Below are positions 1 to 64,000 of a DNA stretch of 64,000 bases, piece after piece (the stretch's first letter is position 1; each line of letters begins with the position of its first letter). Below the pieces are notes generated by a model. The model saw only the letters and a program-made list of their open reading frames with translations, was not told where the DNA came from and did not search any database. Source of the stretch: Microcoleus sp. FACHB-672 (lineage in GTDB: Bacteria > Cyanobacteriota > Cyanobacteriia > Cyanobacteriales > Oscillatoriaceae); NCBI RefSeq assembly GCF_014695725.1, contig NZ_JACJOU010000005.1, positions 1-64,000 on the forward strand, in the 5' to 3' direction. A program made the translations under genes and the position numbers.

Positions 1-50
1 TCGTAAGCATTGACTATTTTTTCTCGCAAATCTACTGAGTACGGTTTCAT
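1..50 (-). CDS. IS630-family transposase, N-terminus only (runs off left edge)
   Basis: The minus strand reads ATG at 50-48 and stays open to the window edge, giving MKPYSVDLREKIVNAY. This is the characteristic opening of IS630/Tc1-mariner-type transposases common in cyanobacteria (MKPYS-DLR-KI-). Only 16 residues are visible, so completeness and catalytic residues cannot be judged. The P450 gene at 238 is divergent from it, so the element's left terminal repeat should lie somewhere in 51-237; I could not fix its end. Confidence 0.7.
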   Translation of the reverse strand, partial: MKPYSVDLREKIVNAY

Positions 51-237
51 TATGATTCTCAATACCTTTAATGTTCCCTTGAGTGTACCTCATATCTCTC
101 AAAAGCGCTGTATTATCTGCAACCAAGCTGGACAATTAGCAACTCAAGCAGTTTTAAACTAGAGACAGTTACTTTGGTAGCACAACGGGCATTTGGCCTA
201 ACCGAAGAACCTCTGCCAAACACAAAAGGAAATTGCT

Positions 238-1614
238 ATGACACTGCCGGCTGGCCCAAAAACTCATCCCTATTTACAGCTCATTCAGTGGATTGCCAAT
301 CCACTCGCATATATGGATAACTGTGCGAAGCAGTATGGGGACATCTTCACTACGCCTTTGGCCCGTCAGGGAAACCCCATCATATATGTGAGTAACCCCC
401 AAGCAATCCAGGAGATATTAACCGGCGACACCAAGCAGTTTGAAGCGCCGGGAGAAGCCAACCAAGTTTTACAGCCACTGGTGGGGGATCAATCGATGAT
501 CCTGTTGGGCGGACAACGACACCGCCGGCATCGCCAGTTGTTAATGCCTCCCTTTCACGGGGACAGAATGCGGAACTACGGCCAATTAATTGTTGATATT
601 ACCAATCAAGCTGTTAACCACTGGACACAGGGGGAGACTTTTTCTGCGCGGAGTGTGATGCAAAAGATTACGCTGCGAGTAATTTTGCAAGCGGTGTTTG
701 GATTGCACGAAAGTCCTCGCTATGAGCAGTTGCAAGAACTCACCGGAGAAATGCTAGAAGGGTTGAGTTCGCCGTTCAGTTCTACCTTTCTGTTTATTCG
801 CTCATGGCAACGAGACTTAGGCGCGTGGAGTCCGTGGGGACGCTTTTTGCGCCAAAAGCAGCAAATTGATGCGCTTTTATACGCTGAGATCGAAGAACGT
901 CGGCAGCAAGGCGATACCTCGCGCACCGATATTCTCAGTTTGATGATGTCGGCGCGGGATGAAGAGGGACAGCCGATGACGGATGAGGAGTTGCGCGATG
1001 AGTTGCTGACGCTGCTGTTTGCCGGCCATGAAACAACCGCAACGGGTTTGGCTTGGGCGCTTTACTGGACTCATTCCCTGCCGGCAGTCCGCGAACGGCT
1101 GGTGCAAGAACTTGATGCTTTGGGAGAAAATCCCGATCCAATGGAAATTTTCCGCCTGCCTTACCTGACTGCTGTTTGCCAAGAAACGCTGCGGATTCGC
1201 CCCGTTGCGATGCTGACTTTCCCGAGGGTGGTGAAATCGCCAGTGCGGCTAATGGGTTATGAGTTAGAGGAGGGGACGGCGGTGATCGGCTGTATTTATC
1301 TGACTCACCAGCGTGAGGATCTTTATCCGGAACCCAATCAGTTTAAGCCGGAACGGTTTTTAGACCGGCAATTCTCGCCCTATGAATATTTACCGTTTGG
1401 CGGTGGCAGCCGGCGCTGTATCGGTTTAGCGCTAGCGCAGTTGGAGATGAAACTGGTATTGGCAACGATTTTATCTAACTGGCAACTGTCACTGGCCGAT
1501 AAGCAGCCGGTACAACCTGTGCGCCGAGGCGTGACACTAGCGCCGGCAGGGGGTGTGCGAATGACAGTTATCGGTGAACGGCAAAAAGTCAAAATCCCGG
1601 TGCCGGTGGCATAA
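238..1614 (+). CDS. Cytochrome P450, CYP110-like
   Basis: Haem-thiolate monooxygenase of 458 aa, a normal bacterial P450 length. The I-helix oxygen-activation motif AGHETT is at about residues 262-267, the K-helix ETLR (ExxR) at 316-319, and the haem loop FGGGSRRCIG at 387-396 with the proximal cysteine C394. The opening with LIQWIANPL resembles the cyanobacterial CYP110 family, whose known members act on fatty acids or terpenoids; the substrate here is unknown. There is no membrane anchor. An AAAGGAA Shine-Dalgarno precedes the ATG. A second, clearly paralogous P450 is at 31728-33110. No ferredoxin or reductase gene lies beside it, so electrons must come from elsewhere. Confidence 0.93.
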   Translation: MTLPAGPKTHPYLQLIQWIANPLAYMDNCAKQYGDIFTTPLARQGNPIIYVSNPQAIQEILTGDTKQFEAPGEANQVLQPLVGDQSMILLGGQRHRRHRQLLMPPFHGDRMRNYGQLIVDITNQAVNHWTQGETFSARSVMQKITLRVILQAVFGLHESPRYEQLQELTGEMLEGLSSPFSSTFLFIRSWQRDLGAWSPWGRFLRQKQQIDALLYAEIEERRQQGDTSRTDILSLMMSARDEEGQPMTDEELRDELLTLLFAGHETTATGLAWALYWTHSLPAVRERLVQELDALGENPDPMEIFRLPYLTAVCQETLRIRPVAMLTFPRVVKSPVRLMGYELEEGTAVIGCIYLTHQREDLYPEPNQFKPERFLDRQFSPYEYLPFGGGSRRCIGLALAQLEMKLVLATILSNWQLSLADKQPVQPVRRGVTLAPAGGVRMTVIGERQKVKIPVPVA

Positions 1615-1922
1615 ATTCAAGACCGATGTGCAAACTGTCCCAAGACCTGAACCGATACTCAAAGCTAACTTTTATCCTACGCTGTAGCACTCAACCGCTA
1701 CCGGGGAGTTAAAATCCCTGTCTAATAGCGAAAGTCTTCTCAACAGGAGTGATTGACAACTCCCCAGTTGGATTGAGCCGGCTTTCGCTATTAGGCGGCA
1801 GGTAAGTGCATCAAGTCAATCTCACCTCTTACCTACCTTGCAAGGCAGCTAATCGATCTATCACAATATAAATACAGAAACAAAACTTAAGCTTTCTCTA
1901 ATATTTATAATTACTTCCCTTA
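1615..1922 (+). other. Intergenic region with stable, possibly switching hairpins
   Basis: Non-coding stretch between the P450 and clc genes. A 13-bp perfect inverted repeat (1722-1734 with 1782-1794, CTAATAGCGAAAG and its complement) encloses smaller stems, GGAGT 1747-1751 with ACTCC 1760-1764 and CAAC with GTTG. GGGGAGTT at 1703-1710 is also perfectly complementary to AACTCCCC at 1758-1765, so two exclusive folds are possible. A further 7-bp hairpin is formed by AGGTAAG (about 1800) and CTTACCT (about 1830). It could be a transcript end, a leader regulating clc, or a mobile-element relic. The complementarity is seen; function is not. Confidence 0.5.
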
Positions 1923-3830
1923 ATGACCGCCCTCACCTCCTCTGATGGGCTGCTATCTAAACAGCCAGCAATCGCCTCCCCTTCTTCCTCCCTAACTCGC
2001 CTCCTCAACCGGCTACAGCCAACCCCAGAAACCGTTGTCATGATCTTGGCGGTACTGATTGGCGGCAGCACCGGCATGGGCGTCGTCACCTTTCATTACC
2101 TCATCGATCTGATCCATAGCTTGATGCTAGAGGGTTTGATGGGGTTCATTTCCCCTTGGGGCGCATGGACACTGGCTTGTGTTCCTACCCTCGGCGGCGC
2201 GATCATCGGACTCATGCGCTGGCGCTGGCCGGATTTTGGCCCTGGAATTTCCTCAATGATTGCGGCGGTGCAGGAACCCAAACGTTCTGTTCCCCTTGTT
2301 CTCAAACCTGTGACAAAGATGGTTGCCGCCTCGGTTTCTTTGGGAACGGGCGCTTCCCTTGGCCCAGAAGGGCCAAGTGTAGAAATCGGGGCAAATTTTG
2401 GGATGCTGGTGAGTCAAGCGTTGCAAGTTTCCCAAGAGCGGCAACGGTTACTGCTGGGCGCGGGTGCGGCTGCCGGCATTGCGGCGGGATTTAATGCCCC
2501 GATTGCCGGTGTGTTTTTTGCTCTGGAAGTGGTGCTGGGCACAAGTTTTGCCACTTCAGCCGTCAGTGTGGTGCTGTTGGCGGCAGTGGTTGCGGCTTTA
2601 ATCGCTCAAATTGGATTGGGTGCTCAGCCGGCTTTTGCACTCCCTGATTATTTGGTGCTATCGCCTCTGGAATTACCGCTCTACATGGGTTTAGGGCTAT
2701 TAGCCAGTTTAGTTTCGATTGCCTACACCCAAGCGGTTAAACTAGCGCAGCGTTGCTTTCAGGGTGAAGTGCCTCTTTTTGCCTGGTTCAGTCGCATTCC
2801 TCGGTGGCTTCATCCGATGATCGGGGGTGCTTGTGTTGGTTGGGTGGCGTTGCAATGGCCGCAAATTTTAGGCATTGGCTATGAAACGATTGAAGCAATG
2901 TTGCAAGATGTGGAGTTTTCTTTGCAACTGTTGCTGATCCTGCTCGTTCTCAAGTTGGTGATGAGTGCGATTAGTTTGGGGAGTGGCTTAGTTGGCGGGA
3001 CATTTGCACCGACTATGTTTCTGGGCGCGTCCTTGGGTTCGGCTTATGCGAAGATTTTAGTGTTAGCTATCCCAACGATACAATCGGTGATGGCGAGTCC
3101 GCCGGCTTATGCAATGGTCGGAATGGCTGCGGTACTGGCCGGCAGTGCTCGTGCGCCGCTCACAGCGATATTATTATTGTTTGAATTAACACGAGATTAC
3201 AGAATTGTGTTGCCGTTAATGGCGGCGGTGGGGTTGAGTGTTTGGTTGGTGGATTGTTTGAAGCCGGTTAAAACTTCTAGTTCTAACTTGCAAGAAATTG
3301 GGTTGAATATTGAAAAAGATTATAAGCAAGAAATCTTGCAAAATATTCTAGTTTCAGAAGCCATGAATAAATCGCCGCTGATTTTATCTGGAACAACGAC
3401 ATTAATCGAGGCAGGTTTAACCTTAACAGATAATAATTGTCATAGTAGCTTAGTAATTAATGAAGCGGGCCGATTAATTGGGATTCTCACGTTGCGAGAT
3501 GTAGATCGAGTCTTGTCCCGTGTGAAATCCGATGCTTTGATGAGTTATTTAGCACAGCAGGAAATAGCGGATATCTGCACAACTGAAATTCTTTTAGCTT
3601 ATGAAGATGAGCCGGTTGCTGATGCCTTAGATCGGATGGCTGCCAGAGGTTTGCATCAGTTGCCGGTGGTTGAACGAGACAATCCTTATGAGGCGTTGGG
3701 ATTATTAAATGAAGAGGATATTTCCCTAGTTAGCCAGTTGGCAATGACGCGGGATGCTTTGCGGGGTTATTGTTCGCTGCCGGCAGCTTCAGAAGCGGTG
3801 GGAGAGGAGGAAGCAAAGGTGTCGGTGTGA
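1923..3830 (+). CDS. ClC-family chloride channel/transporter with C-terminal CBS pair
   Basis: Membrane protein of 635 aa that moves chloride or related anions. The ClC signature regions are present: GPGIS near residue 106 (the GSGIP equivalent), LGPEGPSVEIG around 146-156 with the gating glutamate at E149, and GGTFAPTMFLG around 360 (GxFxP). About ten to twelve hydrophobic helices fill residues 35-445. Residues about 475-610 form two CBS domains, which in this family usually bind adenine nucleotides and gate the pore. The N-terminal 35 residues are Ser/Pro-rich and soluble. No clear Shine-Dalgarno precedes the ATG at 1923. It is not the fluoride-specific ClC type, judging by the Glu-containing gate region and the fused CBS pair, but substrate is inferred. 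Confidence 0.93.
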   Translation: MTALTSSDGLLSKQPAIASPSSSLTRLLNRLQPTPETVVMILAVLIGGSTGMGVVTFHYLIDLIHSLMLEGLMGFISPWGAWTLACVPTLGGAIIGLMRWRWPDFGPGISSMIAAVQEPKRSVPLVLKPVTKMVAASVSLGTGASLGPEGPSVEIGANFGMLVSQALQVSQERQRLLLGAGAAAGIAAGFNAPIAGVFFALEVVLGTSFATSAVSVVLLAAVVAALIAQIGLGAQPAFALPDYLVLSPLELPLYMGLGLLASLVSIAYTQAVKLAQRCFQGEVPLFAWFSRIPRWLHPMIGGACVGWVALQWPQILGIGYETIEAMLQDVEFSLQLLLILLVLKLVMSAISLGSGLVGGTFAPTMFLGASLGSAYAKILVLAIPTIQSVMASPPAYAMVGMAAVLAGSARAPLTAILLLFELTRDYRIVLPLMAAVGLSVWLVDCLKPVKTSSSNLQEIGLNIEKDYKQEILQNILVSEAMNKSPLILSGTTTLIEAGLTLTDNNCHSSLVINEAGRLIGILTLRDVDRVLSRVKSDALMSYLAQQEIADICTTEILLAYEDEPVADALDRMAARGLHQLPVVERDNPYEALGLLNEEDISLVSQLAMTRDALRGYCSLPAASEAVGEEEAKVSV

Positions 3831-3866
3831 GATTTAGCCGGCATTTGGGCAGAAAGTTGAGGACAA

Positions 3867-4298
3867 TTATGAAGCTGCCGGTACAATTAAACCCAAAGCG
3901 CGATTTAAAATCTCTTCTTTATTAACCCGTTGTTCTAATTCTGCTGCTTCATATCGCCCTTCTTCCACTTCTAGGGAAGCTTCATCAATAGCATTTAGAT
4001 AAGCTTCTTCTAAAGTCTCCATTAATTCTTCTTGAGTTAAGTAATAGCCTCCAGCTTTGCGGCGGTTGTTTTTTCGTTTAATTTCTCTAACTAAATTTCG
4101 GATAGAAACTTCCCAAGAGCGAGTTGTGCGATTTTCTACTTGTTGTTTAATGAGATGCACCAATAGAATCACGGCATAATTGATAATGTTATTAATGATA
4201 TCAGATTTGCTCATATCTTCTAATTCTTCAACAATCGCTAAGGAACCCGGGATATCGCCTTTTAGAAGTAATTCTTTGAGTTCAAGTAATTCTTCCAT
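3867..4298 (-). CDS. DUF29-type cyanobacterial protein
   Basis: Soluble, charged, all-helical protein of 143 aa beginning MEELLELKELLLKGDIPGS. The central segment HLIKQQVENRTTRSWEVSI and the following RRKAGGYYLT match a group abundant in cyanobacteria that is generally annotated DUF29. No enzymatic motif is visible and no function is established for the group. It converges with clc, with only 36 bp between stop codons, so it is transcribed alone. Many paralogues of such genes are normally scattered through a cyanobacterial genome, so linkage to clc is probably not meaningful. Confidence 0.75.
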   Translation of the reverse strand: MEELLELKELLLKGDIPGSLAIVEELEDMSKSDIINNIINYAVILLVHLIKQQVENRTTRSWEVSIRNLVREIKRKNNRRKAGGYYLTQEELMETLEEAYLNAIDEASLEVEEGRYEAAELEQRVNKEEILNRALGLIVPAAS

Positions 4299-4619
4299 AT
4301 TGTTAACCTTCTGTATATTTCTTATTCTAACTGCTTTTTTTTAAAAAATATTGCTATTGGCTCCTCTAATTCGCAATTTTTCAATTCTTTAAACTATAGG
4401 TGTTCGTGTGCCGACTTCATAAAATTGGCGCGTAAATCGTATTAAATGAACCGTAATTTTAACTGTTGTAATTCGGTTAGAAAATCCGTTTTTTAAACAA
4501 AGATTATCTAAATTTAAATTGGATCACCAACTCTGAAGCAAAAATTTTGTGGAAAGATCAACTGCCGGCATTGGGATAAAATTAAAACATCATCAATCAA
4601 AATTTAAAGGAATCAAAAT
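4299..4619. other. Intergenic, AT-rich
   Basis: A 321-bp AT-rich stretch between the divergent DUF29 and retropepsin-like genes. It must hold both promoters, but I see no repeat, RNA or convincing operator. The only clear signal is the AAAGGAA Shine-Dalgarno at about 4607-4613 for the gene at 4620. Confidence 0.5.
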
Positions 4620-5074
4620 ATGGGTACACTTGTACTGCCAAATCTTCAAGGCAAACAAATGGGTCAAGTTATCACCACATTAACCGTCACAAATCGCATC
4701 GATCAAGTTCTCCATCAGCAAGGTTTCATCCCATCTGAAGAAGTTCGCGCTATTACATTAGATAATGTTGTTGTCGATACCGGCGCAACCATGCTTTGTC
4801 TGCCGGCAAACGTTATCAGCCAATTGGGGTTAATGCAGGTAGGAGAAACCAACGTAGAAACCTCAGCCGGAGTAAAAAGGGGTCGGATTTTTGGCGATGC
4901 CACAGTTGTAGTAGAGAATCGAGAAGGCAGTTTGATTGCCTCGAACTCACGGAACTTAAGTATGCTTTGCTAGGAGTGATTTCTTTACAGCAACTTGGCT
5001 TAGAGCCTGATTTGCAGAATCATCGCTTGCGAGTATTACCGATGAATTCTGAGCAAACCTATCTGATGGCTTAA
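4620..5074 (+). pseudogene. Retropepsin-like (clan AA) aspartic protease gene with a frameshift
   Basis: The first frame (4620-4973) encodes a single-lobe aspartic-protease fold with the catalytic motif VDTGAT at about residues 51-56, then LCLPANVISQLGL and a GRIFGDATV strand. Family resemblance stops at about residue 103 (nt 4928), after which the frame ends at 4973. The -1 frame continues the family ending from about 4930 to 5074 (FDCLELTELKYALLGVISLQ, then QLGLEPDLQNHRLRVLP). A single-base deletion near 4922-4930 therefore explains both pieces; repaired length would be about 150 aa. The Shine-Dalgarno is AAAGGAA. It is either a recent pseudogene or a sequencing error; I see no classical slippery heptamer supporting programmed frameshifting. 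Confidence 0.75.
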
Positions 5075-5343
5075 TTTCCGTCTCAAACTGTCACTATTAC
5101 TTAAATGAAATGCCGGCACAGTTGAATTGAATTCGCTCAATCTGCAAAGGGAACTCTGCTTTTCTCCCCAACAGATTGAAGGTAATGTAAAGTTTTGTAA
5201 AATTAATTTAATAAATAAAACAAATTAAATTAAGATTAACACAATAAACCTTGAGTTTTTTATGCCTTCGCAACTTAGTTAAAAACTGAGCGTGCGAATA
5301 TTTACAGACCGATGAACAGTGAGTTAGGAGTTACCGTATAAAC

Positions 5344-5517
5344 ATGGCTAAAACAGCTAAATCAAACGAAACAAACATCCAAGATACGCTTCCCCAAAGC
5401 GCACTTGCTCTCAAAAAAAATTCCGGGATGATTCACTTACGGCCTTTACCGGAAGGACGTCCAATTGCTGATAATACCACTGCCAATATGGATGAGCTGA
5501 TCGGCTATCTAGATTAG
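5344..5517 (+). CDS. Small protein of 57 aa, function unknown
   Basis: A short ORF from ATG 5344 to TAG 5517. The N-terminal half is polar and probably disordered (MAKTAKSNETNIQDTL). The core HLRPLPEGRPI at about residues 31-41 resembles an LPxxRPI-type motif that I recall from small cyanobacterial proteins, and the acidic tail is MDELIGYLD. A stable hairpin at 5559-5587 follows 42 bp after the stop, consistent with a monocistronic unit. There is no strong Shine-Dalgarno (GTTAGGAG lies about 20 bp upstream). No function is known to me. Confidence 0.55.
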   Translation: MAKTAKSNETNIQDTLPQSALALKKNSGMIHLRPLPEGRPIADNTTANMDELIGYLD

Positions 5518-5558
5518 ATAACCGATAGTTGCTAATTTGCCGGCTTCCCATCAAACCT

Positions 5559-5587
5559 GTTGCACCTTTATGCTAAGAAGGTGCAAC
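5559..5587. terminator. Hairpin terminator between convergent genes
   Basis: A 10-bp perfect stem, GTTGCACCTT (5559-5568) with AAGGTGCAAC (5578-5587), and a 9-nt loop. It sits between the stop of the 57-aa gene (+) and the stop of the CcmK-type gene (-), so it can act for both strands. No long T-tract follows. Confidence 0.6.
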
Positions 5588-5606
5588 TGAAATTAACTAG
5601 CGTCCC

Positions 5607-5921
5607 TCACACTCGAAACTGTTCAGTAGCTGCTGTGTAGTGGATAGGTAAAACACAATCAATATTTTCATGGGGACGAGCAATGACATGGTAGGAGAGT
5701 AACAAATCCTCCTCGGTCGTCACTCGCTTAACTGAATCCACCCCAGCCGCCACCGCAGCTTGCACCTCAGCGACATCTCCCCGAACAATGATCGTGTAGC
5801 GAGCACTGCTCACTTTTTCATAGCCAACCAGCGTAACACGGGCGGCTTTAACCATTGCGTCTGCCACTGCAAGCGCAGGAGGAAGACCTTTCACTTCAAC
5901 CATACCGACTGCACCTGGCAT
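5607..5921 (-). CDS. ccmK: CcmK-type carboxysome shell protein (BMC-H), orphan copy
   Basis: Single bacterial-microcompartment domain of 104 aa. Such proteins form hexamers that tile the carboxysome facets, with a central pore for bicarbonate and RuBP passage. Recognisable segments are [20 protein letters not shown] at the start, [35 protein letters not shown], and [15 protein letters not shown] near the end. It is closer to CcmK1/K2 than to CcmK3, but the pore loop (KVSSARYT in place of KIGSGRVT) and the 80s region (EEDLLLSYH) differ, so it is probably a minor-type satellite paralogue such as CcmK5/K6; the exact class needs phylogeny. A strong AGGAGAAAGGG Shine-Dalgarno precedes the ATG. It is divergent from glcD with a shared 296-bp promoter region. 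Confidence 0.88.
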
Positions 5922-6217
5922 TTGCCCTTTCTCCTGAATTAATGGAATACGTGAACCTCATTGTACGATTGAGGGGATGCCAAAAAACATTCGTGTTATT
6001 GCCGGCTTCGCGTCCCCCCAGGAATTTAACTCAGATTGCCTAGAGTTCTCTAATTGATTAGATATTTTTAGTTTGTATATTCAGCCGGCTTATCGTTCCC
6101 CAGCTTCACCCATTTTTAAACCTTAGAAATAAGGCGAACTGCATCGCAAAATAGTATTAGGATCGAAGATAAAGTAATGCAGCTAACCTTGTCTCCGTCA
6201 CCAGCAGGAAGCCACCA

Positions 6218-7687
6218 ATGATCGCTTTAGATAAACCCCGTAACTGGAAACCAATTATTAAAGAATTTGAAAGCGCAGTCGGCAAAACCGGCGTTGTGCA
6301 GCGCAAAGAAGAATTGCTTACCTACGAATGCGACGGACTTAGCAGCTATCGGCAGAGACCGGCTGTTGTTGTGCTGCCAAAAACGACGGAAGAAGTCGCA
6401 AAAGTTGTCAAAATTTGTGATCGCAACAGCGTGCCTTGGGTTGCTAGAGGTGCCGGCACCGGCTTATCGGGGGGTGCCTTGCCGGTGGAAAATTGCGTGG
6501 TAATCGTCACCGCTTTGATGCGAAAAATCCTGAAAATTGACCTGGAAAATCAGCGAGTGGTTGTGCAACCTGGCGTGATTAATAATTGGGTAACTCAAGC
6601 AGTTAGCGGTGCCGGTTTCTATTACGCACCCGATCCTTCCAGTCAGATTATCTGCTCAATTGGCGGCAACGTTGCTGAAAATTCCGGTGGCGTCCATTGC
6701 CTGAAATATGGCGTTACAACCAATCATGTGATGGGCTTAAAATTGGTGCTGCCCGATGGTTCTATTGTAGAAGTTGGCGGCGAACTTCCCGAAATGCCTG
6801 GATACGATCTCACCGGCTTATTTGTTGGTTCTGAAGGCACTCTGGGAATTGCCACAGAAATCACGCTGCGAATTCTTAAAGCACCGGAATCAATTTGCGT
6901 TTTGCTGGCAGATTTTACCACCATTGAAGAAGCCGGTGATTCCGTTTCCGATATTATCAGCGCCGGCATTATTCCAGGCGGCATGGAAATCATGGACAAC
7001 CTCAGCATTAATGCCGTTGAAGATGTAGTTGCCACCGGCTGCTACCCCCGCGATGCCGGAGCAATTCTACTCGTAGAAATCGACGGCTTAGAAGTTGAAG
7101 TTGCCAGAAACAAACAGCGCGTTGCAGATATTTGCACGAAAAATGGCGCACGCAGCATCACAACAGCCAGCGATCCAGAAACGCGCCTCAAAATTTGGAA
7201 AGGACGAAAAGCAGCCTTCGCAGCAGCCGGTCATTTAAGCCCAGATTATTACGTGCAAGACGGCGTAATCCCCCGCACACAAATGTCATTTGTTCTCAAA
7301 GAAATTGAAGAACTGAGCAAGAAATATGGCTATCAAGTAGCAAATGTCTTTCATGCCGGTGATGGCAATCTTCACCCGTTGATTCTTTACGATAACTCAG
7401 TAGCCGGTGCCCTAGAAGTTGTAGAAGAATTGGGCGGAGAAATCCTGAAACTTTGCGTGAAAGTTGGCGGGAGCATTTCTGGAGAACACGGTATAGGGGC
7501 TGATAAAAAATGCTTTATGCCAGATATGTTCACCGCAACCGATTTAGAAACTATGCAGTGGGTGCGGCAAGTCTTTAATCCTAAAGGGTTAGCAAATCCC
7601 GGAAAAATGTTTCCCACACCGCGCACCTGTGGAGAAGGTGCAAAGGTTCAGAACACTCAGAAATTTAATGGAGCAGAACTGTTTTAA
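6218..7687 (+). CDS. glcD: Glycolate dehydrogenase subunit GlcD (FAD-binding)
   Basis: Catalytic flavoprotein subunit oxidising glycolate to glyoxylate in cyanobacterial photorespiration (489 aa, normal length). It has an N-terminal FAD-binding-4 (PCMH) domain with ARGAGTGLSGGALP near residues 75-88 and the cap-type FAD-oxidase C domain with HAGDGNLHPLI at about 381-391 and SGEHGIGADKK at about 421-431, both hallmarks of GlcD/D-lactate dehydrogenases. The Shine-Dalgarno AGGA lies 8 bp before the ATG. Partner subunits GlcE and GlcF lie at 12438 and 13837 on the same strand but are separated from it by a cupin gene and a kinase gene. D-lactate is an alternative substrate in this family, but linkage to glcE/glcF supports glycolate. 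Confidence 0.93.
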   Translation: MIALDKPRNWKPIIKEFESAVGKTGVVQRKEELLTYECDGLSSYRQRPAVVVLPKTTEEVAKVVKICDRNSVPWVARGAGTGLSGGALPVENCVVIVTALMRKILKIDLENQRVVVQPGVINNWVTQAVSGAGFYYAPDPSSQIICSIGGNVAENSGGVHCLKYGVTTNHVMGLKLVLPDGSIVEVGGELPEMPGYDLTGLFVGSEGTLGIATEITLRILKAPESICVLLADFTTIEEAGDSVSDIISAGIIPGGMEIMDNLSINAVEDVVATGCYPRDAGAILLVEIDGLEVEVARNKQRVADICTKNGARSITTASDPETRLKIWKGRKAAFAAAGHLSPDYYVQDGVIPRTQMSFVLKEIEELSKKYGYQVANVFHAGDGNLHPLILYDNSVAGALEVVEELGGEILKLCVKVGGSISGEHGIGADKKCFMPDMFTATDLETMQWVRQVFNPKGLANPGKMFPTPRTCGEGAKVQNTQKFNGAELF

Positions 7688-7761
7688 AGCTTGATTTAGT
7701 GGGTAGGAGAATTAGCAAAAGCGCCAAGCAAAACATTTTAAGTAGCGAGGGCAAATCGACA

Positions 7762-8238
7762 ATGACAGAGCGACAGCCAATCCCGCATCTTCTGAAAGCC
7801 GGTGATATTCAAGCCATGCCAGAAACCGTAAAAGTTCACCCGCTCAATTCTCAAGCTGTACGACACACTAAATCTCTCAGTGAAGTGGTAGGGATGGCTC
7901 ATTTGGGAGTTCATTTAGTGCGTGTGGAACCGGGGAAAGAAACCACCCAAGTTCATTTTCATCACCAAGAAGAAGAATTCATTTACATCATTTCCGGTAA
8001 AGGAATTGCGGAAATTGGTGAGAAGCAAATTGAAGTAGAAGCCGGCGATTTTATGGGGTTCACTGCGCCTTCTCTCCCTCATGGCATGAAAAATCCTTTT
8101 CAGGAAGATTTGGTTTATTTAATGGGAGGGGAACGGCAAAACTTTGATGCCTGCGATTACCCGAAACTGAAAAAACGTCTTTATCGAGTTAACGGAGAGC
8201 GCCGGTTAGTAGAATGGGAAGACTTAAAACCCTTTTAA
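7762..8238 (+). CDS. Cupin-domain protein
   Basis: Small single-domain cupin of 158 aa. The first cupin motif HFHHQEEEFIYIISGKG gives the metal-binding pattern H-x-H...E...G, and the second motif is PSLPHGMKNPF. These folds bind a divalent metal and act as small isomerases, dioxygenases or sensors; the substrate here is unknown. I chose ATG 7762 rather than the upstream GTG at 7699, because GAGGG lies 9-13 bp before it and the upstream extension is Lys/Ser-rich and unconserved in appearance. It starts 74 bp after glcD and is probably co-transcribed. Confidence 0.82.
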   Translation: MTERQPIPHLLKAGDIQAMPETVKVHPLNSQAVRHTKSLSEVVGMAHLGVHLVRVEPGKETTQVHFHHQEEEFIYIISGKGIAEIGEKQIEVEAGDFMGFTAPSLPHGMKNPFQEDLVYLMGGERQNFDACDYPKLKKRLYRVNGERRLVEWEDLKPF

Positions 8239-8336
8239 AAAAGAACGCGCCTTTTCCTTATTTAAAGCATCAGTTTTATCGATGAGGCAGACGAGATGCC
8301 GGCCCCGCATTTAAAAATTTTGAACAAAACTGGAAT

Positions 8337-11300
8337 CTAGCCAGAAACTTGCTGAATAGGCAACCTCACAGTAAACGTTGTGCCCATACCCACTTCACTG
8401 TAAACGGTAATGGTGCCTCCATGTAAATCAACCGCCTTTTTAACAATTGCTAACCCTAACCCAGTCCCCGGAATCTTGCCAACATTGGTCGCACGATGAA
8501 ATGAATCAAATAAGTAGGGTTGATCTGCTGCGGGAATGCCAATTCCTTCATCCTTGATCTTAAAAATAATCTCGCTTCCTTCATAAAAAAGTACCAAATG
8601 CACCGTGCCACCTTGGGGAGAATATTTAATTGCATTTGAAAGCAAATTACTTAGAATTTGCCGTAAAAGTTTTTCATCCAGGCAAGGAAGCAAAGCAGAA
8701 ACTGGAGACCCCGGCATTAAGAAATTGGGGGATAGAAAAAGCGAATTTATGCCAGCATCTAAAGGGTGAGTGATAAACGTAATTGTATGGAAATTGCCGG
8801 CTCTAAGCTGGCAGTCTTCCACCAACTCCCGACAAAAAGCTTCTAAATCCACCGGCACCGGATCAAATGAGAGTCTTCCCATCTCTGTTCGACCGATCAC
8901 CAGTACATTTTCTAACAAATCAATCATCTGTTTAACAGCGGCTTGAATACGCTGAAAATACTGAGTTCTTTTCTCTTCAGATGCCCGCTCTCCATAACGT
9001 TGGAGTAATTCAACCGACATGACAATTGAAGCCAGGGGGTTGCGGAATTCGTGGGACACCATATAAACAAAACGAGATTTGAGTTCGTTGAGTTCTTTTT
9101 CTGTTTCCAACGCCTTGCTCAGTTCAGCAATAAAATGTTTGCGCTCGGTAATATCTTCTCCAACACCGGCAATACGGTAAACTTCACCTGACTCATTGCG
9201 AATGGGAAAAGAACGCGAGCAAATCCAGCGGATTGAACCATCTGGCTGCACGATCCGATACTCAACCGTTAACGGCTCTTCTAACTTCCTTTGCGCCTTA
9301 ATTGCTTTGATCCGTTCCCGATCTTCTAGAGGCAAAGCCTCTAACCATGAATGCGGCTTTTCATATAGACTTTCAGGTTTCAGTCCCCACAGTTCTTCAT
9401 AAGCAGGACTGACATAAAGCATCTGGCTCTTATCTGCTGTGGTTATCCAAAAAACTTCCCGAATATTTTCTGCAAGCTGGCGGAAACGCTCTTCACTGGC
9501 ACGCAAAGCTTCTTCCGCTTGTTTACGCTCAGTGATGTCTTCTACCATTCCCAAAGCATAAAGAATTTCCCCGTTTGGATCACGCAAAACGGTTGAAGTG
9601 AGATGTACCCACAGAACGTTTTGCTGTTTTGTAATGTAGCGTTTCTCGATTTGAAAACTGTCAATTTTCCTTTGAACAACTCGCTCCACATAGAGCGCTT
9701 CCTTGCCCCGATCTTCGGGATGAGTAATATTCTCAATCGTGAGGGCTGTCATTTCTGTAGAGGTGTAACCCAACATCTCACATAAAGCGCGATTCACTTT
9801 AACAAATCGTGCGTCCGTGCCGGCAAGTGCCATGCCAATGGGTGCCTCATCAAAAACCCTGCGAAATCGCTCCTCGCTGTCACAAAGTGCGGCTTCTGCT
9901 CGCTTGCGCTCGGTGGCAAAAGCAATGTGGTTGGCAATGGTTTGAGCTAACTGTACTTCTTCGTCATTGAAAAAATGAGGCTGGCTGTAACCTAGCAAAA
10001 ATTTCCCCAATAGCCGGCCTTGAAAAACCAGGGGAATTAAAGCCAAAGCGCGAATACCGGCTTGCAGCAAAACAGCTTGCGTCGGCAAAAAATTAGGGGC
10101 TTGCAAAGATGCAATATCTGTGATTAAAATCGGTTTCTTGGTTTTTTGCTTAGAGCCTAGGCAAAAATACTCTTCACAAGCCTTACAAGAATCATGGGAA
10201 AGCCCGCGCCAGACTTTGAAACGCAAACCTTGCTCTGGCTCTAATAGCAAGATGCCGGCGCACGCAGTTTGCAAAGAGTGCCCTATCCCATTTAAAGCCG
10301 CTTCATAAATCTCCTCAATCGCTGCTGCTCGCCTCACAGCATCGGCTAGTTGATAAAGGGTCTGAAGTTGGCTGAAGCGTTGCCGCAGCGCCTCTTGCGC
10401 CTGGTAGCGAACTTCTATCTCCTGTTGGAGTCTCTCATTTAGCTGCTGGAGTTCGCCGGTGCGTTGCGCGACGCGAGTTTCCAGTTCCTCATGGGCGCTT
10501 TGCAACCTCTCGTCTGCCCGTTTGCGATCCGTAATATCTCGCCCCACTGCTTGAAACTCGACAAAATTGCCCAACTCGTCAAACAGCGCTCGGTTTGTCC
10601 ATTGCAGATCGCGAAGCTCTCCGTTAACAACAACCCGATGCTCCAAAACGTTTACAGGATTTGCTGCGGTTAAGGAATTGAGGGTTTTCAGGATATTTTG
10701 TTGTTCTTCGCCGGCAGTGAGTGGGGTAAAAGTGCACCCGATCAAATCTTGAGGCTCAAACCCAAAATAACGACAGTAGGTGTTGTTTGCAAATGTCAGG
10801 GTGCCATCTGCCAAAAACCGGCAGATCAGTTCAGTTTGATCTTCTACAATGGCGCGATAGCGAGCCTCGCTTGTGTGCAGCGCTTCTTGTGCCTGCTTTG
10901 CCTGGGTGATGTCGCGGGCGATTCCTTCAAAGGCGATCGGCTTGCCGGCTTCGTCGCAAACTAAAATGCTGCGGGTTTCTGTCCAAATAATGCTTCCGTC
11001 TTTATGTATCCAGCGCAACACTAAAACTTCATTGGTACGCTGCTGAAGCGTCCATTGAATTAAAATCTCTCGATCATCGGGATGTACAACCTTCACTCCT
11101 AATTCAGGATCGGCGTAGTGTTCTTCTGGGGTGTAGCCGGTGATGGTTTCTGCTGCGGGACTGACGTATTCAAAACCGGGAGTGGGAAAGAGGCGGTAGC
11201 GGTAGATTATATCTGGGGCATTTTCAGCAAGCCGGCGGAAACGAGCGGCAGTTTCAGATCGTTCGGCTTCTGCTTTGCGCTTGTCGTCGCGCAATTGTTT

Positions 11301-11666
11301 GGCTTCCAGGGCGGCGAGGACGGCAGGACCCAGTCTTGCTAAGCGATCTTTGAGCAGGTAGTCAGCAGCACCTTGTTTCATGCACTCAACGGCGACTTCT
11401 TCATTTTGGCTGCCGGTGAGGACGATGAACGGAATATCCAGGTTGCTGGCTCGCAACAACTGCAACGCACGCAGGGCATTAAACTGCGGCAGAATATAAT
11501 CTGCAAGAATGATATCGAAGCTCTCATGTAGCTGGCGCAGGTAGTCCGGTTCTGTCTCTACACGCTGCCAACTGGGCGCGAAGCCTGCTCGGCGCAGTTC
11601 ACGCATGATCAGTTCAGCATCGGCGGGCGAGTCTTCAAGAATCAAAATGCGGATGGCAGTTGACAT
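8337..11666 (-). CDS. Hybrid histidine kinase: receiver, four PAS, GAF, HisKA, HATPase
   Basis: A 1109-aa cytoplasmic sensor kinase with no membrane segment. In order: an N-terminal receiver domain (1-125, phospho-acceptor D56 in LADYILP); PAS with PAC at about 145-255; PAS at about 265-380; a coiled coil; GAF at about 430-585; PAS at about 590-710; PAS at about 720-840; HisKA with the phospho-histidine in MVSHEFRNP at about 873; and HATPase_c with SNLLSNAIKYS, DEGIGIP and GTGLGLAIV. Input is therefore soluble and probably redox, light or small-molecule. The receiver in front suggests a phosphorelay. It is inserted head-on between glcD-cupin and glcE-glcF, so regulation of glycolate metabolism is possible but unproven. 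No response-regulator gene is adjacent. Confidence 0.95.
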   Translation of the reverse strand: MSTAIRILILEDSPADAELIMRELRRAGFAPSWQRVETEPDYLRQLHESFDIILADYILPQFNALRALQLLRASNLDIPFIVLTGSQNEEVAVECMKQGAADYLLKDRLARLGPAVLAALEAKQLRDDKRKAEAERSETAARFRRLAENAPDIIYRYRLFPTPGFEYVSPAAETITGYTPEEHYADPELGVKVVHPDDREILIQWTLQQRTNEVLVLRWIHKDGSIIWTETRSILVCDEAGKPIAFEGIARDITQAKQAQEALHTSEARYRAIVEDQTELICRFLADGTLTFANNTYCRYFGFEPQDLIGCTFTPLTAGEEQQNILKTLNSLTAANPVNVLEHRVVVNGELRDLQWTNRALFDELGNFVEFQAVGRDITDRKRADERLQSAHEELETRVAQRTGELQQLNERLQQEIEVRYQAQEALRQRFSQLQTLYQLADAVRRAAAIEEIYEAALNGIGHSLQTACAGILLLEPEQGLRFKVWRGLSHDSCKACEEYFCLGSKQKTKKPILITDIASLQAPNFLPTQAVLLQAGIRALALIPLVFQGRLLGKFLLGYSQPHFFNDEEVQLAQTIANHIAFATERKRAEAALCDSEERFRRVFDEAPIGMALAGTDARFVKVNRALCEMLGYTSTEMTALTIENITHPEDRGKEALYVERVVQRKIDSFQIEKRYITKQQNVLWVHLTSTVLRDPNGEILYALGMVEDITERKQAEEALRASEERFRQLAENIREVFWITTADKSQMLYVSPAYEELWGLKPESLYEKPHSWLEALPLEDRERIKAIKAQRKLEEPLTVEYRIVQPDGSIRWICSRSFPIRNESGEVYRIAGVGEDITERKHFIAELSKALETEKELNELKSRFVYMVSHEFRNPLASIVMSVELLQRYGERASEEKRTQYFQRIQAAVKQMIDLLENVLVIGRTEMGRLSFDPVPVDLEAFCRELVEDCQLRAGNFHTITFITHPLDAGINSLFLSPNFLMPGSPVSALLPCLDEKLLRQILSNLLSNAIKYSPQGGTVHLVLFYEGSEIIFKIKDEGIGIPAADQPYLFDSFHRATNVGKIPGTGLGLAIVKKAVDLHGGTITVYSEVGMGTTFTVRLPIQQVSG

Positions 11667-12437
11667 GATCGCTAACTAAAACATGGGAATGGCAGAAGCG
11701 AACTTTTGGCTCGCCTTTTTGGGGGCGGTGGTTTTGTCTAGATGAAATGTTCACTCAGACAATTTCGGGAACTCATCAAAAATTTGTCCCTCAAAGTGCG
11801 TACTTCTATGGCGCTGAGGTGCTGACAGGTTGGGCTTTTAACCACAAATTATCAGCACGAACGCTCTGTGTGCGTATTGGTAGTTTGTGGTTAGGGCTTG
11901 GCTCACCCCAACCTCGTAGCGCTTAAACCCAAAACCCTAATAGAAGCACGATGGAACATGGTTGCTACCACTACTGTAGTACCTGAGTAAATTCTTGCAA
12001 GTTCACCGATTTTATGATGTAAGTTGTCACGCCTAATTAGGAATTTACTCTATATCCCGATAAAAAGTGATTAATTCGGGTAGGGGAGTGGGGGATAATA
12101 TCAGATTCCTTTGATGACCTGGAATTAGCATAGAGGAAAGAAGGGGGATACAATTTAAGACAGGGATAATCGGCACGACTTGTTATAAATCGTTGTATTT
12201 CATCTTGCAGGGAAAAGTCATTAAGAGAGCATTCCCGCTCTATATTTTATTGTTTTGCAGTCTGTGGGGATTTCAGAACCGCTAAAAATTAGTAATAGAG
12301 CCTTGAGTCCTGGCCGGTAGAAGTGAGATGATAAAAGTGAGAAGTGAGAAGTGCTTTCTATTTTCCGGTTTCCTTTTTTCTCGCGATTCTTCAGTCTGCA
12401 AGCGTTCTAAAATGCTTCTTAGTGAGAGGATTAGAAA
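11667..12437. other. 771-bp intergenic region with a long imperfect hairpin
   Basis: It separates the divergent kinase and glcE genes. AGGTTGGG (11827-11834) pairs with CCCAACCT (11907-11914), and ACCACAAA (11841-11848) pairs with TTTGTGGT (11884-11891), giving an 88-nt two-part stem with room for an inner helix. Such a structure may be a small RNA or part of the kinase leader. The rest (11915-12420) shows no ORF or RNA that I recognise. The glcE Shine-Dalgarno AGAGGA is at 12425-12430. Confidence 0.45.
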
Positions 12438-13760
12438 TTGGTAAATCAGAGCGCCATCGCGCAACAACTGGAAAAAATTTTAGGATCATCGGGCATCTGT
12501 TCGTGGGCAAACCTAGAGGCATCTCGCAAAGAACAGATTGCTCAATGCCTCACACCGGCAGCCGAGATCGATTGCATTGTCTACCCCCAAACTGAGGCAG
12601 AACTCGCAGAAGTGATGGCGTGTGCTCACCGGCAGCGATGGGGCGTACTGCCCTTAGGCAGTGGCAGCAAACTCAACTGGGGTGGCTTAGCTGCGGGTGT
12701 GAATTTAGCCGTGAGTACGGAACGCTTAAATAAGTTGGTGGATCATGCTGCCGGCGATTTAACTATCACTGCGGAAGCCGGGATGAAGTTTGCCGAGTTA
12801 CAGCAAATCTTGGCAAGTGTCGGCCAATTTCTTGCCCTTGATCCGAGTTATCCAGAAATGGCGACTTTGGGCGGAATTGTGGCAACCGGCGATACCGGCT
12901 CGCTACGACAGCGCTATAATGGCGTTCGCGATCAGCTCATCGGTTTTTCCTTTGTCCGCTCAGATGGCCAACTCGCTAAAGCCGGCGGGCGCGTGGTGAA
13001 AAATGTTGCCGGTTATGACTTGATGAAATTATTCACCGGCTCTTTCGGCACATTAGGGGTTATTAGTCAAGTAACTTTTCGGGTTTATCCACTATCCCTG
13101 TCGTCACAAACTGTGTTGTTGACCGGCGAAGCCGATGCCATTGCCACAGCGACTCAAACTTTGCTGGCTTCTGCCTTAACTCCCACCGCCGCTGATTTGC
13201 TTTCAGCGCAGTTGGTGAACCAATTAGAAGTCGGTGCCGGTATGGGATTGCTGGTTCGCTTCCAAAGCATAGCAGAAAGTGTTAAACAGCAGTCAGAGCG
13301 AGTTTTGGAAGTGGGCAAAACCTTGGGGTTACAAAGTACAACATTTGTGGAGGCGGATGAGGCTGCTTTATGGCAGAAATTACCCGAACAAATGCGCTCA
13401 ACCCCCAAAAATTCTGAAATTATCTGCAAAATAGGAGTAAGACCTTCTGAAGCTGTGGCGGTTTTGACTCAGTTGAATCTGTTGTTTCCAAATAGTAGTT
13501 TAAGTTTAATTCATGCCGGCAGCGGTTTAGGCTTAATTCGGGTTGCCGGTGAAAATGCGATAACTCCGCTTTCTAAAATGCGTTCAATCTGCGAATCTTC
13601 GGGGGGATTTTTGAGTGTTTTAGTCGCTCCAATTTCTCTTAAGCAACAGTTGGATGTCTGGGGATACACGGGTAATGCTTTGGATTTAATGCGGCGAATT
13701 AAACAGCAGTTCGATCCGGAAAATATTTTAAGCCCTGAGCGTTTTGTTGGAAAAATTTGA
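12438..13760 (+). CDS. glcE: Glycolate dehydrogenase subunit GlcE (FAD-binding)
   Basis: Second flavin-binding subunit of glycolate dehydrogenase, 440 aa. The FAD-binding-4 domain spans about residues 40-210, with LPLGSGSKLNWGG around 73-85 and the GGRVVKNVAGYDLMKLFTGS segment that is typical of GlcE. The C-terminal half forms the substrate cap. The start is a TTG at 12438 (M-V-N-Q), chosen because AGAGGA lies 7 bp upstream and no in-frame ATG is better placed. GlcE works with GlcD and the iron-sulfur subunit GlcF in passing electrons from glycolate to the quinone pool. It is followed 76 bp later by glcF; the gap holds a short dispersed hairpin. Confidence 0.9.
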   Translation: MVNQSAIAQQLEKILGSSGICSWANLEASRKEQIAQCLTPAAEIDCIVYPQTEAELAEVMACAHRQRWGVLPLGSGSKLNWGGLAAGVNLAVSTERLNKLVDHAAGDLTITAEAGMKFAELQQILASVGQFLALDPSYPEMATLGGIVATGDTGSLRQRYNGVRDQLIGFSFVRSDGQLAKAGGRVVKNVAGYDLMKLFTGSFGTLGVISQVTFRVYPLSLSSQTVLLTGEADAIATATQTLLASALTPTAADLLSAQLVNQLEVGAGMGLLVRFQSIAESVKQQSERVLEVGKTLGLQSTTFVEADEAALWQKLPEQMRSTPKNSEIICKIGVRPSEAVAVLTQLNLLFPNSSLSLIHAGSGLGLIRVAGENAITPLSKMRSICESSGGFLSVLVAPISLKQQLDVWGYTGNALDLMRRIKQQFDPENILSPERFVGKI

Positions 13761-13766
13761 TGAAAT

Positions 13767-13791
13767 CGCAGATAAATGCAAATAATCTGCG
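13767..13791. repeat. Small hairpin in the glcE-glcF gap
   Basis: CGCAGAT (13767-13773) pairs with ATCTGCG (13785-13791), and the flanking GATAAA/TTTATC offers an alternative pairing. The words (CGCAGATAAATGC, AATCTGCGTTTATC) resemble short intergenic repeats I know from other cyanobacterial genomes. It may tune the relative expression of glcE and glcF. Confidence 0.45.
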
Positions 13792-13836
13792 TTTATCTAC
13801 GATTGATGTTTAAAAGCTTTTCTTGTATAAAAAACA

Positions 13837-15213
13837 ATGCAAATTTCAGACTCAACTTCTAATTCTCAGCTTTCTAAGACAAATTTTGATGCGAATCACC
13901 CCCCCGAACCCAAATTGATTGATACCTGCGTTCACTGTGGGTTTTGTTTATCGACTTGTCCGAGTTATCGAGTGCTTGGCAAAGAAATGGACTCTCCCAG
14001 AGGGCGCATTTATTTAATGGATGCGATTAATGAAGGTGAAGCCACTCTTGTTGATGCAACAGTTGAGCATTTTGATTCTTGTTTGGGATGTTTGGCGTGT
14101 GTCACGACTTGCCCTTCTGGGGTGCAATATGACAAGTTAATTGCAGCAACTCGTCCACAAATTGAGCGAAATTATGAGCGATCTGTGCCAGATCGCGTGA
14201 TTCGCGCTATCATTTTCAATCTGTTTCCCTATCCTAACCGGCTGCGGGCTTTACTTGGCCCTCTTTATCTCTATCAAAACTTGGGAATTCAGAAAATTGT
14301 TCGTGCTGGCGGCATCTTTAAAAAAGTCTTTCCTCGCTTAGCCGCAATGGAAGAAATTTTGCCGGCAATTCCCTTGGATGCTTTCCGAGATGAATTCCCC
14401 ACGATTATCCCAGCTCAAGGTGAAAAACGCTACCGGGTGGGGATGATTTTAGGATGTGTGCAGCGCTTATTTTTCTCAAAAGTGAATGAAGCCACCGCAC
14501 GAGTTTTAACTGCAAATGGCTGTGAAATTGTGGTTCCTCAAGGACAAGGTTGTTGTGCGGCTTTGCCGGAACATCAGGGACAAACTGAACAAGCACAAGC
14601 TTTGGCAAGACAGATGATTGATAGCTTTGAAGGCACGAACGTTGATGCGATCATTATCAATGCTGCCGGTTGTGGTCATACTTTAAAAGAATACGGTCAT
14701 ATTTTGCAAGATGATCCGAATTACCGGGAGAAAGCCAAGGAATTTGCCGGCAAAGTTAAAGACGCCCAAGAATTTCTCGCGCAAGTGGGATTAACGACTA
14801 AACTTTCTCCACTCGTTGATGGCGAACTCAAAATCGTTTATCAAGATGCTTGCCACCTATTACACGGACAAAAAATCAGTCTGCAACCGCGTCAGTTATT
14901 GCAGAAAATTCCTGGTGTAAAACTGCGGGAACCTGTTGATGCTGCTTTGTGTTGTGGGAGTGCCGGCGTTTACAATATGCTGCAACCAGATGTTGCCGAT
15001 GAATTAGGCCGGCAAAAGGTTGATAATCTGCTCAATACGGGCGCTGAATTAATTGCTTCTTCAAATCCCGGTTGTTCTTTACAAATTAAGAAACATTTGC
15101 AGTCGCAAGGTAAGGAAATTACGCTGATGCACCCATTGGAATTGTTAGATTATTCAATGCGGGGGGTTAAACTTCCAAAAGGGAAAATGATTCTCCGACA
15201 ATCCACAAAGTAA
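13837..15213 (+). CDS. glcF: Glycolate dehydrogenase iron-sulfur subunit GlcF
   Basis: Electron-transfer subunit of 458 aa with two 4Fe-4S ferredoxin motifs, C31-x2-C34-x2-C37-x3-C41P and C82-x2-C85-x2-C88-x3-C92P, followed by two CCG-type cysteine-rich domains (QGCCAALPEHQG near 235 and ALCCGSAGVYN near 370) that bind a further cluster. These are the defining parts of GlcF and GlpC-like proteins. It transfers electrons from GlcD/GlcE to the membrane quinone pool in photorespiration. No strong Shine-Dalgarno is visible. The stop is separated from the next ATG by only 3 nt, so the WG-repeat lipoprotein is very likely translated from the same transcript. Confidence 0.93.
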   Translation: MQISDSTSNSQLSKTNFDANHPPEPKLIDTCVHCGFCLSTCPSYRVLGKEMDSPRGRIYLMDAINEGEATLVDATVEHFDSCLGCLACVTTCPSGVQYDKLIAATRPQIERNYERSVPDRVIRAIIFNLFPYPNRLRALLGPLYLYQNLGIQKIVRAGGIFKKVFPRLAAMEEILPAIPLDAFRDEFPTIIPAQGEKRYRVGMILGCVQRLFFSKVNEATARVLTANGCEIVVPQGQGCCAALPEHQGQTEQAQALARQMIDSFEGTNVDAIIINAAGCGHTLKEYGHILQDDPNYREKAKEFAGKVKDAQEFLAQVGLTTKLSPLVDGELKIVYQDACHLLHGQKISLQPRQLLQKIPGVKLREPVDAALCCGSAGVYNMLQPDVADELGRQKVDNLLNTGAELIASSNPGCSLQIKKHLQSQGKEITLMHPLELLDYSMRGVKLPKGKMILRQSTK

Positions 15214-15216
15214 AAA

Positions 15217-16245
15217 ATGGAACGAACCCTTTCTTTCATACTCTGTTTAACACTCATAACATTAGCATCCTGTCAATCCCAACAAACTAACCCGACATCC
15301 AATCTCCCCCAAGCATCAACTACATCCCAAACACAAGAACAGCCGGCACAACTATTTCCAATTCTCCAAAATAACAAATGGGGTTATATCAACGCTGCCG
15401 GGAAAATTGTGATCGAACCGCAATTTAATGCAGCAGAAGATTTTAATGATGGACTAGCAAGGGTTGTAGTAAACGGAAACTACGCCTATATCAACCCAGC
15501 CGGAGAAATTGCTATTAAGCCACAATTTAAAGAAGCTGCTGACTTCTCAGAAAAATTAGCCGCTATCGCAATTGATCGCAAATGGGGATTTATCGATCAA
15601 ACCGGCAAACTAGTTATCAAGCCCCAATTCGATTTAACTTGGGGGTTTTCTGAAGGGTTAGCTGCCGGAGAAATTAACCGCAAAATCGGGTTTATCAACA
15701 AAGCCGGTGAAATGGTTATCCAGCCGCAGTTTGATGAAGTTCGCCGCTTCTCAGATGGTTTAGCAGCAGTAGCAATTAATGAAAAAATGGGCTACATCGA
15801 CAAAACCGGTAAGATGGTAATTCAGCCGCAATTTATTGTCACAGAAGGCTTTTCTGAAGGATTAGCCCCAGCTCAAATTACGGATAAAATCGGCTATATC
15901 GACAAAACTGGCAAGATGGTAATTCAGCCGCAATTTATTGCCGCCGAAGGTTTTTCTGAAGGACTCGCTGCTGTGGGAATGGATGGCAAAATGGGTTATA
16001 TCGATAAAGCCGGCAAAACAGTTATCCAACCGCAATTTGATGAAGCTAAAAACTTTTCTGAAGGGCTAGCGGTTATAGAAATTGACAGTAAGATAGGTTA
16101 TATAGACAAAATCGGTAAAATCATCGTCCCGCCACAATTTGATCAGGGTGAACCCTTCAAAAATGGACTAGCATCCGTCAAAATTAACGATCAGTTCGCT
16201 TACATTGACAAAGCCGGCAAGTATATTTGGAAACCCCAAACCTAA
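15217..16245 (+). CDS. WG-repeat lipoprotein
   Basis: Exported lipoprotein of 342 aa. The N-terminus is a type II signal peptide ending in a lipobox (TLASC, Cys at about residue 19), then a Thr/Gln-rich linker. Residues about 48-342 are eight complete WG repeats of 34 residues plus a partial ninth (consensus GYIDKTGKMVIQPQF then FSEGLA), predicted to form a beta-propeller-like or solenoid structure. It starts 3 bp after glcF, yet a role in glycolate metabolism is not evident; the coupling may simply be positional. Repeats five and six are nearly identical at DNA level, so copy number may vary between strains. Confidence 0.88.
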   Translation: MERTLSFILCLTLITLASCQSQQTNPTSNLPQASTTSQTQEQPAQLFPILQNNKWGYINAAGKIVIEPQFNAAEDFNDGLARVVVNGNYAYINPAGEIAIKPQFKEAADFSEKLAAIAIDRKWGFIDQTGKLVIKPQFDLTWGFSEGLAAGEINRKIGFINKAGEMVIQPQFDEVRRFSDGLAAVAINEKMGYIDKTGKMVIQPQFIVTEGFSEGLAPAQITDKIGYIDKTGKMVIQPQFIAAEGFSEGLAAVGMDGKMGYIDKAGKTVIQPQFDEAKNFSEGLAVIEIDSKIGYIDKIGKIIVPPQFDQGEPFKNGLASVKINDQFAYIDKAGKYIWKPQT

Positions 16246-16561
16246 TGCTATAGACTGGTTTGGGCTTCAACCTAGGAATAAACTTTCTAGATACAGCCCG
16301 ATAGTCTGCCGGTTTGGATATCAGCCCCAGGAAAATTAGCGCAGACAGCTATTATCCTAAGATGCCCGAAATGTCAACCGTATTAGAGTAAACTCCCTCT
16401 TATAGCATAATTAAGATCCCTGTATCTCTCGATACTTATAGATTTGTAACGATGCCCTATAAAATTATATAAATACCTGTAGAAAAAAACGTGCCGGCGT
16501 TAAAGCAAGTCAACTTTTTTCTTGAAACAGGTATTAACCTATTCCATAAAAAGGAGCCACC
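16246..16561. other. Intergenic leader of the NDH-2 gene
   Basis: A 316-bp gap. The last 90 bp contain a perfect 9-bp inverted repeat, AATACCTGT (16472-16480) and ACAGGTATT (16527-16535), then AAGGAG 6 bp before the NDH-2 ATG. The repeat could be an operator or a leader hairpin. Nothing else is recognised. Confidence 0.45.
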
Positions 16562-17929
16562 ATGAGGCTAGAAGAAGTCAACAATCAGTCTCCTCACCAG
16601 GTCGTAATTGTTGGTGGCGGATTTGGCGGGCTTTATGCGGCGCAGGAACTTAGACGCGCCTCTGTAGAAGTCACGCTCATCGATAAACGTAATTTTCACC
16701 TATTTCAGCCCCTCCTTTATCAAGTAGCTACCGGCAGCCTGTCTCCCGCCGATATTTCCTCCCCCCTCCGCGCCATATTAAGTGGGAGTAAAAACACAAA
16801 AGTTTTGATGGCAGAAGTGCTTGATATCAAACCGGAAGACCAAAAAGTTGTACTGCGTGGCCAAGAAATCCCTTACGACACATTAATTGTTGCCACCGGC
16901 GTCAGCCATCACTACTTCGGAAAAGATGAATGGGCCTCAATGGCACCGGGTTTAAAAACCGTAGAAGACGCCATAGAAATGCGGCGTCGCATCTTCCTGG
17001 CTTTTGAAGCCGCAGAGAAAGAAACCGACCCAGAAAAACGCCGCGCTTGGTTAACATTTGTCGTCGTCGGAGGTGGCCCTACCGGCGTCGAATTAGCGGG
17101 TGCTTTATCAGAACTTGCTTACAGCACACTCAAGAAAGATTTTTCTAAAATTGACACCACAGAAGCTCGAATTTTATTGCTAGAAGGCATGGATCGAGTG
17201 CTGCCACCTTACCCACCAGAGTTATCAGAAAAAGCGCAACAATCTCTGGAACACTTGGGCGTCACTGTGCGGACTCGCACCCTGGTGACAAATATTGAAG
17301 ATCATCTCGTTACCATGCGCTGCGGCGAGGAAACCGAACAAATTCAGGCCCAAACAATTTTGTGGGCTGCCGGCGTCAAAGCATCAGGAATGGGACAAAT
17401 CATTTCTCAACGCACCGGCGCAGAACTGGATCGGGTTGGGCGAGTGATGGTGGAATCAGACTTAAGCGTAAAAGGGCATCCCAATATTTTTGTCATTGGC
17501 GACTTGGCAAACTTTTCCCACCAAGAGGACGGCAAGCCGCTTCCAGGCGTTGCCCCCGTCGCCATGCAAGAAGGGCAGTATCTCGCTAAACTCATTAAAG
17601 CCAAACTTGCTGGGAAATCTCTACAGCCTTTTAGCTATGCAGACTATGGCAGCTTAGCCGTGATCGGTCGCAATAAAGCGGTTGTTAATTTAGGTTTCGT
17701 GAAGTTCTCTGGGTTCCCAGCTTGGTTGGCTTGGGTGTTCGTTCACATTTACTACCTGATTGAATTTGACAACAAACTGATTGTCATGATTCAGTGGGGC
17801 TGGAACTTTTTCACGCGCAAACGCGGCGCACGTTTAATTACCAATCAAGATGAGAAGATTGAAGTAGAAGGAGAGGTAGAAAACTTTGAGCAGATGCCGG
17901 TGACTAACAAATCTCCTGTTGAGGTTTAA
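16562..17929 (+). CDS. Type II NAD(P)H dehydrogenase (NDH-2)
   Basis: Non-proton-pumping flavoprotein of 455 aa that oxidises NAD(P)H and reduces quinone at the membrane surface. There are two Rossmann motifs, VIVGGGFGGLYAAQE (FAD) near residue 15 and VVVGGGPTGVELAGALSE (NADH) near 168. FHLFQPLLYQVATGSLSP and the GVAPVAMQEGQYLAK segment are typical of NDH-2. The C-terminal helix region WLAWVFVHIYYLIEFDNK is the membrane-attachment stretch. An AAGGAG Shine-Dalgarno sits 6 bp before the ATG. Cyanobacteria carry several Ndb paralogues with a mainly redox-regulatory role; which one this is cannot be told here. Confidence 0.93.
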   Translation: MRLEEVNNQSPHQVVIVGGGFGGLYAAQELRRASVEVTLIDKRNFHLFQPLLYQVATGSLSPADISSPLRAILSGSKNTKVLMAEVLDIKPEDQKVVLRGQEIPYDTLIVATGVSHHYFGKDEWASMAPGLKTVEDAIEMRRRIFLAFEAAEKETDPEKRRAWLTFVVVGGGPTGVELAGALSELAYSTLKKDFSKIDTTEARILLLEGMDRVLPPYPPELSEKAQQSLEHLGVTVRTRTLVTNIEDHLVTMRCGEETEQIQAQTILWAAGVKASGMGQIISQRTGAELDRVGRVMVESDLSVKGHPNIFVIGDLANFSHQEDGKPLPGVAPVAMQEGQYLAKLIKAKLAGKSLQPFSYADYGSLAVIGRNKAVVNLGFVKFSGFPAWLAWVFVHIYYLIEFDNKLIVMIQWGWNFFTRKRGARLITNQDEKIEVEGEVENFEQMPVTNKSPVEV

Positions 17930-18093
17930 TCAATACTTAAAAAGCGGTTAAGAATAAGGGTGCATCTTCCTCAGGTTATACAACCATCGGGGATGAATTT
18001 AGATTGTAAAATCCTCCCAAAAGGAAGATTCGCAGCAAAAGGTTGTGACAGTAAACTCATGAAGCAACCCCCCTTAGATGTGCGAACGCTTTT

Positions 18094-19335
18094 GTGGATA
18101 CTTACTTTGTCAGCCTGTTTGTCATCGGCTTTCTTTTGCTTCTCGTCACCCTCGGTTCTGGCTGGATTTCACGCTTACCGTTATCCTACGCCCTGATTTA
18201 TTTGCTTGTTGGTATTGTGTTGGGTCCATACGGAGTTAAGCTAATTGACTTACGACCCGACGCCAAATTTTTAGAACGAATCACGGAATTTGTTGTTATT
18301 GTTTCTGTCTTTAGCTGCGGCCTCAAAATGAAGCGACCCCTGAAATTGTGGGCGTGGAATATAACGGCGCGTCTGATTGGATTTTTAATGCCAATTTCCA
18401 TCTTTGCCATTGCTGCTGCCGGCCATTGGATTTTAGGTTTTGGTTGGGGTCCTGCTATTCTCCTAGGAGCCATTCTCGCACCGACTGACCCAGTTTTGGC
18501 TTCCGAAGTTCAGATGGCCCACATGGAAGATAAAGACGAATTGCGCTTTGGCTTGACTTCAGAAGGTGGTTTAAATGATGCGCTGGCTTTTCCGTTTGTT
18601 TATTTTGGGCTTCACGCATTAAAAGATAACAATTGGGATAACTGGCTTAAACAGTGGGTTGCCATCGATTTAATTTGGGCAATTGCCACCGGCATCGTCA
18701 TGGGAATTGTGGTAGCAAAAGCAATAGCTTGGGTTGACAAGCTACTTCAAAAATACCGCCCTGTTGATAACTTGATGGAAGATTTTATTGCTCTCAGCAC
18801 AATTTTACTCACCTATACCCTCACAGAATTTGTCAATGGTTATGGATTTCTCGCTGTTTTTGTTGCAGGTGTAGTCTTTCAGAAAACTTACCACAATCCG
18901 GAAAAATCGCTCTCTCAGCTAGAATTCACAGAGCGAATTGAAAAACTCATGGAAGTCGCTACCATTTTGCTCTTAGGTTCGCTCTTGCGATTTCAACCGA
19001 TGATAACCTATGCCGGCGACAGCCTAATCATCGGCGGATTGGTGCTTTTAGTCATTCGACCGCTCGGAGCGTGGCTGAGTACACTAGGCGGGTATTGGCA
19101 ACCAAAAACCCGCTGGCTCTTTGGCTGGTTTGGCATTCGCGGTGTTGGGTCTTTATATTATCTAGCCTATGCATTTAGCCACGGGTTAAAAGATGAAACA
19201 GGTGAGCGACTTGCTTGGATTACTTATACAACAATTGTAATTTCTGTAATTATCCACGGAATTAGTTCAACGCCTTTAATGAACTGGTATCACGACAAGG
19301 TTGAACCAACCCAGCCTTCCATCGTAGAAAATTGA
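18094..19335 (+). CDS. Na+/H+ (cation:proton) antiporter, CPA1 family
   Basis: Integral membrane protein of 413 aa with about 12 hydrophobic helices. The characteristic PTDPVLASEV motif at about residues 131-140 and EGGLNDALAFPFV at about 160-172 (the ion-binding Asn-Asp) identify a CPA1 Na+/H+ antiporter. The start is a GTG at 18094; no in-frame alternative upstream is plausible. The C-terminal tail is very short, so no regulatory domain is attached. An intrinsic terminator follows at 19361. The 3' end carries a short imperfect duplication (19309-19330 and 19340-19362), which suggests the stop codon region was recently reshaped. Confidence 0.9.
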   Translation: MDTYFVSLFVIGFLLLLVTLGSGWISRLPLSYALIYLLVGIVLGPYGVKLIDLRPDAKFLERITEFVVIVSVFSCGLKMKRPLKLWAWNITARLIGFLMPISIFAIAAAGHWILGFGWGPAILLGAILAPTDPVLASEVQMAHMEDKDELRFGLTSEGGLNDALAFPFVYFGLHALKDNNWDNWLKQWVAIDLIWAIATGIVMGIVVAKAIAWVDKLLQKYRPVDNLMEDFIALSTILLTYTLTEFVNGYGFLAVFVAGVVFQKTYHNPEKSLSQLEFTERIEKLMEVATILLLGSLLRFQPMITYAGDSLIIGGLVLLVIRPLGAWLSTLGGYWQPKTRWLFGWFGIRGVGSLYYLAYAFSHGLKDETGERLAWITYTTIVISVIIHGISSTPLMNWYHDKVEPTQPSIVEN

Positions 19336-19360
19336 ACTAACCCACCCTTCCATCGGAGAA

Positions 19361-19404
19361 AGCAGGAAATCGCTGAAAACTCTAATGCGACTTCCTGCTT
19401 TTTT
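19361..19404 (+). terminator. Rho-independent terminator after the antiporter gene
   Basis: AGCAGGA (19361-19367) pairs with TCCTGCT (19393-19399), with a further inner TCGC/GCGA pairing, followed by a run of six T. It lies 25 bp after the antiporter stop. Confidence 0.8.
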
Positions 19405-19526
19405 CGTCAGATCTGATTTGTTATTTGGTAATTCGCCGGTGTCCGAACAAACCGGCAAATTACGCCGTTAACCCAAAAACCCTAAAACCATTTACCTAAG
19501 CTATAAAGCGCAGTTAACACCGGCTT

Positions 19527-20048
19527 TTAGCGTCCGTCTCTATCGATGTCACCGGGAACCGCCCGTTCCACCCGGTTCCATGCATCACGGGTTGCATGCT
19601 TGGCTTTATCCCAACCTAAGCGTGACTGGCCACGATCCGCTTCATAATGACGTTGTAGATCCGGCTCTAGCTCGTCGTAGCTTTTGCCTGTGCTGGAGTA
19701 GGTTCTGTAACCTTCATAGCCGGTGCGATAGGCCGGGTGATAGTCGTCATATGCCATCCCCGGTTCAACGTAGGATTGAGAGGTATAGTTATCACGCCAG
19801 TAAGCCTCTTCCACGGTGGGATCGATAGCTTCAGCAACACCCTTGCCGGCTAATCCACCCGCAACTGAACCCACCACAGCGCCTATAACCGCACCCACGG
19901 GTCCACCAACTGCTGCACCAATCGCTGTACCGGCAGCACCTGCGCCGGCAGCACCAATCCCTGTACCAACTGGATGTGCTCCAGGCTGACCGGAAAGCGG
20001 GTCACGGTTGGCATCCGGTTCGTTTGTATTGCGTATGTCGTTGCTCAT
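19527..20048 (-). CDS. Glycine-zipper protein of unknown function
   Basis: A 173-aa protein. Residues about 25-72 are a Gly/Ala-rich glycine-zipper segment (GTGIGAAGAGAAGTAIGA, then GGPVGAVIGAVVGSVAGG) able to form a membrane-embedded hairpin. The C-terminal 100 residues are acidic and Tyr-rich (YWRDNYTSQSYVEPG, YHPAYRTGYEGYRTYSS), ending in an amphipathic AWNRVERAVPGDIDRDGR. I chose ATG 20048 over the TTG at 20072, because the AAAGGA Shine-Dalgarno would lie inside the longer frame. No signal peptide is seen. Similar proteins are often stress-induced, but that is family knowledge, not evidence here. Confidence 0.78.
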   Translation of the reverse strand: MSNDIRNTNEPDANRDPLSGQPGAHPVGTGIGAAGAGAAGTAIGAAVGGPVGAVIGAVVGSVAGGLAGKGVAEAIDPTVEEAYWRDNYTSQSYVEPGMAYDDYHPAYRTGYEGYRTYSSTGKSYDELEPDLQRHYEADRGQSRLGWDKAKHATRDAWNRVERAVPGDIDRDGR

Positions 20049-20386
20049 TAGTATTTTTTCCTTTGTGTTCAATTGCGTATTCTTTCTTAAACCTACTCTT
20101 TAAATTCCCCGGCAAACATCTTTCTGAAGAGTGACTTTTTTCTGTAGTTTTTATAACCTTTTTAACTTTTATTTAATAAAATATCCTTGCCATTTCTTTC
20201 ATTTCAATCTTTAAGATTTAGTTTAAATTTATTTAATTAAATATAACAATCTTAATTTAAGAATAAAATATTTAATACTAAAAACTCCATCCAAACAACT
20301 GTTTAAATGGAGTTATTTTTGAAACTTTGGAAGGAAAAATTAAGCTATTTATATAGCATCAGACCTACCATTTAGTTCCTTGTAAA
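20049..20386. other. Intergenic, AT-rich, with terminator
   Basis: Between two minus-strand genes. It is very AT-rich, with a promoter region for the glycine-zipper gene at about 20060-20250 and a terminator hairpin at 20283-20314. No ORF. Confidence 0.5.
20283..20314 (-). terminator. Terminator of the small exported protein gene
   Basis: AACTCCAT (20283-20290) pairs with ATGGAGTT (20307-20314), with an inner AAAC/GTTT. Read on the minus strand it is followed by TTTT. It sits about 70 bp after the stop of the gene at 20387-20737. Confidence 0.65.
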
Positions 20387-20737
20387 CTAATCGTTACCAG
20401 TCACCTTCTCAATGGCCTCTTCGGCTTTTTGGATTAAGCCTGGTTCGGGATTTTCATCTTTGTATTCCTCTAAATTCTCTTCGTAAACCTTCTCAATGCT
20501 TGTCTCACTTTGAGCTTCCTTTACGGCTTCCTCATAAGCCTGTTCCCGACTCAGACCGGCTTGAGGATCGAGGACATCGGGATCGGGTAGAGCCGGCTTT
20601 TTACTAACGGCTGTTGCTGCATAACTTGGCTGAGGAGCAAAAATGAATAAACCGGACACCCCGAGTAAAGTCATTAGGCACACAATCACAACGCTCTTGC
20701 GTAATGCTTGCCCTAAAGCTTGTAAAATCCGCTGCAT
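20387..20737 (-). CDS. Small exported acidic protein
   Basis: A 116-aa protein with a Sec-type signal peptide: positively charged start (MQRILQALGQALRK), a hydrophobic core and likely cleavage after SYA at about residue 42. The mature part of about 74 residues is strongly acidic and helical (EEAVKEAQSE, EENLEEYKDENPEPG). The start at 20737 is set by a near-perfect AGGAGGT Shine-Dalgarno 7 bp upstream; the ATG at 20758 is too far upstream of that site. Location is thylakoid lumen or periplasm. I recognise no family. Confidence 0.75.
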   Translation of the reverse strand: MQRILQALGQALRKSVVIVCLMTLLGVSGLFIFAPQPSYAATAVSKKPALPDPDVLDPQAGLSREQAYEEAVKEAQSETSIEKVYEENLEEYKDENPEPGLIQKAEEAIEKVTGND

Positions 20738-20913
20738 ATAAAATACCTCCTCTGACATTTTTGTTGGGAAATTGTACTGCGACGTTTGGCTATAAGAAGC
20801 ATATTACGCTGACAACTCCAGCGTTTACTTCTACCGGCAGGCAGATTCAAGCATTCGGGAACTTAAAAATTGTTACAGCAACAATGAATAACTATATAGA
20901 CAGATAAAGACGG

Positions 20914-22026
20914 TTAGTGCTGTAACACTTCTTGATGAATCTTCAAGCCGCGACTTTCTAAGCAGTGCTCAAATAAATCAGTTGGTAGCGCTTGTTCAAC
21001 CGGCCACACTCCAGGCTTGTTGAGCTTGCCAGACAAAATGAACTCAGCAATGGTGCCGGTGCCAATGCCGGTAGCAGTTGCGGCGTTATCATGCACCACA
21101 CTGGTGCAAAAAGTCGCCGGCTCTCCGTTCTTGCGTCCCATGACCTCAGATCGAACCGCCACCCCAGTCCCGATAATCCGATCGGTCACACTCGTCATGC
21201 GATAACTGACGTGAGAGAGAAACTCAATCACCGCGTTATTCCGTAACCAACTCGATGGCCACAAGTTTGCGACGATCCAAGTCATGTGATTGTAAAGATC
21301 CGGGGCGGTGCCAAACTTGGTAATCACCGTTTTCACGTCAGGGAAGGATTCAGGCAGCGTGAAAGCTTCCGGCATATCAAACCAGTAAACGCCGGTCTTG
21401 CCATAAGGGGCGGGAAACTGAATCGTTTCGCGTTGGGTGTAAGGCTTCACCTGTTGCCACTGACCATCGAGCCAAACATCAAAAGGACTTTGCAGACCTA
21501 AAAACGTCGTTCGCATCACCGTCATGCCGGCACCGCCAGAACTCCCCACCACATAGGTTAAATGGATGCGTTCCGCTTCATCTAACTGCTCAATGCCCTG
21601 GCGCACCATGCTATTAGAAACCCCAGGAAAGATGCCGGTGTTAATAATCGCCGTCACCCCAGCCGCCTTTGCTGCCTCAGTGCAATCTAACGCCTTGCGG
21701 GTAAAACTGCGGCTGTCACTCACATCCACATAATTCACACCTTCCTCAATGCAAGTTTTGAGAACATTTGCATCTCGATAGTGAAAAGGGCCGGCACAGT
21801 GAACCACTAAATTAGAATCGGCGATCGCTTTCCTCACCACCTCGTGTTCCGCCAAATCCAAAGCCACAAAATCTACGTTAGGACCCAAATCATCACTGAC
21901 CTGCTCCGCTGTATCTGCGTTACGCCCAGTAATCATAATTCGCGCATCCGTATGGTTGAGTAAATCTCTCGCCACACTGCTGCCAATGCGCCCTCGTCCG
22001 CCAAGAATTAAAACACGATGTGTCAT
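20914..22026 (-). CDS. Saccharopine dehydrogenase-like NAD(P)-dependent reductase
   Basis: A 370-aa protein starting with a Rossmann motif, LILGGRGRIGSSVARDLL (GxGxxG variant) at residues 6-23. Layout and length resemble saccharopine dehydrogenase/carboxynorspermidine-synthase-like oxidoreductases with an N-terminal NAD(P) domain (1-125) and a C-terminal substrate domain. Several members of the group are not lysine enzymes, and no lysine-pathway gene is nearby. It lies 199 bp downstream of crtO on the same strand, so a role in pigment or lipid modification is conceivable, but this is only positional. The substrate is unknown. Confidence 0.8.
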   Translation of the reverse strand: MTHRVLILGGRGRIGSSVARDLLNHTDARIMITGRNADTAEQVSDDLGPNVDFVALDLAEHEVVRKAIADSNLVVHCAGPFHYRDANVLKTCIEEGVNYVDVSDSRSFTRKALDCTEAAKAAGVTAIINTGIFPGVSNSMVRQGIEQLDEAERIHLTYVVGSSGGAGMTVMRTTFLGLQSPFDVWLDGQWQQVKPYTQRETIQFPAPYGKTGVYWFDMPEAFTLPESFPDVKTVITKFGTAPDLYNHMTWIVANLWPSSWLRNNAVIEFLSHVSYRMTSVTDRIIGTGVAVRSEVMGRKNGEPATFCTSVVHDNAATATGIGTGTIAEFILSGKLNKPGVWPVEQALPTDLFEHCLESRGLKIHQEVLQH

Positions 22027-22195
22027 CTCTTAATCATCGCTAACACTACCTTCAGTTCATCATTTTTGAGTGATCCCATTCATCTGCAGAAAGGATGAAC
22101 AATTTAGAATGAAAAATGAAAAAGGGGCCAGTAAGCAGATTTCAAGTTTCAAAGTTCTTGCCCAAAAGCCTACAGAAACTTTTTTATCCTTGTGC

Positions 22196-22216
22196 GGGCA
22201 TGGTACTACCATGCCC
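22196..22216. repeat. Perfect 9-bp hairpin between crtO and the reductase gene
   Basis: GGGCATGGT (22196-22204), loop ACT, ACCATGCCC (22208-22216). No T-tract follows on the minus strand, so it looks more like a REP-type palindrome or mRNA-stability element than a terminator. Confidence 0.5.
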
Positions 22217-22225
22217 CGGAACCCC

Positions 22226-23920
22226 TCACGTTTTCTTAAACAAATCCTTTGCCGTTGATTTAATAGAATTCGCCGCATCACTTAGGGTCTGAGCGATCGG
22301 CTGCTGTGTGTGCATGAAGATGCGAGCACAGTTGCGTCCCGGCATCCCAGAAATAGACCCACCCGGATGCGTGCCGGCCCCTGTGAGAAACAGCCCTTCT
22401 ATCGGCGTTTTATAGTTTGCCAACTCTGGCAAGGGGCGGAAGAACACCATCTGATCCAGCGTCATGTCGATGTGGTAGTAATTGCCTTTATAGGCTCCCA
22501 AACGTGCGCCCAATTCCGCTGGACTTTCCACCCGGCGAGCGATTGTGGCTTTTTTGACATTCGGCGCATAATCGGCAAGCTTATCGACAACGCGATCTGC
22601 CACTTGGTTCTTCAGTTCATCCGTCCAGCCGGTGCCATTCAGGCCGGTTCCCTCCGCGCCGGCGATTTGATAAGGAGCAAAAAACTCAATCCAAACCGTA
22701 TGCTTACCGGGGGGTGCCATTGATGGATCGAGCATCGTCGGCTGCACCACATACATCGAGGGATCGGAATCTGGAATCTTGCCAACGCTCGGTTCACTGT
22801 GCGAGATCTCAACGTGTCTAACCGAGTCAGCAATTAGAATTGAACCGATTAAATACTCATCTTTGTGTTCGTGATGCTCAAACCGTAGTGGTTCGTCCAT
22901 CGCCAAGTCAATCTTGAGGATAGTTTCGTTGTTGTTGACGATCCGGCGTTCCAAGCGCTCTCGCAGTTCGGGATCAGCAGAGTCCACATCGCTTTCATCT
23001 ACCAGTTGTAAGAACACGCGCTTGGCGTCAATATTGGAAATCACGCCGCGTTTTGCCCGATATTCTGTGCCATTCGCCACCCGAACGCCCACGGCCCGAC
23101 CGTCATCAATTAAGATTCGCTCAACGTGCTGATCTGTGAGAACTTCTCCGCCTAAAGCTTTCACTAAATTAAGCAATGCTTGCACTAAAGCGCCGGTGCC
23201 GCCACGCGGTCTTGCCATACCGGGGTTGTGACGCATTGCCATCATGATCGCGCCCACAGAAATAGTTTTTTGGGAGGGAGGCGCACCAAGTTCGGCTGCG
23301 AGTCTTGCCAGGGGTGCTTTTAAAAATTCGGAATCAAACCATTCATTTATGACATCTTCCGCGCTGGTGAGCATGGTGCGAATAAAGTCCAGCGTCTTGT
23401 CAGGACCACCGATCACAGAAAGTAATTTTTTCAGCTTTTCTATGTCGTAGTTGCCGGCAATATCAACAACAGACTTAGGCGGTGCGTTGAAAACGGGAAT
23501 CATCGCGCCAATGACGCGCTGCCAGAAATCTGTGTATTCTGCATATTTTTTAGCGTCGCGCTCGTTATACCGGCCTATTTCAGCACAGGTTTTTTCAACG
23601 GATTTATGTCCCAAGAAGTATTTGCCATCGGGATGGGGGCAAAAAACGACTGGATCACACCACAGATACTCTAAACCGTACTTTTCCAGTTCTAATTCTT
23701 CGATTACCGGCCCTAGGTGGATAAATTCGTGGTCAATCGCGCAGAGGTTAAATTTAAAACCAGGAGCCTCTTCAGGCATGGCTTCCTCGGTTGTTGCAGC
23801 ACCACCGGGGACTGAACGTTTTTCTAATAATAGAACGCTATACCCAGCTTTGAGGAGATAAGAAGCGCAGACCAGCCCGTTATGACCGGCTCCTATGATA
23901 ATGACATCATATGTTTGCAT
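22226..23920 (-). CDS. crtO: Beta-carotene ketolase, CrtO type
   Basis: FAD-dependent, phytoene-desaturase-like ketolase of 564 aa that introduces 4-keto groups into carotenoids (echinenone/canthaxanthin). The N-terminal dinucleotide motif is VIIIGAGHNGLVCASYLLKA (residues 6-25), and GAATTEEAMPEEAPGFKFN plus CAIDHEFIHLGPV follow closely what I remember of Synechocystis CrtO. The C-terminal FAD motif is GLFLTGAGTHPGGSISGMPG. The length and the NNNE-ILKID segment fit CrtO rather than CrtI. Echinenone is required by the orange carotenoid protein and is photoprotective. The C-terminus carries about 25 extra residues after HTQQ. Confidence 0.9.
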   Translation of the reverse strand: MQTYDVIIIGAGHNGLVCASYLLKAGYSVLLLEKRSVPGGAATTEEAMPEEAPGFKFNLCAIDHEFIHLGPVIEELELEKYGLEYLWCDPVVFCPHPDGKYFLGHKSVEKTCAEIGRYNERDAKKYAEYTDFWQRVIGAMIPVFNAPPKSVVDIAGNYDIEKLKKLLSVIGGPDKTLDFIRTMLTSAEDVINEWFDSEFLKAPLARLAAELGAPPSQKTISVGAIMMAMRHNPGMARPRGGTGALVQALLNLVKALGGEVLTDQHVERILIDDGRAVGVRVANGTEYRAKRGVISNIDAKRVFLQLVDESDVDSADPELRERLERRIVNNNETILKIDLAMDEPLRFEHHEHKDEYLIGSILIADSVRHVEISHSEPSVGKIPDSDPSMYVVQPTMLDPSMAPPGKHTVWIEFFAPYQIAGAEGTGLNGTGWTDELKNQVADRVVDKLADYAPNVKKATIARRVESPAELGARLGAYKGNYYHIDMTLDQMVFFRPLPELANYKTPIEGLFLTGAGTHPGGSISGMPGRNCARIFMHTQQPIAQTLSDAANSIKSTAKDLFKKT

Positions 23921-24088
23921 AGCTGAAGTTTTATGAGAGTTGGACTGGGCTTATCTTATAAAAGTTAACAAATTCTCAGGCTCTACCACGCGACAGAGAT
24001 TAATCCGAGGGGTGCGAGGGTTGCCGGCAGAGACGAGTGTTAAAAGCCCACACACGGCCAAAAAAAATAACAATTCCAGGCAATTGTA

Positions 24089-24600
24089 ATGACATTAGAT
24101 ACACGCAGATTTTATAAGGCGTGCAACCCCAGCAAGACACTAAGGGGAGAAAATGAGAGCAGCGATCTGTACTTTGTCGATTTGTCGCCGATTCGAGGTC
24201 GCCGGCTGATTGACGAATTCAAGCAAACAATTACCCAGGCACGCTTTCAGCCAACCTGTCAGCTATTTACTGCACATATTGGCTGCTGGAAAGAAATAGA
24301 ACTGCGCCGGCTGCAAGTTGAGTTAAATGAGCAAGGATTTCATATTGTCTATTGCAACGTCGGCCAGGATTTGGAGCTGGTAGATATTGAGATCAGTGAT
24401 ATTTTGCTGGTAATTGCTGGTCAGGTGAGTGAAAGCATCTAGAAGATTCAAATTCATCTGTAACCGCAACGCTTTAAAGCATTACTCAAAGCCGCAGCAG
24501 AGTTGTTGCAAACAATTCTTGAACTGGGGGAAGCCGAGTTTTCGCTTTAAGATATAGAGCCGGCATCACTCCCAAAAGGTCAATTTAAACGCTACTACTG
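24089..24600 (+). pseudogene. Truncated duplicate of the ATPase gene at 30384 (first third plus 3' flank)
   Basis: ATG 24089 to TAG 24442 gives 117 aa closely matching residues 5-121 of the protein at 30384-31700. Homology continues past the stop to about 24550 in the same order (compare AACCGCAACGCTTTAAAGCA with 30770ff). It then jumps directly to sequence matching the 3' flank of the full gene: 24555-24600 resembles 31700-31746, including the tail of the convergent P450. So this copy has lost about 1.1 kb internally. A 122-bp block (24203-24324) is identical to 30510-30631. It carries the same altered Walker A (GCWKEIEL) as the full copy. Confidence 0.85.
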
Positions 24601-24832
24601 AACACAGTGAGTTTGTGGAACTTCTCTATGGATGCAGCATAACTTTGGAGAAGAAGCGGAAAACCTCGCCCTTAAACTAGCTTATTTCTTAACAATTTTT
24701 ATCTTGATGCAGCATAATTTTGGAAAAGAAGCGGAAAGCCTCGTCGTTAAACCAGTTTATTTCCCAACAAGTCTGCTACTTAACTAAGACTTTAGGGCAT
24801 CCTATTAAAATAAAAGCTCTCTTTATAAACCT
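24601..24832. other. Gap containing a tandem duplication in front of the giant kinase
   Basis: Non-coding or marginally coding. It holds the 65-bp tandem repeat at 24631-24770. No good Shine-Dalgarno is seen for the kinase ATG at 24833. Confidence 0.45.
24631..24770 (+). repeat. 65-bp imperfect tandem repeat, 75-bp period, in an open frame
   Basis: Copy 1 (24631-24695) and copy 2 (24706-24770) share about 80 percent identity, beginning GATGCAGCATAA and ending AACAA. Because the period is 75 bp the duplication is in frame: ATG 24632 to TAA 24787 encodes 51 aa, with MQHNFGEEAENLALK echoed by MQHNFGKEAESLVVK. Most differences change the amino acid, which argues against strong coding constraint. 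Confidence 0.65.
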
Positions 24833-27800
24833 ATGACTCCTGTAGCACAGCAACTGCCAATAATTTCTGGCTATACCTTGGTCGAGCAACTGTATCTAGG
24901 TTCCAGGACGGCTGTCTATCGAGGAGTGCAAAACTCGCAGCAATGTCCGGTGGTGATTAAGACATTGCGGCACGACTATCCCAGTTTCAGCGAATTGGTG
25001 CAGTTTCGTAATCAGTATGCGATCGCTAAAAATCTCGACATCCCAGGCATTGTCCAACCGATTAGTCTAGAACCTTATGCCAATGGCTATGCCTTGGTGA
25101 TGGAAGACATCGGTGGCATCTCCCTACGTCATTACATTCATGCTTCCCCTCTGACTGTCGAACAATTCTGGCCAATTGCCCTGCAGGTTGTGGATGTCCT
25201 CCACCAGCTCTATCAGCAACGAATTATTCACAAAGATATTAAACCAGCCAATATTCTGATTCAGCCAGAAACTGGGCAGATTAAGGTAATTGACTTTAGC
25301 ATTGCTTCCCTCCTGCCCCGTGAAACTCAAGAGATTCAAAATCCCAACGTTTTAGAAGGAACCCTAGCCTACATCTCACCGGAACAAACTGGACGGATGA
25401 ACCGGGGGATTGACTATCGCAGCGATTTTTATTCCTTGGGAATTACCTTTTTTGAACTGCTCACGGGACAGTTACCATTCCCAGCTGACGAGCCAATGGA
25501 AATGGTTCATGCCCATCTCGCTAAGCAACCACTCTCTGTCTGCGATCTCAACCCTGATTTGCCCATCATACTCGGTGAAATCATTCGCAAACTGGTGGCC
25601 AAGAATGCCGAAGATCGCTATCAAAGTGCCCTCGGTCTTAAGCATGATTTGATGCGATGCCAGCAAGAGTATCAGGGTGCGGGCAAACTCATTTGGTTTC
25701 AGCTAGGTGAACGGGATATCAGTGATCGCTTTTTGATTCCCGAAAAACTCTACGGACGAGAACAAGAAGTTTATACCTTGCTTGATGCTTTTGGACGAGT
25801 TGCCAACGGAGCCTCCGAACTAATGCTGGTGGCAGGTTTTTCCGGCATTGGTAAAACCGCCATCGTCAATGAAGTGCATAAGCCGATTGTGCGGTGGCAT
25901 GGCTATTTCATCAAAGGCAAGTTTGACCAATTTAACCGCAATCTTCCGTTTAGCGCCTTTGTCCAAGCCTTCCGCGACCTAATGGGTCAACTGCTGAGCA
26001 GTGATGACGCACAGTTGCAAGCATGGAAAGCGAAGATCCTAGCGGCAGTAGGTGACAATGGCCAGGTGCTAATTGAGGTGATTCCTGAACTCGAACAGGT
26101 ACTTGGCCAGCAACCGCCGGTGCCAGAACTCTCCGGCAGCGCCGCTCAGAACCGTTTCAATCTGCTGTTCCAGAAATTCATCACAGTGTTCACCACGCCA
26201 GAGCATCCACTGGTCATTTTCCTCGATGACTTGCAGTGGTCTGATTCGGCTTCTCTGAATTTGCTGAAGCTACTGCTGACAGAACGTGATCGTGGTTATC
26301 TGTTCATCATAGGAGCCTATCGGGATAACGAGGTATTCCCGACTCACCCTTTGATGCTGATGCTCGACGAGATTAAAAAAGCTCAAACCCTGATCCATAC
26401 CCTCACACTGGAACCCCTCAGCCAAGCGGATGTGAATCAGTTAACGGCAGATACACTGAGTTGCTCGATTGAACTGGCTCAGCCGCTGACGGAGTTGGTC
26501 TATCAAAAAACCAAGGGTAATCCCTTCTTCCTCACCCAATTTCTCAAAGCGCTGCATGAGGACGGCTATATTTCGTTTGACTACCAGGTAGGACATTGGC
26601 AGTGCGACTTGGCAACGGTGAAGTTACTTGCGCTCACGGATGATGTTGTCGAGTTTATGGCACTTCAGTTGCAAAAATTGCCGGTTGCAACCCAGACTGT
26701 TTTGAAACTGGCGGCTTGCGTTGGCGCTCAGTTCGATTTGGCGACCCTGGCGATTATCAAGGAGCAATCACCCGAAGATACCGCTATCGACCTCTGGAAA
26801 GCCTTGCAAGAAGGCGTGATTTTACCCATCACCGAGGTCTATAAGTTTTATCAGCCGGCAGAACTGAAGGTGGCTGAAGTCTACCAGGCAGCAACGTTTA
26901 ACTGTTCCTATCGCTTTCTCCATGATCGCGTTCAGCAAGCTGCCTATTCCCTCATCCCTGACGAGCAAAAACAGACGACTCACTACCAAATCGGACAACT
27001 TTTGCTGCGACAAGTTTCCCCAGCCGCCAGAGAAGAGCGCATCTTTGAAATCGTCAATCAGTTGAACTATGGAACCACACTGGTTGAGGAACAACAGGAA
27101 CGGGATGAACTCGCACAACTCAACCTAACTGCTTGCCACAAAGCGAGATCCGCCACCGCTTATCAAGCTGCCCGTGAATATGCCAAAGTGGGTTTGGAAC
27201 TACTAGGAACAGACGCTTGGCACCGGCACTATGAAATGGCGCTATCCCTATATAACTTAGCTGCCGAGGTCGCTTTCTTAGTAGGCGATTTTGAGCAGAT
27301 GGATCAGTGGATTAAATCGGTGATTCATCATGCGAAAACGCCTTTAGAACAGGTGCAAGTTTATCAAGTCAGAATCCAAGCATTGGTCGCCCGCAATCAA
27401 TTTTTAGAGGCGATCGCGATCGGTCAATCGGTCTTCCAAATGTTGGGCGTGAACCTGCCAGACGAAACAACACTAGAGGATATTCGGCAGGTGAAGCAGG
27501 AAATCGATGCCTTAATTGAGGGTCGCTCCATTGAGTCATTCCTTCATCTGCCGGCAATGACCGATCGCCAGCAGCTCGCCATTATGCAAAATGCGGCTCG
27601 GCTGACACCCGTCTGTTACATGACCGGCTCAAAGCTCTATTTCCTGGTCGTTGCGCTACAAGTCAAGTTGTCGATTCAATTTGGCAATAGTCCGGTTTCG
27701 GCCTATTGCTATGCCGGTTATGCCTTCCAACTCAGAACCTTGTGGTCAGACATGAGCAAGGTGCCTCAGTTTGGGCAACTAGCATACCAACTCGCCTCAG

Positions 27801-30250
27801 AGCCAGATGCCAAAAATATTCGAGCCGCAACAGCCCTGTTGATGGGGGGATATGTGGGACACTGGACGATCCATCTGCAAGAAACCCTGCCCATTCTGCT
27901 GGAAGGCTATCAAGCTGGATTAGAAACCGGCAATCTAGAATTTATGGGCTACGACGCACAGTTGTACTGCTTCAATGCTTATTGGTGCGGTCAACCGCTC
28001 GCTGAACTCGAACCGCAAATTCGCGCCTATTACCAACAGTTGTGCGACCTCCACCAAGTCACAGCAGCAAACTGTGTGTTGGCGTACTGGCAGGCGGCTC
28101 AAATTCTCTTGGGTCAGTCAGAGGACGAAATTCCCTTACGCCAGGATGCCTATGAAGAAAAAGTCCTGGCTGAGGCCAAAGTCGATTTTTACCGGCTATC
28201 CTTCTTCTACCTATATCGATTCACCTTGAATTACTGGCTGGAAGACTTTGCTAAAGCCGAACACGACGGCGCTCAAACGCGACACTATTTGGCTGGAGGG
28301 ATGGGAAGTATCGTTGAACCGATCTTCTACTTCTATGATTCTCTGAATGTGCTAGCCACTCCTCCTGAATCGATATCGGAGTCAGAGCCACGATGGCAGC
28401 GAATGCAAGAAAATCAAGCCAAGCTAAAAGACTGGGCAGATTATGGCCCTATGAATTACTTGCACAAATATCATTTAGTTGAAGCCCAAAAGCATCAACT
28501 CCTTAATTGCAAAACAGAAGCTCTAGAATTTTATGATTTAGCAATTAAAGGAGCCAAGGAAAACGGTTATATCCAAGAGGAAGCATTAGCCAACGAACTC
28601 GCCGCCAAATTTTACTTGGAATGGGGCAAAGAAAAAATTGCTCAAACTTATATGCAGGAAGCCTACTACGGTTATGCTCGCTGGGGCGCAGAAGCGAAAA
28701 TCAATGACCTAGAAAAACGCTATCCTCAACTCCTTAAACCCATCTTGCAACAGCAAGAACTCAATTTCAATCCCTTAGAAACTATTACCACTTTAACTCG
28801 GAATTCTGTGTCGTTATCGACTCACACTTCCACCAGCACTACGAGTATTTCTGATGCTCTTGATTTCGCCTCCATCCTTAAAGCTGCCCAAGCGATTTCT
28901 AGTAGTATTAAACTCGATGAATTGATTACTAGCTTAACCAGAATTCTCTTAGAAACTTCTGGAGCCAAAAAAGCGGTACTCATTTTACCCGAAAAAAATA
29001 CATGGCAAGTTAGGGCAATTACCTCGATTCATCTTGACAGCAATTCCTCGGCTTATATCCAAACTATCCTTGAATCACAACCTGTAGAGCTTTGTCAAGA
29101 TATTCCCAAGAAAATTATCTATTACGTTAAGAATACTCAACAAAAAATTTTCATCGATAACTTGCAAACAGACATTCCTGGGGTTATGGGAGAATATATG
29201 CTCACCTATCAACCCCAGAGTGTATTTTGTCTACCGATTCTCAATCAAAAAAACCTAGTGGGAATACTTTATCTAGAAAATCAACTCACCAGAGGGGTAT
29301 TTACCAAGGAGCGCTTAAAAGTCATTAATCTGCTGGCTTCTCAAGTTGCAATCTCTCTAGAGAATGCAAGACTCTATCAAGAAGCGCAACAAGCTTTACA
29401 AGATTTACAACAGGCACAATTACAAATTGTACAGAGCGAGAAAATGTCTGCTTTGGGGAATTTAGTTGCTGGAGTCGCTCACGAAATTAATAATCCAGTT
29501 GGTTTCATTGCCGGCAATCTAGACCCAGCACAAGACTATATTCAAGACTTGTTCAGACTGATCGACTTGTATCAGAAAAAACTACCCAATCCTGACACAG
29601 AACTTGCAGATGAAATTGAAGCAATCGATATAGAATATCTGCAAGAAGATTTGCCGAAATTAATCGACTCGATGAAATTGGGAGTAGAACGAATTCGTAA
29701 TATCAGTACCAGCTTGCGAACGTTTTCCAGAGCGGATAAAGATTACAAAGTTCCCTTTAATATTCATGAAGGAATTGATAGTACAATTTTGATTCTCAAA
29801 CACCGATTGAAAGCTAATGATGACCGACCGGCGATCAAAGTGGTCACAGAATATGGAAACTTGTCGGCAGTTGAATGCTTCCCTGGACAACTCAATCAGG
29901 TGTTTATGAATCTCCTTGCCAATGCGATTGATGCCCTGGAAGACTCGAATCAGGGACATAGTTTTAAGGAGATTCAAGCAAGTCCCAATTGCATCACGAT
30001 TCGGACAGAAATGAAAGATAACGAGTGGGTGATGATTAACATTGCTGATAATGGTAGTGGCATGACAGAAGCGGTGAAGCAGCGCATTTTTGACCATCTG
30101 TTTACCACGAAAGCGGTGGGTCAGGGAACAGGATTAGGATTAGCGATTGCCCGTCAGATTGTGGTCGAGAAACATGGTGGCCGGCTGGAAGTCCAGTCGG
30201 AATTGGGACAAGGCACTGAGTTTTCCATCTTCCTCCCAGTTCGGAGTTAA
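24833..30250 (+). CDS. Giant Ser/Thr kinase - AAA ATPase - GAF - histidine kinase
   Basis: A single 1805-aa soluble signalling protein. Residues about 10-270 are a Hanks-type kinase: VIKTLR (catalytic Lys about 42-44), HKDIKPANIL (about 133-142) and IDFSIAS in place of DFG, then GTLAYISPEQTGRMN. Residues about 300-560 are an AAA_16/STAND-type ATPase with P-loop GFSGIGKTA near 337 and Walker B VIFLDDLQWSD. Residues about 600-1300 are helical TPR-like repeats. A GAF domain spans about 1360-1500, HisKA has the phospho-histidine in GVAHEINNP near 1550, and HATPase_c (ADNGSGM, GTGLGLAIA) closes the protein. This architecture is known in cyanobacteria. It is poorer in GCCGGC than its surroundings and sits between two direct ATPase copies, suggesting acquisition. 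Confidence 0.95.
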   Translation: MTPVAQQLPIISGYTLVEQLYLGSRTAVYRGVQNSQQCPVVIKTLRHDYPSFSELVQFRNQYAIAKNLDIPGIVQPISLEPYANGYALVMEDIGGISLRHYIHASPLTVEQFWPIALQVVDVLHQLYQQRIIHKDIKPANILIQPETGQIKVIDFSIASLLPRETQEIQNPNVLEGTLAYISPEQTGRMNRGIDYRSDFYSLGITFFELLTGQLPFPADEPMEMVHAHLAKQPLSVCDLNPDLPIILGEIIRKLVAKNAEDRYQSALGLKHDLMRCQQEYQGAGKLIWFQLGERDISDRFLIPEKLYGREQEVYTLLDAFGRVANGASELMLVAGFSGIGKTAIVNEVHKPIVRWHGYFIKGKFDQFNRNLPFSAFVQAFRDLMGQLLSSDDAQLQAWKAKILAAVGDNGQVLIEVIPELEQVLGQQPPVPELSGSAAQNRFNLLFQKFITVFTTPEHPLVIFLDDLQWSDSASLNLLKLLLTERDRGYLFIIGAYRDNEVFPTHPLMLMLDEIKKAQTLIHTLTLEPLSQADVNQLTADTLSCSIELAQPLTELVYQKTKGNPFFLTQFLKALHEDGYISFDYQVGHWQCDLATVKLLALTDDVVEFMALQLQKLPVATQTVLKLAACVGAQFDLATLAIIKEQSPEDTAIDLWKALQEGVILPITEVYKFYQPAELKVAEVYQAATFNCSYRFLHDRVQQAAYSLIPDEQKQTTHYQIGQLLLRQVSPAAREERIFEIVNQLNYGTTLVEEQQERDELAQLNLTACHKARSATAYQAAREYAKVGLELLGTDAWHRHYEMALSLYNLAAEVAFLVGDFEQMDQWIKSVIHHAKTPLEQVQVYQVRIQALVARNQFLEAIAIGQSVFQMLGVNLPDETTLEDIRQVKQEIDALIEGRSIESFLHLPAMTDRQQLAIMQNAARLTPVCYMTGSKLYFLVVALQVKLSIQFGNSPVSAYCYAGYAFQLRTLWSDMSKVPQFGQLAYQLASEPDAKNIRAATALLMGGYVGHWTIHLQETLPILLEGYQAGLETGNLEFMGYDAQLYCFNAYWCGQPLAELEPQIRAYYQQLCDLHQVTAANCVLAYWQAAQILLGQSEDEIPLRQDAYEEKVLAEAKVDFYRLSFFYLYRFTLNYWLEDFAKAEHDGAQTRHYLAGGMGSIVEPIFYFYDSLNVLATPPESISESEPRWQRMQENQAKLKDWADYGPMNYLHKYHLVEAQKHQLLNCKTEALEFYDLAIKGAKENGYIQEEALANELAAKFYLEWGKEKIAQTYMQEAYYGYARWGAEAKINDLEKRYPQLLKPILQQQELNFNPLETITTLTRNSVSLSTHTSTSTTSISDALDFASILKAAQAISSSIKLDELITSLTRILLETSGAKKAVLILPEKNTWQVRAITSIHLDSNSSAYIQTILESQPVELCQDIPKKIIYYVKNTQQKIFIDNLQTDIPGVMGEYMLTYQPQSVFCLPILNQKNLVGILYLENQLTRGVFTKERLKVINLLASQVAISLENARLYQEAQQALQDLQQAQLQIVQSEKMSALGNLVAGVAHEINNPVGFIAGNLDPAQDYIQDLFRLIDLYQKKLPNPDTELADEIEAIDIEYLQEDLPKLIDSMKLGVERIRNISTSLRTFSRADKDYKVPFNIHEGIDSTILILKHRLKANDDRPAIKVVTEYGNLSAVECFPGQLNQVFMNLLANAIDALEDSNQGHSFKEIQASPNCITIRTEMKDNEWVMINIADNGSGMTEAVKQRIFDHLFTTKAVGQGTGLGLAIARQIVVEKHGGRLEVQSELGQGTEFSIFLPVRS

Positions 30251-30383
30251 GTTATCGATCCTGCTTGAAACGCTGTAGATCAACTATCGCTGTGGCGCAG
30301 TTTAGAAAGTCCTGAACAGTGGACTCACTGCGTTGATAGAATAGAACGGGCACTACGGTGGGCACGAAAAATTCGATGTCAGG

Positions 30384-31700
30384 ATGAGGTTTTTTTTGAC
30401 ATTAGATATCCAGAAATTTTATAAAGCGGTTAACCCCAGCAAGACAGTAACGGGAGAAAATGAGAGCGGCGATCTTTACTATATCGATTTGACGCCGGCT
30501 CGAGGTCGTCGGCTGATTGACGAATTCAAGCAAACAATTACCCAGGCACGCTTTCAGCCAACCTGTCAGCTATTTACTGCACATATTGGCTGCTGGAAAG
30601 AAATAGAACTGCGCCGGCTGCAAGTTGAGTTGGATGTGCAAGGATTTCATATTGTCTATTGCAACGCCAGCCAAGATTTAGAGCTGGTAGATGTTGATAT
30701 TAGTGATATTTTGCTGGTAATTGCCGGTCAGGTGAGTGAAAGCCTTGAGAAGCTTCAAATTAATCTGCAACCGCAACGCTTGAAAGCCTTACTCAAACCC
30801 GCAGCAGAGTTGTCGCAAACACTTTTTGAACTAGAAGAAGCCGGGTTTTCGCTATCTGCCGGCATTCGGAAAATTACCACTAAAGCGAAAGACAATCTCC
30901 AACTTCGCTCTGAATTAAGGAGCTATCTGGAACCTCAAATTAACAACCTTTTGCAAGCAATCAATCAAGAACTACTTGAACCGGCAACCCAGGAACTCAA
31001 ACAGCGCGGCAAAAAAGGATTAGTTGTGATTGTAGATAACTTGGAACGGGTCGATCTCCGCCGCTTGCCTTCGGGACGCACCCAGCCAGAATATCTGTTT
31101 ATTGACAGAGGTAAACAATTAAGCCAATTTCACTGCCACGTTATTTACACCCTTCTCTTGGCGCTGGTTTACTCGCCAGACTCAGACAAACTAATCGACA
31201 ACTTTGGCAGGGAACCGAAAGTATTACCAATGGTGCCTGTGCGCCGGCGGGATGGAGGCAACTGCGAGGAGGGAATGGCGCTGCTGCAACAAGTGGTGCT
31301 GGTGAGGGCGTTTCCCGATGTTGACCCGCAGCAACGGTTAAACTTCATAACAGAGGTATTTGATACGCCTGAAACTCTAAACCGGCTGTGTTTTATCAGT
31401 GGCGGTCATGTTCGAAACTTATTAGCGCTACTGTATCGTTGTATTCTCAAAGGCGATCTACCTATCCCGCATCAGCGTTTAGAAAGCATTATTCAAGAAC
31501 GCTGCAAAGAACTGATTCGAGCAGTTGAATCCAATGAATGGGAACTGCTGCGCCAAGTTGCGCGAGACAAAACTATTAAAGACAATACCGAATATCAAAT
31601 CTTGCGATGCAGTCAGTTTATATTTGAATATCAAGATGAACGGGGACGCTGGTTTGATGTGAATCCGATTTTAGTAGAAGCCGAGCAATTTAAAACATAG
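30384..31700 (+). CDS. Cyanobacterial P-loop-type ATPase with degenerate Walker A
   Basis: A 438-aa protein of a cyanobacterial ATPase family beginning DIQKFYKAVNPSKTVTGEN. In relatives I remember, the nucleotide-binding loop reads GHIGCGKSTEL; here it is AHIGCWKEIEL at about residues 66-76, losing the Gly and the Ser/Thr that contact phosphate, though the Lys remains. Walker B (GLVVIVDNLERVD, about 211-223) and the sensor region FISGGHVRNLLALLYRCI are intact. It may bind nucleotide weakly or act as a scaffold. The start is ATG 30384 or TTG 30396; the truncated copy starts at the position matching the latter, and GAGG precedes it. It converges on the P450 gene, 27 bp apart. Confidence 0.85.
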   Translation: MRFFLTLDIQKFYKAVNPSKTVTGENESGDLYYIDLTPARGRRLIDEFKQTITQARFQPTCQLFTAHIGCWKEIELRRLQVELDVQGFHIVYCNASQDLELVDVDISDILLVIAGQVSESLEKLQINLQPQRLKALLKPAAELSQTLFELEEAGFSLSAGIRKITTKAKDNLQLRSELRSYLEPQINNLLQAINQELLEPATQELKQRGKKGLVVIVDNLERVDLRRLPSGRTQPEYLFIDRGKQLSQFHCHVIYTLLLALVYSPDSDKLIDNFGREPKVLPMVPVRRRDGGNCEEGMALLQQVVLVRAFPDVDPQQRLNFITEVFDTPETLNRLCFISGGHVRNLLALLYRCILKGDLPIPHQRLESIIQERCKELIRAVESNEWELLRQVARDKTIKDNTEYQILRCSQFIFEYQDERGRWFDVNPILVEAEQFKT

Positions 31701-31727
31701 TGCCGGCAGCACCCCCAAAGGCTCAAG

Positions 31728-33110
31728 TTAAACGCCACTGCCGCTCATTTGGGGAGTGCGTTCCTGACGCAAACGTTGACCCGTGACAGTCATCTGCACA
31801 CCCCCGACAGGCGCTAAAGTCAAACCCCGGCGTGCAGGTTTCACCGGCTGGCTGTCTACCAGCGCCAACTGCCACTGAGACAATACAGTTGCTAGTACCA
31901 ACTTCATTTCAAACTGTGCCAAAGCTAGCCCCAAACAGCGCCGGTTGCCTCCTCCAAAAGGTAAATATTCGTAAGGCGAAAATTGCCGGTTTAAAAAGCG
32001 TTCTGGCTTAAACTGCTTCGGTTCTGGATATAATTCGGGTCGTTGGTGGGTTAAATAGATACAGCCGGCCAGTTGTGTCTCTGGTTCTAACTCGTAACCC
32101 ATCAGTTGGAAGGGAGTGTTGAGAACGCGAGCGAATGTGATCACTGCGACTGGATAAATTCGCAGTGTTTCCTGACATACTGCAGAGAGATAAGGCAGAC
32201 GGAAAAAGGCTGTGGGATCTGGGTTGTCACGGATACTGTCTAATTCTTCTACCAGCCTTTCTCGCACCTGGGGGTGCCGGTGAACCCAGTACAACGCCCA
32301 AGCTAAGGCGGTTGCGGTGGTTTCGTGGCCGGCAGCGAGCAGCGTGATTAGTTCATCACGCAATTCCAAATCACTCATTCCCTCGCCGGCTTCATCACGC
32401 GCCAGCAGCAGCAGCGTCAGCACATCTGTACGGGAAGGATCTAAGTTTTCCCGGCGTTCCCGAATTTCCGCATATAAAAGTTCATTCATCTGTTCCTGCC
32501 GGCGTAAGAATTGTCCCCATGGACTCCAAGCGCCTAAATCTTGTTGTAGGAACGTAAAGAACAGCATACTAGAGCGCAGGGGAGAGCTGGTCATATCCAT
32601 GAGTTGTGCCAACCGATGTTGCAGTTGCCGGCTGCGTTCCCCCTCATCCAAACCAAATACTGCGTGCAATATCACCCGCAGGGTAATCTCTTGCATCACT
32701 TCACGGGCTGAAAACGTTTGCCCAACACTCCACCGGCTGGTTATTTGCTCTGTGATATTGCGAATGAGCTGATTGTAGGTTCGCATCCGTTCCCCATGAA
32801 AGGGCGGCATTAACAGCTGGCGTTCTCGCCGATGACGTTCACGATCTATCAAAAATACAGACTGATCTCCCACCAAAGGGCGTATAGTCTGATTAACGCG
32901 ACCCGTATCAAACTGCTGAGGATCGGCAGTAAAAATTTCTTGGATCGCCTGTGGGTGGCTGGCGAACACGACTGATTTAGACTTGCCAAGCCTTGCCGTA
33001 AAGATGTCCCCATAGCGCTCGACATTGGCGTCCATATATCCTAAAGGGTCAGTAATCCACTGCACCAGTTGTAGGAAGGGAGGGGTATCAACAATATTGG
33101 GCAGTTTCAT
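31728..33110 (-). CDS. Cytochrome P450, CYP110-like (second copy)
   Basis: A 460-aa P450 paralogous to the one at 238-1614 (shared LLMPPFHGERMRTYNQLI-type B/C region, LGAWSPWGQFLRR and SPYEYLPFGGG). The I-helix is AGHETTATALAW, the K-helix is ETLRIYP, and the haem loop is FGGGNRRCLG with its cysteine ligand near residue 393. The N-terminus (KLPNIVDTPPFLQLVQWITD) lacks a membrane anchor. The substrate is unknown; CYP110 members handle long-chain or terpenoid compounds. Its 3' end overlaps the duplicated ATPase flank, remnants of which are found again at 24570-24600. Confidence 0.93.
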   Translation of the reverse strand: MKLPNIVDTPPFLQLVQWITDPLGYMDANVERYGDIFTARLGKSKSVVFASHPQAIQEIFTADPQQFDTGRVNQTIRPLVGDQSVFLIDRERHRRERQLLMPPFHGERMRTYNQLIRNITEQITSRWSVGQTFSAREVMQEITLRVILHAVFGLDEGERSRQLQHRLAQLMDMTSSPLRSSMLFFTFLQQDLGAWSPWGQFLRRQEQMNELLYAEIRERRENLDPSRTDVLTLLLLARDEAGEGMSDLELRDELITLLAAGHETTATALAWALYWVHRHPQVRERLVEELDSIRDNPDPTAFFRLPYLSAVCQETLRIYPVAVITFARVLNTPFQLMGYELEPETQLAGCIYLTHQRPELYPEPKQFKPERFLNRQFSPYEYLPFGGGNRRCLGLALAQFEMKLVLATVLSQWQLALVDSQPVKPARRGLTLAPVGGVQMTVTGQRLRQERTPQMSGSGV

Positions 33111-33400
33111 TGCTGCTTTCCTTAATATTACTTGATGCGTTGATTGTAATAAATGCGCTAGCTGCTGCCATTGAGGATTGTTTAGGTCAGCGAGTTCTTA
33201 TGACATTAGGATACAGCAAAAGCGAGAATGTGCTTTGCGAGCCGGCCCTCTGTTGTCCCAGTAGATTCTTTCATCTACCCACCTTTTGTTAAAAAAGCTG
33301 ACATCAGGACAGGTTTTTCTTAAAAAGTTCCAGAAACTCCGAGTTGGTGATAAACTTGCCTGAGTTAAGCTAGCTTCACTTGACTCCGAGAAATTGTCAC

Positions 33401-33859
33401 ATGGCGAACCAGATCAAATTAGACATCTCTGAAACCGCCGTCGAACTCAAGACTCTTCTCAAGAAAGAGAGTAACCTTCAAAAAAAAGAAAGGCTCCAGG
33501 CTCTGTACTTGCTGAAGTCGGGTCAAGTCACCACGTTGGAAGCCCTCTCTAAATTGTTAGTCAAAGATCCTTCAACGATTTATCGTTGGTTTCAAAAATA
33601 TAAAACTGACGGATTATCAGGCTTACTAAAGCTTTATAAGCCTGCCGGCAAACCTTGTTCTCTGCCGGCAGAAGCCATAGAACGCCTTAAGCAAAAACTC
33701 CAAAATCCAGAGGTATTCAGAACCTATGGAGATATTCAATTATGGCTTCGGGACGAATGCGGAGTAGATGTTGATTACTATGTGGTTTACCGAACCGTTC
33801 GCTATAAGCTAAAAGCAAAGATGAAACTGGCAAAGAATTCGGTTAAATCGTCTCTCTAA
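33401..33859 (+). CDS. Stand-alone HTH protein related to IS630 transposase N-termini
   Basis: A 152-aa protein with a homeodomain-like helix-turn-helix (residues about 35-75: LEALSKLLVKDPSTIYRWFQ) followed by a second winged-helix block (LWLRDECGVDVDYYVVYRTV, about 113-132). This is the DNA-binding half of IS630-family transposases; the DDE catalytic half is absent, as the frame stops and no homologous downstream frame is seen. ATG 33401 is preferred to the TTG at 33380. It is either a transposase remnant or a domesticated regulator, since short free-standing proteins of this kind are common in cyanobacteria. A strong terminator lies 225 bp downstream. Confidence 0.75.
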   Translation: MANQIKLDISETAVELKTLLKKESNLQKKERLQALYLLKSGQVTTLEALSKLLVKDPSTIYRWFQKYKTDGLSGLLKLYKPAGKPCSLPAEAIERLKQKLQNPEVFRTYGDIQLWLRDECGVDVDYYVVYRTVRYKLKAKMKLAKNSVKSSL

Positions 33860-34336
33860 ACCTCGAATTGGCCAGGAAAGAGCAAACGAGTATAAAAATT
33901 AATCACTGTAACTTCAGTAACATCTGCCGCTCAAAGCAAATTAATGAACTCCAATATTTGCCTATGACTGCCGGCAGCCTGCGCCAACATCTACATTTAT
34001 CTGCGGTTAATAATAAAAATCTATGCTATTTCAAACTTATCAAAAAAAATTATAACATAATTGTTTCATAAATTCAATACAAGAAACTCGTTTTCTAGTA
34101 GAGAAAACGAGTTTTCAAAAAGTGCTTTTAATCGCATTATTAGTCTTATACTGACTGGAACAGAGTTCAACTGTTAATGGATGAGGGCAAACAACTATCA
34201 CATAGCGAGAACAGATGCAAATTATTAAAAACTAGAAGAGAAGACGGCAAAAAAAGACAAAGGAAAGCGTAAATTTTAACCGACTGCCTAAATTACCCGC
34301 TCTCAGTTAATTAAATTCGCACAGTCAATTCTCTTT
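33860..34336. other. Intergenic, AT-rich, with strong terminator
   Basis: No credible gene. A 67-codon frame at 33868-34071 looks random (Asn/Lys/Ile-rich, no start signal). A perfect 13-bp hairpin is at 34084-34114. Confidence 0.5.
34084..34118. terminator. Strong bidirectional terminator hairpin
   Basis: AAACTCGTTTTCT (34084-34096), loop AGTAG, AGAAAACGAGTTT (34102-34114), then TTC on the plus strand; the A-run on the left arm gives T-runs on the other strand. It can end transcripts from the HTH gene. Confidence 0.75.
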
Positions 34337-35893
34337 TTACCCTCTCCAAACACCTGGCATCGGATTAATTTCTTGTAAAAAATCACCGGGATTGAGACTT
34401 TGAGAACTTCGCACAGAAACAGCCGGCACCCCATCATTACTACTGATTAACTGCTCAGTTGGGAGCGCTGCTCGTTTTTGCTGCTGTGCCGATCCAACCT
34501 GCCGGTTAATTCCTGGTGATTTAGGTGGATTTTGGATGCGTAGCTTTTTACCGTATTCAGCCCGCTTTGTTTGAGCGGTAGAATAGGCGGTTGATCCTTT
34601 AGGAACCTTTTTTAGATAAGCCATAGCACCGGCAAAATCTTTAGCGGCTGCCCGGTTGTAAGCTTTTTGCAATAACTGATGTCCCACCGCCTCACTTTTA
34701 ATGCGCTGCTTGGTAGTGTATTCAGCAATTTTGGCTTCTACTGGGGCGTAGTCAGGCAATCCTTTGGGAATTTGTTTCAGCGATTTTAAAGCGCCACTAA
34801 AATCTTTAGCGCTTGCCTGTTCAGATGCGGTTTTTAACAGCTTCTGGACTTCCCCATCCATTTTGACTGCCGCTTTCTGAACCATTGGATCGATTTTTTT
34901 GTGCCAAGAAGCAATTTTCGGGATCTTGTCAGCTTCCTCAAGCACATCCCGCCACCGGCTTTGTTTAAAAGCTTGTTCAACCATTGAAACTTGACGAGTG
35001 GCTACTTGCCAAGTTTGCTGCCACTCTTCAATCGCGGTATTCGCTTCGTGATAGGCAGAACTGTATGAAGCAACCGATTTAGCCAGCGCAACCGCTTGCT
35101 TGATATCTCCCGCCTGATATTGTTCTGTTGCTTTGGCAAATGTCTCCAGTCCCGGATCTAAGGGAGGAGCGAGGAACAGATTATAACCGGCAAATCCTAC
35201 AGCCGCAGCATTTGCAGCAACACCGGCTCCAAGTCCCAAAAGTGTTAGTTGCACAGAAAGCTTAGAAATTTGAGGCGTAGCTGTATGATTGGCTTCGTGA
35301 AATCCTGGTGATGTGGCAAGAATGTTGATGGCTGAATCATCAGCGCTGCCGGCATTGTCAGGATTTATTAAATCAGATTGTTCGCTGCTGCCGGCATTGT
35401 CAGGATTTACTAAATCAGATTGTTCGCTACTGCCGACATTTTCAGGATTTAGTAAATCAGATTGTTCGCTATTGCCGGCATTTTCAAAATTTAGTAAATC
35501 AGATTGTTCGCTACTGCCGATGGGATCTTCCATGTTGATTGAATCAAACTTATCAACGCTGCTTGTAGCATCTTCCATGCTGATAGAATCAAGCTTATCA
35601 GCGCTGTCGGCACTATTTTCAGTAGACTCCAACTCTTCTAAAGGAAGAGTTAATTGACTGCTTCGTTGCATTGCAGAGTCCTGAGTGTTCAGTGCTGATT
35701 CTTCTACGCACAGCGAAGGGGATGACTCGATGCTGCCGGCAGAATCTTCAGCAGACTCTGACTGTTGTATGGCCAGGGTTAATTCAGTGATCGGTGGCAT
35801 AATCGCAAGAGGAAGGTAAGCTGTCGTTGGGACTCCGGAATCCAGAGTGAGAGAGAGTGCCTTTGCTCGGCAGTGTTTGACACCGCCATCCAT
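34337..35893 (-). CDS. Single-pass membrane protein with 48-residue repeats (paralogue A)
   Basis: A 518-aa protein. Residues about 1-205 are polar, with four tandem 14-residue Ser/Asn/Asp-rich units (SSEQSDLVNPDNAG type). One transmembrane helix lies at about 212-240 (LGLGAGVAANAAAVGFAGYN). The rest is helical, with two copies of a repeat at about 348-395 and 401-448: LLQKAYNRAAAKDFAGAMAY, then LKKVPKGSTAYSTAQ and AEY-KKLRIQ. The C-terminus has SLNPGDFLQEINPMPG. The repeat and the C-terminal motif are shared with the adjacent gene at 36221-37435, showing tandem duplication. The start is uncertain: M1 has no Shine-Dalgarno, and M32 (nt 35800) is an alternative. Function unknown; the repeats look TPR-like. 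Confidence 0.8.
   Translation of the reverse strand: MDGGVKHCRAKALSLTLDSGVPTTAYLPLAIMPPITELTLAIQQSESAEDSAGSIESSPSLCVEESALNTQDSAMQRSSQLTLPLEELESTENSADSADKLDSISMEDATSSVDKFDSINMEDPIGSSEQSDLLNFENAGNSEQSDLLNPENVGSSEQSDLVNPDNAGSSEQSDLINPDNAGSADDSAINILATSPGFHEANHTATPQISKLSVQLTLLGLGAGVAANAAAVGFAGYNLFLAPPLDPGLETFAKATEQYQAGDIKQAVALAKSVASYSSAYHEANTAIEEWQQTWQVATRQVSMVEQAFKQSRWRDVLEEADKIPKIASWHKKIDPMVQKAAVKMDGEVQKLLKTASEQASAKDFSGALKSLKQIPKGLPDYAPVEAKIAEYTTKQRIKSEAVGHQLLQKAYNRAAAKDFAGAMAYLKKVPKGSTAYSTAQTKRAEYGKKLRIQNPPKSPGINRQVGSAQQQKRAALPTEQLISSNDGVPAVSVRSSQSLNPGDFLQEINPMPGVWRG
35345..35510 (-). repeat. 42-bp tandem repeats, four units, inside paralogue A
   Basis: Units at 35345-35384 (partial), 35385-35426, 35427-35468 and 35469-35510, each with AAATCAGATTGTTCG near the end. 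Each encodes one 14-residue acidic Ser-rich unit, so copy-number change keeps the frame. Confidence 0.85.
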
Positions 35894-36220
35894 TCAAAAG
35901 AACTAATCAACTCAGCGAGCGCCGCTACAGCCTCTGATGCCTAAGAGCCGGCGTCAAACCTGCCCATAGCCCAGTCTTTGACGTAAAAGCGCACCATCTG
36001 GTGGAGGATAGTGGCCAAGCTTGTCACGAACCGGCAGTCGATGCCCCCACCTTCTGTTATCCGGTTCTATTTCTAATCGCTCAGGATTCATTCGCCTTAG
36101 CGATTCAATTGTTCTCAGTAAAAGTGCGTAAAATTGCAGCCACAACAAAGCAAACGCCGAAGCACAGGCGCACAGCAGCCGATGAAGAGACGAGCCGGCA
36201 ATTCAATTATTGGGGAAAAT
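35894..36220. other. Gap between the two membrane-protein paralogues
   Basis: A 327-bp gap. A 64-codon minus frame (36148-35954, ending RLGYGQV) is open but has no Shine-Dalgarno or recognisable similarity. I left it out. Otherwise nothing recognised. Confidence 0.4.
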
Positions 36221-37435
36221 TTATCCCTCTATCTTGGTTTCCGGAGCAGATAGAAAGGCTGGTTTAGGGGCGATTTCTTGGAAAATGTTGCCGGGGTTGA
36301 GATTTGAGGACAGCACCCGTGTGCCGGTGTGGGGTGAAACAGCCGTAAAATCGGCAAGACTACTGATTTGCACAGGGGCAGGCAGTGTTGAAACAATGAT
36401 GGGGTTGGGATCTGGCAATGCCCCAACATTCCATCCGTTTGTTTTTGCCTGAATGCGCTGCTTTTGGCTATATTCAGCTAACTTGGGTTCAGCTTTGGCG
36501 TAAGCAACAGTCCCTTGAGGAATTTGTTGGATGAAGCTAATCGCGCCGGCAAAATCGCTTTCCCCCGCCAGATTGTAGGCAGTTTGCAGTAATTGGTGCG
36601 CTTGCGTTTCAAACTGAAGATGCTGTAGTTCGCTATATTCAACAATCTTGGTTTGAGCGAGAGCGAAGGCTGAGGTTTCCTGGGGAATTTGTTTAAGCGC
36701 GTTTACTGCGCCGGCAAAATCTTTGGCAACTGCATGACGATAGGCAGTTTGCAACAATTGGTGACCTTGCGCTTCAACTAGAGCTTGCGCCGGCCCTGAG
36801 ACGTCTGAATCATCAATATGATTTGAAGGAATGGACTGTGCCGGCACAACCGAATTCTGAACGGTTCCCAGATGTTGATGTTCTTCCGTTGTTTTCTGGG
36901 CAAAATTTGCTTCAGTGCCGGCAGGAGAAAACTGTAATAAATACCCACCAACTGTTAGCGCTAGCAAATTAACCGCCAATCCCACCTTAACCGCACTGCG
37001 TACCGATGAAGAGTCACAATGTGGTTCAGTTGCCGGCAAGTCGGGAGAATCTTGAGGAATAATAGCTGGCTCAGAGTGCAGGTTTGGTGGTGCCGATGGG
37101 CTTATAGAGGCAGCCTTCTGCAACGTTACATCAGCGCCGGCACTCACATTCACCGAGGCGCGGAAAAAGCTCAAGCAGCCATATCCATCATCTTTTACCT
37201 GATGATATACCAGCTGATCTCCTACTTTGACTTGGCGCTGCCAAACGAGTTCTTTCGCCGCAGAGTAGTTGGTAAAGCTTTTACCGGCTTGCTGTGTGGA
37301 TGCAGATTCAACTTTGCCCATCACAACCTCACCAGCGATCTGGGAATTTTGGATAGGCTGAATCGCACCCACTTCTAGGATCGCTAATTGGTCGTCTTGC
37401 TGCTTTGTGAGCCGGTGAGTAACTTTATAACGCAT
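36221..37435 (-). CDS. Single-pass membrane protein with 48-residue repeats (paralogue B)
   Basis: A 404-aa protein. A soluble N-terminal part of about 140 residues includes a compact segment (VWQRQVKVGDQLVYHQVKDD) not found in paralogue A. One transmembrane helix lies at about 146-167 (VGLAVNLLALTVGGYLLQF). Two repeats, at about 226-273 and 279-326 (LLQTAYRHAVAKDFAGAVNA; LLQTAYNLAGESDFAGAISF), each end in AEY or VEY plus a polar helix. The C-terminus NLNPGNIFQEIAPKPA matches that of paralogue A. Shared membrane topology, repeats and tail imply common function, perhaps as an envelope or scaffold pair. I do not recognise a named family. Confidence 0.8.
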   Translation of the reverse strand: MRYKVTHRLTKQQDDQLAILEVGAIQPIQNSQIAGEVVMGKVESASTQQAGKSFTNYSAAKELVWQRQVKVGDQLVYHQVKDDGYGCLSFFRASVNVSAGADVTLQKAASISPSAPPNLHSEPAIIPQDSPDLPATEPHCDSSSVRSAVKVGLAVNLLALTVGGYLLQFSPAGTEANFAQKTTEEHQHLGTVQNSVVPAQSIPSNHIDDSDVSGPAQALVEAQGHQLLQTAYRHAVAKDFAGAVNALKQIPQETSAFALAQTKIVEYSELQHLQFETQAHQLLQTAYNLAGESDFAGAISFIQQIPQGTVAYAKAEPKLAEYSQKQRIQAKTNGWNVGALPDPNPIIVSTLPAPVQISSLADFTAVSPHTGTRVLSSNLNPGNIFQEIAPKPAFLSAPETKIEG

Positions 37436-37836
37436 AAATATTGACTGCCCTATGATTGGATGATCTGCCTATCCTCGATCTGGCTTAAATTTCAGCATAA
37501 AACGAATGTTGACAGACTGCTTAAAAGTCGGCGCTACAGCATTGTTTACATGAGACTTCCTGCAAAAATCGGGGTTAGGGCGAGTAAGCTAGGAAAATCA
37601 GCGAGCAATTTCTGCCAAATTCGCCCCAAACCCCGATCCCACACAGATTCTTTTGCCAAAAGTCTATTACAGAGCCGGCTTCTCTGAAAAATTCATCTCT
37701 GGCTCAATTTTTTCAGGAATAAACTGTGGCATCTTCTAGATGTGCCCAGTCGGCAGCATTGTTTGCTCATTGTAAAATTCTACAGAGCCGGTGAGGGCGA
37801 GCCAGAAAACCCGCCCTATTAAAGCTCAACCCTTGG
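37436..37836. other. Gap with terminator of the SLH gene
   Basis: It contains the long stable hairpin at 37568-37637; no ORF or RNA recognised otherwise. Confidence 0.5.
37568..37637 (-). terminator. Stable GC-rich hairpin with T-tract (minus strand)
   Basis: ATCGGGGTT-A-GGGCGA (37568-37583) pairs with TCGCCC-CA-AACCCCGAT (37621-37637), giving 15 bp with a small internal loop. On the minus strand it is followed by TTTTTGC, as expected for an intrinsic terminator of the SLH gene, about 200 nt after its stop. Confidence 0.65.
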
Positions 37837-39891
37837 CTAAGGCTGATTGCTGGAACCTTTACCGCCGGCACCTGCCGCCCCTCCCACGACGTAGGGTGAA
37901 GCGATCCTCGCCACATCGCCGGTGCTCGCCAGCGCTTGGTAGAGAAACGCCGCAACCTCAGCCCGCGTTGCCATTTGCTTGGGATTGAGTACCTTAAGAT
38001 TGGGATAATTAACCACCAAGCCTTGTTCCGTTGCCGCTGCGATTAAAGTTCGGGCATCCCCAGGAATGGCACCGCTATCGCTGTACACCTGCAAAATCGA
38101 GTCAGGAGAGCCTTTGGCCGAGTAGTTCAATCCTTTGGCTAATATCGTCAAAATGTCAAGCCGATCTAGCTTTTTATCCGGGTTAAAGTTTCCTTGTTCA
38201 AAAAAGCCCATTTCATAAGCTTCGCGAATGGCACCGGCTGCCCAGTGACTAGCCGGCACGTCGGCAAACGCAACCGCATTGCGAGTTTTGGGCTTATTAA
38301 ACGCTTTGCGAATCATGGCGGCAAACTCCGCCCGCGTCACCTGCTCATTTGGGCGAAAGGTGCCATCAAGAAAGCCTTTGAGAACTTCCTTTGCGGCTAA
38401 CTCGGCAATAAAATCTTTGGCCCAGTGATCTGCCGGCACATCGGGAAAGCGCACTTGAATCCCTTGACTGACGCCTTCATCACGATACTGTCCCGCCAAC
38501 TGGCTCACGTCATAAGTTAAGGTGCTGCTATCGCTGAGGTTAATAACCTGAACCACTTTCCCCGGTTGAGCGATTAAAGCCGGTGCCAAATCTGAGCCGA
38601 ATAGGTTAACGGTACGATTCGCTAAAGAAAAAGCCCCACTTTCCAAGGAAGGCGTGTAAATGCTGGTGCGAGGCGGTGCGAGTAACCCCTCAGCTTGAAA
38701 CCGGCTGGTGTCAATCGTATCTAAATTGGTGAGGAAGCTAACACTTTCAGCGCCGGCAGGAGCGCTGCTAATTTTAGTGAAATAGTCGTAGACAACAGTG
38801 CCGGGATCAATTGAGCCATCAGCGTTGGTGTCCATCCCGTAGACAGTCCGCAGCGCACGGGATTGAGCGGGATCACTGGGCACGACCAAGTTAACTGCTG
38901 TGTTTTCAAATAGCAGTTCAAACTCGCTGTAACCAATCGCGCGGTTTTCCAAATCGTACAAGCGCACGACAATGCGATCACCCGGATAAATCCCCTGCAT
39001 GAATTTAGCGCGTTGGTTGGGCTTGTAACGAAAATCGCCGATAAAGCGTTCTCGTAAATAGCCGTTGCTTCGCCTTGGTTTCAGGGAAATGCGAGCAATC
39101 ACATCGGAGGAATGACGGATGCCTAGGCTGAATTGCCCTTTTCCCATCGTCGGGGAACCCGTTGTTAAAGGCGGCTGAGCGGTTGTAGCGGGTGTGGCAG
39201 GCGTGCCGGTGTTGCCTTGCTGGACGGGAGTTTGTACCGTGGCAGACGTGCCGGTGTTGCCTTGCTGGACGGGAGTTTGTACCGTGGTAGGCGTGCCGGT
39301 GTTGCCTTGTTGGGCAGTTGTGGCCAGTTTCGTCAAGCCGTAGGATTGGGTTGTCTCTAGCTGTAGCTGTTGCTCCTTCGCGCCGCTTTGGAGGTCATAT
39401 CGCAACTGCACCACTGCTTTGAGAGCCAAATTGCCCATATTTGCGTCGTTACCTAGCACCTTAGCCAGCTGTGTGATGGGAATAACTTCTGGTTCTAAGG
39501 CAACTGAGCCGGCTTCATTGGCAAGCAGTCGTGCGCCGGTGCTGGTATAAACCGGCAGCCATCGATCATTTTGACGGACAAACAGTTGATAAACGGCATT
39601 CGCGTAGGTTGTTGCCGGCTTGTTGAGCACCTGTAGCTGGATTGTAAACCCGGTTGCTTCTTGATTTGTAATCATGGGGGCCATGATCACAGCAGTATCC
39701 CAGCTTTCTTGCCACTGAGAAAGCAGAGCCGGCTTTTCAATCTCGGATGGCTGCTGGGGTGCCGGTTTTGCTGGGGTTTGTCCAGTTTTTGCAGTTGTGG
39801 CACTGAACCCGGGCGGCGCAGAAGTGGCCAGGGTAAGGCCGGCGGCAACGATAATAATCCTGCTCAGTAAAGCAAAAGAACTCTGTTTCAT
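37837..39891 (-). CDS. SLH-domain exported protein
   Basis: A 684-aa envelope protein. The signal peptide is residues 1-30 (cleavage near SATT). A low-complexity Thr/Gln/Pro linker at about 195-240 has a 15-residue repeat (VQTPVQQGNTGTSAT). A central beta-rich domain covers about 245-450, and three C-terminal SLH domains lie at about 478-530 (FPDVPADHWAKDFIAELAA), 540-595 (FADVPASHWAAGAIREAYE) and 600-660. SLH domains bind secondary cell-wall polymer or peptidoglycan; here they would tether the protein in the periplasm or on the outer-membrane side. The next gene upstream on the strand is a CHASE2 adenylate cyclase and then a FecR-domain protein, a combination I recall from other cyanobacteria. 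Confidence 0.88.
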   Translation of the reverse strand: MKQSSFALLSRIIIVAAGLTLATSAPPGFSATTAKTGQTPAKPAPQQPSEIEKPALLSQWQESWDTAVIMAPMITNQEATGFTIQLQVLNKPATTYANAVYQLFVRQNDRWLPVYTSTGARLLANEAGSVALEPEVIPITQLAKVLGNDANMGNLALKAVVQLRYDLQSGAKEQQLQLETTQSYGLTKLATTAQQGNTGTPTTVQTPVQQGNTGTSATVQTPVQQGNTGTPATPATTAQPPLTTGSPTMGKGQFSLGIRHSSDVIARISLKPRRSNGYLRERFIGDFRYKPNQRAKFMQGIYPGDRIVVRLYDLENRAIGYSEFELLFENTAVNLVVPSDPAQSRALRTVYGMDTNADGSIDPGTVVYDYFTKISSAPAGAESVSFLTNLDTIDTSRFQAEGLLAPPRTSIYTPSLESGAFSLANRTVNLFGSDLAPALIAQPGKVVQVINLSDSSTLTYDVSQLAGQYRDEGVSQGIQVRFPDVPADHWAKDFIAELAAKEVLKGFLDGTFRPNEQVTRAEFAAMIRKAFNKPKTRNAVAFADVPASHWAAGAIREAYEMGFFEQGNFNPDKKLDRLDILTILAKGLNYSAKGSPDSILQVYSDSGAIPGDARTLIAAATEQGLVVNYPNLKVLNPKQMATRAEVAAFLYQALASTGDVARIASPYVVGGAAGAGGKGSSNQP
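39202..39311 (-). repeat. 45-bp tandem repeat inside the SLH gene
   Basis: Units begin at 39202, 39247 and 39292 (CGTGCCGGTGTTGCC start); the first two are almost identical over 45 bp and the third is partial. In-frame 15-residue units, prone to copy-number change. Confidence 0.85.
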
Positions 39892-40082
39892 GACAAATAT
39901 TTAACTCCCACACCTACGGGATTTGCTTTCAAGCGTTGCATTTATTTTAGGGGCTGAGGGATGAGGGACTAGGTATATTGACAGATGACGTTAGTTCGTC
40001 TCATTCGTCTTTAAAGCCTGGAAATTTCAGCCGGCTGCCGATTAGGCTGCAACTAAGCTTTTGTAGTCATTACACCCAGCCT

Positions 40083-41891
40083 TTAGTCGGTTTTCACCGG
40101 CAGTTTACCTAAGATCGAATAAACCATCGTTTCTGTTTCCTTGCCCCGCAGTTGAATCGCACCAAATTCTTGGCCGGCATAAAGATCGCTCACATAACCA
40201 AACGTCCGATCAGTCAGCAAAATTTGATAAGGATTGTCGGAAGTCAAATTCTTTGTCATCGCCTCTAACCGCGCCGCTACGTTCACTGTATCACCGAGAA
40301 CTGAATAACTCAGCCGCTGTGCTCCCCCGATGGTGCCGGCGATCACAGGGCCGGTGTGGATGCCAATTCCAAACCGAATCAAAGGCCGATTTTCTTCTTG
40401 AAAACGCTCGTTAAGCACCTGCAAACGCTCGTGCATGGCAAGGCTGGCTGTAATAGCTGCGGTGGCATCCCGTTTTACGTGTTCTTCTTGAGCTTGCGGA
40501 AAGGGAATGCCAAATACGGCCATAATCGCATCCCCAATATATTTGTCAATGATGCCGCCATGTTCCATGATGCAACTAGCCATCGCATCTAGGTATAAAT
40601 TCAGCCAGGTGAGCAATTCGCGGGGTGCCAAGGTTTCAGAGATTGTGGTAAACCCCCGAATATCCATAAATAAAACCGTTGCGGTGAGTTCTTGGGCTTC
40701 TAGTTCCCCGTTTTCAAAAATTTCTTCTTTGCGTTCCCAAATCACTTCTGCCATTTCTGGGGCGACGTGTTGGGCAAACAAGTTCATTAGCTGTTGCTTT
40801 TCATACTGTTCGCGTAACTGAACGCCAAGACCGGCTAATAAAATGGTGCTAATAGGGGCGGCAATCGGCAGCCATTGGTTGCCCCCGATGAAGGCGGTGA
40901 GGGCGATGGCAAACCAAGTCGGTGGTAAAATTAGGCCGATGACAATTCGGTCTTTAAGTTGTCGGTTAAACAACAGCCAACTGGTGCCGGCACCAATCAC
41001 CAGCAACAGCAAAATGTCCGCCCACTCTGGTGTTCGTTGCAATAGCCGATTATTTAATAAGTTATCGATTAAAGCGGCGTGGAGGTAAACTCCAGCGGTC
41101 GGTGGATCTTGGTTGAGTGGCGATCTGAGCGGGTCCATGCCGATTGCCGTTGGGCCAATTAACACTAATTTATTGGCAAGAACGCTGGCATCAACTCGAC
41201 CTTCTACGATGTCTGCGAAGGAATAAGTGGGTAATGCTTGAGTTGTTCCGGGCCAGTTAATCCAGACTTTTGGCATTTTCTCACCGGCATCTGGCTTGGG
41301 CAATGCTAATTGAACACCGGCACGGGTTTTATAAACATCTAGCATAGCGGGCGCGAGGGCCGGCAGCGATTCGACAAACACGGTTGCTTGCCGGCTGATC
41401 CCGTCTTTATCAGGATCGTGCAAGATATGACCGACATTCGCTGCGGCTTTGTCAAGAACCGGCACAGGTGGCAGTAGCTTGCCTTCCGCGTCCCAAGCTA
41501 CAGATAAGACAACGTTGCCTTTAGACGCTATCGCCTTTGCCATTGCAGCGTCTAAAGGACTGGGCGCAACAAATAAAATATCGAATCCAATTGCTGCCGG
41601 TGGTGACTTTTTTAAAGCTTGCAAAAGTTGTGTGTAGCGATCACGCCGCCAGGGAAATTGGCCATACTCTTGCAAACTCGCTTGATCAATGGCGATCACT
41701 GCGATTCGCTCATCCCAGCCAATTGGCGGACGGATTTTAAATAAAGCGTTGTAACCCAACTGCTCTAATTGCTCCCAGTAACCCAGTTGTGACATCCCCA
41801 TAGCCACAGCCGCCGCCACCACCCCAGGAAATCTGGGATGATTGCCGGCCAGGTAATTCTGAAACCGCTGAATCCAGCTTTTGACCACCAT
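40083..41891 (-). CDS. CHASE2-domain class III adenylate cyclase
   Basis: A 602-aa membrane-bound cyclase. One N-terminal membrane segment (about 18-35) is followed by an extracytoplasmic CHASE2 sensor (about 40-290; VIAIDQASLQEYGQFPWRRD, SKGNVVLSVAW, NKLVLIGPTAIGMDP), then three transmembrane helices (about 295-375) and a cytoplasmic guanylate/adenylate cyclase domain (about 400-590). The two metal-binding aspartates lie in LFMDIRGFTT (about 406) and KYIGDAIMAVFG; the transition-state Asn/Arg lie in LGDTVNVAARLEAM. Signals from the periplasm would therefore raise cAMP. The ligand is unknown. It is placed between the SLH and FecR-domain genes on the same strand. Confidence 0.93.
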   Translation of the reverse strand: MVVKSWIQRFQNYLAGNHPRFPGVVAAAVAMGMSQLGYWEQLEQLGYNALFKIRPPIGWDERIAVIAIDQASLQEYGQFPWRRDRYTQLLQALKKSPPAAIGFDILFVAPSPLDAAMAKAIASKGNVVLSVAWDAEGKLLPPVPVLDKAAANVGHILHDPDKDGISRQATVFVESLPALAPAMLDVYKTRAGVQLALPKPDAGEKMPKVWINWPGTTQALPTYSFADIVEGRVDASVLANKLVLIGPTAIGMDPLRSPLNQDPPTAGVYLHAALIDNLLNNRLLQRTPEWADILLLLVIGAGTSWLLFNRQLKDRIVIGLILPPTWFAIALTAFIGGNQWLPIAAPISTILLAGLGVQLREQYEKQQLMNLFAQHVAPEMAEVIWERKEEIFENGELEAQELTATVLFMDIRGFTTISETLAPRELLTWLNLYLDAMASCIMEHGGIIDKYIGDAIMAVFGIPFPQAQEEHVKRDATAAITASLAMHERLQVLNERFQEENRPLIRFGIGIHTGPVIAGTIGGAQRLSYSVLGDTVNVAARLEAMTKNLTSDNPYQILLTDRTFGYVSDLYAGQEFGAIQLRGKETETMVYSILGKLPVKTD

Positions 41892-42284
41892 GCTAATACC
41901 CTGTAAAAGTGATGAGTTCTTTCAGTGCAATGGTGAGTTTGCCAGCGTTAATCTTGCTATTTGTCCTACTTTTCAAGCCAAAATTATTATTTTTTTACTT
42001 AAAATTTAGAACACAATAAAACGCTGGGCGGTCAAATTTAAAACATTGCAGCTCGCTTTCATTCCCAGCTTGACTGATGCTTTAAATCTGACCGCCGCTT
42101 ACAAAACTCAAAATTGTCTCACAGCAGCACCCTAATTCAAAAAACTCAAAACTTTTTATTCAGCCATCGCATTGCCGTCAAAACTCAAACTTTCTCATTC
42201 GGCAGGTTTTATTTGACAAAATAGAAACTTCTTTATCTTCTATTTCCGGCCCTTTAATTTTTATTAACCATTAAAAACCTTATA
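41892..42284. other. Intergenic with a 16-bp inverted repeat
   Basis: GGCGGTCAAATTTAAA (42027-42042) and TTTAAATCTGACCGCC (42081-42096) are complementary at 15 of 16 positions, with a 38-nt loop. This long hairpin lies between the FecR-domain gene stop and the cyclase start. Function unknown; it lacks a T-tract. Confidence 0.5.
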
Positions 42285-43268
42285 CTAATTAACCGCTATT
42301 TCGGAAAATGTTTCTCGCACTTCAGGCCCTCGAATAACAAACTTCAGCCGGCGGCTTAAAGGTCGTTCCACTAAGGTTGAAAACCGGCCATCCGGTTTGG
42401 TTTCTATGGCTCTACCGTTAATAAATACTAAGTCTAACGGATCAACTTGACCCACAACACGCACCGCATTCCCACTAACTCTTCTCACATGAAGCGAGAT
42501 AAATTTCGCGCGTGGGGGAGTTTTTTGCGGGGTTGTGGGCGCGTCTCCAGGGCTGATCACAACATACTGACCCGGATTCACTAATACCACTTGCCCCTTC
42601 GCTAAGGCGGCGACGCTTCCTTGAATGGTGGAAATGCCGGTTTTTCCGTCAGGGCCAACATTAACGCCAAAGGAGGTTCCCTGCACACCGGCAATACCAA
42701 CAGGCGTTTCAATACTTAATGGATAAGTTCGACCTGATCTGCTTTGAGCAACTAGGGATTTTTCGCTTCCTTCTAAAGGTTGATTCCCGCTGTAGAGGTC
42801 ATTTGAAGTTTTCCCAACCGATAGCCTCACCTTCCCTATGCTCACAAAAAAGGATGTGTTGCCATTGGAGAGGGTTTTGAGCGTCAGGGTTGTTTTCTCT
42901 GACACTTCGACCGATCCAATATGGTCATTGATAAATAAACGAACGCTGGAATTATCGCCTGTGATCAGTTCCCCTCCACCGGCTTGCAAGCGCTGTCCTA
43001 GTGTCACGGGTTGCCTGGATGGCCCATAAACCACATTCCCTTTCACTTCCTGTACCTCTACCATGACTGGCTTTGGCGACTGCGGATCTTGGGCGATGTC
43101 TGAGAGGGCATTCGCAACAATCGATTTTTGATGAGCCTTTCTCACCGGCTTATTTTGTATCTCAGCTTTAAGGGGTGCCGGTTTAGTCACCAAAACCGCC
43201 AGAAACAAGGCCGCGATGGCGCTGCCAAATGACAATAAATAACGAATGAAAGAATTTTTATTTAACAT
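42285..43268 (-). CDS. FecR-domain exported protein
   Basis: A 327-aa protein with a signal peptide (residues 1-35, core LLSFGSAIAALFLAVLV, cleavage after KAE or nearby). Residues about 85-235 form a FecR domain (GDNSSVRLFINDHIGSVEV, IETPVGIAGVQGTSFGV), an all-beta periplasmic module. The C-terminal 80 residues include a beta-rich segment (RVVGQVDPLDLVFINGRAIE). Classical FecR relays iron signals to a sigma factor, but in cyanobacteria such proteins stand alone or beside CHASE2 cyclases, so a periplasmic sensing or structural role is likelier. No sigma factor or TonB receptor is nearby. Confidence 0.85.
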   Translation of the reverse strand: MLNKNSFIRYLLSFGSAIAALFLAVLVTKPAPLKAEIQNKPVRKAHQKSIVANALSDIAQDPQSPKPVMVEVQEVKGNVVYGPSRQPVTLGQRLQAGGGELITGDNSSVRLFINDHIGSVEVSEKTTLTLKTLSNGNTSFFVSIGKVRLSVGKTSNDLYSGNQPLEGSEKSLVAQSRSGRTYPLSIETPVGIAGVQGTSFGVNVGPDGKTGISTIQGSVAALAKGQVVLVNPGQYVVISPGDAPTTPQKTPPRAKFISLHVRRVSGNAVRVVGQVDPLDLVFINGRAIETKPDGRFSTLVERPLSRRLKFVIRGPEVRETFSEIAVN

Positions 43269-43855
43269 AGATACTCACTCCAAGACAATTACCTGATTAG
43301 GTTTCCTGTTCCAGTTAATTAGAGTTTGGACTGAGTAAGGAGTCAACCTTGCAAGATTTTGGGGGTTTAACCGATTTAGAGCGTTTAACGGGTAGATGTG
43401 CGATTTTGCCATCACTGATATTTAAATCCAAAATTTGCAACCTGCTATATTTTTACAACCGCTGTCAAACCGGCTTTTTAATTTTACGGTTAATTTAATC
43501 GGCCTGAAGGTTTAAGATTTCATGAAAATTCACTAGAGGTTGGAGATTAATGAAATTTCTAAAATTTTTATTATAGAGAAATGAGAGAAATGACAGATTT
43601 CTTTTATTATTTACCTTTAAATGATTTCCTTTTTTACCTAAAATTTGTGTGTGTTCCGTGCCGGCCTTTCCATTAAAAAATCATCACTTTCTCCAAGTAA
43701 ATAGCTAAAACCATAGCCGATTAATCGGGGTTAGAACAATTTTCTTTTCACAGAATTTGTCTATACCCTCTAATCTTGGGCAAACAGCCGGCGCATTTAA
43801 AGGCAGAATGAATCTGTGGGATTAACCAAAGCCGGCTAATCCCCTAACTAAGCGA
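43269..43855. other. Intergenic, AT-rich
   Basis: 587 bp, AT-rich with T- and A-runs; it must hold the FecR-gene promoter. I see no ORF, RNA or convincing repeat. Confidence 0.45.
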
Positions 43856-44638
43856 TTAAGAAATACGCTGAGGCGCTTTCACAGCCGTTCGTTTTTTGCC
43901 GGCAGGAATAGACAGGGGTTGAGCACCTATATTCAACGGTTTGGGATAGTCCAACGCCTGCAATCCTTCAAGAACCGCCTCTCGAACCACCGGCTCTTGT
44001 TCGCGATTCAGCATCAGACGGAAATAGTCAAGCGTAGTTTGCCGGTGAGTTTGATAGAAGGGATCGCGGCTTACCAAATGAGTCAGTTGCCGTACTGCAA
44101 TGAGCCGACTGAGCGGATCTGCATCAATCAAATTTGTAACGAGCTGATTAACCTTAGATTCATCTCCGCTCGTTTGCCGTCCTACAGTCTGCCAAACCAA
44201 CAGCACTAACACAGCCATCGTCCCCAAGCCTTGCACAATTGCGCCGGCGGCTATCCAAGAACTCTCAGAATCCATGCAGATAGAAATAGCCAGGTAGCTG
44301 CTAAGCGTTGCTAACCCACCACTACCCACTGCTAGGGTTAACTGTCCGGTTGCGCTGGTAAAAAATTTGCGTAAGTCTGAGCGGGGAATTTTTTTCCAGT
44401 CGAACTGCTGCATCAGGTACACTCCCAGCATCACCAACACACCTGTGCCGGTGGCTAGCAAAAGCTTCCAGTTCCAGATCAGCAGGGCAGCGATCACCGC
44501 CAAAACTGCAAGCGTCCCTCCCGACTTGGTCAATTGCCGCAGGGAAAGCTGCTTAAAACCTTTAAGTTTGTACTTTGGACGCGACAAACCTTGAATCAGG
44601 TTGATGATTTGCTGCTTTTGAGTTGAAGCTTGTGCCAC
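43856..44638 (-). CDS. Membrane protein with C-terminal armadillo/HEAT-like segment
   Basis: A 260-aa protein. The basic N-terminus (about 1-40) is followed by transmembrane helices at about 43-80 (VLAVIAALLIWNWKLLLAT, GVLVMLGVYLMQQF) and 105-150. The C-terminal cytoplasmic part (about 165-240) is helical (LSRLIAVRQLTHLVSRDPF, EPVVREAVLEGLQAL) with an armadillo/HEAT-like look. Similar cyanobacterial proteins are annotated armadillo-type fold-containing protein with no known function. It is monocistronic, with non-coding flanks on both sides. Confidence 0.75.
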   Translation of the reverse strand: MAQASTQKQQIINLIQGLSRPKYKLKGFKQLSLRQLTKSGGTLAVLAVIAALLIWNWKLLLATGTGVLVMLGVYLMQQFDWKKIPRSDLRKFFTSATGQLTLAVGSGGLATLSSYLAISICMDSESSWIAAGAIVQGLGTMAVLVLLVWQTVGRQTSGDESKVNQLVTNLIDADPLSRLIAVRQLTHLVSRDPFYQTHRQTTLDYFRLMLNREQEPVVREAVLEGLQALDYPKPLNIGAQPLSIPAGKKRTAVKAPQRIS

Positions 44639-44918
44639 GTTAGTTTACCTGTTGACTGCCATGACATCGTATCTAGCTATATTACGATACCTGCTGAACA
44701 ACGCAAATGGTAAATTTTTTGCGGCTTTATTTGATATTGAGAAGTTTGGAGATGTCACCGGCACAGAGGGTTTGCCGGCTCACAGCGCCTTGTGGTGAAG
44801 ATTTGAGGATTCCTCTCCCCCTCACCCTGCCTCTGGCAACTTGGCGTTGCAGCTTAATCATGCCGGCTGCACCCGCAGATTTTGTGACAATGCCGGTTTG
44901 CTTAACGCATCGGCTCGG

Positions 44919-45509
44919 TTATCCGTTTTGAAGATGATAGCTAAAGCCATCTACCGTCAAGTGGCCATCAAAAGTAAAGAACGTCACTCGGTGAATATTA
45001 GGCACCCTCACACATAATGGGGTGTTGGGAGCAATTAAGCCCTCAGAGCCGGCTAAATTCGCTCCGGAAATTTCTGCATGAGCGATAGCCACTCCCTCCT
45101 GATCGTAAGCCGCTAAAACAGCCCGCCTGGAACTGGTGACAAAGGCGCTGACATAGGAAACAGGAGTTGAGAAGGTGGCTTCCAAAGAGCCACTTTTAGG
45201 TGCTCCAATTAAGACCGTGTTGCCATAGTAAGGCGGAAACGCTGGGTTTGAGGGATGAATGGCCATTGTATTGGTAAAGGTCACGCCCCACCGTTCAAAT
45301 TGAGAATCTACTGCTTCAAAACATTTCAAATCTTCCAGATCCAAGCGAATGCAGGCCGGCTCATCAATTTTTACGCCGTTGCCTAACGCCGCCTTAGCTA
45401 GACCATGAGACACCACAATTGTAGGGAGATCGATCCAATCAATTGCTTCTTTTTTAGGAGTTTCAAGCTCTTTGATACTGTTCGATTGAAGCCGATATTT
45501 CTCTACCAT
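44919..45509 (-). CDS. Beta-rich protein of unknown function
   Basis: A 196-aa protein. The start at 45509 is fixed by a full AAGGAGG Shine-Dalgarno 5 bp before the ATG; the ATG at 45572 would put that site inside the gene. There is no signal peptide. The N-terminal 45 residues are polar. Residues about 60-190 alternate short beta strands (FERWGVTFTNTMAIHPSNP, FSTPVSYVSAFVTSSRRAVL, FFTFDGHLTVDGFSYHL), resembling a jelly-roll or carbohydrate-binding beta-sandwich. I do not recognise the family. Confidence 0.7.
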   Translation of the reverse strand: MVEKYRLQSNSIKELETPKKEAIDWIDLPTIVVSHGLAKAALGNGVKIDEPACIRLDLEDLKCFEAVDSQFERWGVTFTNTMAIHPSNPAFPPYYGNTVLIGAPKSGSLEATFSTPVSYVSAFVTSSRRAVLAAYDQEGVAIAHAEISGANLAGSEGLIAPNTPLCVRVPNIHRVTFFTFDGHLTVDGFSYHLQNG

Positions 45510-46433
45510 TACATCCTCCTTACACTGTTTTTGGGCGGCTGTATAGCTGATCCCCGACTTAGATAACTTCAAGGATTTTTGCTGTCAGTTCCGGAAACGA
45601 AATCTAAAATGTCAAATTACGGGTTCTTTTTGATGACCGGCTCTTGAGTCCACGCTGGAGGACTTCAACCATTTTTTTGAACCTCAGCTCTTTTAAAACT
45701 TATTAGAGTTCCTTTGAGCGTGGCTTAATGTGAGCCTATTGTGCTAAAACAAAGCGCTTTTTTTAACCCAAACCCCTAAGAGATTTTAGAGTTTCTGTGA
45801 GCGTTGCTTCGTATGAGCGAACTGTGCCTTAGGTGACACCTTGTCGCTGAACTGCCGGACTCTACCACCGACAGCCTTGAAAAGATTCCCGTTGTGAATA
45901 AAGAGCTATGGATTACCCGTATCTTCTAGAATCCTTTTCACATATATCTTCCGACCCTCTTCTTTTAAGAGAATTGGGGGAATCTTTCAAGGCGTTTTCA
46001 TAGCAAAATAGGTTTTAAGAACACTACTGAGGGGTCTTACCCCTCATTTATTATCTCTGATTTCGACAACAGTGACCGGCTTTTCCGAGCAGCCCCATCA
46101 CGAGCTATGAAACAGCCGAAATCACCTACTGTGGGGGATTGCATACTGCCGCACAGAGTAAAGTCGGCAGGTCTTTACTAAATATTTATAAAATAAACTT
46201 TAGCTTTACAATTCCTTCGCATTAAAGCTAGGGTGCTTATGCAGAATTAAAGCAGAAAGTCAACAGTAAAATTGTCCAATTGTCTGAATCGTTCCTTGTT
46301 CTGCGTTTGCGGTTAATTGCTAAGAACAGTGGACAACTGGACACAAGGGCGCGATGCAGACAATTTTGGTGACAATCACTCGACACGCACCCATTCCTAA
46401 CCGGCAGCTCACTGACTTATAAGAGGTTCATTC
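45510..46433. other. Large intergenic region with degenerate direct repeats
   Basis: 924 bp between divergent genes. Two imperfect 43-bp copies start at 45703 (TTAGAGTTCCTTTGAGCG) and 45786 (TTAGAGTTTCTGTGAGCG), 83 bp apart, agreeing at roughly 31 of 43 positions. The remainder has no ORF or RNA that I recognise. Confidence 0.45.
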
Positions 46434-47345
46434 ATGTATTTACCCCCAGGCTTCGACCGGCTCTCCACCCTTACATCCCTCGGCAGAATGGTGTATCACA
46501 CCGCAACGGGAGAACCCTGGCTGACACCGGCATCAACTTCCGACTCAAACAACTTACCAACCTTAGTCTTCCTCCACGGCTTCGGTGGCGGATCATCTTC
46601 CTACGAGTGGTCGAAAGTCTATCCAGCCTTTGCCGCAGATTACCGAATTTTAGCCCCCGATTTAATTGGTTGGGGACAATCCGAGCATCCTGAACGGAAT
46701 TACCAGGTTGAGGATTATATCACCACGATTATTGAATTCATCGAAAAAACCTGTTCCGAACCCGTGCCGGTGGTTGCCTCTTCCCTCACCGCCGCCTTTA
46801 CCATCCGCGCCGCCATCAAGCGCCCCGATTTATTTAAGAGTTTGATTTTAACAACCCCTGCCGGCTTGTCAGACTTTGGGGAAAATTACAGCCGTAGCAT
46901 TTTTGCTCAGATCGTCAGCACACCGATATTAGATAAACTTCTCTACAGTGCCGGTGTTGCCACTAGCGGCGGTATTCGCAACTTCTTGGAAAATCGGCAG
47001 TTTGCCCGTCCAGAACGCGTGTATCAGGAAATTGTGGACGCTTACCTCGAATCAGCAACCCAACCCAATGCAGAATACGCCGCACTTTCATTTGTGCGCG
47101 GCGATCTATGTTTCGATCTGTCGCTTTACGTGACTCAGCTAACCACTCCAACCGCGATTATTTGGGGGCAAAAATCACAATTTACCGGCCCAGAAATTGG
47201 CAAGCGCCTCGCCAACCTTAATCCCCAGGCAATTCGCTACTTTCAACAACTGGATGAGGTGGGGTTAACGCCTCAGCTTGAACTTCCAGCCGTGACGACT
47301 GGCTTGATTCGACAATTTTTAAAATTGCTATCCTCTGATCATTGA
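46434..47345 (+). CDS. Alpha/beta-hydrolase-fold protein lacking the usual catalytic His
   Basis: A 303-aa protein. The oxyanion strand is FLHGFGGGSSSYEWS, then DLIGWGQSEHPERNY. The nucleophile elbow is VASSLTAA, with a Ser in A-S-S-L-T instead of the usual GxSxG. At the place where the catalytic His normally stands (G-H-x-P-x-x-E-x-P) it reads VGLTPQLELP, with Leu. The protein may be a degenerate hydrolase with a binding or chaperone role. There is no signal peptide. An AAGAGG Shine-Dalgarno precedes the ATG. Confidence 0.85.
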   Translation: MYLPPGFDRLSTLTSLGRMVYHTATGEPWLTPASTSDSNNLPTLVFLHGFGGGSSSYEWSKVYPAFAADYRILAPDLIGWGQSEHPERNYQVEDYITTIIEFIEKTCSEPVPVVASSLTAAFTIRAAIKRPDLFKSLILTTPAGLSDFGENYSRSIFAQIVSTPILDKLLYSAGVATSGGIRNFLENRQFARPERVYQEIVDAYLESATQPNAEYAALSFVRGDLCFDLSLYVTQLTTPTAIIWGQKSQFTGPEIGKRLANLNPQAIRYFQQLDEVGLTPQLELPAVTTGLIRQFLKLLSSDH

Positions 47346-47971
47346 GCCGGTTGACGCGCTGTTTAAATCGTGCGAGGCAAAACTCCAACGAAAGATGTAA
47401 CCTGGTTCAGGCACAAGATTAGGCTAAGCCAGAAGATAGAAGGTTGGTAGTAAATCGACGTTCTTCTCCCAGAAGCAGTTCAAAACTATCAGGAATTTAC
47501 TTTGCATATTTAATGGGGAAAAATAAAAGTTTCAGCAAAATAAATAGATAAAATTTTTGGGTTTTGCTTATTTGGTTTGGCTTTAGACTTTTGTTGTTTC
47601 TCCAAAAAAATAAATTCACAGTAGTGGAACACTTGGTCACAGTAGTCAATGAGTGTTGCCTGATTCTGGGTCAGACAAGCCAATTTTGCTCATTCATCAA
47701 GGTTTCTTGACTGAACCCTGAACCTCTTACTGAGTTTTGAGTTTCGAGTCCTGAGTCTTTACTAGCTGATAGCCTTGCAAAGTAGAATCCGTACCCATGA
47801 GTTGGGGTTTTCTTCCCTAGGCTCTAGAAGCCGGTCGGTAGAATGGAAGCAACCACAACAAACGGCAAGTGGGTGGCGAGAGTGAGCCAATTGCACTTGT
47901 TCGCAAATGCCGTTAAAGGAGAACCGGCTGTGATCTCTTTCCTGGCACAAATTGCAAGTTATAGCGTATGA
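47346..47971. other. Intergenic; a Cys-rich minus-strand frame only
   Basis: No convincing gene. On the minus strand, 47950-47762 encodes 62 residues with clustered Cys/His (GICEQVQLAHS, AVCCGCFHSTDRLLEPRE), and the frame is open further upstream (TCNLC), which could be a small zinc-binding protein. It lacks an ATG and Shine-Dalgarno, so it is only noted. Confidence 0.35.
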
Positions 47972-48271
47972 TTTGCCGGCGGTTCGCGGGACGATGGAGA
48001 TGGCCCAAATTCTTTAGGGGTGATGCTGACAGTGATGCTAGCGCCGGTTGCCGCTATCGTGGTTCAGTTGGCGATTTCTCGCACGCGGGAATTTGCAGCC
48101 GATGCCGGTTCTGCTAAACTAACCGGCAACCCCGCCTTTGACCCGTTGCTGATTATGAATGCGTTTTCAGGGCAGTTTTTGGGCGATTTATTTTCTACCC
48201 ACCCTTCAACTGAAGCGCGGATTGAGCATTTATTAAAGCTAGAGCAACAACAGCCAAAATTCTCAAGCTAG
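47972..48271 (+). pseudogene. htpX: Remnant of an HtpX-like M48 zinc metalloprotease
   Basis: The frame is open from 47972 (after TGA 47969) to 48271. The segments [41 protein letters not shown] and [19 protein letters not shown] correspond to the C-terminal third of HtpX. The N-terminal helices and the HExxH zinc site are absent. Between TGNP and AFDPLL about 25 residues found in intact homologues are missing, as if deleted between two Asn-Pro codons. So this is a 5'-truncated, internally deleted pseudogene. Confidence 0.75.
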
Positions 48272-48357
48272 TAATTGATTCTGTGCTTAATGCTAATCAG
48301 TCATTAACACCTGAAACCTGATTACTAACGGCTAACACCTTTTTAGGAGAAACTATC

Positions 48358-48774
48358 ATGACTACCGAATCAAACATTCCCCCAGAAAGCTCACTTGTCG
48401 AAATTAGTACAGAGACAAGAGACATGGTTAATCGAGAGATGCCAAACGAAACCGACAAGGTAAAAAATGAAACAATGGCATTGATTGAAGCCATTAAAAA
48501 GCGGGCGCAAGCAGAGATTCAAGGAGCCAGTAAACTTACCAGTGACGCCTATCTCACCGCAATTCACGAAGCCCGCACAGCCGTTGAACAAAATCAATTG
48601 TTTGACAAAGACCGAATTGAATACACCATGAAACTGATCCAAATGGATGCCCAGAAAAACTGGGAGTCTATTCTCAAAGAAATTTCAGTTTTTGGGGATC
48701 GTCTCTCTGATGCCGCTAAAGCAGCTTGGGAAGCGCTGACTGCGCCTCGCTCTGACGATAACTCAAACGTATAA
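48358..48774 (+). CDS. Soluble helical protein of unknown function
   Basis: A 138-aa protein, almost wholly alpha-helical. A polar N-terminus (MTTESNIPPESSLVEIS) is followed by amphipathic helices (ETMALIEAIKKRAQAEIQGA, SDAYLTAIHEARTAVEQNQL, RIEYTMKLIQMDAQKNWESI), with a disordered acidic tail. The Shine-Dalgarno TTAGGAG lies 9 bp before the ATG and an intrinsic terminator at 48823, so it is a well-defined monocistronic gene. No membrane segment. I do not recognise a family. Confidence 0.75.
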   Translation: MTTESNIPPESSLVEISTETRDMVNREMPNETDKVKNETMALIEAIKKRAQAEIQGASKLTSDAYLTAIHEARTAVEQNQLFDKDRIEYTMKLIQMDAQKNWESILKEISVFGDRLSDAAKAAWEALTAPRSDDNSNV

Positions 48775-48822
48775 GCAAATATTTGCAAAGCCAAGTCATT
48801 AATCAATGGCTTCGAGAGAATA

Positions 48823-48854
48823 TAGGGGTGCGGTGCATCGTGCCCCTATTTTTA
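48823..48854 (+). terminator. Rho-independent terminator
   Basis: TAGGGGTGCG (48823-48832), loop GTGCAT, CGTGCCCCTA (48839-48848), with two G-U pairs, then TTTTTATT. It ends the gene at 48358-48774. Confidence 0.85.
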
Positions 48855-48956
48855 TTGGGATGTAAGTTTTTCTCTAAACAGAGCGGTTTACGTTCCCTAA
48901 TCCTCTAATCTCAGCCCAGATCCAATCGGATTTATAAAGCGATATCGGTAGCAGCA

Positions 48957-49766
48957 ATGAAACGAATAATCCCCGCAAGCGTCCTGCTTTTAGCGGCAAT
49001 CTGCTCAGCTTGTCAAGGAAGTGGCCAGACTAATTCCCTCAACCGGCTGCTGCAAACCAAGGAATGTCAGGGATGTGATTTAAGAGAAGCCAATCTAGTC
49101 GGTGCTCAACTCAAAGGAGCAAATTTAAGTCGTGCGGATCTGGGAAACGCCCAGCTAAACGGTGCTAATTTAGAAGGAACCCAGCTCAAAAGTGTTGATT
49201 TTTTCAGTGCGAATCTTCAGCAGGCAAATTTAGAAGGGGCGCTGCTGCTCAATGCTAATCTGATTCAGGCGAATCTCAGTGGTGCGAATCTTAAACAAGC
49301 GAATCTAGAGGATGCCAGCCTTCGATCAGCCAATCTCAATAGTGCAAATCTCAGTGGTGCTCAGTTAGGTTACACCAATCTCATCAGCGCTCAACTGAAT
49401 GCGGCTGATCTGAATAATGCGGCGTTAAGCCATTCAGATATGATTCAGGCGAATCTGACGGAAGCAGATCTGAAGGGGGCTAATCTGGTAGATGCTAACT
49501 TGAGCGGTGCTGACTTGACGGGTGCCAGTTTAGAGAATGCCTTTCTGGAAAATGCGAATCTCCGACGGGCAAATTTGGAGAAAGCCAACCTGAGTGGCAC
49601 TCAATTGCGCTATGCCAACTTGATTGAGGCGAATTTAACCGGCGCGAATTTGAGGGGTGCCGATCTGAGCAGTGCTAATCTCACCGGCGCGAATTTAGAG
49701 GGGGCGGATTTGACGGAGGCGACGTTAGCCGGTGCGATCTTGCCAGAGGAGACAGCACAACCATAA
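48957..49766 (+). CDS. Pentapeptide-repeat lipoprotein
   Basis: A 269-aa protein. The signal peptide ends in a lipobox-like AICSAC (Cys about 19), giving a lipid-anchored periplasmic protein. After LLQTKECQGCDLREANL come about 40 A(D/N)LxG pentapeptide repeats (residues about 40-262), predicted to form a right-handed quadrilateral beta-helix. The C-x2-C motif directly before the first repeat also occurs in the paralogue at 55574 (CQSCDLRGANL). Function unknown. The stop is about 180 bp before aspS. Confidence 0.87.
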   Translation: MKRIIPASVLLLAAICSACQGSGQTNSLNRLLQTKECQGCDLREANLVGAQLKGANLSRADLGNAQLNGANLEGTQLKSVDFFSANLQQANLEGALLLNANLIQANLSGANLKQANLEDASLRSANLNSANLSGAQLGYTNLISAQLNAADLNNAALSHSDMIQANLTEADLKGANLVDANLSGADLTGASLENAFLENANLRRANLEKANLSGTQLRYANLIEANLTGANLRGADLSSANLTGANLEGADLTEATLAGAILPEETAQP

Positions 49767-49949
49767 GTAGCATGGGTGGAGTTAAGGCCGGCATTTCACC
49801 ACACTAGGCTGATTTTGTCTGACAGAATTACCCCTAATGCTAGATAATGGAAAACCTAACCTTGGTTATTGTGGGGAACTGCGGCTTGTTGCAGCTTCTC
49901 CAACCGCTTAAACTACCCATCTTGAAGCTCGAATTCTGAATCCACACCT

Positions 49950-51737
49950 ATGCGTACCCACTATTGCGGCCAGCTCCGAAAAGAACACATTGGAGAAACA
50001 GTCACCCTCTGTGGATGGGTGGATCGTCGCCGCGATCATGGTGGCGTGATTTTCTTGGATTTGCGCGATCGCACCGGCATTGTGCAAATTGTTAGCGATC
50101 CCGTGCGGACTCCAGACTCCTACGCGCAAGCAGAGGCGCTGCGGAGTGAATACGTTGTCCAATTCACGGGTCGGGTGACGCCACGCCCCGAAGATTCTCT
50201 CAATCCCAAACTGGCAACCGGCGAGGTGGAAATCTACGCCGATAAAATTGAACTGCTCAATACGGTTCGCAAGCAGTTGCCTTTTCAAGTTTCCAGCGCT
50301 GATAACGAGTCGGTGCGAGAAGACTTGCGGCTGAAATATCGCTATTTGGATCTGCGCCGCGAACGCATGACGGAAAATCTCAAGCTGCGCCACGAAGTGG
50401 TTAAAGCGATCCGTCGTTATTTGGAAGACCGGCAAGGATTTATTGAAGTTGAGACGCCGGTGCTCACTCGCTCAACCCCAGAAGGAGCACGGGATTATCT
50501 GGTGCCGAGTCGCGTCAATGGCGGCGAGTGGTTTGCTTTGCCCCAGTCGCCGCAGCTATTCAAGCAATTGCTGATGGTGTCCGGGTTTGACCGCTACTAT
50601 CAAATCGCCCGGTGCTTTCGGGATGAAGATTTACGGGCAGACCGGCAGCCAGAATTCACTCAGCTAGACATGGAAATGAGCTTCATGTCTCAAGAAGAGA
50701 TTCTTCAGCTCAATGAGGAACTAACGACGCATATTTTTAAAACTGTTAAAGGGATTGAATTGCCTCGTCCTTTCCCGCGCCTCACTTACGCAGAAGCGAT
50801 GGATCGTTATGGCAGTGATAAGCCGGATACACGCTTCGATCTGGAATTAGTAGATGTTTCAGATTTGATGAAAGACTCCGGATTTAAGGTGTTTTCCGGG
50901 GCGATCGCATCGGGCGGGATTGTGAAAATTTTGCCTATTCCAGAGGGAAATGCGGCGATTTCTAATGTGCGGATTAAACCGGGCGGAGATTTGTTTAATG
51001 AAGCTTGCAGTGCCGGCGCGAAAGGTTTAGCCTATATCCGGGTGCGAGATGATGGCGAAATCGATACAATTGGCGCAATTAAAGATAATTTGAGCGAGGA
51101 ACAAAAGCAAGAATTGCTTAAGCGCACGGGTGCGAAACCCGGGCATTTACTGCTATTTGGTGCAGGGCCGGCTGATATTGTCAATAAAACCTTAGATCGC
51201 CTGCGTTTAGCAATCGCTCGTGAGTTGGGACTGATCCCTCCAGATAAAATTAATCTGCTTTGGGTAACAGATTTCCCGATGTTTGAGTGGAATGCTGACG
51301 AAAAGCGTTTAGAGGCATTACATCACCCCTTTACCGCACCGCATCCAGATGATATTGACGATCTCAAAACAGCACGAGCGCAAGCCTATGATTTGATCTT
51401 CAACGGGTATGAAATCGGCGGCGGTTCGCGGCGGATTTATCAACGGGAAGTTCAAGAAAGAGTGTTTGAAGCGATTGGTTTATCGCCGGAGGAAGCTTAC
51501 AGTAAGTTTGGCTTTTTGCTGGAGGCGTTTGAGTATGGAACGCCGCCGCATGGAGGCATCGCTTACGGTTTAGACCGGCTGGTGATGTTGCTTGCCGGCG
51601 AAGAGTCAATTCGGGATGTCATTGCATTTCCCAAGACGCAGCAAGCGCGTTGTTTGCTGACAAATGCACCGTCTGGAGTGGATGCAAAGCAGTTGAAAGA
51701 GTTGCACGTCGCTTCGACTTATAAGCCAAAGGCTTGA
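49950..51737 (+). CDS. aspS: Aspartyl-tRNA synthetase
   Basis: Class II synthetase charging tRNA-Asp, 595 aa, the usual bacterial length. An N-terminal OB-fold anticodon-binding domain ([20 protein letters not shown], about 17-36) is followed by catalytic motif 2 ([20 protein letters not shown], about 223-242), an inserted GAD domain (about 300-420) and motif 3 ([17 protein letters not shown], about 537-553). A bacterial-type enzyme with a full GAD domain may also be non-discriminating toward tRNA-Asn; this cannot be decided here. No strong Shine-Dalgarno. Confidence 0.97.
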
Positions 51738-51819
51738 GGGTTCGTAAAATTGTTAGAGTAATGGGTAATTGGTAATTTTCTATTACTGATTACTCATTTT
51801 TTATTAGCAGGAAGTTGCT

Positions 51820-52626
51820 ATGAGTCAAATCACCTCATCTGTGGAGCCGGTGAATTTTACACCTGAGCTGCCTACGAGTTTGCCAGATCACACTCAACTT
51901 CCCGACTCTGACGGTACTTTTGTGAAAAATCTTCAGGAGCATCCCCAAAGTATTCTGCTGACAGATTCGATCATGCCGGTGTTGCAGCAGTTACATCCAG
52001 ACGGTCAATATTGTATCGGGCAAGATAGCGGAATTTACTGGCGAATCACTGATCCACCGGAAAGAGGCGCTGAGGCACCGGATTGGTTTTATGTGCCGAA
52101 TGTGCCGCCGGTGTTGAATGGTGAAATGCGGCGTTCTTATGTGATTTGGCAAGAATATGTCGCGCCTTTAATTGTGCTGGAATTTGTTTCTGGAAATGGC
52201 GAAGAAGAACGAGATACAACGCCTGTTACGGGTAAGTTTTGGGTTTACGAACAGGCAATTCGTGTTCCTTTTTACGCCATTTATGAAGTAAAAAAAGCAC
52301 AGGTTCAAGTGTATCAACTTGTTGCCGGTCACTATGAGTTAATATCTCCTAATGAGCGCGGGCATTATGCAATTCCCCCGTTGGGTGTGGAGTTAGGAAT
52401 TTGGCAAGGACAATATCAAAATGCAACGCTGCCGTGGCTGCGCTGGTGGGATGCACAAGGTAATTTATTACTAACAGGAGAAGAACGAGCGGAAGTTGAG
52501 CGACAGGAGAAGGAGTTGGCTCAACAACAGGCTGAAACTGAACGGCAGCGTGCTGATACTGAGCAGCAACGTGCTGAGCGGTTAGCTGAGCAGTTGAGGG
52601 CGTTGGGGGTTGAGCCTCAAGCGTAG
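51820..52626 (+). CDS. Uma2-family (DUF820) PD-(D/E)XK nuclease-like protein
   Basis: A 268-aa protein. The Uma2 fold shows the catalytic pattern APDWFYVP (Asp about 87), LIVLEFVSGNG (Glu about 125) and GKFWVYEQAI. The C-terminal 50 residues form a Glu/Gln/Arg-rich coiled coil (ERQRADTEQQRAERLAEQLR). The family is extremely abundant in cyanobacteria; its biological role is not established. The ATG is preceded by AGGAAG. Confidence 0.87.
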   Translation: MSQITSSVEPVNFTPELPTSLPDHTQLPDSDGTFVKNLQEHPQSILLTDSIMPVLQQLHPDGQYCIGQDSGIYWRITDPPERGAEAPDWFYVPNVPPVLNGEMRRSYVIWQEYVAPLIVLEFVSGNGEEERDTTPVTGKFWVYEQAIRVPFYAIYEVKKAQVQVYQLVAGHYELISPNERGHYAIPPLGVELGIWQGQYQNATLPWLRWWDAQGNLLLTGEERAEVERQEKELAQQQAETERQRADTEQQRAERLAEQLRALGVEPQA

Positions 52627-52755
52627 GCATGAGAAAAGAGGGAGAGCCGGCGCAATTGAGCATCAAGTTTAAGCATCTGATAACTGTTTAATTTGCGCCA
52701 TGCTTGCTCTAAATCTTTGGGGTGCTATTAGATTCGCAAATTAACAAACTGGACG

Positions 52756-53250
52756 TTAACTATCCCGAATTGAAGAAGCGTGTGCCAAATTTTCTGCTGC
52801 TTTTTTCATCACTTCAATATCTGCCGGCAACCAAACACGAGTATCGCGGCAGTGATGGGCAATCAACAAACCCCAGAGTCCTTTGAAATTGAGCACCGGC
52901 ACGGCTAAATTTGCTCGAACCTGGATACTGCGGAGAAAGTCTCTATGGCAAGGGTGGATTGGCTCTAATTCAATATCTGGAATGGCTCGCACTCGTCCCG
53001 CTTCATATAAAGCCGCATATTCGCCATTAAAACAATCATCCGCTCCCGTCATTCCAAACACAGATAATTGCGGAGAACTCAAAGACTCGAAGGTAACTTG
53101 TCCTCTCCACTGGAGGTAAAAGTAATATAAAATCACCCGATCAACATCTAAAATTTCTCTCAAGTCATTTGTGGTTTCTTGAACTGTCTTATCCTGAGTC
53201 AGTGTTTTAGAAAGACGGTCGGTTATTTTTCGTAAACTGGGATCGGCCAT
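52756..53250 (-). CDS. Stand-alone GAF protein with DXCF cyanobacteriochrome cysteines
   Basis: A 164-aa single GAF domain with no output domain. It carries D71-D72-C73-F74, a D-x-C-F motif, and C101-H102, the canonical bilin cysteine with its His. The cysteines are 28 residues apart, the spacing I recall in TePixJ. GRVRAIPDIEL, QVRANLAVPVL and LWGLLIAHHC are also typical cyanobacteriochrome sequences. This predicts a covalently bound phycocyanobilin or phycoviolobilin and blue/green-type photochemistry, with signalling through a partner. Caution: some GAF domains keep these cysteines without binding bilin. It converges with the Uma2 gene. Start ATG at 53250. Confidence 0.82.
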   Translation of the reverse strand: MADPSLRKITDRLSKTLTQDKTVQETTNDLREILDVDRVILYYFYLQWRGQVTFESLSSPQLSVFGMTGADDCFNGEYAALYEAGRVRAIPDIELEPIHPCHRDFLRSIQVRANLAVPVLNFKGLWGLLIAHHCRDTRVWLPADIEVMKKAAENLAHASSIRDS

Positions 53251-53780
53251 ACTGTCTAGTTTAAGAATTCTTTTAGATTGGTGCTTGGAACTGTATTTTT
53301 TAATAGTTGAGTTCGTTTATTGTAAGGCACTCATTTTTCATGTTTTTATTTTACAACAAAGATAATCTTTTAAGGAAATTTTATTTGATTAATTTTATAA
53401 ATTTTATTTTATAGCATCAATCAATTTTTTATTGATTTCAATGGAAAACATTGGTAATTGCAATTTAATCATAAATTAAAAGTGAGTTTTTATAACTTTA
53501 AGATTTTTCATGAAAGCCGGCTCCTTCACAAATGCTTGCGAGTGCCTGTCCTTGGATTTCGCGCATTTTCCGGCCAAGCTCCTATTGAGCCGGTGAAAAC
53601 AAGATCGCTCAGACCGGCAGCTTCAGAGGAAAGCAAGCTATACAATTGCTAACAGCAGGTGTAGAGACGTTGTTTGCAACGTCTCTACACCTGCTATGTT
53701 GTGTTTGCTGCTGTACGAACGCACCCTGGAAAAGTCGCAAACAAGGGAATTGAGAAGTTTAAAATTTGAATTGTGAATGT
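53251..53780. other. AT-rich intergenic with a perfect palindromic hairpin
   Basis: AT-rich to about 53510, then a GC-richer half without a convincing ORF. The hairpin at 53654-53695 is listed separately. Confidence 0.45.
53654..53695. repeat. Perfect 19-bp palindromic hairpin (dispersed repeat type)
   Basis: AGCAGGTGTAGAGACGTTG (53654-53672), loop TTTG, and its exact complement (53677-53695). The core GTAGAGACG recurs at about 56640. The word AGAGACGTTGCAACGTCTCT is a familiar intergenic repeat in filamentous cyanobacteria. Probably a REP/MITE-like element. Confidence 0.75.
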
Positions 53781-54881
53781 TTAATTTTCCAATCGGCGTC
53801 GTAAGTTAGCCATTTGTTGCCGAGCCTTAAGGTGATTAGGAGTAATTCTTAATGCTCGGTCATAAGAAGCAAGGGCATCTTCATATCGGCCCAACTGCTC
53901 TAGGGCTAACCCGCGATTGTACCAAGCACTCGCAGGGCCGGTATCGCTTCCCCATTGACCCTTGCTTTGCAGCGCTCGCTCATAAGCGTTAATCGCGTTT
54001 TCATACTGTCCCAACTGCAAAAGCGCGGTAGCCCGGTTATACCAAGCCAGGGCAAATTCAGGATTAACGGTGGTCGCTTTGTCAAATGCCGCAATCGCTT
54101 CTTCTTTACGAGCCAACTTCCACAATACTGAACCTTTGTAACTCCAAGCAGACTCAAGGCTTTCGTTGCCCCAATCCCGATTAAGTTCAATTGCCTTATC
54201 AAACGCCTGATTGGCTTCTTCGTTGCGATCAAGCTGCTTGAGCACCATTGCCCGTTCAAACCAACTGAGAGAGTAAGCAGATTTGAGGTCAATTGCCTGC
54301 TGCAAAACCGCAAGCGCATCGTCATACCGGCCTAATTCTCCAAGTACAACTCCTTTGCCGGTTAAAGCAGCGGCTGAGTCCGGTCTAAGGCTGATTGCTC
54401 GATCGTAAGCGGTGAGCGCTTCTTCATACTGTTTTTTGCTTAGCAGGAACTGCCCTCGGTTTAGCCAGTAATTAATATCTCCAGATTCAGTGGGGGCGGG
54501 TTGCTCACCTGATGTCGGTGCCGGCTGGGGTGATTGAACGGGTTGCTCACCTGATGCCGGTGCCGGCTGCGGCGATTGAACGGGTTGCTCACCTGATGCT
54601 GGTGCCGGCTGGGGTGATTGAACGGGTTGCTCACCTGATGTCGGTGCCGGCTGGGGTGATTGAACGGGTTGCTCACCTGATGCTGGTGTCGGCTGCGGGG
54701 ACTGGGCGGGCTGTCCACCTGATGTTGGTGTCGGCTGGGGCGATTGGGCGGGTTGCTCACCTGATGTCGGTGTCGGCTGGGGCGATTGGGCTAGCCGAGC
54801 GCTGACAGCGAAAACCGGCACTTGAACCCATAAACTGACAGCAGCGGTCGTGATGCAGATGCATTGAAGGGTGCGCTTCAT
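53781..54881 (-). CDS. Exported TPR protein with Pro-rich tandem repeats
   Basis: A 366-aa protein. The signal peptide is residues 1-26 (cleavage near VFA-VSA). Seven exact-length 14-residue units (QSPQPTPTSGEQPA type, about 31-128) form an extended Pro/Gln/Ser linker. About six TPR units follow (about 140-360; LNRGQFLLSKKQYEEALTAY, DRAISLRPDS, FDKAIELNRDW, NRGLALEQLGRYEDALASY), a protein-protein interaction scaffold, here periplasmic. Divergent from nothing nearby; monocistronic. No catalytic motif. Confidence 0.87.
   Translation of the reverse strand: MKRTLQCICITTAAVSLWVQVPVFAVSARLAQSPQPTPTSGEQPAQSPQPTPTSGGQPAQSPQPTPASGEQPVQSPQPAPTSGEQPVQSPQPAPASGEQPVQSPQPAPASGEQPVQSPQPAPTSGEQPAPTESGDINYWLNRGQFLLSKKQYEEALTAYDRAISLRPDSAAALTGKGVVLGELGRYDDALAVLQQAIDLKSAYSLSWFERAMVLKQLDRNEEANQAFDKAIELNRDWGNESLESAWSYKGSVLWKLARKEEAIAAFDKATTVNPEFALAWYNRATALLQLGQYENAINAYERALQSKGQWGSDTGPASAWYNRGLALEQLGRYEDALASYDRALRITPNHLKARQQMANLRRRLEN
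54498..54791 (-). repeat. Seven 42-bp tandem repeats inside the TPR gene
   Basis: Seven units of 42 bp, each containing GGTTGCTCACCTGATG-type sequence with small variations. They keep the frame. The complementary strand is also open here only because of the repeat composition. Confidence 0.88.
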
Positions 54882-55573
54882 GACTGTATTGTGTGGGTTT
54901 AATCATCCCAAATTGTAACAATCTGTCCGTTTTTCTAAAATTATCTTTAGCTGTAAATTCTTGGCAGCGGGTGCAAGAGAGCAGAATCAGGGACGATCAG
55001 ACCCGTTACGGAAAAATTTAGACGACAAAATTATTTTTCCCAGTGAGAGCAAAACTTTGTTAAATATCAAACAGCAATCGCCTTTGAGGGTGCTGGCAAA
55101 TAGTTAAACAAGAGGCCGGTTACACATTTTAGTCGTAATCTCAGGCGATGCAGGTAGACTGACAAAAAGAACAAACTGAGAGAGTGGGTTTCCAGGAACG
55201 CCGGCGAGAAAATAGCCACGAATAACTGGCACCAGAAGTCCCGAAGCACAGTTAATTGAGCAAAGGATAGCGGGTCGCTGCAATGAACGGAGAAATCAAT
55301 ATTAAAAGAGTCACGCCCATCGCTACCCACTAACAATTTAATCACCCCATTTCCAAGAAGACGCGGTTAAGTGAATCAGCATCTAACTTTCCGACTGGAT
55401 AGGGAAAAAAGCTGTCTGTCTGTGCCGGCTTTCCCCCTATCCTTACAAGAGCCGGCTTTCTACTTGGCCTGCCGGCAGTCCCGAAGTCCGTGGTTCAAAC
55501 ACTTATATTTTCGCTTTCTCTTTCCTTCTTTCCCTCATCCTTGATCCCTAATCCAATAGCCCATGCCCCACGC
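54882..55573. other. Large intergenic region with a GC-rich hairpin
   Basis: 692 bp. GGATAGGG (55397-55404) pairs with CCCTATCC (55435-55442), with GCTTT/AAAGC-type inner pairing. A 92-codon minus frame (55345-55067) has no start signal and no recognisable similarity. No RNA gene recognised; a GGTTCAAAC at about 55491 is not part of a tRNA. Confidence 0.45.
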
Positions 55574-56581
55574 TTAGCATCGGTGTTTTTTGCGATCGGG
55601 CAAGGTTGCACTGCACAGCTCGGTATTTGTCAGTATGGCGTCCTTAATGTTAGCGCCTTCCAAGTTTGCACGAACCAGTTTAGCCCCTGCTAGGTTGGCT
55701 TGAACCAGATTCGTTCCCTTGAGATCAGCTTCCTCTAAAGAGGCACCCTCTAAGTCAGACTGGGATAAATCCGCCCCTTGAAGGCTAGCGCGAGTCAGAT
55801 CAGCGCCTCGAAGGCTGGTGCGGCTTAAGTTTGTTCCTCTAAGGTTGGCTTCTCGAAGGGAAGCATTTCTGAGGTTAGCGCTACTGAGGTTGGCGCTACT
55901 CAGGTCTGCTTCTCGGAGGTTGGCTCCCACTAACTCGGCACTCACCATGTAGGCACTTGCTAGGTTCGCGCCTCGGAGGTTGGTATTTTCTAGATAAATA
56001 TTTCTTAAATCAGTATTACTGAGATCCACTCCCGCTAAGTCAGAAGCCGATAGTTGAGCGAGTAGCAGGTTGGCTCCGGTGAGGTTAGCACGGGTGAGAT
56101 CAGAGCCGGTGAGGTCTGCTCCATTGAGGTCTGCTCCACGCATATCAGTATTCACCAAGCTGGCACCATTCAAGTTAGTGCCGGTGAGGTTGGCGCTTCT
56201 GAGATCCGCACCGACCAAGTCAGCCTGTCGCAGATCGGAACCTGTGAGATCCGCTCCACGCAAGTCAACACCGGCTAGGTTTGCTCCCACTAAGTAGCTT
56301 CCTCGCAGGTTGGCTCCTCTGAGATCGCAAGATTGACAAGTGTTGGTGTTGAGCAATTGGTTAACGCCTGGGTAACTTGTGGCGTGCACCGCTGCGGCTA
56401 ACCATACAGACGCTAATAGGGTGGCGATTCCCATTAAGGCCGGTGTCAAAAACCTTGGCTTTGACAGCCAAGCCTTGAACCAACGTCTAGTAGGGGCATT
56501 GCTACGTGTAGACCCAGACAGGGAGCGCACTACAGGACTGAGCATTTTAGGTTTAAGCGTGTTTTTCCCAAGTTGCGGCAA
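55574..56581 (-). CDS. Pentapeptide-repeat protein with membrane segment
   Basis: A 335-aa protein. A basic N-terminal 40 residues is followed by a hydrophobic helix (LMGIATLLASVWLAAAVHA, about 49-67), serving as a signal anchor or signal peptide. After LLNTNTCQSCDLRGANL come about 50 A(D/N)LxG repeats (residues about 86-325), ending in TELCSATLPDRKKHRC. Clearly related to the lipoprotein at 48957, including the C-x2-C motif, but with a different export signal. Function unknown; beta-helix fold predicted. Confidence 0.87.
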   Translation of the reverse strand: MPQLGKNTLKPKMLSPVVRSLSGSTRSNAPTRRWFKAWLSKPRFLTPALMGIATLLASVWLAAAVHATSYPGVNQLLNTNTCQSCDLRGANLRGSYLVGANLAGVDLRGADLTGSDLRQADLVGADLRSANLTGTNLNGASLVNTDMRGADLNGADLTGSDLTRANLTGANLLLAQLSASDLAGVDLSNTDLRNIYLENTNLRGANLASAYMVSAELVGANLREADLSSANLSSANLRNASLREANLRGTNLSRTSLRGADLTRASLQGADLSQSDLEGASLEEADLKGTNLVQANLAGAKLVRANLEGANIKDAILTNTELCSATLPDRKKHRC

Positions 56582-56740
56582 GGTACCTTGATCTCATCTA
56601 AGGGATGGGTAAGCGTTTGGTTGTGGCAGTCAACCTTTGTAGAGACGTATTGAGCGCCTCTGCAAGTTTCCAGCCGGCCTAGTAATCTTACCATTAATGT
56701 TAAACTCTATTTAAACCCATATTAGAACCTATTTAACATC

Positions 56741-56914
56741 ATGGCTAACAAAAAATGGACAACAAGACGGTTATCCGTAGGCTTTAGCAAAGAAGAATCA
56801 GAAATTTTGGAAACATATTGTGAAATGACCGGCAGAACTTACACGGACGTGATTAGAGAGTGTGTAAGGAAGCTCAAGCCCTCAATTGTTCAAGAAAATT
56901 TATCAAAATCTTAG
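56741..56914 (+). CDS. Small ribbon-helix-helix-like protein
   Basis: A 57-aa protein (MANKKWTTRRLSVGFSKEES start). TTRRLSVGFS would be the DNA-contacting strand, and EESEILETYCEMTGRTYTD plus VIRECVRKL the two helices of a CopG/MetJ-type ribbon-helix-helix. Such proteins are repressors or antitoxins, but no toxin gene is adjacent. No strong Shine-Dalgarno. The same frame stays open after its TAG (56912) to a TGA at 57035. Confidence 0.65.
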   Translation: MANKKWTTRRLSVGFSKEESEILETYCEMTGRTYTDVIRECVRKLKPSIVQENLSKS

Positions 56915-57225
56915 CAATGCTGCCGATTCCATTTGCAAGTTTGGGGCAAATTGCAGCGGCGAATCCAAAATTTGCGACGGATCGGGGCAGACTTGGCTGA
57001 AGAGATTAATCAGCTTTGTCGGCGATTGACCGATTGAGTCCTGAGCCAGGGAATCAGTCAAAAAGTTAAGTATTTCCGAAGTTATACTGTTGAGTTCTGG
57101 AAAAACTGCAACTTTTTTCTTGACATTCCGCTTTTTTAAGCTCTATTAGAGGGACTGGTCGCCCATCAATAGAGAAATCAGAAGAAATACTTTATAGCTT
57201 AAGGCAACAAATATAGGGATTAGAT
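56915..57225. other. Intergenic with an in-frame extension of the RHH frame
   Basis: 311 bp. The RHH reading frame continues beyond its TAG for about 40 codons (LQVWGKLQRRIQNLRRIGAD then LAEEINQLCRRLTD), helix-like and Arg/Leu-rich, but without its own start. Nothing else recognised. Confidence 0.4.
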
Positions 57226-57576
57226 ATGAATGAAGAAAATGGTTTTGAGTTGGTAGGGTGTGAGGAGAATGCTGTTTTATCAGTAGATATTAATTCTATG
57301 ACCAATCGTTATCTGATCGCCCACCCGATGTTTACAGCCGGCGAACTGATGGCAGAGATTAGGAAAAGATTTCTAAATGGCTTATCTGAAGAAGACAGAA
57401 AAACTTTGCTGGAAGAGGGTTTACCCTGTCAAATCTTGAGACCGGGTAAAAGCTGGCAAGCAGGAAAAGTTCGGGTGAGAGTTCTTCTAGAAGTTTCTAG
57501 TAACGAGCCAGAAAATGGTCGGCTAGAAGTGCCTTCTTACGATATGCGGCAGATTTTGAACGGAGATAAGAAATAA
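57226..57576 (+). CDS. KGK-domain protein
   Basis: A 116-aa protein. The C-terminal half PCQILRPGKSWQAGKVRVRV (about 66-85) is the KGK-family signature (Pfam KGK), a small domain found almost only in cyanobacteria. The N-terminal half has MFTAGELMAEIRKRFLNGLS helices. No known function, no signal peptide. No good Shine-Dalgarno before the ATG. Confidence 0.75.
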   Translation: MNEENGFELVGCEENAVLSVDINSMTNRYLIAHPMFTAGELMAEIRKRFLNGLSEEDRKTLLEEGLPCQILRPGKSWQAGKVRVRVLLEVSSNEPENGRLEVPSYDMRQILNGDKK

Positions 57577-57825
57577 GAGGGGCAAAGAGGGAGTTTTAGA
57601 TTAACTTCAGCATTTGGGCAAATAGATTATTACTTCGTAATGCGCTTTCTACGCCGGCACTCTCTGATCCCAATTTTATTTTGTGATGAATAAGTGGAGT
57701 TTGAGTCAAGAATTTTTAAGGACAGAGGATAGCGCAGCGTGCCTGCCGGCATACATAGATGGGTTAAGGGTTGGTGTCAGAGATATGTTTTCATGACTTT
57801 GATCAAGTTAGTATACCGGCACGTT

Positions 57826-59481
57826 TTAACGGGATTCCTTTTGGAGAACCGCTTTCACCAAAGCTTCTGCCTCCGCCGGCAGTTCAGTCACAAGGCGAAT
57901 GGGTATCGCTTGTGTGGAAGCGTACTGAGCGTAATCTGAGGTTAGAAAGATAGCATAGTCGTCAGCATCAGCCGTCAGTTGAGCAGCCATTGCTAATGAT
58001 ATAGCTTTGATATAGTTGCGAACACTAGCGGCTTGATCGCCAATCAATTCACCGCCGGTGAGAACAGTATTCGGTTTTGTTGTCTGATCGATTGTTGCAG
58101 CAGGATCTTTAATACTTAAATGAGTTCCCCCAACAAAACCGACCAGCCATTTGGGAGCGAGAAGTTTGGAAAAACCGAGTATCTGTTCGCTTAAAGCAGG
58201 AGTTGTCTTATCTGCAGAGCCGGTGACAATCAGGGTGGGAACTTGCACTTTGCTCAAGCCCGTTTCGCCAAAAATTATTGAGCTAATTGGATTCATCGCC
58301 ATTGCTCGTTTAATGCGTGGATCGTACAGTTGATAGGTGTTTTCCGGAAGTCCGCCGGCAATACACTGTAGTCCGACTCCCGGACTCAAGCTGACCAAAT
58401 CGCCCTGACATCGCTGTTTTACACTGGCTATTTGTAACTCGCCTCCAGCAATAGACAAAGCGGTTCCACCCCCCATAGAATACCCAATCACCATGACATT
58501 ATCAGTTGCGAGTTTGCCTTTGAGAGAGCCGGCTGATAGGTTTAATTTTTCTAGTTCATCTAAAGTAAAACTAATATCTTTGGGGCGATTTAAAAACTCA
58601 TCGGGTTGCAGAAGAGGACCGCCGGCGAGTGCTGTATTCACTTGCGTGGTGTTACTGCCGATATGTTCGACAACAGCAACCACGTAACCATGTGATGCTA
58701 AATGATCTGCCAAATAGCGCAACTCTGTGCGGTCAGATCCCAAACCGTGAGTAAAGACAACCACAGGTTTTTCAGCAGTTGCACCGGCTGATGAGTATAG
58801 ATCAACGGGAATATTGCGTTGACGCTGCGAATCATTGAGGTTTAAGCTAAGTACCTGTACAGAAGCGGTTCCCGGTTGGGAGGGGTCAAACGGTAAATTT
58901 AGCTGAATTTCGCGAGGCGTTAATTGAGGAGCAATCGCGGCCATAAACCGCTGAGTTTGCCAAAAAGGGGTGTTCAAGCTTCCCATCACTTCAAACGCCC
59001 GATCCAAGTCAATATTGAGGCGCTGACTCGGGTAAGATTCGATAAAGCTAATGATCGAAAGACCGGCTGGATCTTTTGCACCCAGTACCAGTGCGGCTCG
59101 AAGCGCTTGCACACCGGCTGCATCCTTTCGTGGCGTAATCGTGGCCAGATCGGCCAAGATGGTACTACCGATCCGAGTATTCAGCAAGTTGCTAATCGCT
59201 ACAACATTGAGGGGCACTTTTGTTTTCAGCGCTGCTACAATTTTGCCCCGCTTTTCAGACGATAGGGTACTGGCATAACTTTGCAAAGCCGGCGGTACTT
59301 TTCCTGTTTCAGCAATTGTTTTAAGATCGGCAACATCAAATGATGCTGTAAATGGGCCTTTATGAACGACAACGGTTTCTGCCGCTTGTGCGGATTTTGT
59401 TAACCCTGTCAGATTAGTAATGGCAAGTGCCCAGACAAGGCCGGCAGCTCCTTTAGCCCATTTCAAGTTTGGTAGCATCAA
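57826..59481 (-). CDS. Exported alpha/beta hydrolase (DUF1400 / dienelactone-hydrolase-like)
   Basis: A 551-aa protein. The signal peptide is about residues 1-33 (cleavage after SAQA). Residues about 34-190 form the DUF1400-type helical domain (VHKGPFTASFDVADLKTIAE). Residues about 220-530 form an alpha/beta hydrolase with VVVFTHGLGSDRTELRYLA (oxyanion hole), GYSMGGGTALSIA (nucleophile Ser in GxSxG) and FVGGTHLSI (likely catalytic His). Periplasmic or thylakoid-lumen esterase/lipase; substrate unknown. Canonical triad intact, unlike the protein at 46434. Confidence 0.88.
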   Translation of the reverse strand: MMLPNLKWAKGAAGLVWALAITNLTGLTKSAQAAETVVVHKGPFTASFDVADLKTIAETGKVPPALQSYASTLSSEKRGKIVAALKTKVPLNVVAISNLLNTRIGSTILADLATITPRKDAAGVQALRAALVLGAKDPAGLSIISFIESYPSQRLNIDLDRAFEVMGSLNTPFWQTQRFMAAIAPQLTPREIQLNLPFDPSQPGTASVQVLSLNLNDSQRQRNIPVDLYSSAGATAEKPVVVFTHGLGSDRTELRYLADHLASHGYVVAVVEHIGSNTTQVNTALAGGPLLQPDEFLNRPKDISFTLDELEKLNLSAGSLKGKLATDNVMVIGYSMGGGTALSIAGGELQIASVKQRCQGDLVSLSPGVGLQCIAGGLPENTYQLYDPRIKRAMAMNPISSIIFGETGLSKVQVPTLIVTGSADKTTPALSEQILGFSKLLAPKWLVGFVGGTHLSIKDPAATIDQTTKPNTVLTGGELIGDQAASVRNYIKAISLAMAAQLTADADDYAIFLTSDYAQYASTQAIPIRLVTELPAEAEALVKAVLQKESR

Positions 59482-59810
59482 CGTTCCTCATAATTTCCGC
59501 TTGGAGACTATAGCGGATTCTTAGGTATGGTATCGGTTAATCAGCAGTTCTTCCAAGATATTAACTGAAAAAATATAAATTTCTGCATTTATGGTGTTGG
59601 CAGCACAGCTGGTTTCCGGTTGTAAAAAGGTTGGAGCTTTTCTAAAAAATTGCCCTAAAGAGAGAATTTCAAGTCATTGGAGCTAGATGTTTAAAAACAG
59701 TTTATTCAAAATCCCTATTTAAGAAAACGCTTACTTTTTGCACCGGCAGCCCCTTTACAACTGCACGGATGTCGGTATGATAACCGCAGAAGTTTAAAGG
59801 AGCGTCAGCA
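59482..59810. other. Intergenic
   Basis: 329 bp between divergent genes; must hold both promoters. I see no ORF or repeat. AAAGGAG at about 59797-59803 is the Shine-Dalgarno of the Dabb gene. Confidence 0.45.
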
Positions 59811-60113
59811 ATGCCTCAGATTCAACACCTGGTTTTACTCAAGTTTAAACCCGAAGTCCTGCCAGAAAAGATTGCAGAACTCTTCAAGCAACTCAGTGAA
59901 CTCCAACAATTGATTCCAGGCATCACTTATTATGCCGGTGGCTCATATTCGAGTTCTGAAGGGCTGAACCAAGACTACACCCACGGGTTTGTAATGACGT
60001 TCGAGAGTGCCGGTGCGCGTGACGCTTATCTACCCCATCCGGAACACGAACGAGTCAAAGCGGCACTCCTCCTTTGTTTAGACGGCGTGATCGCCTTTGA
60101 TTTTGAAGCTTAG
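59811..60113 (+). CDS. Dabb-domain (stress-responsive A/B barrel) protein
   Basis: A 100-aa dimeric alpha/beta-barrel protein. QIQHLVLLKFKPEVLPEKI at the start and HGFVMTFESAGARDAYLPHP at about 63-82 are the defining Dabb segments. Functions in the family range from stress response to polyketide cyclisation; no substrate can be assigned. Strong AAAGGAG Shine-Dalgarno. A hairpin TGGGGTGAT (60159-60167) with ATCACCCCA (60218-60226) follows its stop. Confidence 0.87.
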   Translation: MPQIQHLVLLKFKPEVLPEKIAELFKQLSELQQLIPGITYYAGGSYSSSEGLNQDYTHGFVMTFESAGARDAYLPHPEHERVKAALLLCLDGVIAFDFEA

Positions 60114-60291
60114 TCGGTTTCGTATATCATGCATCCTGCATTCTGAATAGTCGGCTATTGGGGTGATCTTTGTCACCTAGCTTGAAACCAAGGAATCACA
60201 AGATATGGGAAATTTACATCACCCCACAATTTGGATATAAAAGTCATACTTATTCCTCTGGGTCAGCCAATTTTAAAAGATTTTACAGGTA

Positions 60292-60561
60292 ATGATGATT
60301 CGCAAAATTGTCTTAAAGGTTTTAAGAACGGGTTATCTAAGTGCTGAAATTGAAGAACAACTCCAGCAACTTTTTCATTCAGGGTGCAGCTTGGATGAGA
60401 TAGACGCTCTGGCAGATTTGCAGTATGCTGTGATGGCCGGCCATGTCGAGCGAGCTTCCTGTCAAGTCAGAGAGAAATGTTTGCTTAATTCGCATAAGAA
60501 CGATAAAAATATTTTTCAAGGTTTAGGCAACCAGATGAATGAGTTGTCACAAATAAGGTGA
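60292..60561 (+). CDS. Small protein of unknown function
   Basis: An 89-aa protein. The first 55 residues (MMIRKIVLKVLRTGYLSAEI, SLDEIDALADLQYAVMAG) resemble a small helical module common in cyanobacteria as hypothetical proteins. The tail beyond residue 65 is Asn/Lys-rich and disordered-looking. The start is at the first of two consecutive ATG codons; only a weak AGG lies upstream. No membrane segment. Confidence 0.6.
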   Translation: MMIRKIVLKVLRTGYLSAEIEEQLQQLFHSGCSLDEIDALADLQYAVMAGHVERASCQVREKCLLNSHKNDKNIFQGLGNQMNELSQIR

Positions 60562-60858
60562 GCATTGGCTAGCTGATCACTCTTTTTGAAATCCTCATCT
60601 CCTCTAATCTAGTGAAAAAATAATCAAGTTATCAGGATCAATGCTGATATTTTTTTGAATATTACCGACCCTATTTATAACTAGGAAATTTTAAAATAGT
60701 AGGGTCGCAATGTCTTGCACCTTAGTTCAATTGCAATTCCCCTTTTTTTGTTTAGTGAAGAAATGGCCAAATTTTGAGGAACGTAATTGCCTCAGAAAAA
60801 AGGTCAGACATCGGCATCATTTTTCTAGTAATTTGAAGAATGAATGATGCCGTATTTC

Positions 60859-62097
60859 TCAAGTGATGAGATTACGCGCCCAAGCGACACACCGATCTGC
60901 TTGATCGAACCAAAACTCAGAATTCCAGTAGACATAACAACTGGTTTCACACAATAGCAGTGGTAACTGATGGGTATCCATCCGTTTTTCTTGCACTGCT
61001 AAATCATAATCTTGACTCAACTGTTCGACAGCCATCAGTACCCGTTGCCGGCGATCACCTTCATTCCAACTTTGATGTCCGCCAATCCAAGATCCGCCCG
61101 CAGGCTTTAGTTTAACCTCAGTAGAAGGGCCATTTCGCAAGTATTGATCCATATACCGGCTGACTGTCATAAACTCGATATCTTGCCAAGATGTTGAGTT
61201 ACGAAACATCGGTGCAAATGTGTTGCGGAAATACTCAAACATCATCACATTTCCATTTTCGCCATCAGAAGTTGGTACGATTAACGGCGGCACCTCCCCA
61301 TCTTGCAACACCTTCCCCCGATAGCGGATGTCATTAATACAACCATCGACATTGTGACCACTTTGCTGCCGGATGCCCATGTCTGTATCGCGCACCACAC
61401 AAAGGATACGTTCGCTTTCTCCGCCTGATTCTACGACCAACCAATGCACGCGGTTTTCTAAAGCCGGCACACTCCACCCTTCAGGATGTTCTAGTGCTGA
61501 ATTCGGTAAAATAATCCACTCATAGCCACATTTTTTCAACAGGCGAATAAACCGCAACGCTTCGGCAGGATTGCCGGTCATTCCCATTTCCGGGGGCCAA
61601 AATCCGCGCACTCGGGATAGCGCTTCTTGACCAAAAAGATCTGCAAATACGCGCCGCCATTCCATGATTTGCCCTTCATGATCGCGTTCTGGGGTAGCGG
61701 GAAAATAGCAATGACTGTAAGCTGTGCCGGCAAATTCCACGGCGTCTGGATGGTTGCTTAAAACGCGACGCCACAAGCCAATTACATCGCCCATCACTTC
61801 ACCATCGACATGAAGATGATTGAAGATGCCGCTGCTCAGTCGTGCCAACTCTTCCAGCAATACGCCGGAATAATCCACCATGATGCGCGGCGAATGCCCT
61901 TCCTGGGTCAATAATTCTACATATCGGGCGGGATTTTTGTAGGCTTGGGCAAACCATTGGGCGTTCCAGTGTTCCTCAGAATTTGGCTCGCCATTGAGCA
62001 TTTTTTCCAGGTTGCCGGTGAGGTGATCGCCAACCCAAATTGGGGGCTGATGCATATGCAACCAAGGGACAAATACGGCTAGGGGATTTGGGTTCAT
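60859..62097 (-). CDS. Glycoside hydrolase family 57 protein
   Basis: A 412-aa protein. HMHQPP at residues 14-19 is the GH57 HxHQP motif, and GFWPPEMGMT (Glu170) corresponds to the nucleophile motif GFWLPE of amylopullulanase/alpha-amylase/branching-type GH57 enzymes. The putative acid/base Asp is probably in PTSDGENGNVMMF (about 277-289). Likely acts on alpha-glucans (glycogen) in the cytoplasm; there is no signal peptide. GH57 branching enzymes are usually longer (500+ aa), so the exact activity is open. A 10-bp hairpin (60812-60821 with 60843-60852) lies just after its stop. Confidence 0.85.
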   Translation of the reverse strand: MNPNPLAVFVPWLHMHQPPIWVGDHLTGNLEKMLNGEPNSEEHWNAQWFAQAYKNPARYVELLTQEGHSPRIMVDYSGVLLEELARLSSGIFNHLHVDGEVMGDVIGLWRRVLSNHPDAVEFAGTAYSHCYFPATPERDHEGQIMEWRRVFADLFGQEALSRVRGFWPPEMGMTGNPAEALRFIRLLKKCGYEWIILPNSALEHPEGWSVPALENRVHWLVVESGGESERILCVVRDTDMGIRQQSGHNVDGCINDIRYRGKVLQDGEVPPLIVPTSDGENGNVMMFEYFRNTFAPMFRNSTSWQDIEFMTVSRYMDQYLRNGPSTEVKLKPAGGSWIGGHQSWNEGDRRQRVLMAVEQLSQDYDLAVQEKRMDTHQLPLLLCETSCYVYWNSEFWFDQADRCVAWARNLIT

Positions 62098-62652
62098 TAG
62101 AGTGTCCTTGTAGTTAGGAATTAGTAAACATTAAATGTCAGCTCAACTTTTCCTGTTTAACCCTCTCTCCGAACTATCACAGATAGGAAATCATCCTTCA
62201 AAATCAAAAAAATAGGCTGATTCTATATCCTGAAGAACAATTTATTTTTATTACCTTCCTTGTAAGGTCGGTTTAGAGAGAGGGTTAAGGAGAGATCAGA
62301 AACTATGTTACGGGGCTAAATTTCTTTTCACTTTATTAATCTTAGCCGGCTGATTCATATCGTGCCCCATGACAATCTCAGATAATTTTCCACACGTATA
62401 GCACTTCTCAATTTAGCGCAATCCATCTTTTGGGGTACTAAGCACAGATCCCTTACTAATTTGCGCCACTACATAGGGGAGAAACACGAGTTAGAACCGC
62501 TATATTATATGAATATTCAAGAACAAAATCGGCTTGTTCTCTAAAATTTACAATCTAAAATATAAAATCTAAACACTGACCTCAAATTGCCAGTTTGGAC
62601 AAGTCATGATAGGGTTGCCGGCTAAAAATCTTCATTAACATTAAAATTATCT
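62098..62652. other. Intergenic with a long-range inverted repeat
   Basis: 555 bp. TTAACCCTCTCT (62157-62168) and AGAGAGGGTTAA (62277-62288) are perfectly complementary, 108 nt apart, with four more near-pairs inside. Otherwise AT-rich; no ORF or RNA recognised. Confidence 0.5.
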
Positions 62653-64000
62653 TTAAATCTGCCAGGGAACTGACTGTTTCACCGGCAAGGATATCGTCAC
62701 CTCTGTTTTCTCACCTTCTTGAGAATAGACCTTAATTTTTCCTTCGTGTTTTTCAATAATTTTAAAGCAAATCGCCATCCCTAATCCTGTCCCTTGACCC
62801 ACTGGCTTTGTGGTAAAAAATGGATCAAAAATTTTATCTATAATTTCCGGGGGAATTCCAGAGCCATTATCTCGAATTTGCACTTGTATTTGAGAAGAAG
62901 AAATTGTTTCTGTCAGAATTGCAATTTCTTTATAAGGTTGCTGTTTTTGCTCTTGTAGCGAATCAATAGCATTGCCAATGATATTCATAAAAACTTGGTT
63001 TAGCTGAGCCGGCGAACACTCAATCAGCGGTAAATCCCCGTAATTTTTAATAACAGTAATTCCTTCCGGTGTAATTCGGTTACTTAAAATCAAAAGTGTA
63101 CTATCGATGCCTTCATGCAAATTAACTTGTTTCACCTCGGCTTCATCGAGTCGCGAGAAGTTCCGCAGGGATAAAACCAAATCTCGAATTCGCTCAGCTC
63201 CCATTTTTAAAGAGTTCAGTAGCTTAGGCAAGTCTTCAACAAGAAACTCTAACTCGATTTCTGATATTTTAGTTTGAATTTCTGGGGTTGTATTCGGATA
63301 TTCCTGCTGATAAAGCACTACTAAATTTATCAAGTCTTGCAGATACTCTTGAGCGTATGTAATATTGCCGTAAATAAAGCCAGCAGGGTTATTAATTTCA
63401 TGAGCGATCCCAGCAACCATTTGACCGAGGCTCGACATTTTTTCAGTTTGAATCAGTTGCGCTTGAGTTTTTTGGAGTTCATGCAGCGCTTGTTGCAACT
63501 CGGTCGCTTTTTCTCTCAATTGCGCTTCCGATTCTCGCACAGCATCCTCTGAACGCTTGCGGTCGGTGATATCCTGAAAAATCAGCAGCGAACCTCCCTC
63601 GCCGCTGCGTCCGGTAATGGGTGCAACGGTCACTTCCAAAAATCGGAAGCTGCTATCATCGGCATCGATTTGAAAAATTTCAGGGGAAAAGCGCGTTTCA
63701 GAGGTAGAACAGCGGTTGATAAAGTCTATTAAACTTTGGCGTTGCGATTCAAGAAAAAATTGGCCAAAAAAAGTCCCGAGTGCCTCGCGTTCGCTCATCC
63801 CTAGGAATTCCTCAGCATATCGGTTCCAAGTCAAGATTGTTGCCGCCTCATCGACGGCTACAACCCCGATAGGAGCGCGATCTAGGAGTCGCTCCATATA
63901 CTGCGCCGGCTGTGGCGGCGGCGCAGAAGCGTTAGATAGGCTGGCTTGGGCTGCCATTAGCATAGAGCGATAGCTGCGGCGCTGCTTCGTTCGAGTAATG
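62653..64000 (-). CDS. PAS histidine kinase (5' end beyond the right edge possible)
   Basis: From ATG 63963 the product is 436 aa, but the frame is open to the window edge (ITRTKQRRSYRSMLM), so the true start may lie outside. Domains: PAS (about 25-145; RAPIGVVAVDEAATILTWN) with PAC, a short coiled coil, HisKA with GIAHEINNPAGFIYGNI (phospho-His about 195), and HATPase_c (NQVFMNIIGNAID, DNGSGIPPEIIDK, GTGLGMAICFKI). The kinase half is closely similar to the C-terminus of the giant kinase at 24833 (both EINNP-GFI-GN, EDLPKLL-S-K-G-ERIR, NLHEGIDSTLLIL). Soluble; no response regulator in view. Confidence 0.92.
   Translation of the reverse strand, partial: ITRTKQRRSYRSMLMAAQASLSNASAPPPQPAQYMERLLDRAPIGVVAVDEAATILTWNRYAEEFLGMSEREALGTFFGQFFLESQRQSLIDFINRCSTSETRFSPEIFQIDADDSSFRFLEVTVAPITGRSGEGGSLLIFQDITDRKRSEDAVRESEAQLREKATELQQALHELQKTQAQLIQTEKMSSLGQMVAGIAHEINNPAGFIYGNITYAQEYLQDLINLVVLYQQEYPNTTPEIQTKISEIELEFLVEDLPKLLNSLKMGAERIRDLVLSLRNFSRLDEAEVKQVNLHEGIDSTLLILSNRITPEGITVIKNYGDLPLIECSPAQLNQVFMNIIGNAIDSLQEQKQQPYKEIAILTETISSSQIQVQIRDNGSGIPPEIIDKIFDPFFTTKPVGQGTGLGMAICFKIIEKHEGKIKVYSQEGEKTEVTISLPVKQSVPWQI

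What the first reader, a model, noticed from the sequence alone, without database searches (positions are those of the whole stretch)
52756..53250. Stand-alone 164-aa GAF protein with both cysteines of a DXCF cyanobacteriochrome
Seen: D71-D72-C73-F74 and C101-H102, 28 residues apart, plus GRVRAIPDIEL and QVRANLAVPVL. Known: DXCF-type cyanobacteriochromes such as TePixJ use exactly this pair of cysteines to bind bilin. They are usually domains of large kinases or chemoreceptors. Inference: this is a free-standing minimal photoreceptor that must signal by binding another protein.
Basis: partly seen in the sequence, partly recalled or inferred. Interest (0 to 1): 0.68.

Follow-up and report, generated by a model that had tools for sequence, protein, structure and literature searches.

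The report
Stand-alone two-cysteine cyanobacteriochrome light sensor
This small cyanobacterial protein is very probably a light-switchable bilin photoreceptor reduced to a single sensory domain; it belongs to a widespread conserved family with one relative already in the literature, and what it signals to is still unknown.

Summary
In detail: a 164-aa GAF protein on the minus strand at 52756-53250, with DDCF at residues 71-74 and CH at 101-102. It is not a stray fragment. Of 386 genomes sampled across the phylum, 57 hold a full-length match in open frames of 165-213 aa. Both cysteines and His102 are kept in 83 of 83 loci. In a tree with 22 other GAFs of the same genome as control, it falls among cyanobacteriochromes (99/99) beside multidomain DXCF-type domains (97/88), and the stand-alone rows form one clade (100/100). 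The model matches the TePixJ GAF (Z 21.0, rmsd 2.4, 148 residues). dN/dS is about 0.1. No fusion was seen in 142 order-wide matches, and no neighbour gene recurs across lineages. The kind is known: Anabaena Alr3356, beside ndhH, is described as a cyanobacteriochrome and its gene is a direct FurA target (PMC4788461); the ndhH-GAF order recurs here in its presumed relatives. Bilin binding, colours and partner are inferred. Verdict: new member of a known, little-studied group.

The parts
52756..53250 (-). Gene for the 164-aa stand-alone DXCF cyanobacteriochrome GAF protein (ATG at 53250, stop codon included)
53029..53040 (-). DXCF motif, residues D71-D72-C73-F74; C73 is the presumed second bilin cysteine
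   Evidence: C73 in 83 of 83 loci; aligns with C494 of TePixJ
52945..52950 (-). C101-H102, presumed canonical bilin-attachment cysteine and neighbouring histidine
   Evidence: both in 83 of 83 loci; aligns with C522-H523 of TePixJ
53251..53520 (-). A+T-rich upstream stretch, presumed to hold the promoter; one sigma-70-like match (53420-53392), no better than chance
   Evidence: sequence; one search found 4 promoter-like sites in 52400-54000 against a mean of 2.8 (sd 1.7) in shuffles

Best explanation
A stand-alone DXCF cyanobacteriochrome. The GAF domain takes up phycocyanobilin made by the cell's bilin reductase and attaches it through C101; the second cysteine C73 reversibly bonds to C10 of the bilin. 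The dark state would absorb blue light and the lit state a longer wavelength, typically green, with the bilin possibly isomerised to phycoviolobilin. With no output domain attached, the lit/dark change of its surface is read by a separate protein that it binds and releases. Shown here: gene, predicted fold, motifs, conservation, clade, absence of fusion in the matches examined. Inferred from the family: bilin attachment, photocycle, colours. Inferred only: action in trans on an unidentified partner.
For: Cys73, Cys101 and His102 in 83 of 83 loci, Asn114 in 80, Asp71 in 71; the 60 best of 97 solved relatives shown are cyanobacteriochromes, phytochromes or their engineered derivatives; gapless alignment with TePixJ; model pLDDT 89.9, pTM 0.87, Z 21.0 to TePixJ 4glq; one clade 100/100 among cyanobacteriochromes; one match per genome at E 3.4e-49 or better in 57 of 386 genomes; 140 of 291 genomes of the order have it; dN 0.024, dS 0.246; a bilin reductase (Fe_bilin_red, E 8.4e-76) in the same genome; no fusion seen; Anabaena Alr3356 named a cyanobacteriochrome (PMC4788461).
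Against: No spectrum, bilin adduct or partner was observed. TePixJ's pocket residue Q526 is F105 here (F in 80 of 83; but also F in 22 of 56 other cyanobacteriochrome rows). The Asp of DXCF is replaced in 12 of 83 members by alignment, 13 by direct reading, so the photocycle may differ within the family. No partner gene is conserved next to it across lineages.
Confidence: 0.8

Rival explanations
1. A bilin-binding GAF that is not a signalling switch: it stores, shields, isomerises (phycocyanobilin to phycoviolobilin) or delivers bilin, so no regulatory partner is needed.
For: No output domain and no neighbour conserved across lineages. The Anabaena gene rises when FurA is turned off, in the same table as several detoxification genes and pcyA; pcyA rose 2.01-fold but was not bound by FurA (PMC4788461).
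Against: Conservation of the second cysteine in 83 of 83 suggests that the reversible linkage matters; a permanent canonical linkage does not suit a carrier.
Confidence: 0.12
2. A light-dependent regulator tied to NDH-1 or its electron supply: it acts on the product of ndhH or on the neighbouring MidA/NDUFAF7-like methyltransferase.
For: In family code f6 (taken to be Nostocaceae) the gene lies 312-552 bp from ndhH in 12 of 30 genomes that hold it, and 733 bp in one more (Pfam PF00346). The Methyltransf_28 (PF02636) gene follows on the same strand within 60 bp in 8 of 78 loci. In 6 of 8 f6 genomes without the GAF in which both genes were found, ndhH and midA are far apart or on different contigs, so within f6 their closeness goes largely with the GAF. 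In family code f10 (3 loci) the GAF lies by a CpcD-type ferredoxin-NADP reductase gene, and in L149 ndhF lies beyond it.
Against: ndhH and midA are neighbours without it in the window's own genome (223 bp apart on contig C23, the GAF gene being on C5) and in G233, which lacks it (60 bp); also 796 bp apart in G101, which lacks it, and 1046 bp in G305, where it lies elsewhere. So the pair looks older. Among 36 representative loci read, outside f6 and f10, no such neighbourhood was noticed.
Confidence: 0.05
3. A decayed fragment of a multidomain cyanobacteriochrome (pseudogene), kept by chance.
For: Many GAFs in the same genome (141 matches), some of them cyanobacteriochrome-like.
Against: Orthologues of the same length in 15 family codes, one clade, dN/dS about 0.1.
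Confidence: 0.01
4. A GAF that binds a ligand other than a bilin.
For: GAF domains are diverse; nothing here measures a ligand.
Against: Both bilin cysteines and the His invariant, separation from 22 other GAFs of the same genome (99/99), closest solved structures bilin-binding.
Confidence: 0.02

Closest known systems
Alr3356 of Anabaena/Nostoc sp. PCC 7120
   Same: Described as a cyanobacteriochrome with a chromophore-binding GAF domain (PMC4788461, passages); its locus tag follows alr3355, which is ndhH (PMC12923008 and PMC8147232, passages); relatives of the window gene have ndhH among their near neighbours in 14 of 83 loci, among them the named Atlanticothrix silvestris (L022).
   Different: Alr3356's own sequence and length could not be fetched, so orthology and its stand-alone state rest on gene order and description. 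Its gene is a FurA target; whether the window gene is was not tested. The window gene does not lie by ndhH.
TePixJ GAF domain (DXCF cyanobacteriochrome, PDB 4glq, 3vv4, 6p58)
   Same: Both cysteines at the same spacing, adjacent His, Asp of DXCF, Asn535 equivalent, same fold.
   Different: TePixJ is annotated as a methyl-accepting chemotaxis protein; Q526 is F105 here; about 30% identity.
Multidomain GAFs with a DDCFSGEYAHLY-type motif (for example L154, L169, L172, L178)
   Same: In the sister group of 15 rows in the trees; same motif style.
   Different: These four sit in frames of 596-938 aa, at 42-45% identity, and lack Y43 and Y45.
miRFP670nano (engineered from a cyanobacteriochrome GAF)
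   Same: Single free GAF of similar size, Z 21.9.
   Different: Man-made excision without the DXCF cysteine (alignment); here the single domain is a natural gene.

Membership tests
DXCF cyanobacteriochromes | GAF domain of the bilin-binding kind | tested here: met
   Pfam GAF E 5.2e-19; Z 21.0 to TePixJ 4glq
DXCF cyanobacteriochromes | Canonical cysteine followed by His | tested here: met
   C101-H102, 83 of 83
DXCF cyanobacteriochromes | Second cysteine in a DXCF motif | tested here: met
   D71-D72-C73-F74 in the window protein; C73 and F74 in 83 of 83, D71 in 71 of 83 loci
DXCF cyanobacteriochromes | Placement among cyanobacteriochrome GAFs in a tree | tested here: met
   99/99 split of 80 cyanobacteriochrome-like rows from 22 other GAFs of the own genome; 97/88 with 15 multidomain rows. 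Bootstrap not fully settled; several control rows have long branches
DXCF cyanobacteriochromes | Covalent phycocyanobilin or phycoviolobilin | not testable with these tools
   needs protein
DXCF cyanobacteriochromes | Reversible photocycle with a blue-absorbing dark state | not testable with these tools
   needs spectroscopy
Alr3356-type stand-alone cyanobacteriochromes | No other domain in the reading frame (that Alr3356 itself is stand-alone is recalled, not seen) | tested here: met
   window protein 164 aa; relatives in open frames of 165-213 aa, 57 of 57
Alr3356-type stand-alone cyanobacteriochromes | Sequence orthology to Alr3356 itself | tested here: inconclusive
   Alr3356 sequence not held; argument from gene order and locus tags only
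Phytochromes (PAS-GAF-PHY or GAF-PHY) | PHY domain after the GAF | tested here: not met
   only a GAF in Pfam; NCBIfam BphP 31.6 bits against a cut-off of 1040

The most novel reading that the evidence does not exclude
This is the type of a phylum-wide family of diffusible light switches: a cyanobacteriochrome permanently freed from any kinase or receptor, with family-specific conserved residues (Y43, Y45, the stretch ending in G69 before DXCF, A79) as a docking face for one partner protein encoded elsewhere, and wired to iron or redox state through FurA. The partner would be a new kind of light-signalling output.
Probability: 0.35. Interest if true: 0.62.

Novelty: new member of a known kind. 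Interest (0 to 1): 0.36.

Why it matters
Studied cyanobacteriochromes usually carry their output in the same chain (recalled knowledge), so how one without output signals is open. The family is found in 140 of 291 genomes of the window's order, with no fused output seen, which makes the partner question directly testable by pull-down in light and dark. Some genomes with few GAFs like it still keep it: G103, G155 and G296 had 8, 6 and 5 first-look candidates (27 and 22 for G103 and G155 in the looser), which hints at a basic role. A natural 164-aa two-cysteine switch may also be a handy optogenetic part.

Tried and rejected
Partner by operon: rejected as a general answer. Of 78 loci with a gene of 100 aa or more on both flanks, 3 have a same-strand one within 60 bp upstream and 11 downstream, 8 of these 11 being the Methyltransf_28 gene in f6 or Atlanticothrix; in 42 the downstream gene is on the other strand. 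Partner by fusion: none seen in 142 order-wide matches; two long frames (G432, 341 aa; G443, 260 aa) looked like fusions, but their extra part is unlike any protein I know and runs out of repeats resembling a CRISPR-like array (repeats seen around G432 only; the CRISPR label is by eye). NDH-1 link: tested, mixed result, told under rivals. My notebook entry calls a neighbour in f10 (cluster c807) a histidine kinase; its sequence reads as a MurD-like enzyme by eye, so that note is wrong. Viral copies: 17 pattern hits, 0 relatives in viral contigs. Structured RNA in 51700-54000: none at Rfam's gathering scores. Other short GAF frames of the own genome (C2, 155 aa; C19, 188 aa) lack the DXCF and CH motifs on reading and fall outside the cyanobacteriochromes. 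Not tested: a FurA box upstream of the window gene; oligomer state; surface exposure of the family-specific residues.

Literature: searches for stand-alone or GAF-only cyanobacteriochromes (listings only) showed no paper on this family; alr3356 occurs in one held paper; other Nostoc locus tags gave none. The library lacks most subscription journals. Passages of PMC9953108, PMC10151467 and PMC6696110 held nothing on stand-alone natural cyanobacteriochromes. Ma et al. 2012 (FEBS J), cited in PMC4788461, was not held under the DOI that I tried from memory; its title words occur in five held papers. That it measured DXCF GAF domains of Nostoc 7120, perhaps Alr3356 among them, is recalled, not seen.

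Rows dropped: 83 stand-alone rows thinned to 59 for the tree and to 20; L168 (same place as L065) and L081 left out of both; L076, L078, L079, L082 left out of the 56-row side of the conservation count (which includes 4 PDB rows); 40 of the multidomain matches listed were fetched, the rest not; 20 control GAFs were picked from the 141 among those without a match, plus L151 and L152. The 142 rows and 140 genomes were counted by hand down to E 1.8e-57.

Full report
The gene. Minus strand 53250 to 52756 encodes 164 aa from ATG to stop. Pfam sees one GAF domain, residues 21-158, and nothing else; NCBIfam gives only a bacteriophytochrome match far below its cut-off. Neighbours are a Uma2-type gene on the other strand, 129 bp away downstream, and a TPR gene upstream on the same strand, 530 bp away. 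The same order (TPR, GAF, Uma2-type, aspartyl-tRNA synthetase by eye) is kept in a same-genus genome.

Conserved family. In 386 genomes drawn across the phylum, 57 hold a full-length match (E 3.4e-49 or better, 49-64% identity, own genome 100%), one each at that level, in open frames of 165-213 aa and 15 family codes. The next matches listed are 46% identical or less and lie in frames of 383-2,216 aa. With the family profile, 140 of 291 genomes of the window's order have 142 matches at E 1.8e-57 or better; 140 of the 142 lie in frames of 163-214 aa, and the two longer frames are read-through rather than fusions. Two genomes (G435, G446) carry a second, more divergent copy with both cysteines. 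Named records include Trichocoleus, Symploca, Okeania, Hydrocoleum, Xenococcus, Pleurocapsa, Nodosilinea, Leptolyngbya and Microcoleus vaginatus. Against M. vaginatus dN is 0.024 and dS 0.246.

Bilin residues. In 83 loci (26 plus 57, one contig twice) C73, F74, C101 and H102 are in 83, N114 in 80, D71 in 71. Nine of the 13 members read without the Asp belong to one genus code, g10 of family f6, and keep the Cys. The alignment with TePixJ is gapless across the region. By TePixJ numbering (PMC6955287, passages), C494, C522, H523, D492 and N535 correspond to C73, C101, H102, D71 and N114, and Q526 to F105. Positions conserved here but much less in other cyanobacteriochrome rows include Y43 (80 of 83), Y45 (82 of 83), G69 (83 of 83; 8 of 56 elsewhere) and A79 (83 of 83; 23 of 56 elsewhere). 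The own genome has one ferredoxin-dependent bilin reductase match.

Placement. A 119-row tree (59 stand-alone, 56 multidomain, 4 from the PDB) puts the stand-alone rows on one side of a branch (100/100, length 0.79), next to 15 multidomain rows (98/90), 10 of which have a strict D-X-C-F and 5 not. That tree held no clear non-bilin GAFs, so a second one was made with 22 other GAFs of the own genome as control: the 80 cyanobacteriochrome-like rows split off at 99/99, the stand-alone rows plus the same 15 at 97/88, and the 20 stand-alone rows at 100/100. In both the bootstrap had not fully settled, the root is not inferred, and in the second several control rows have long branches that the program warns about.

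Structure. AlphaFold2 with 27 sequences gives pLDDT 89.9 and pTM 0.87. The 50 Foldseek rows shown (414 at E 0.001 or better) are cyanobacteriochromes, phytochromes or engineered derivatives. VIA-align gives Z 21.0 (rmsd 2.4, 148 residues) to TePixJ 4glq and 22.0 (rmsd 1.9, 145 residues) to miRFP670nano3. The chain ends shortly after its last long helix (142-156), so nothing leads on to an output.

Neighbourhood. Within eight genes on either side, the commonest neighbours in 83 loci are a Methyltransf_28 (MidA-like) gene in 18, an NAD_binding_2 gene in 17, ndhH in 14, another in 13 and a GatD-like amidotransferase in 9, all in loci of family code f6 or the named Atlanticothrix; smaller recurrent sets belong, among others, to Okeania and its kin or to family code f7. 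That f6 is Nostocaceae is my inference from Atlanticothrix nesting among its rows and from the Anabaena gene order. That MidA's eukaryotic homologue modifies the NdhH homologue is recalled. The ndhH-midA pair stands without the GAF in the window's own genome and in G233, but in 6 of 8 f6 genomes without the GAF the two genes are apart. So the GAF most simply came to lie inside an older pair, yet a functional tie within f6 is not excluded. In family code f10 the GAF lies by a ferredoxin-NADP reductase gene. The other loci read showed no neighbour shared across lineages.

Literature. PMC4788461 (listing, passages, part 1 of section 7) reports Anabaena alr3356, 'similar to phytochrome', up 3.94-fold when furA is turned off and bound by FurA in vitro; it calls Alr3356 a cyanobacteriochrome. 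alr3355 is ndhH (PMC12923008, PMC8147232; passages). PMC11284453 (passages and outline) gives the standard DXCF chemistry: typical DXCF domains bind phycoviolobilin and switch between blue and green.

Conclusion. By sequence, predicted fold and phylogeny this is an authentic stand-alone DXCF cyanobacteriochrome; its photochemistry is expected but unmeasured, and its partner is unknown. The group itself is not new.

Noticed in passing
window 53654-53695: Perfect 19-bp inverted repeat with a 4-base loop between the TPR gene and the GAF gene; its 28-base core occurs exactly only here in the own genome.
   Followed up: partly
window 54497-54788: Seven tandem copies of a 42-bp unit coding a Pro/Ser-rich repeat near the start of the TPR protein 53781-54881; that protein is 366 aa here and 352 aa in the same-genus locus L205.
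   Followed up: partly
window 48957-49766 and 55574-56581: Two pentapeptide-repeat proteins on either side of the aspS/GAF stretch.
   Followed up: no
own genome, whole: 141 GAF matches at E 0.001 or better in a 6.4-Mb genome; 36 matches to this protein, some of them two pieces of one domain.
   Followed up: partly
L105, L111, L118, L122, L124, L128, L129, L138, L139 (genus code g10): Stand-alone orthologues in which the Asp of DXCF is Ser (Arg in L111) while the Cys is kept; they may have a shifted photocycle.
   Followed up: no
L207 and L208: Second, divergent stand-alone copies lacking the YYFY..W stretch but with both cysteines.
   Followed up: no
own genome C23:56815-59394: ndhH followed by a Methyltransf_28 (MidA/NDUFAF7-like) gene, 223 bp apart, as in G233: a possible complex I assembly pair.
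   Followed up: partly
L011: Record titled Candidatus Gracilibacteria but carrying this cyanobacterial gene, nested among cyanobacterial rows in the tree: probably a misassigned contig of a metagenome bin.
   Followed up: no
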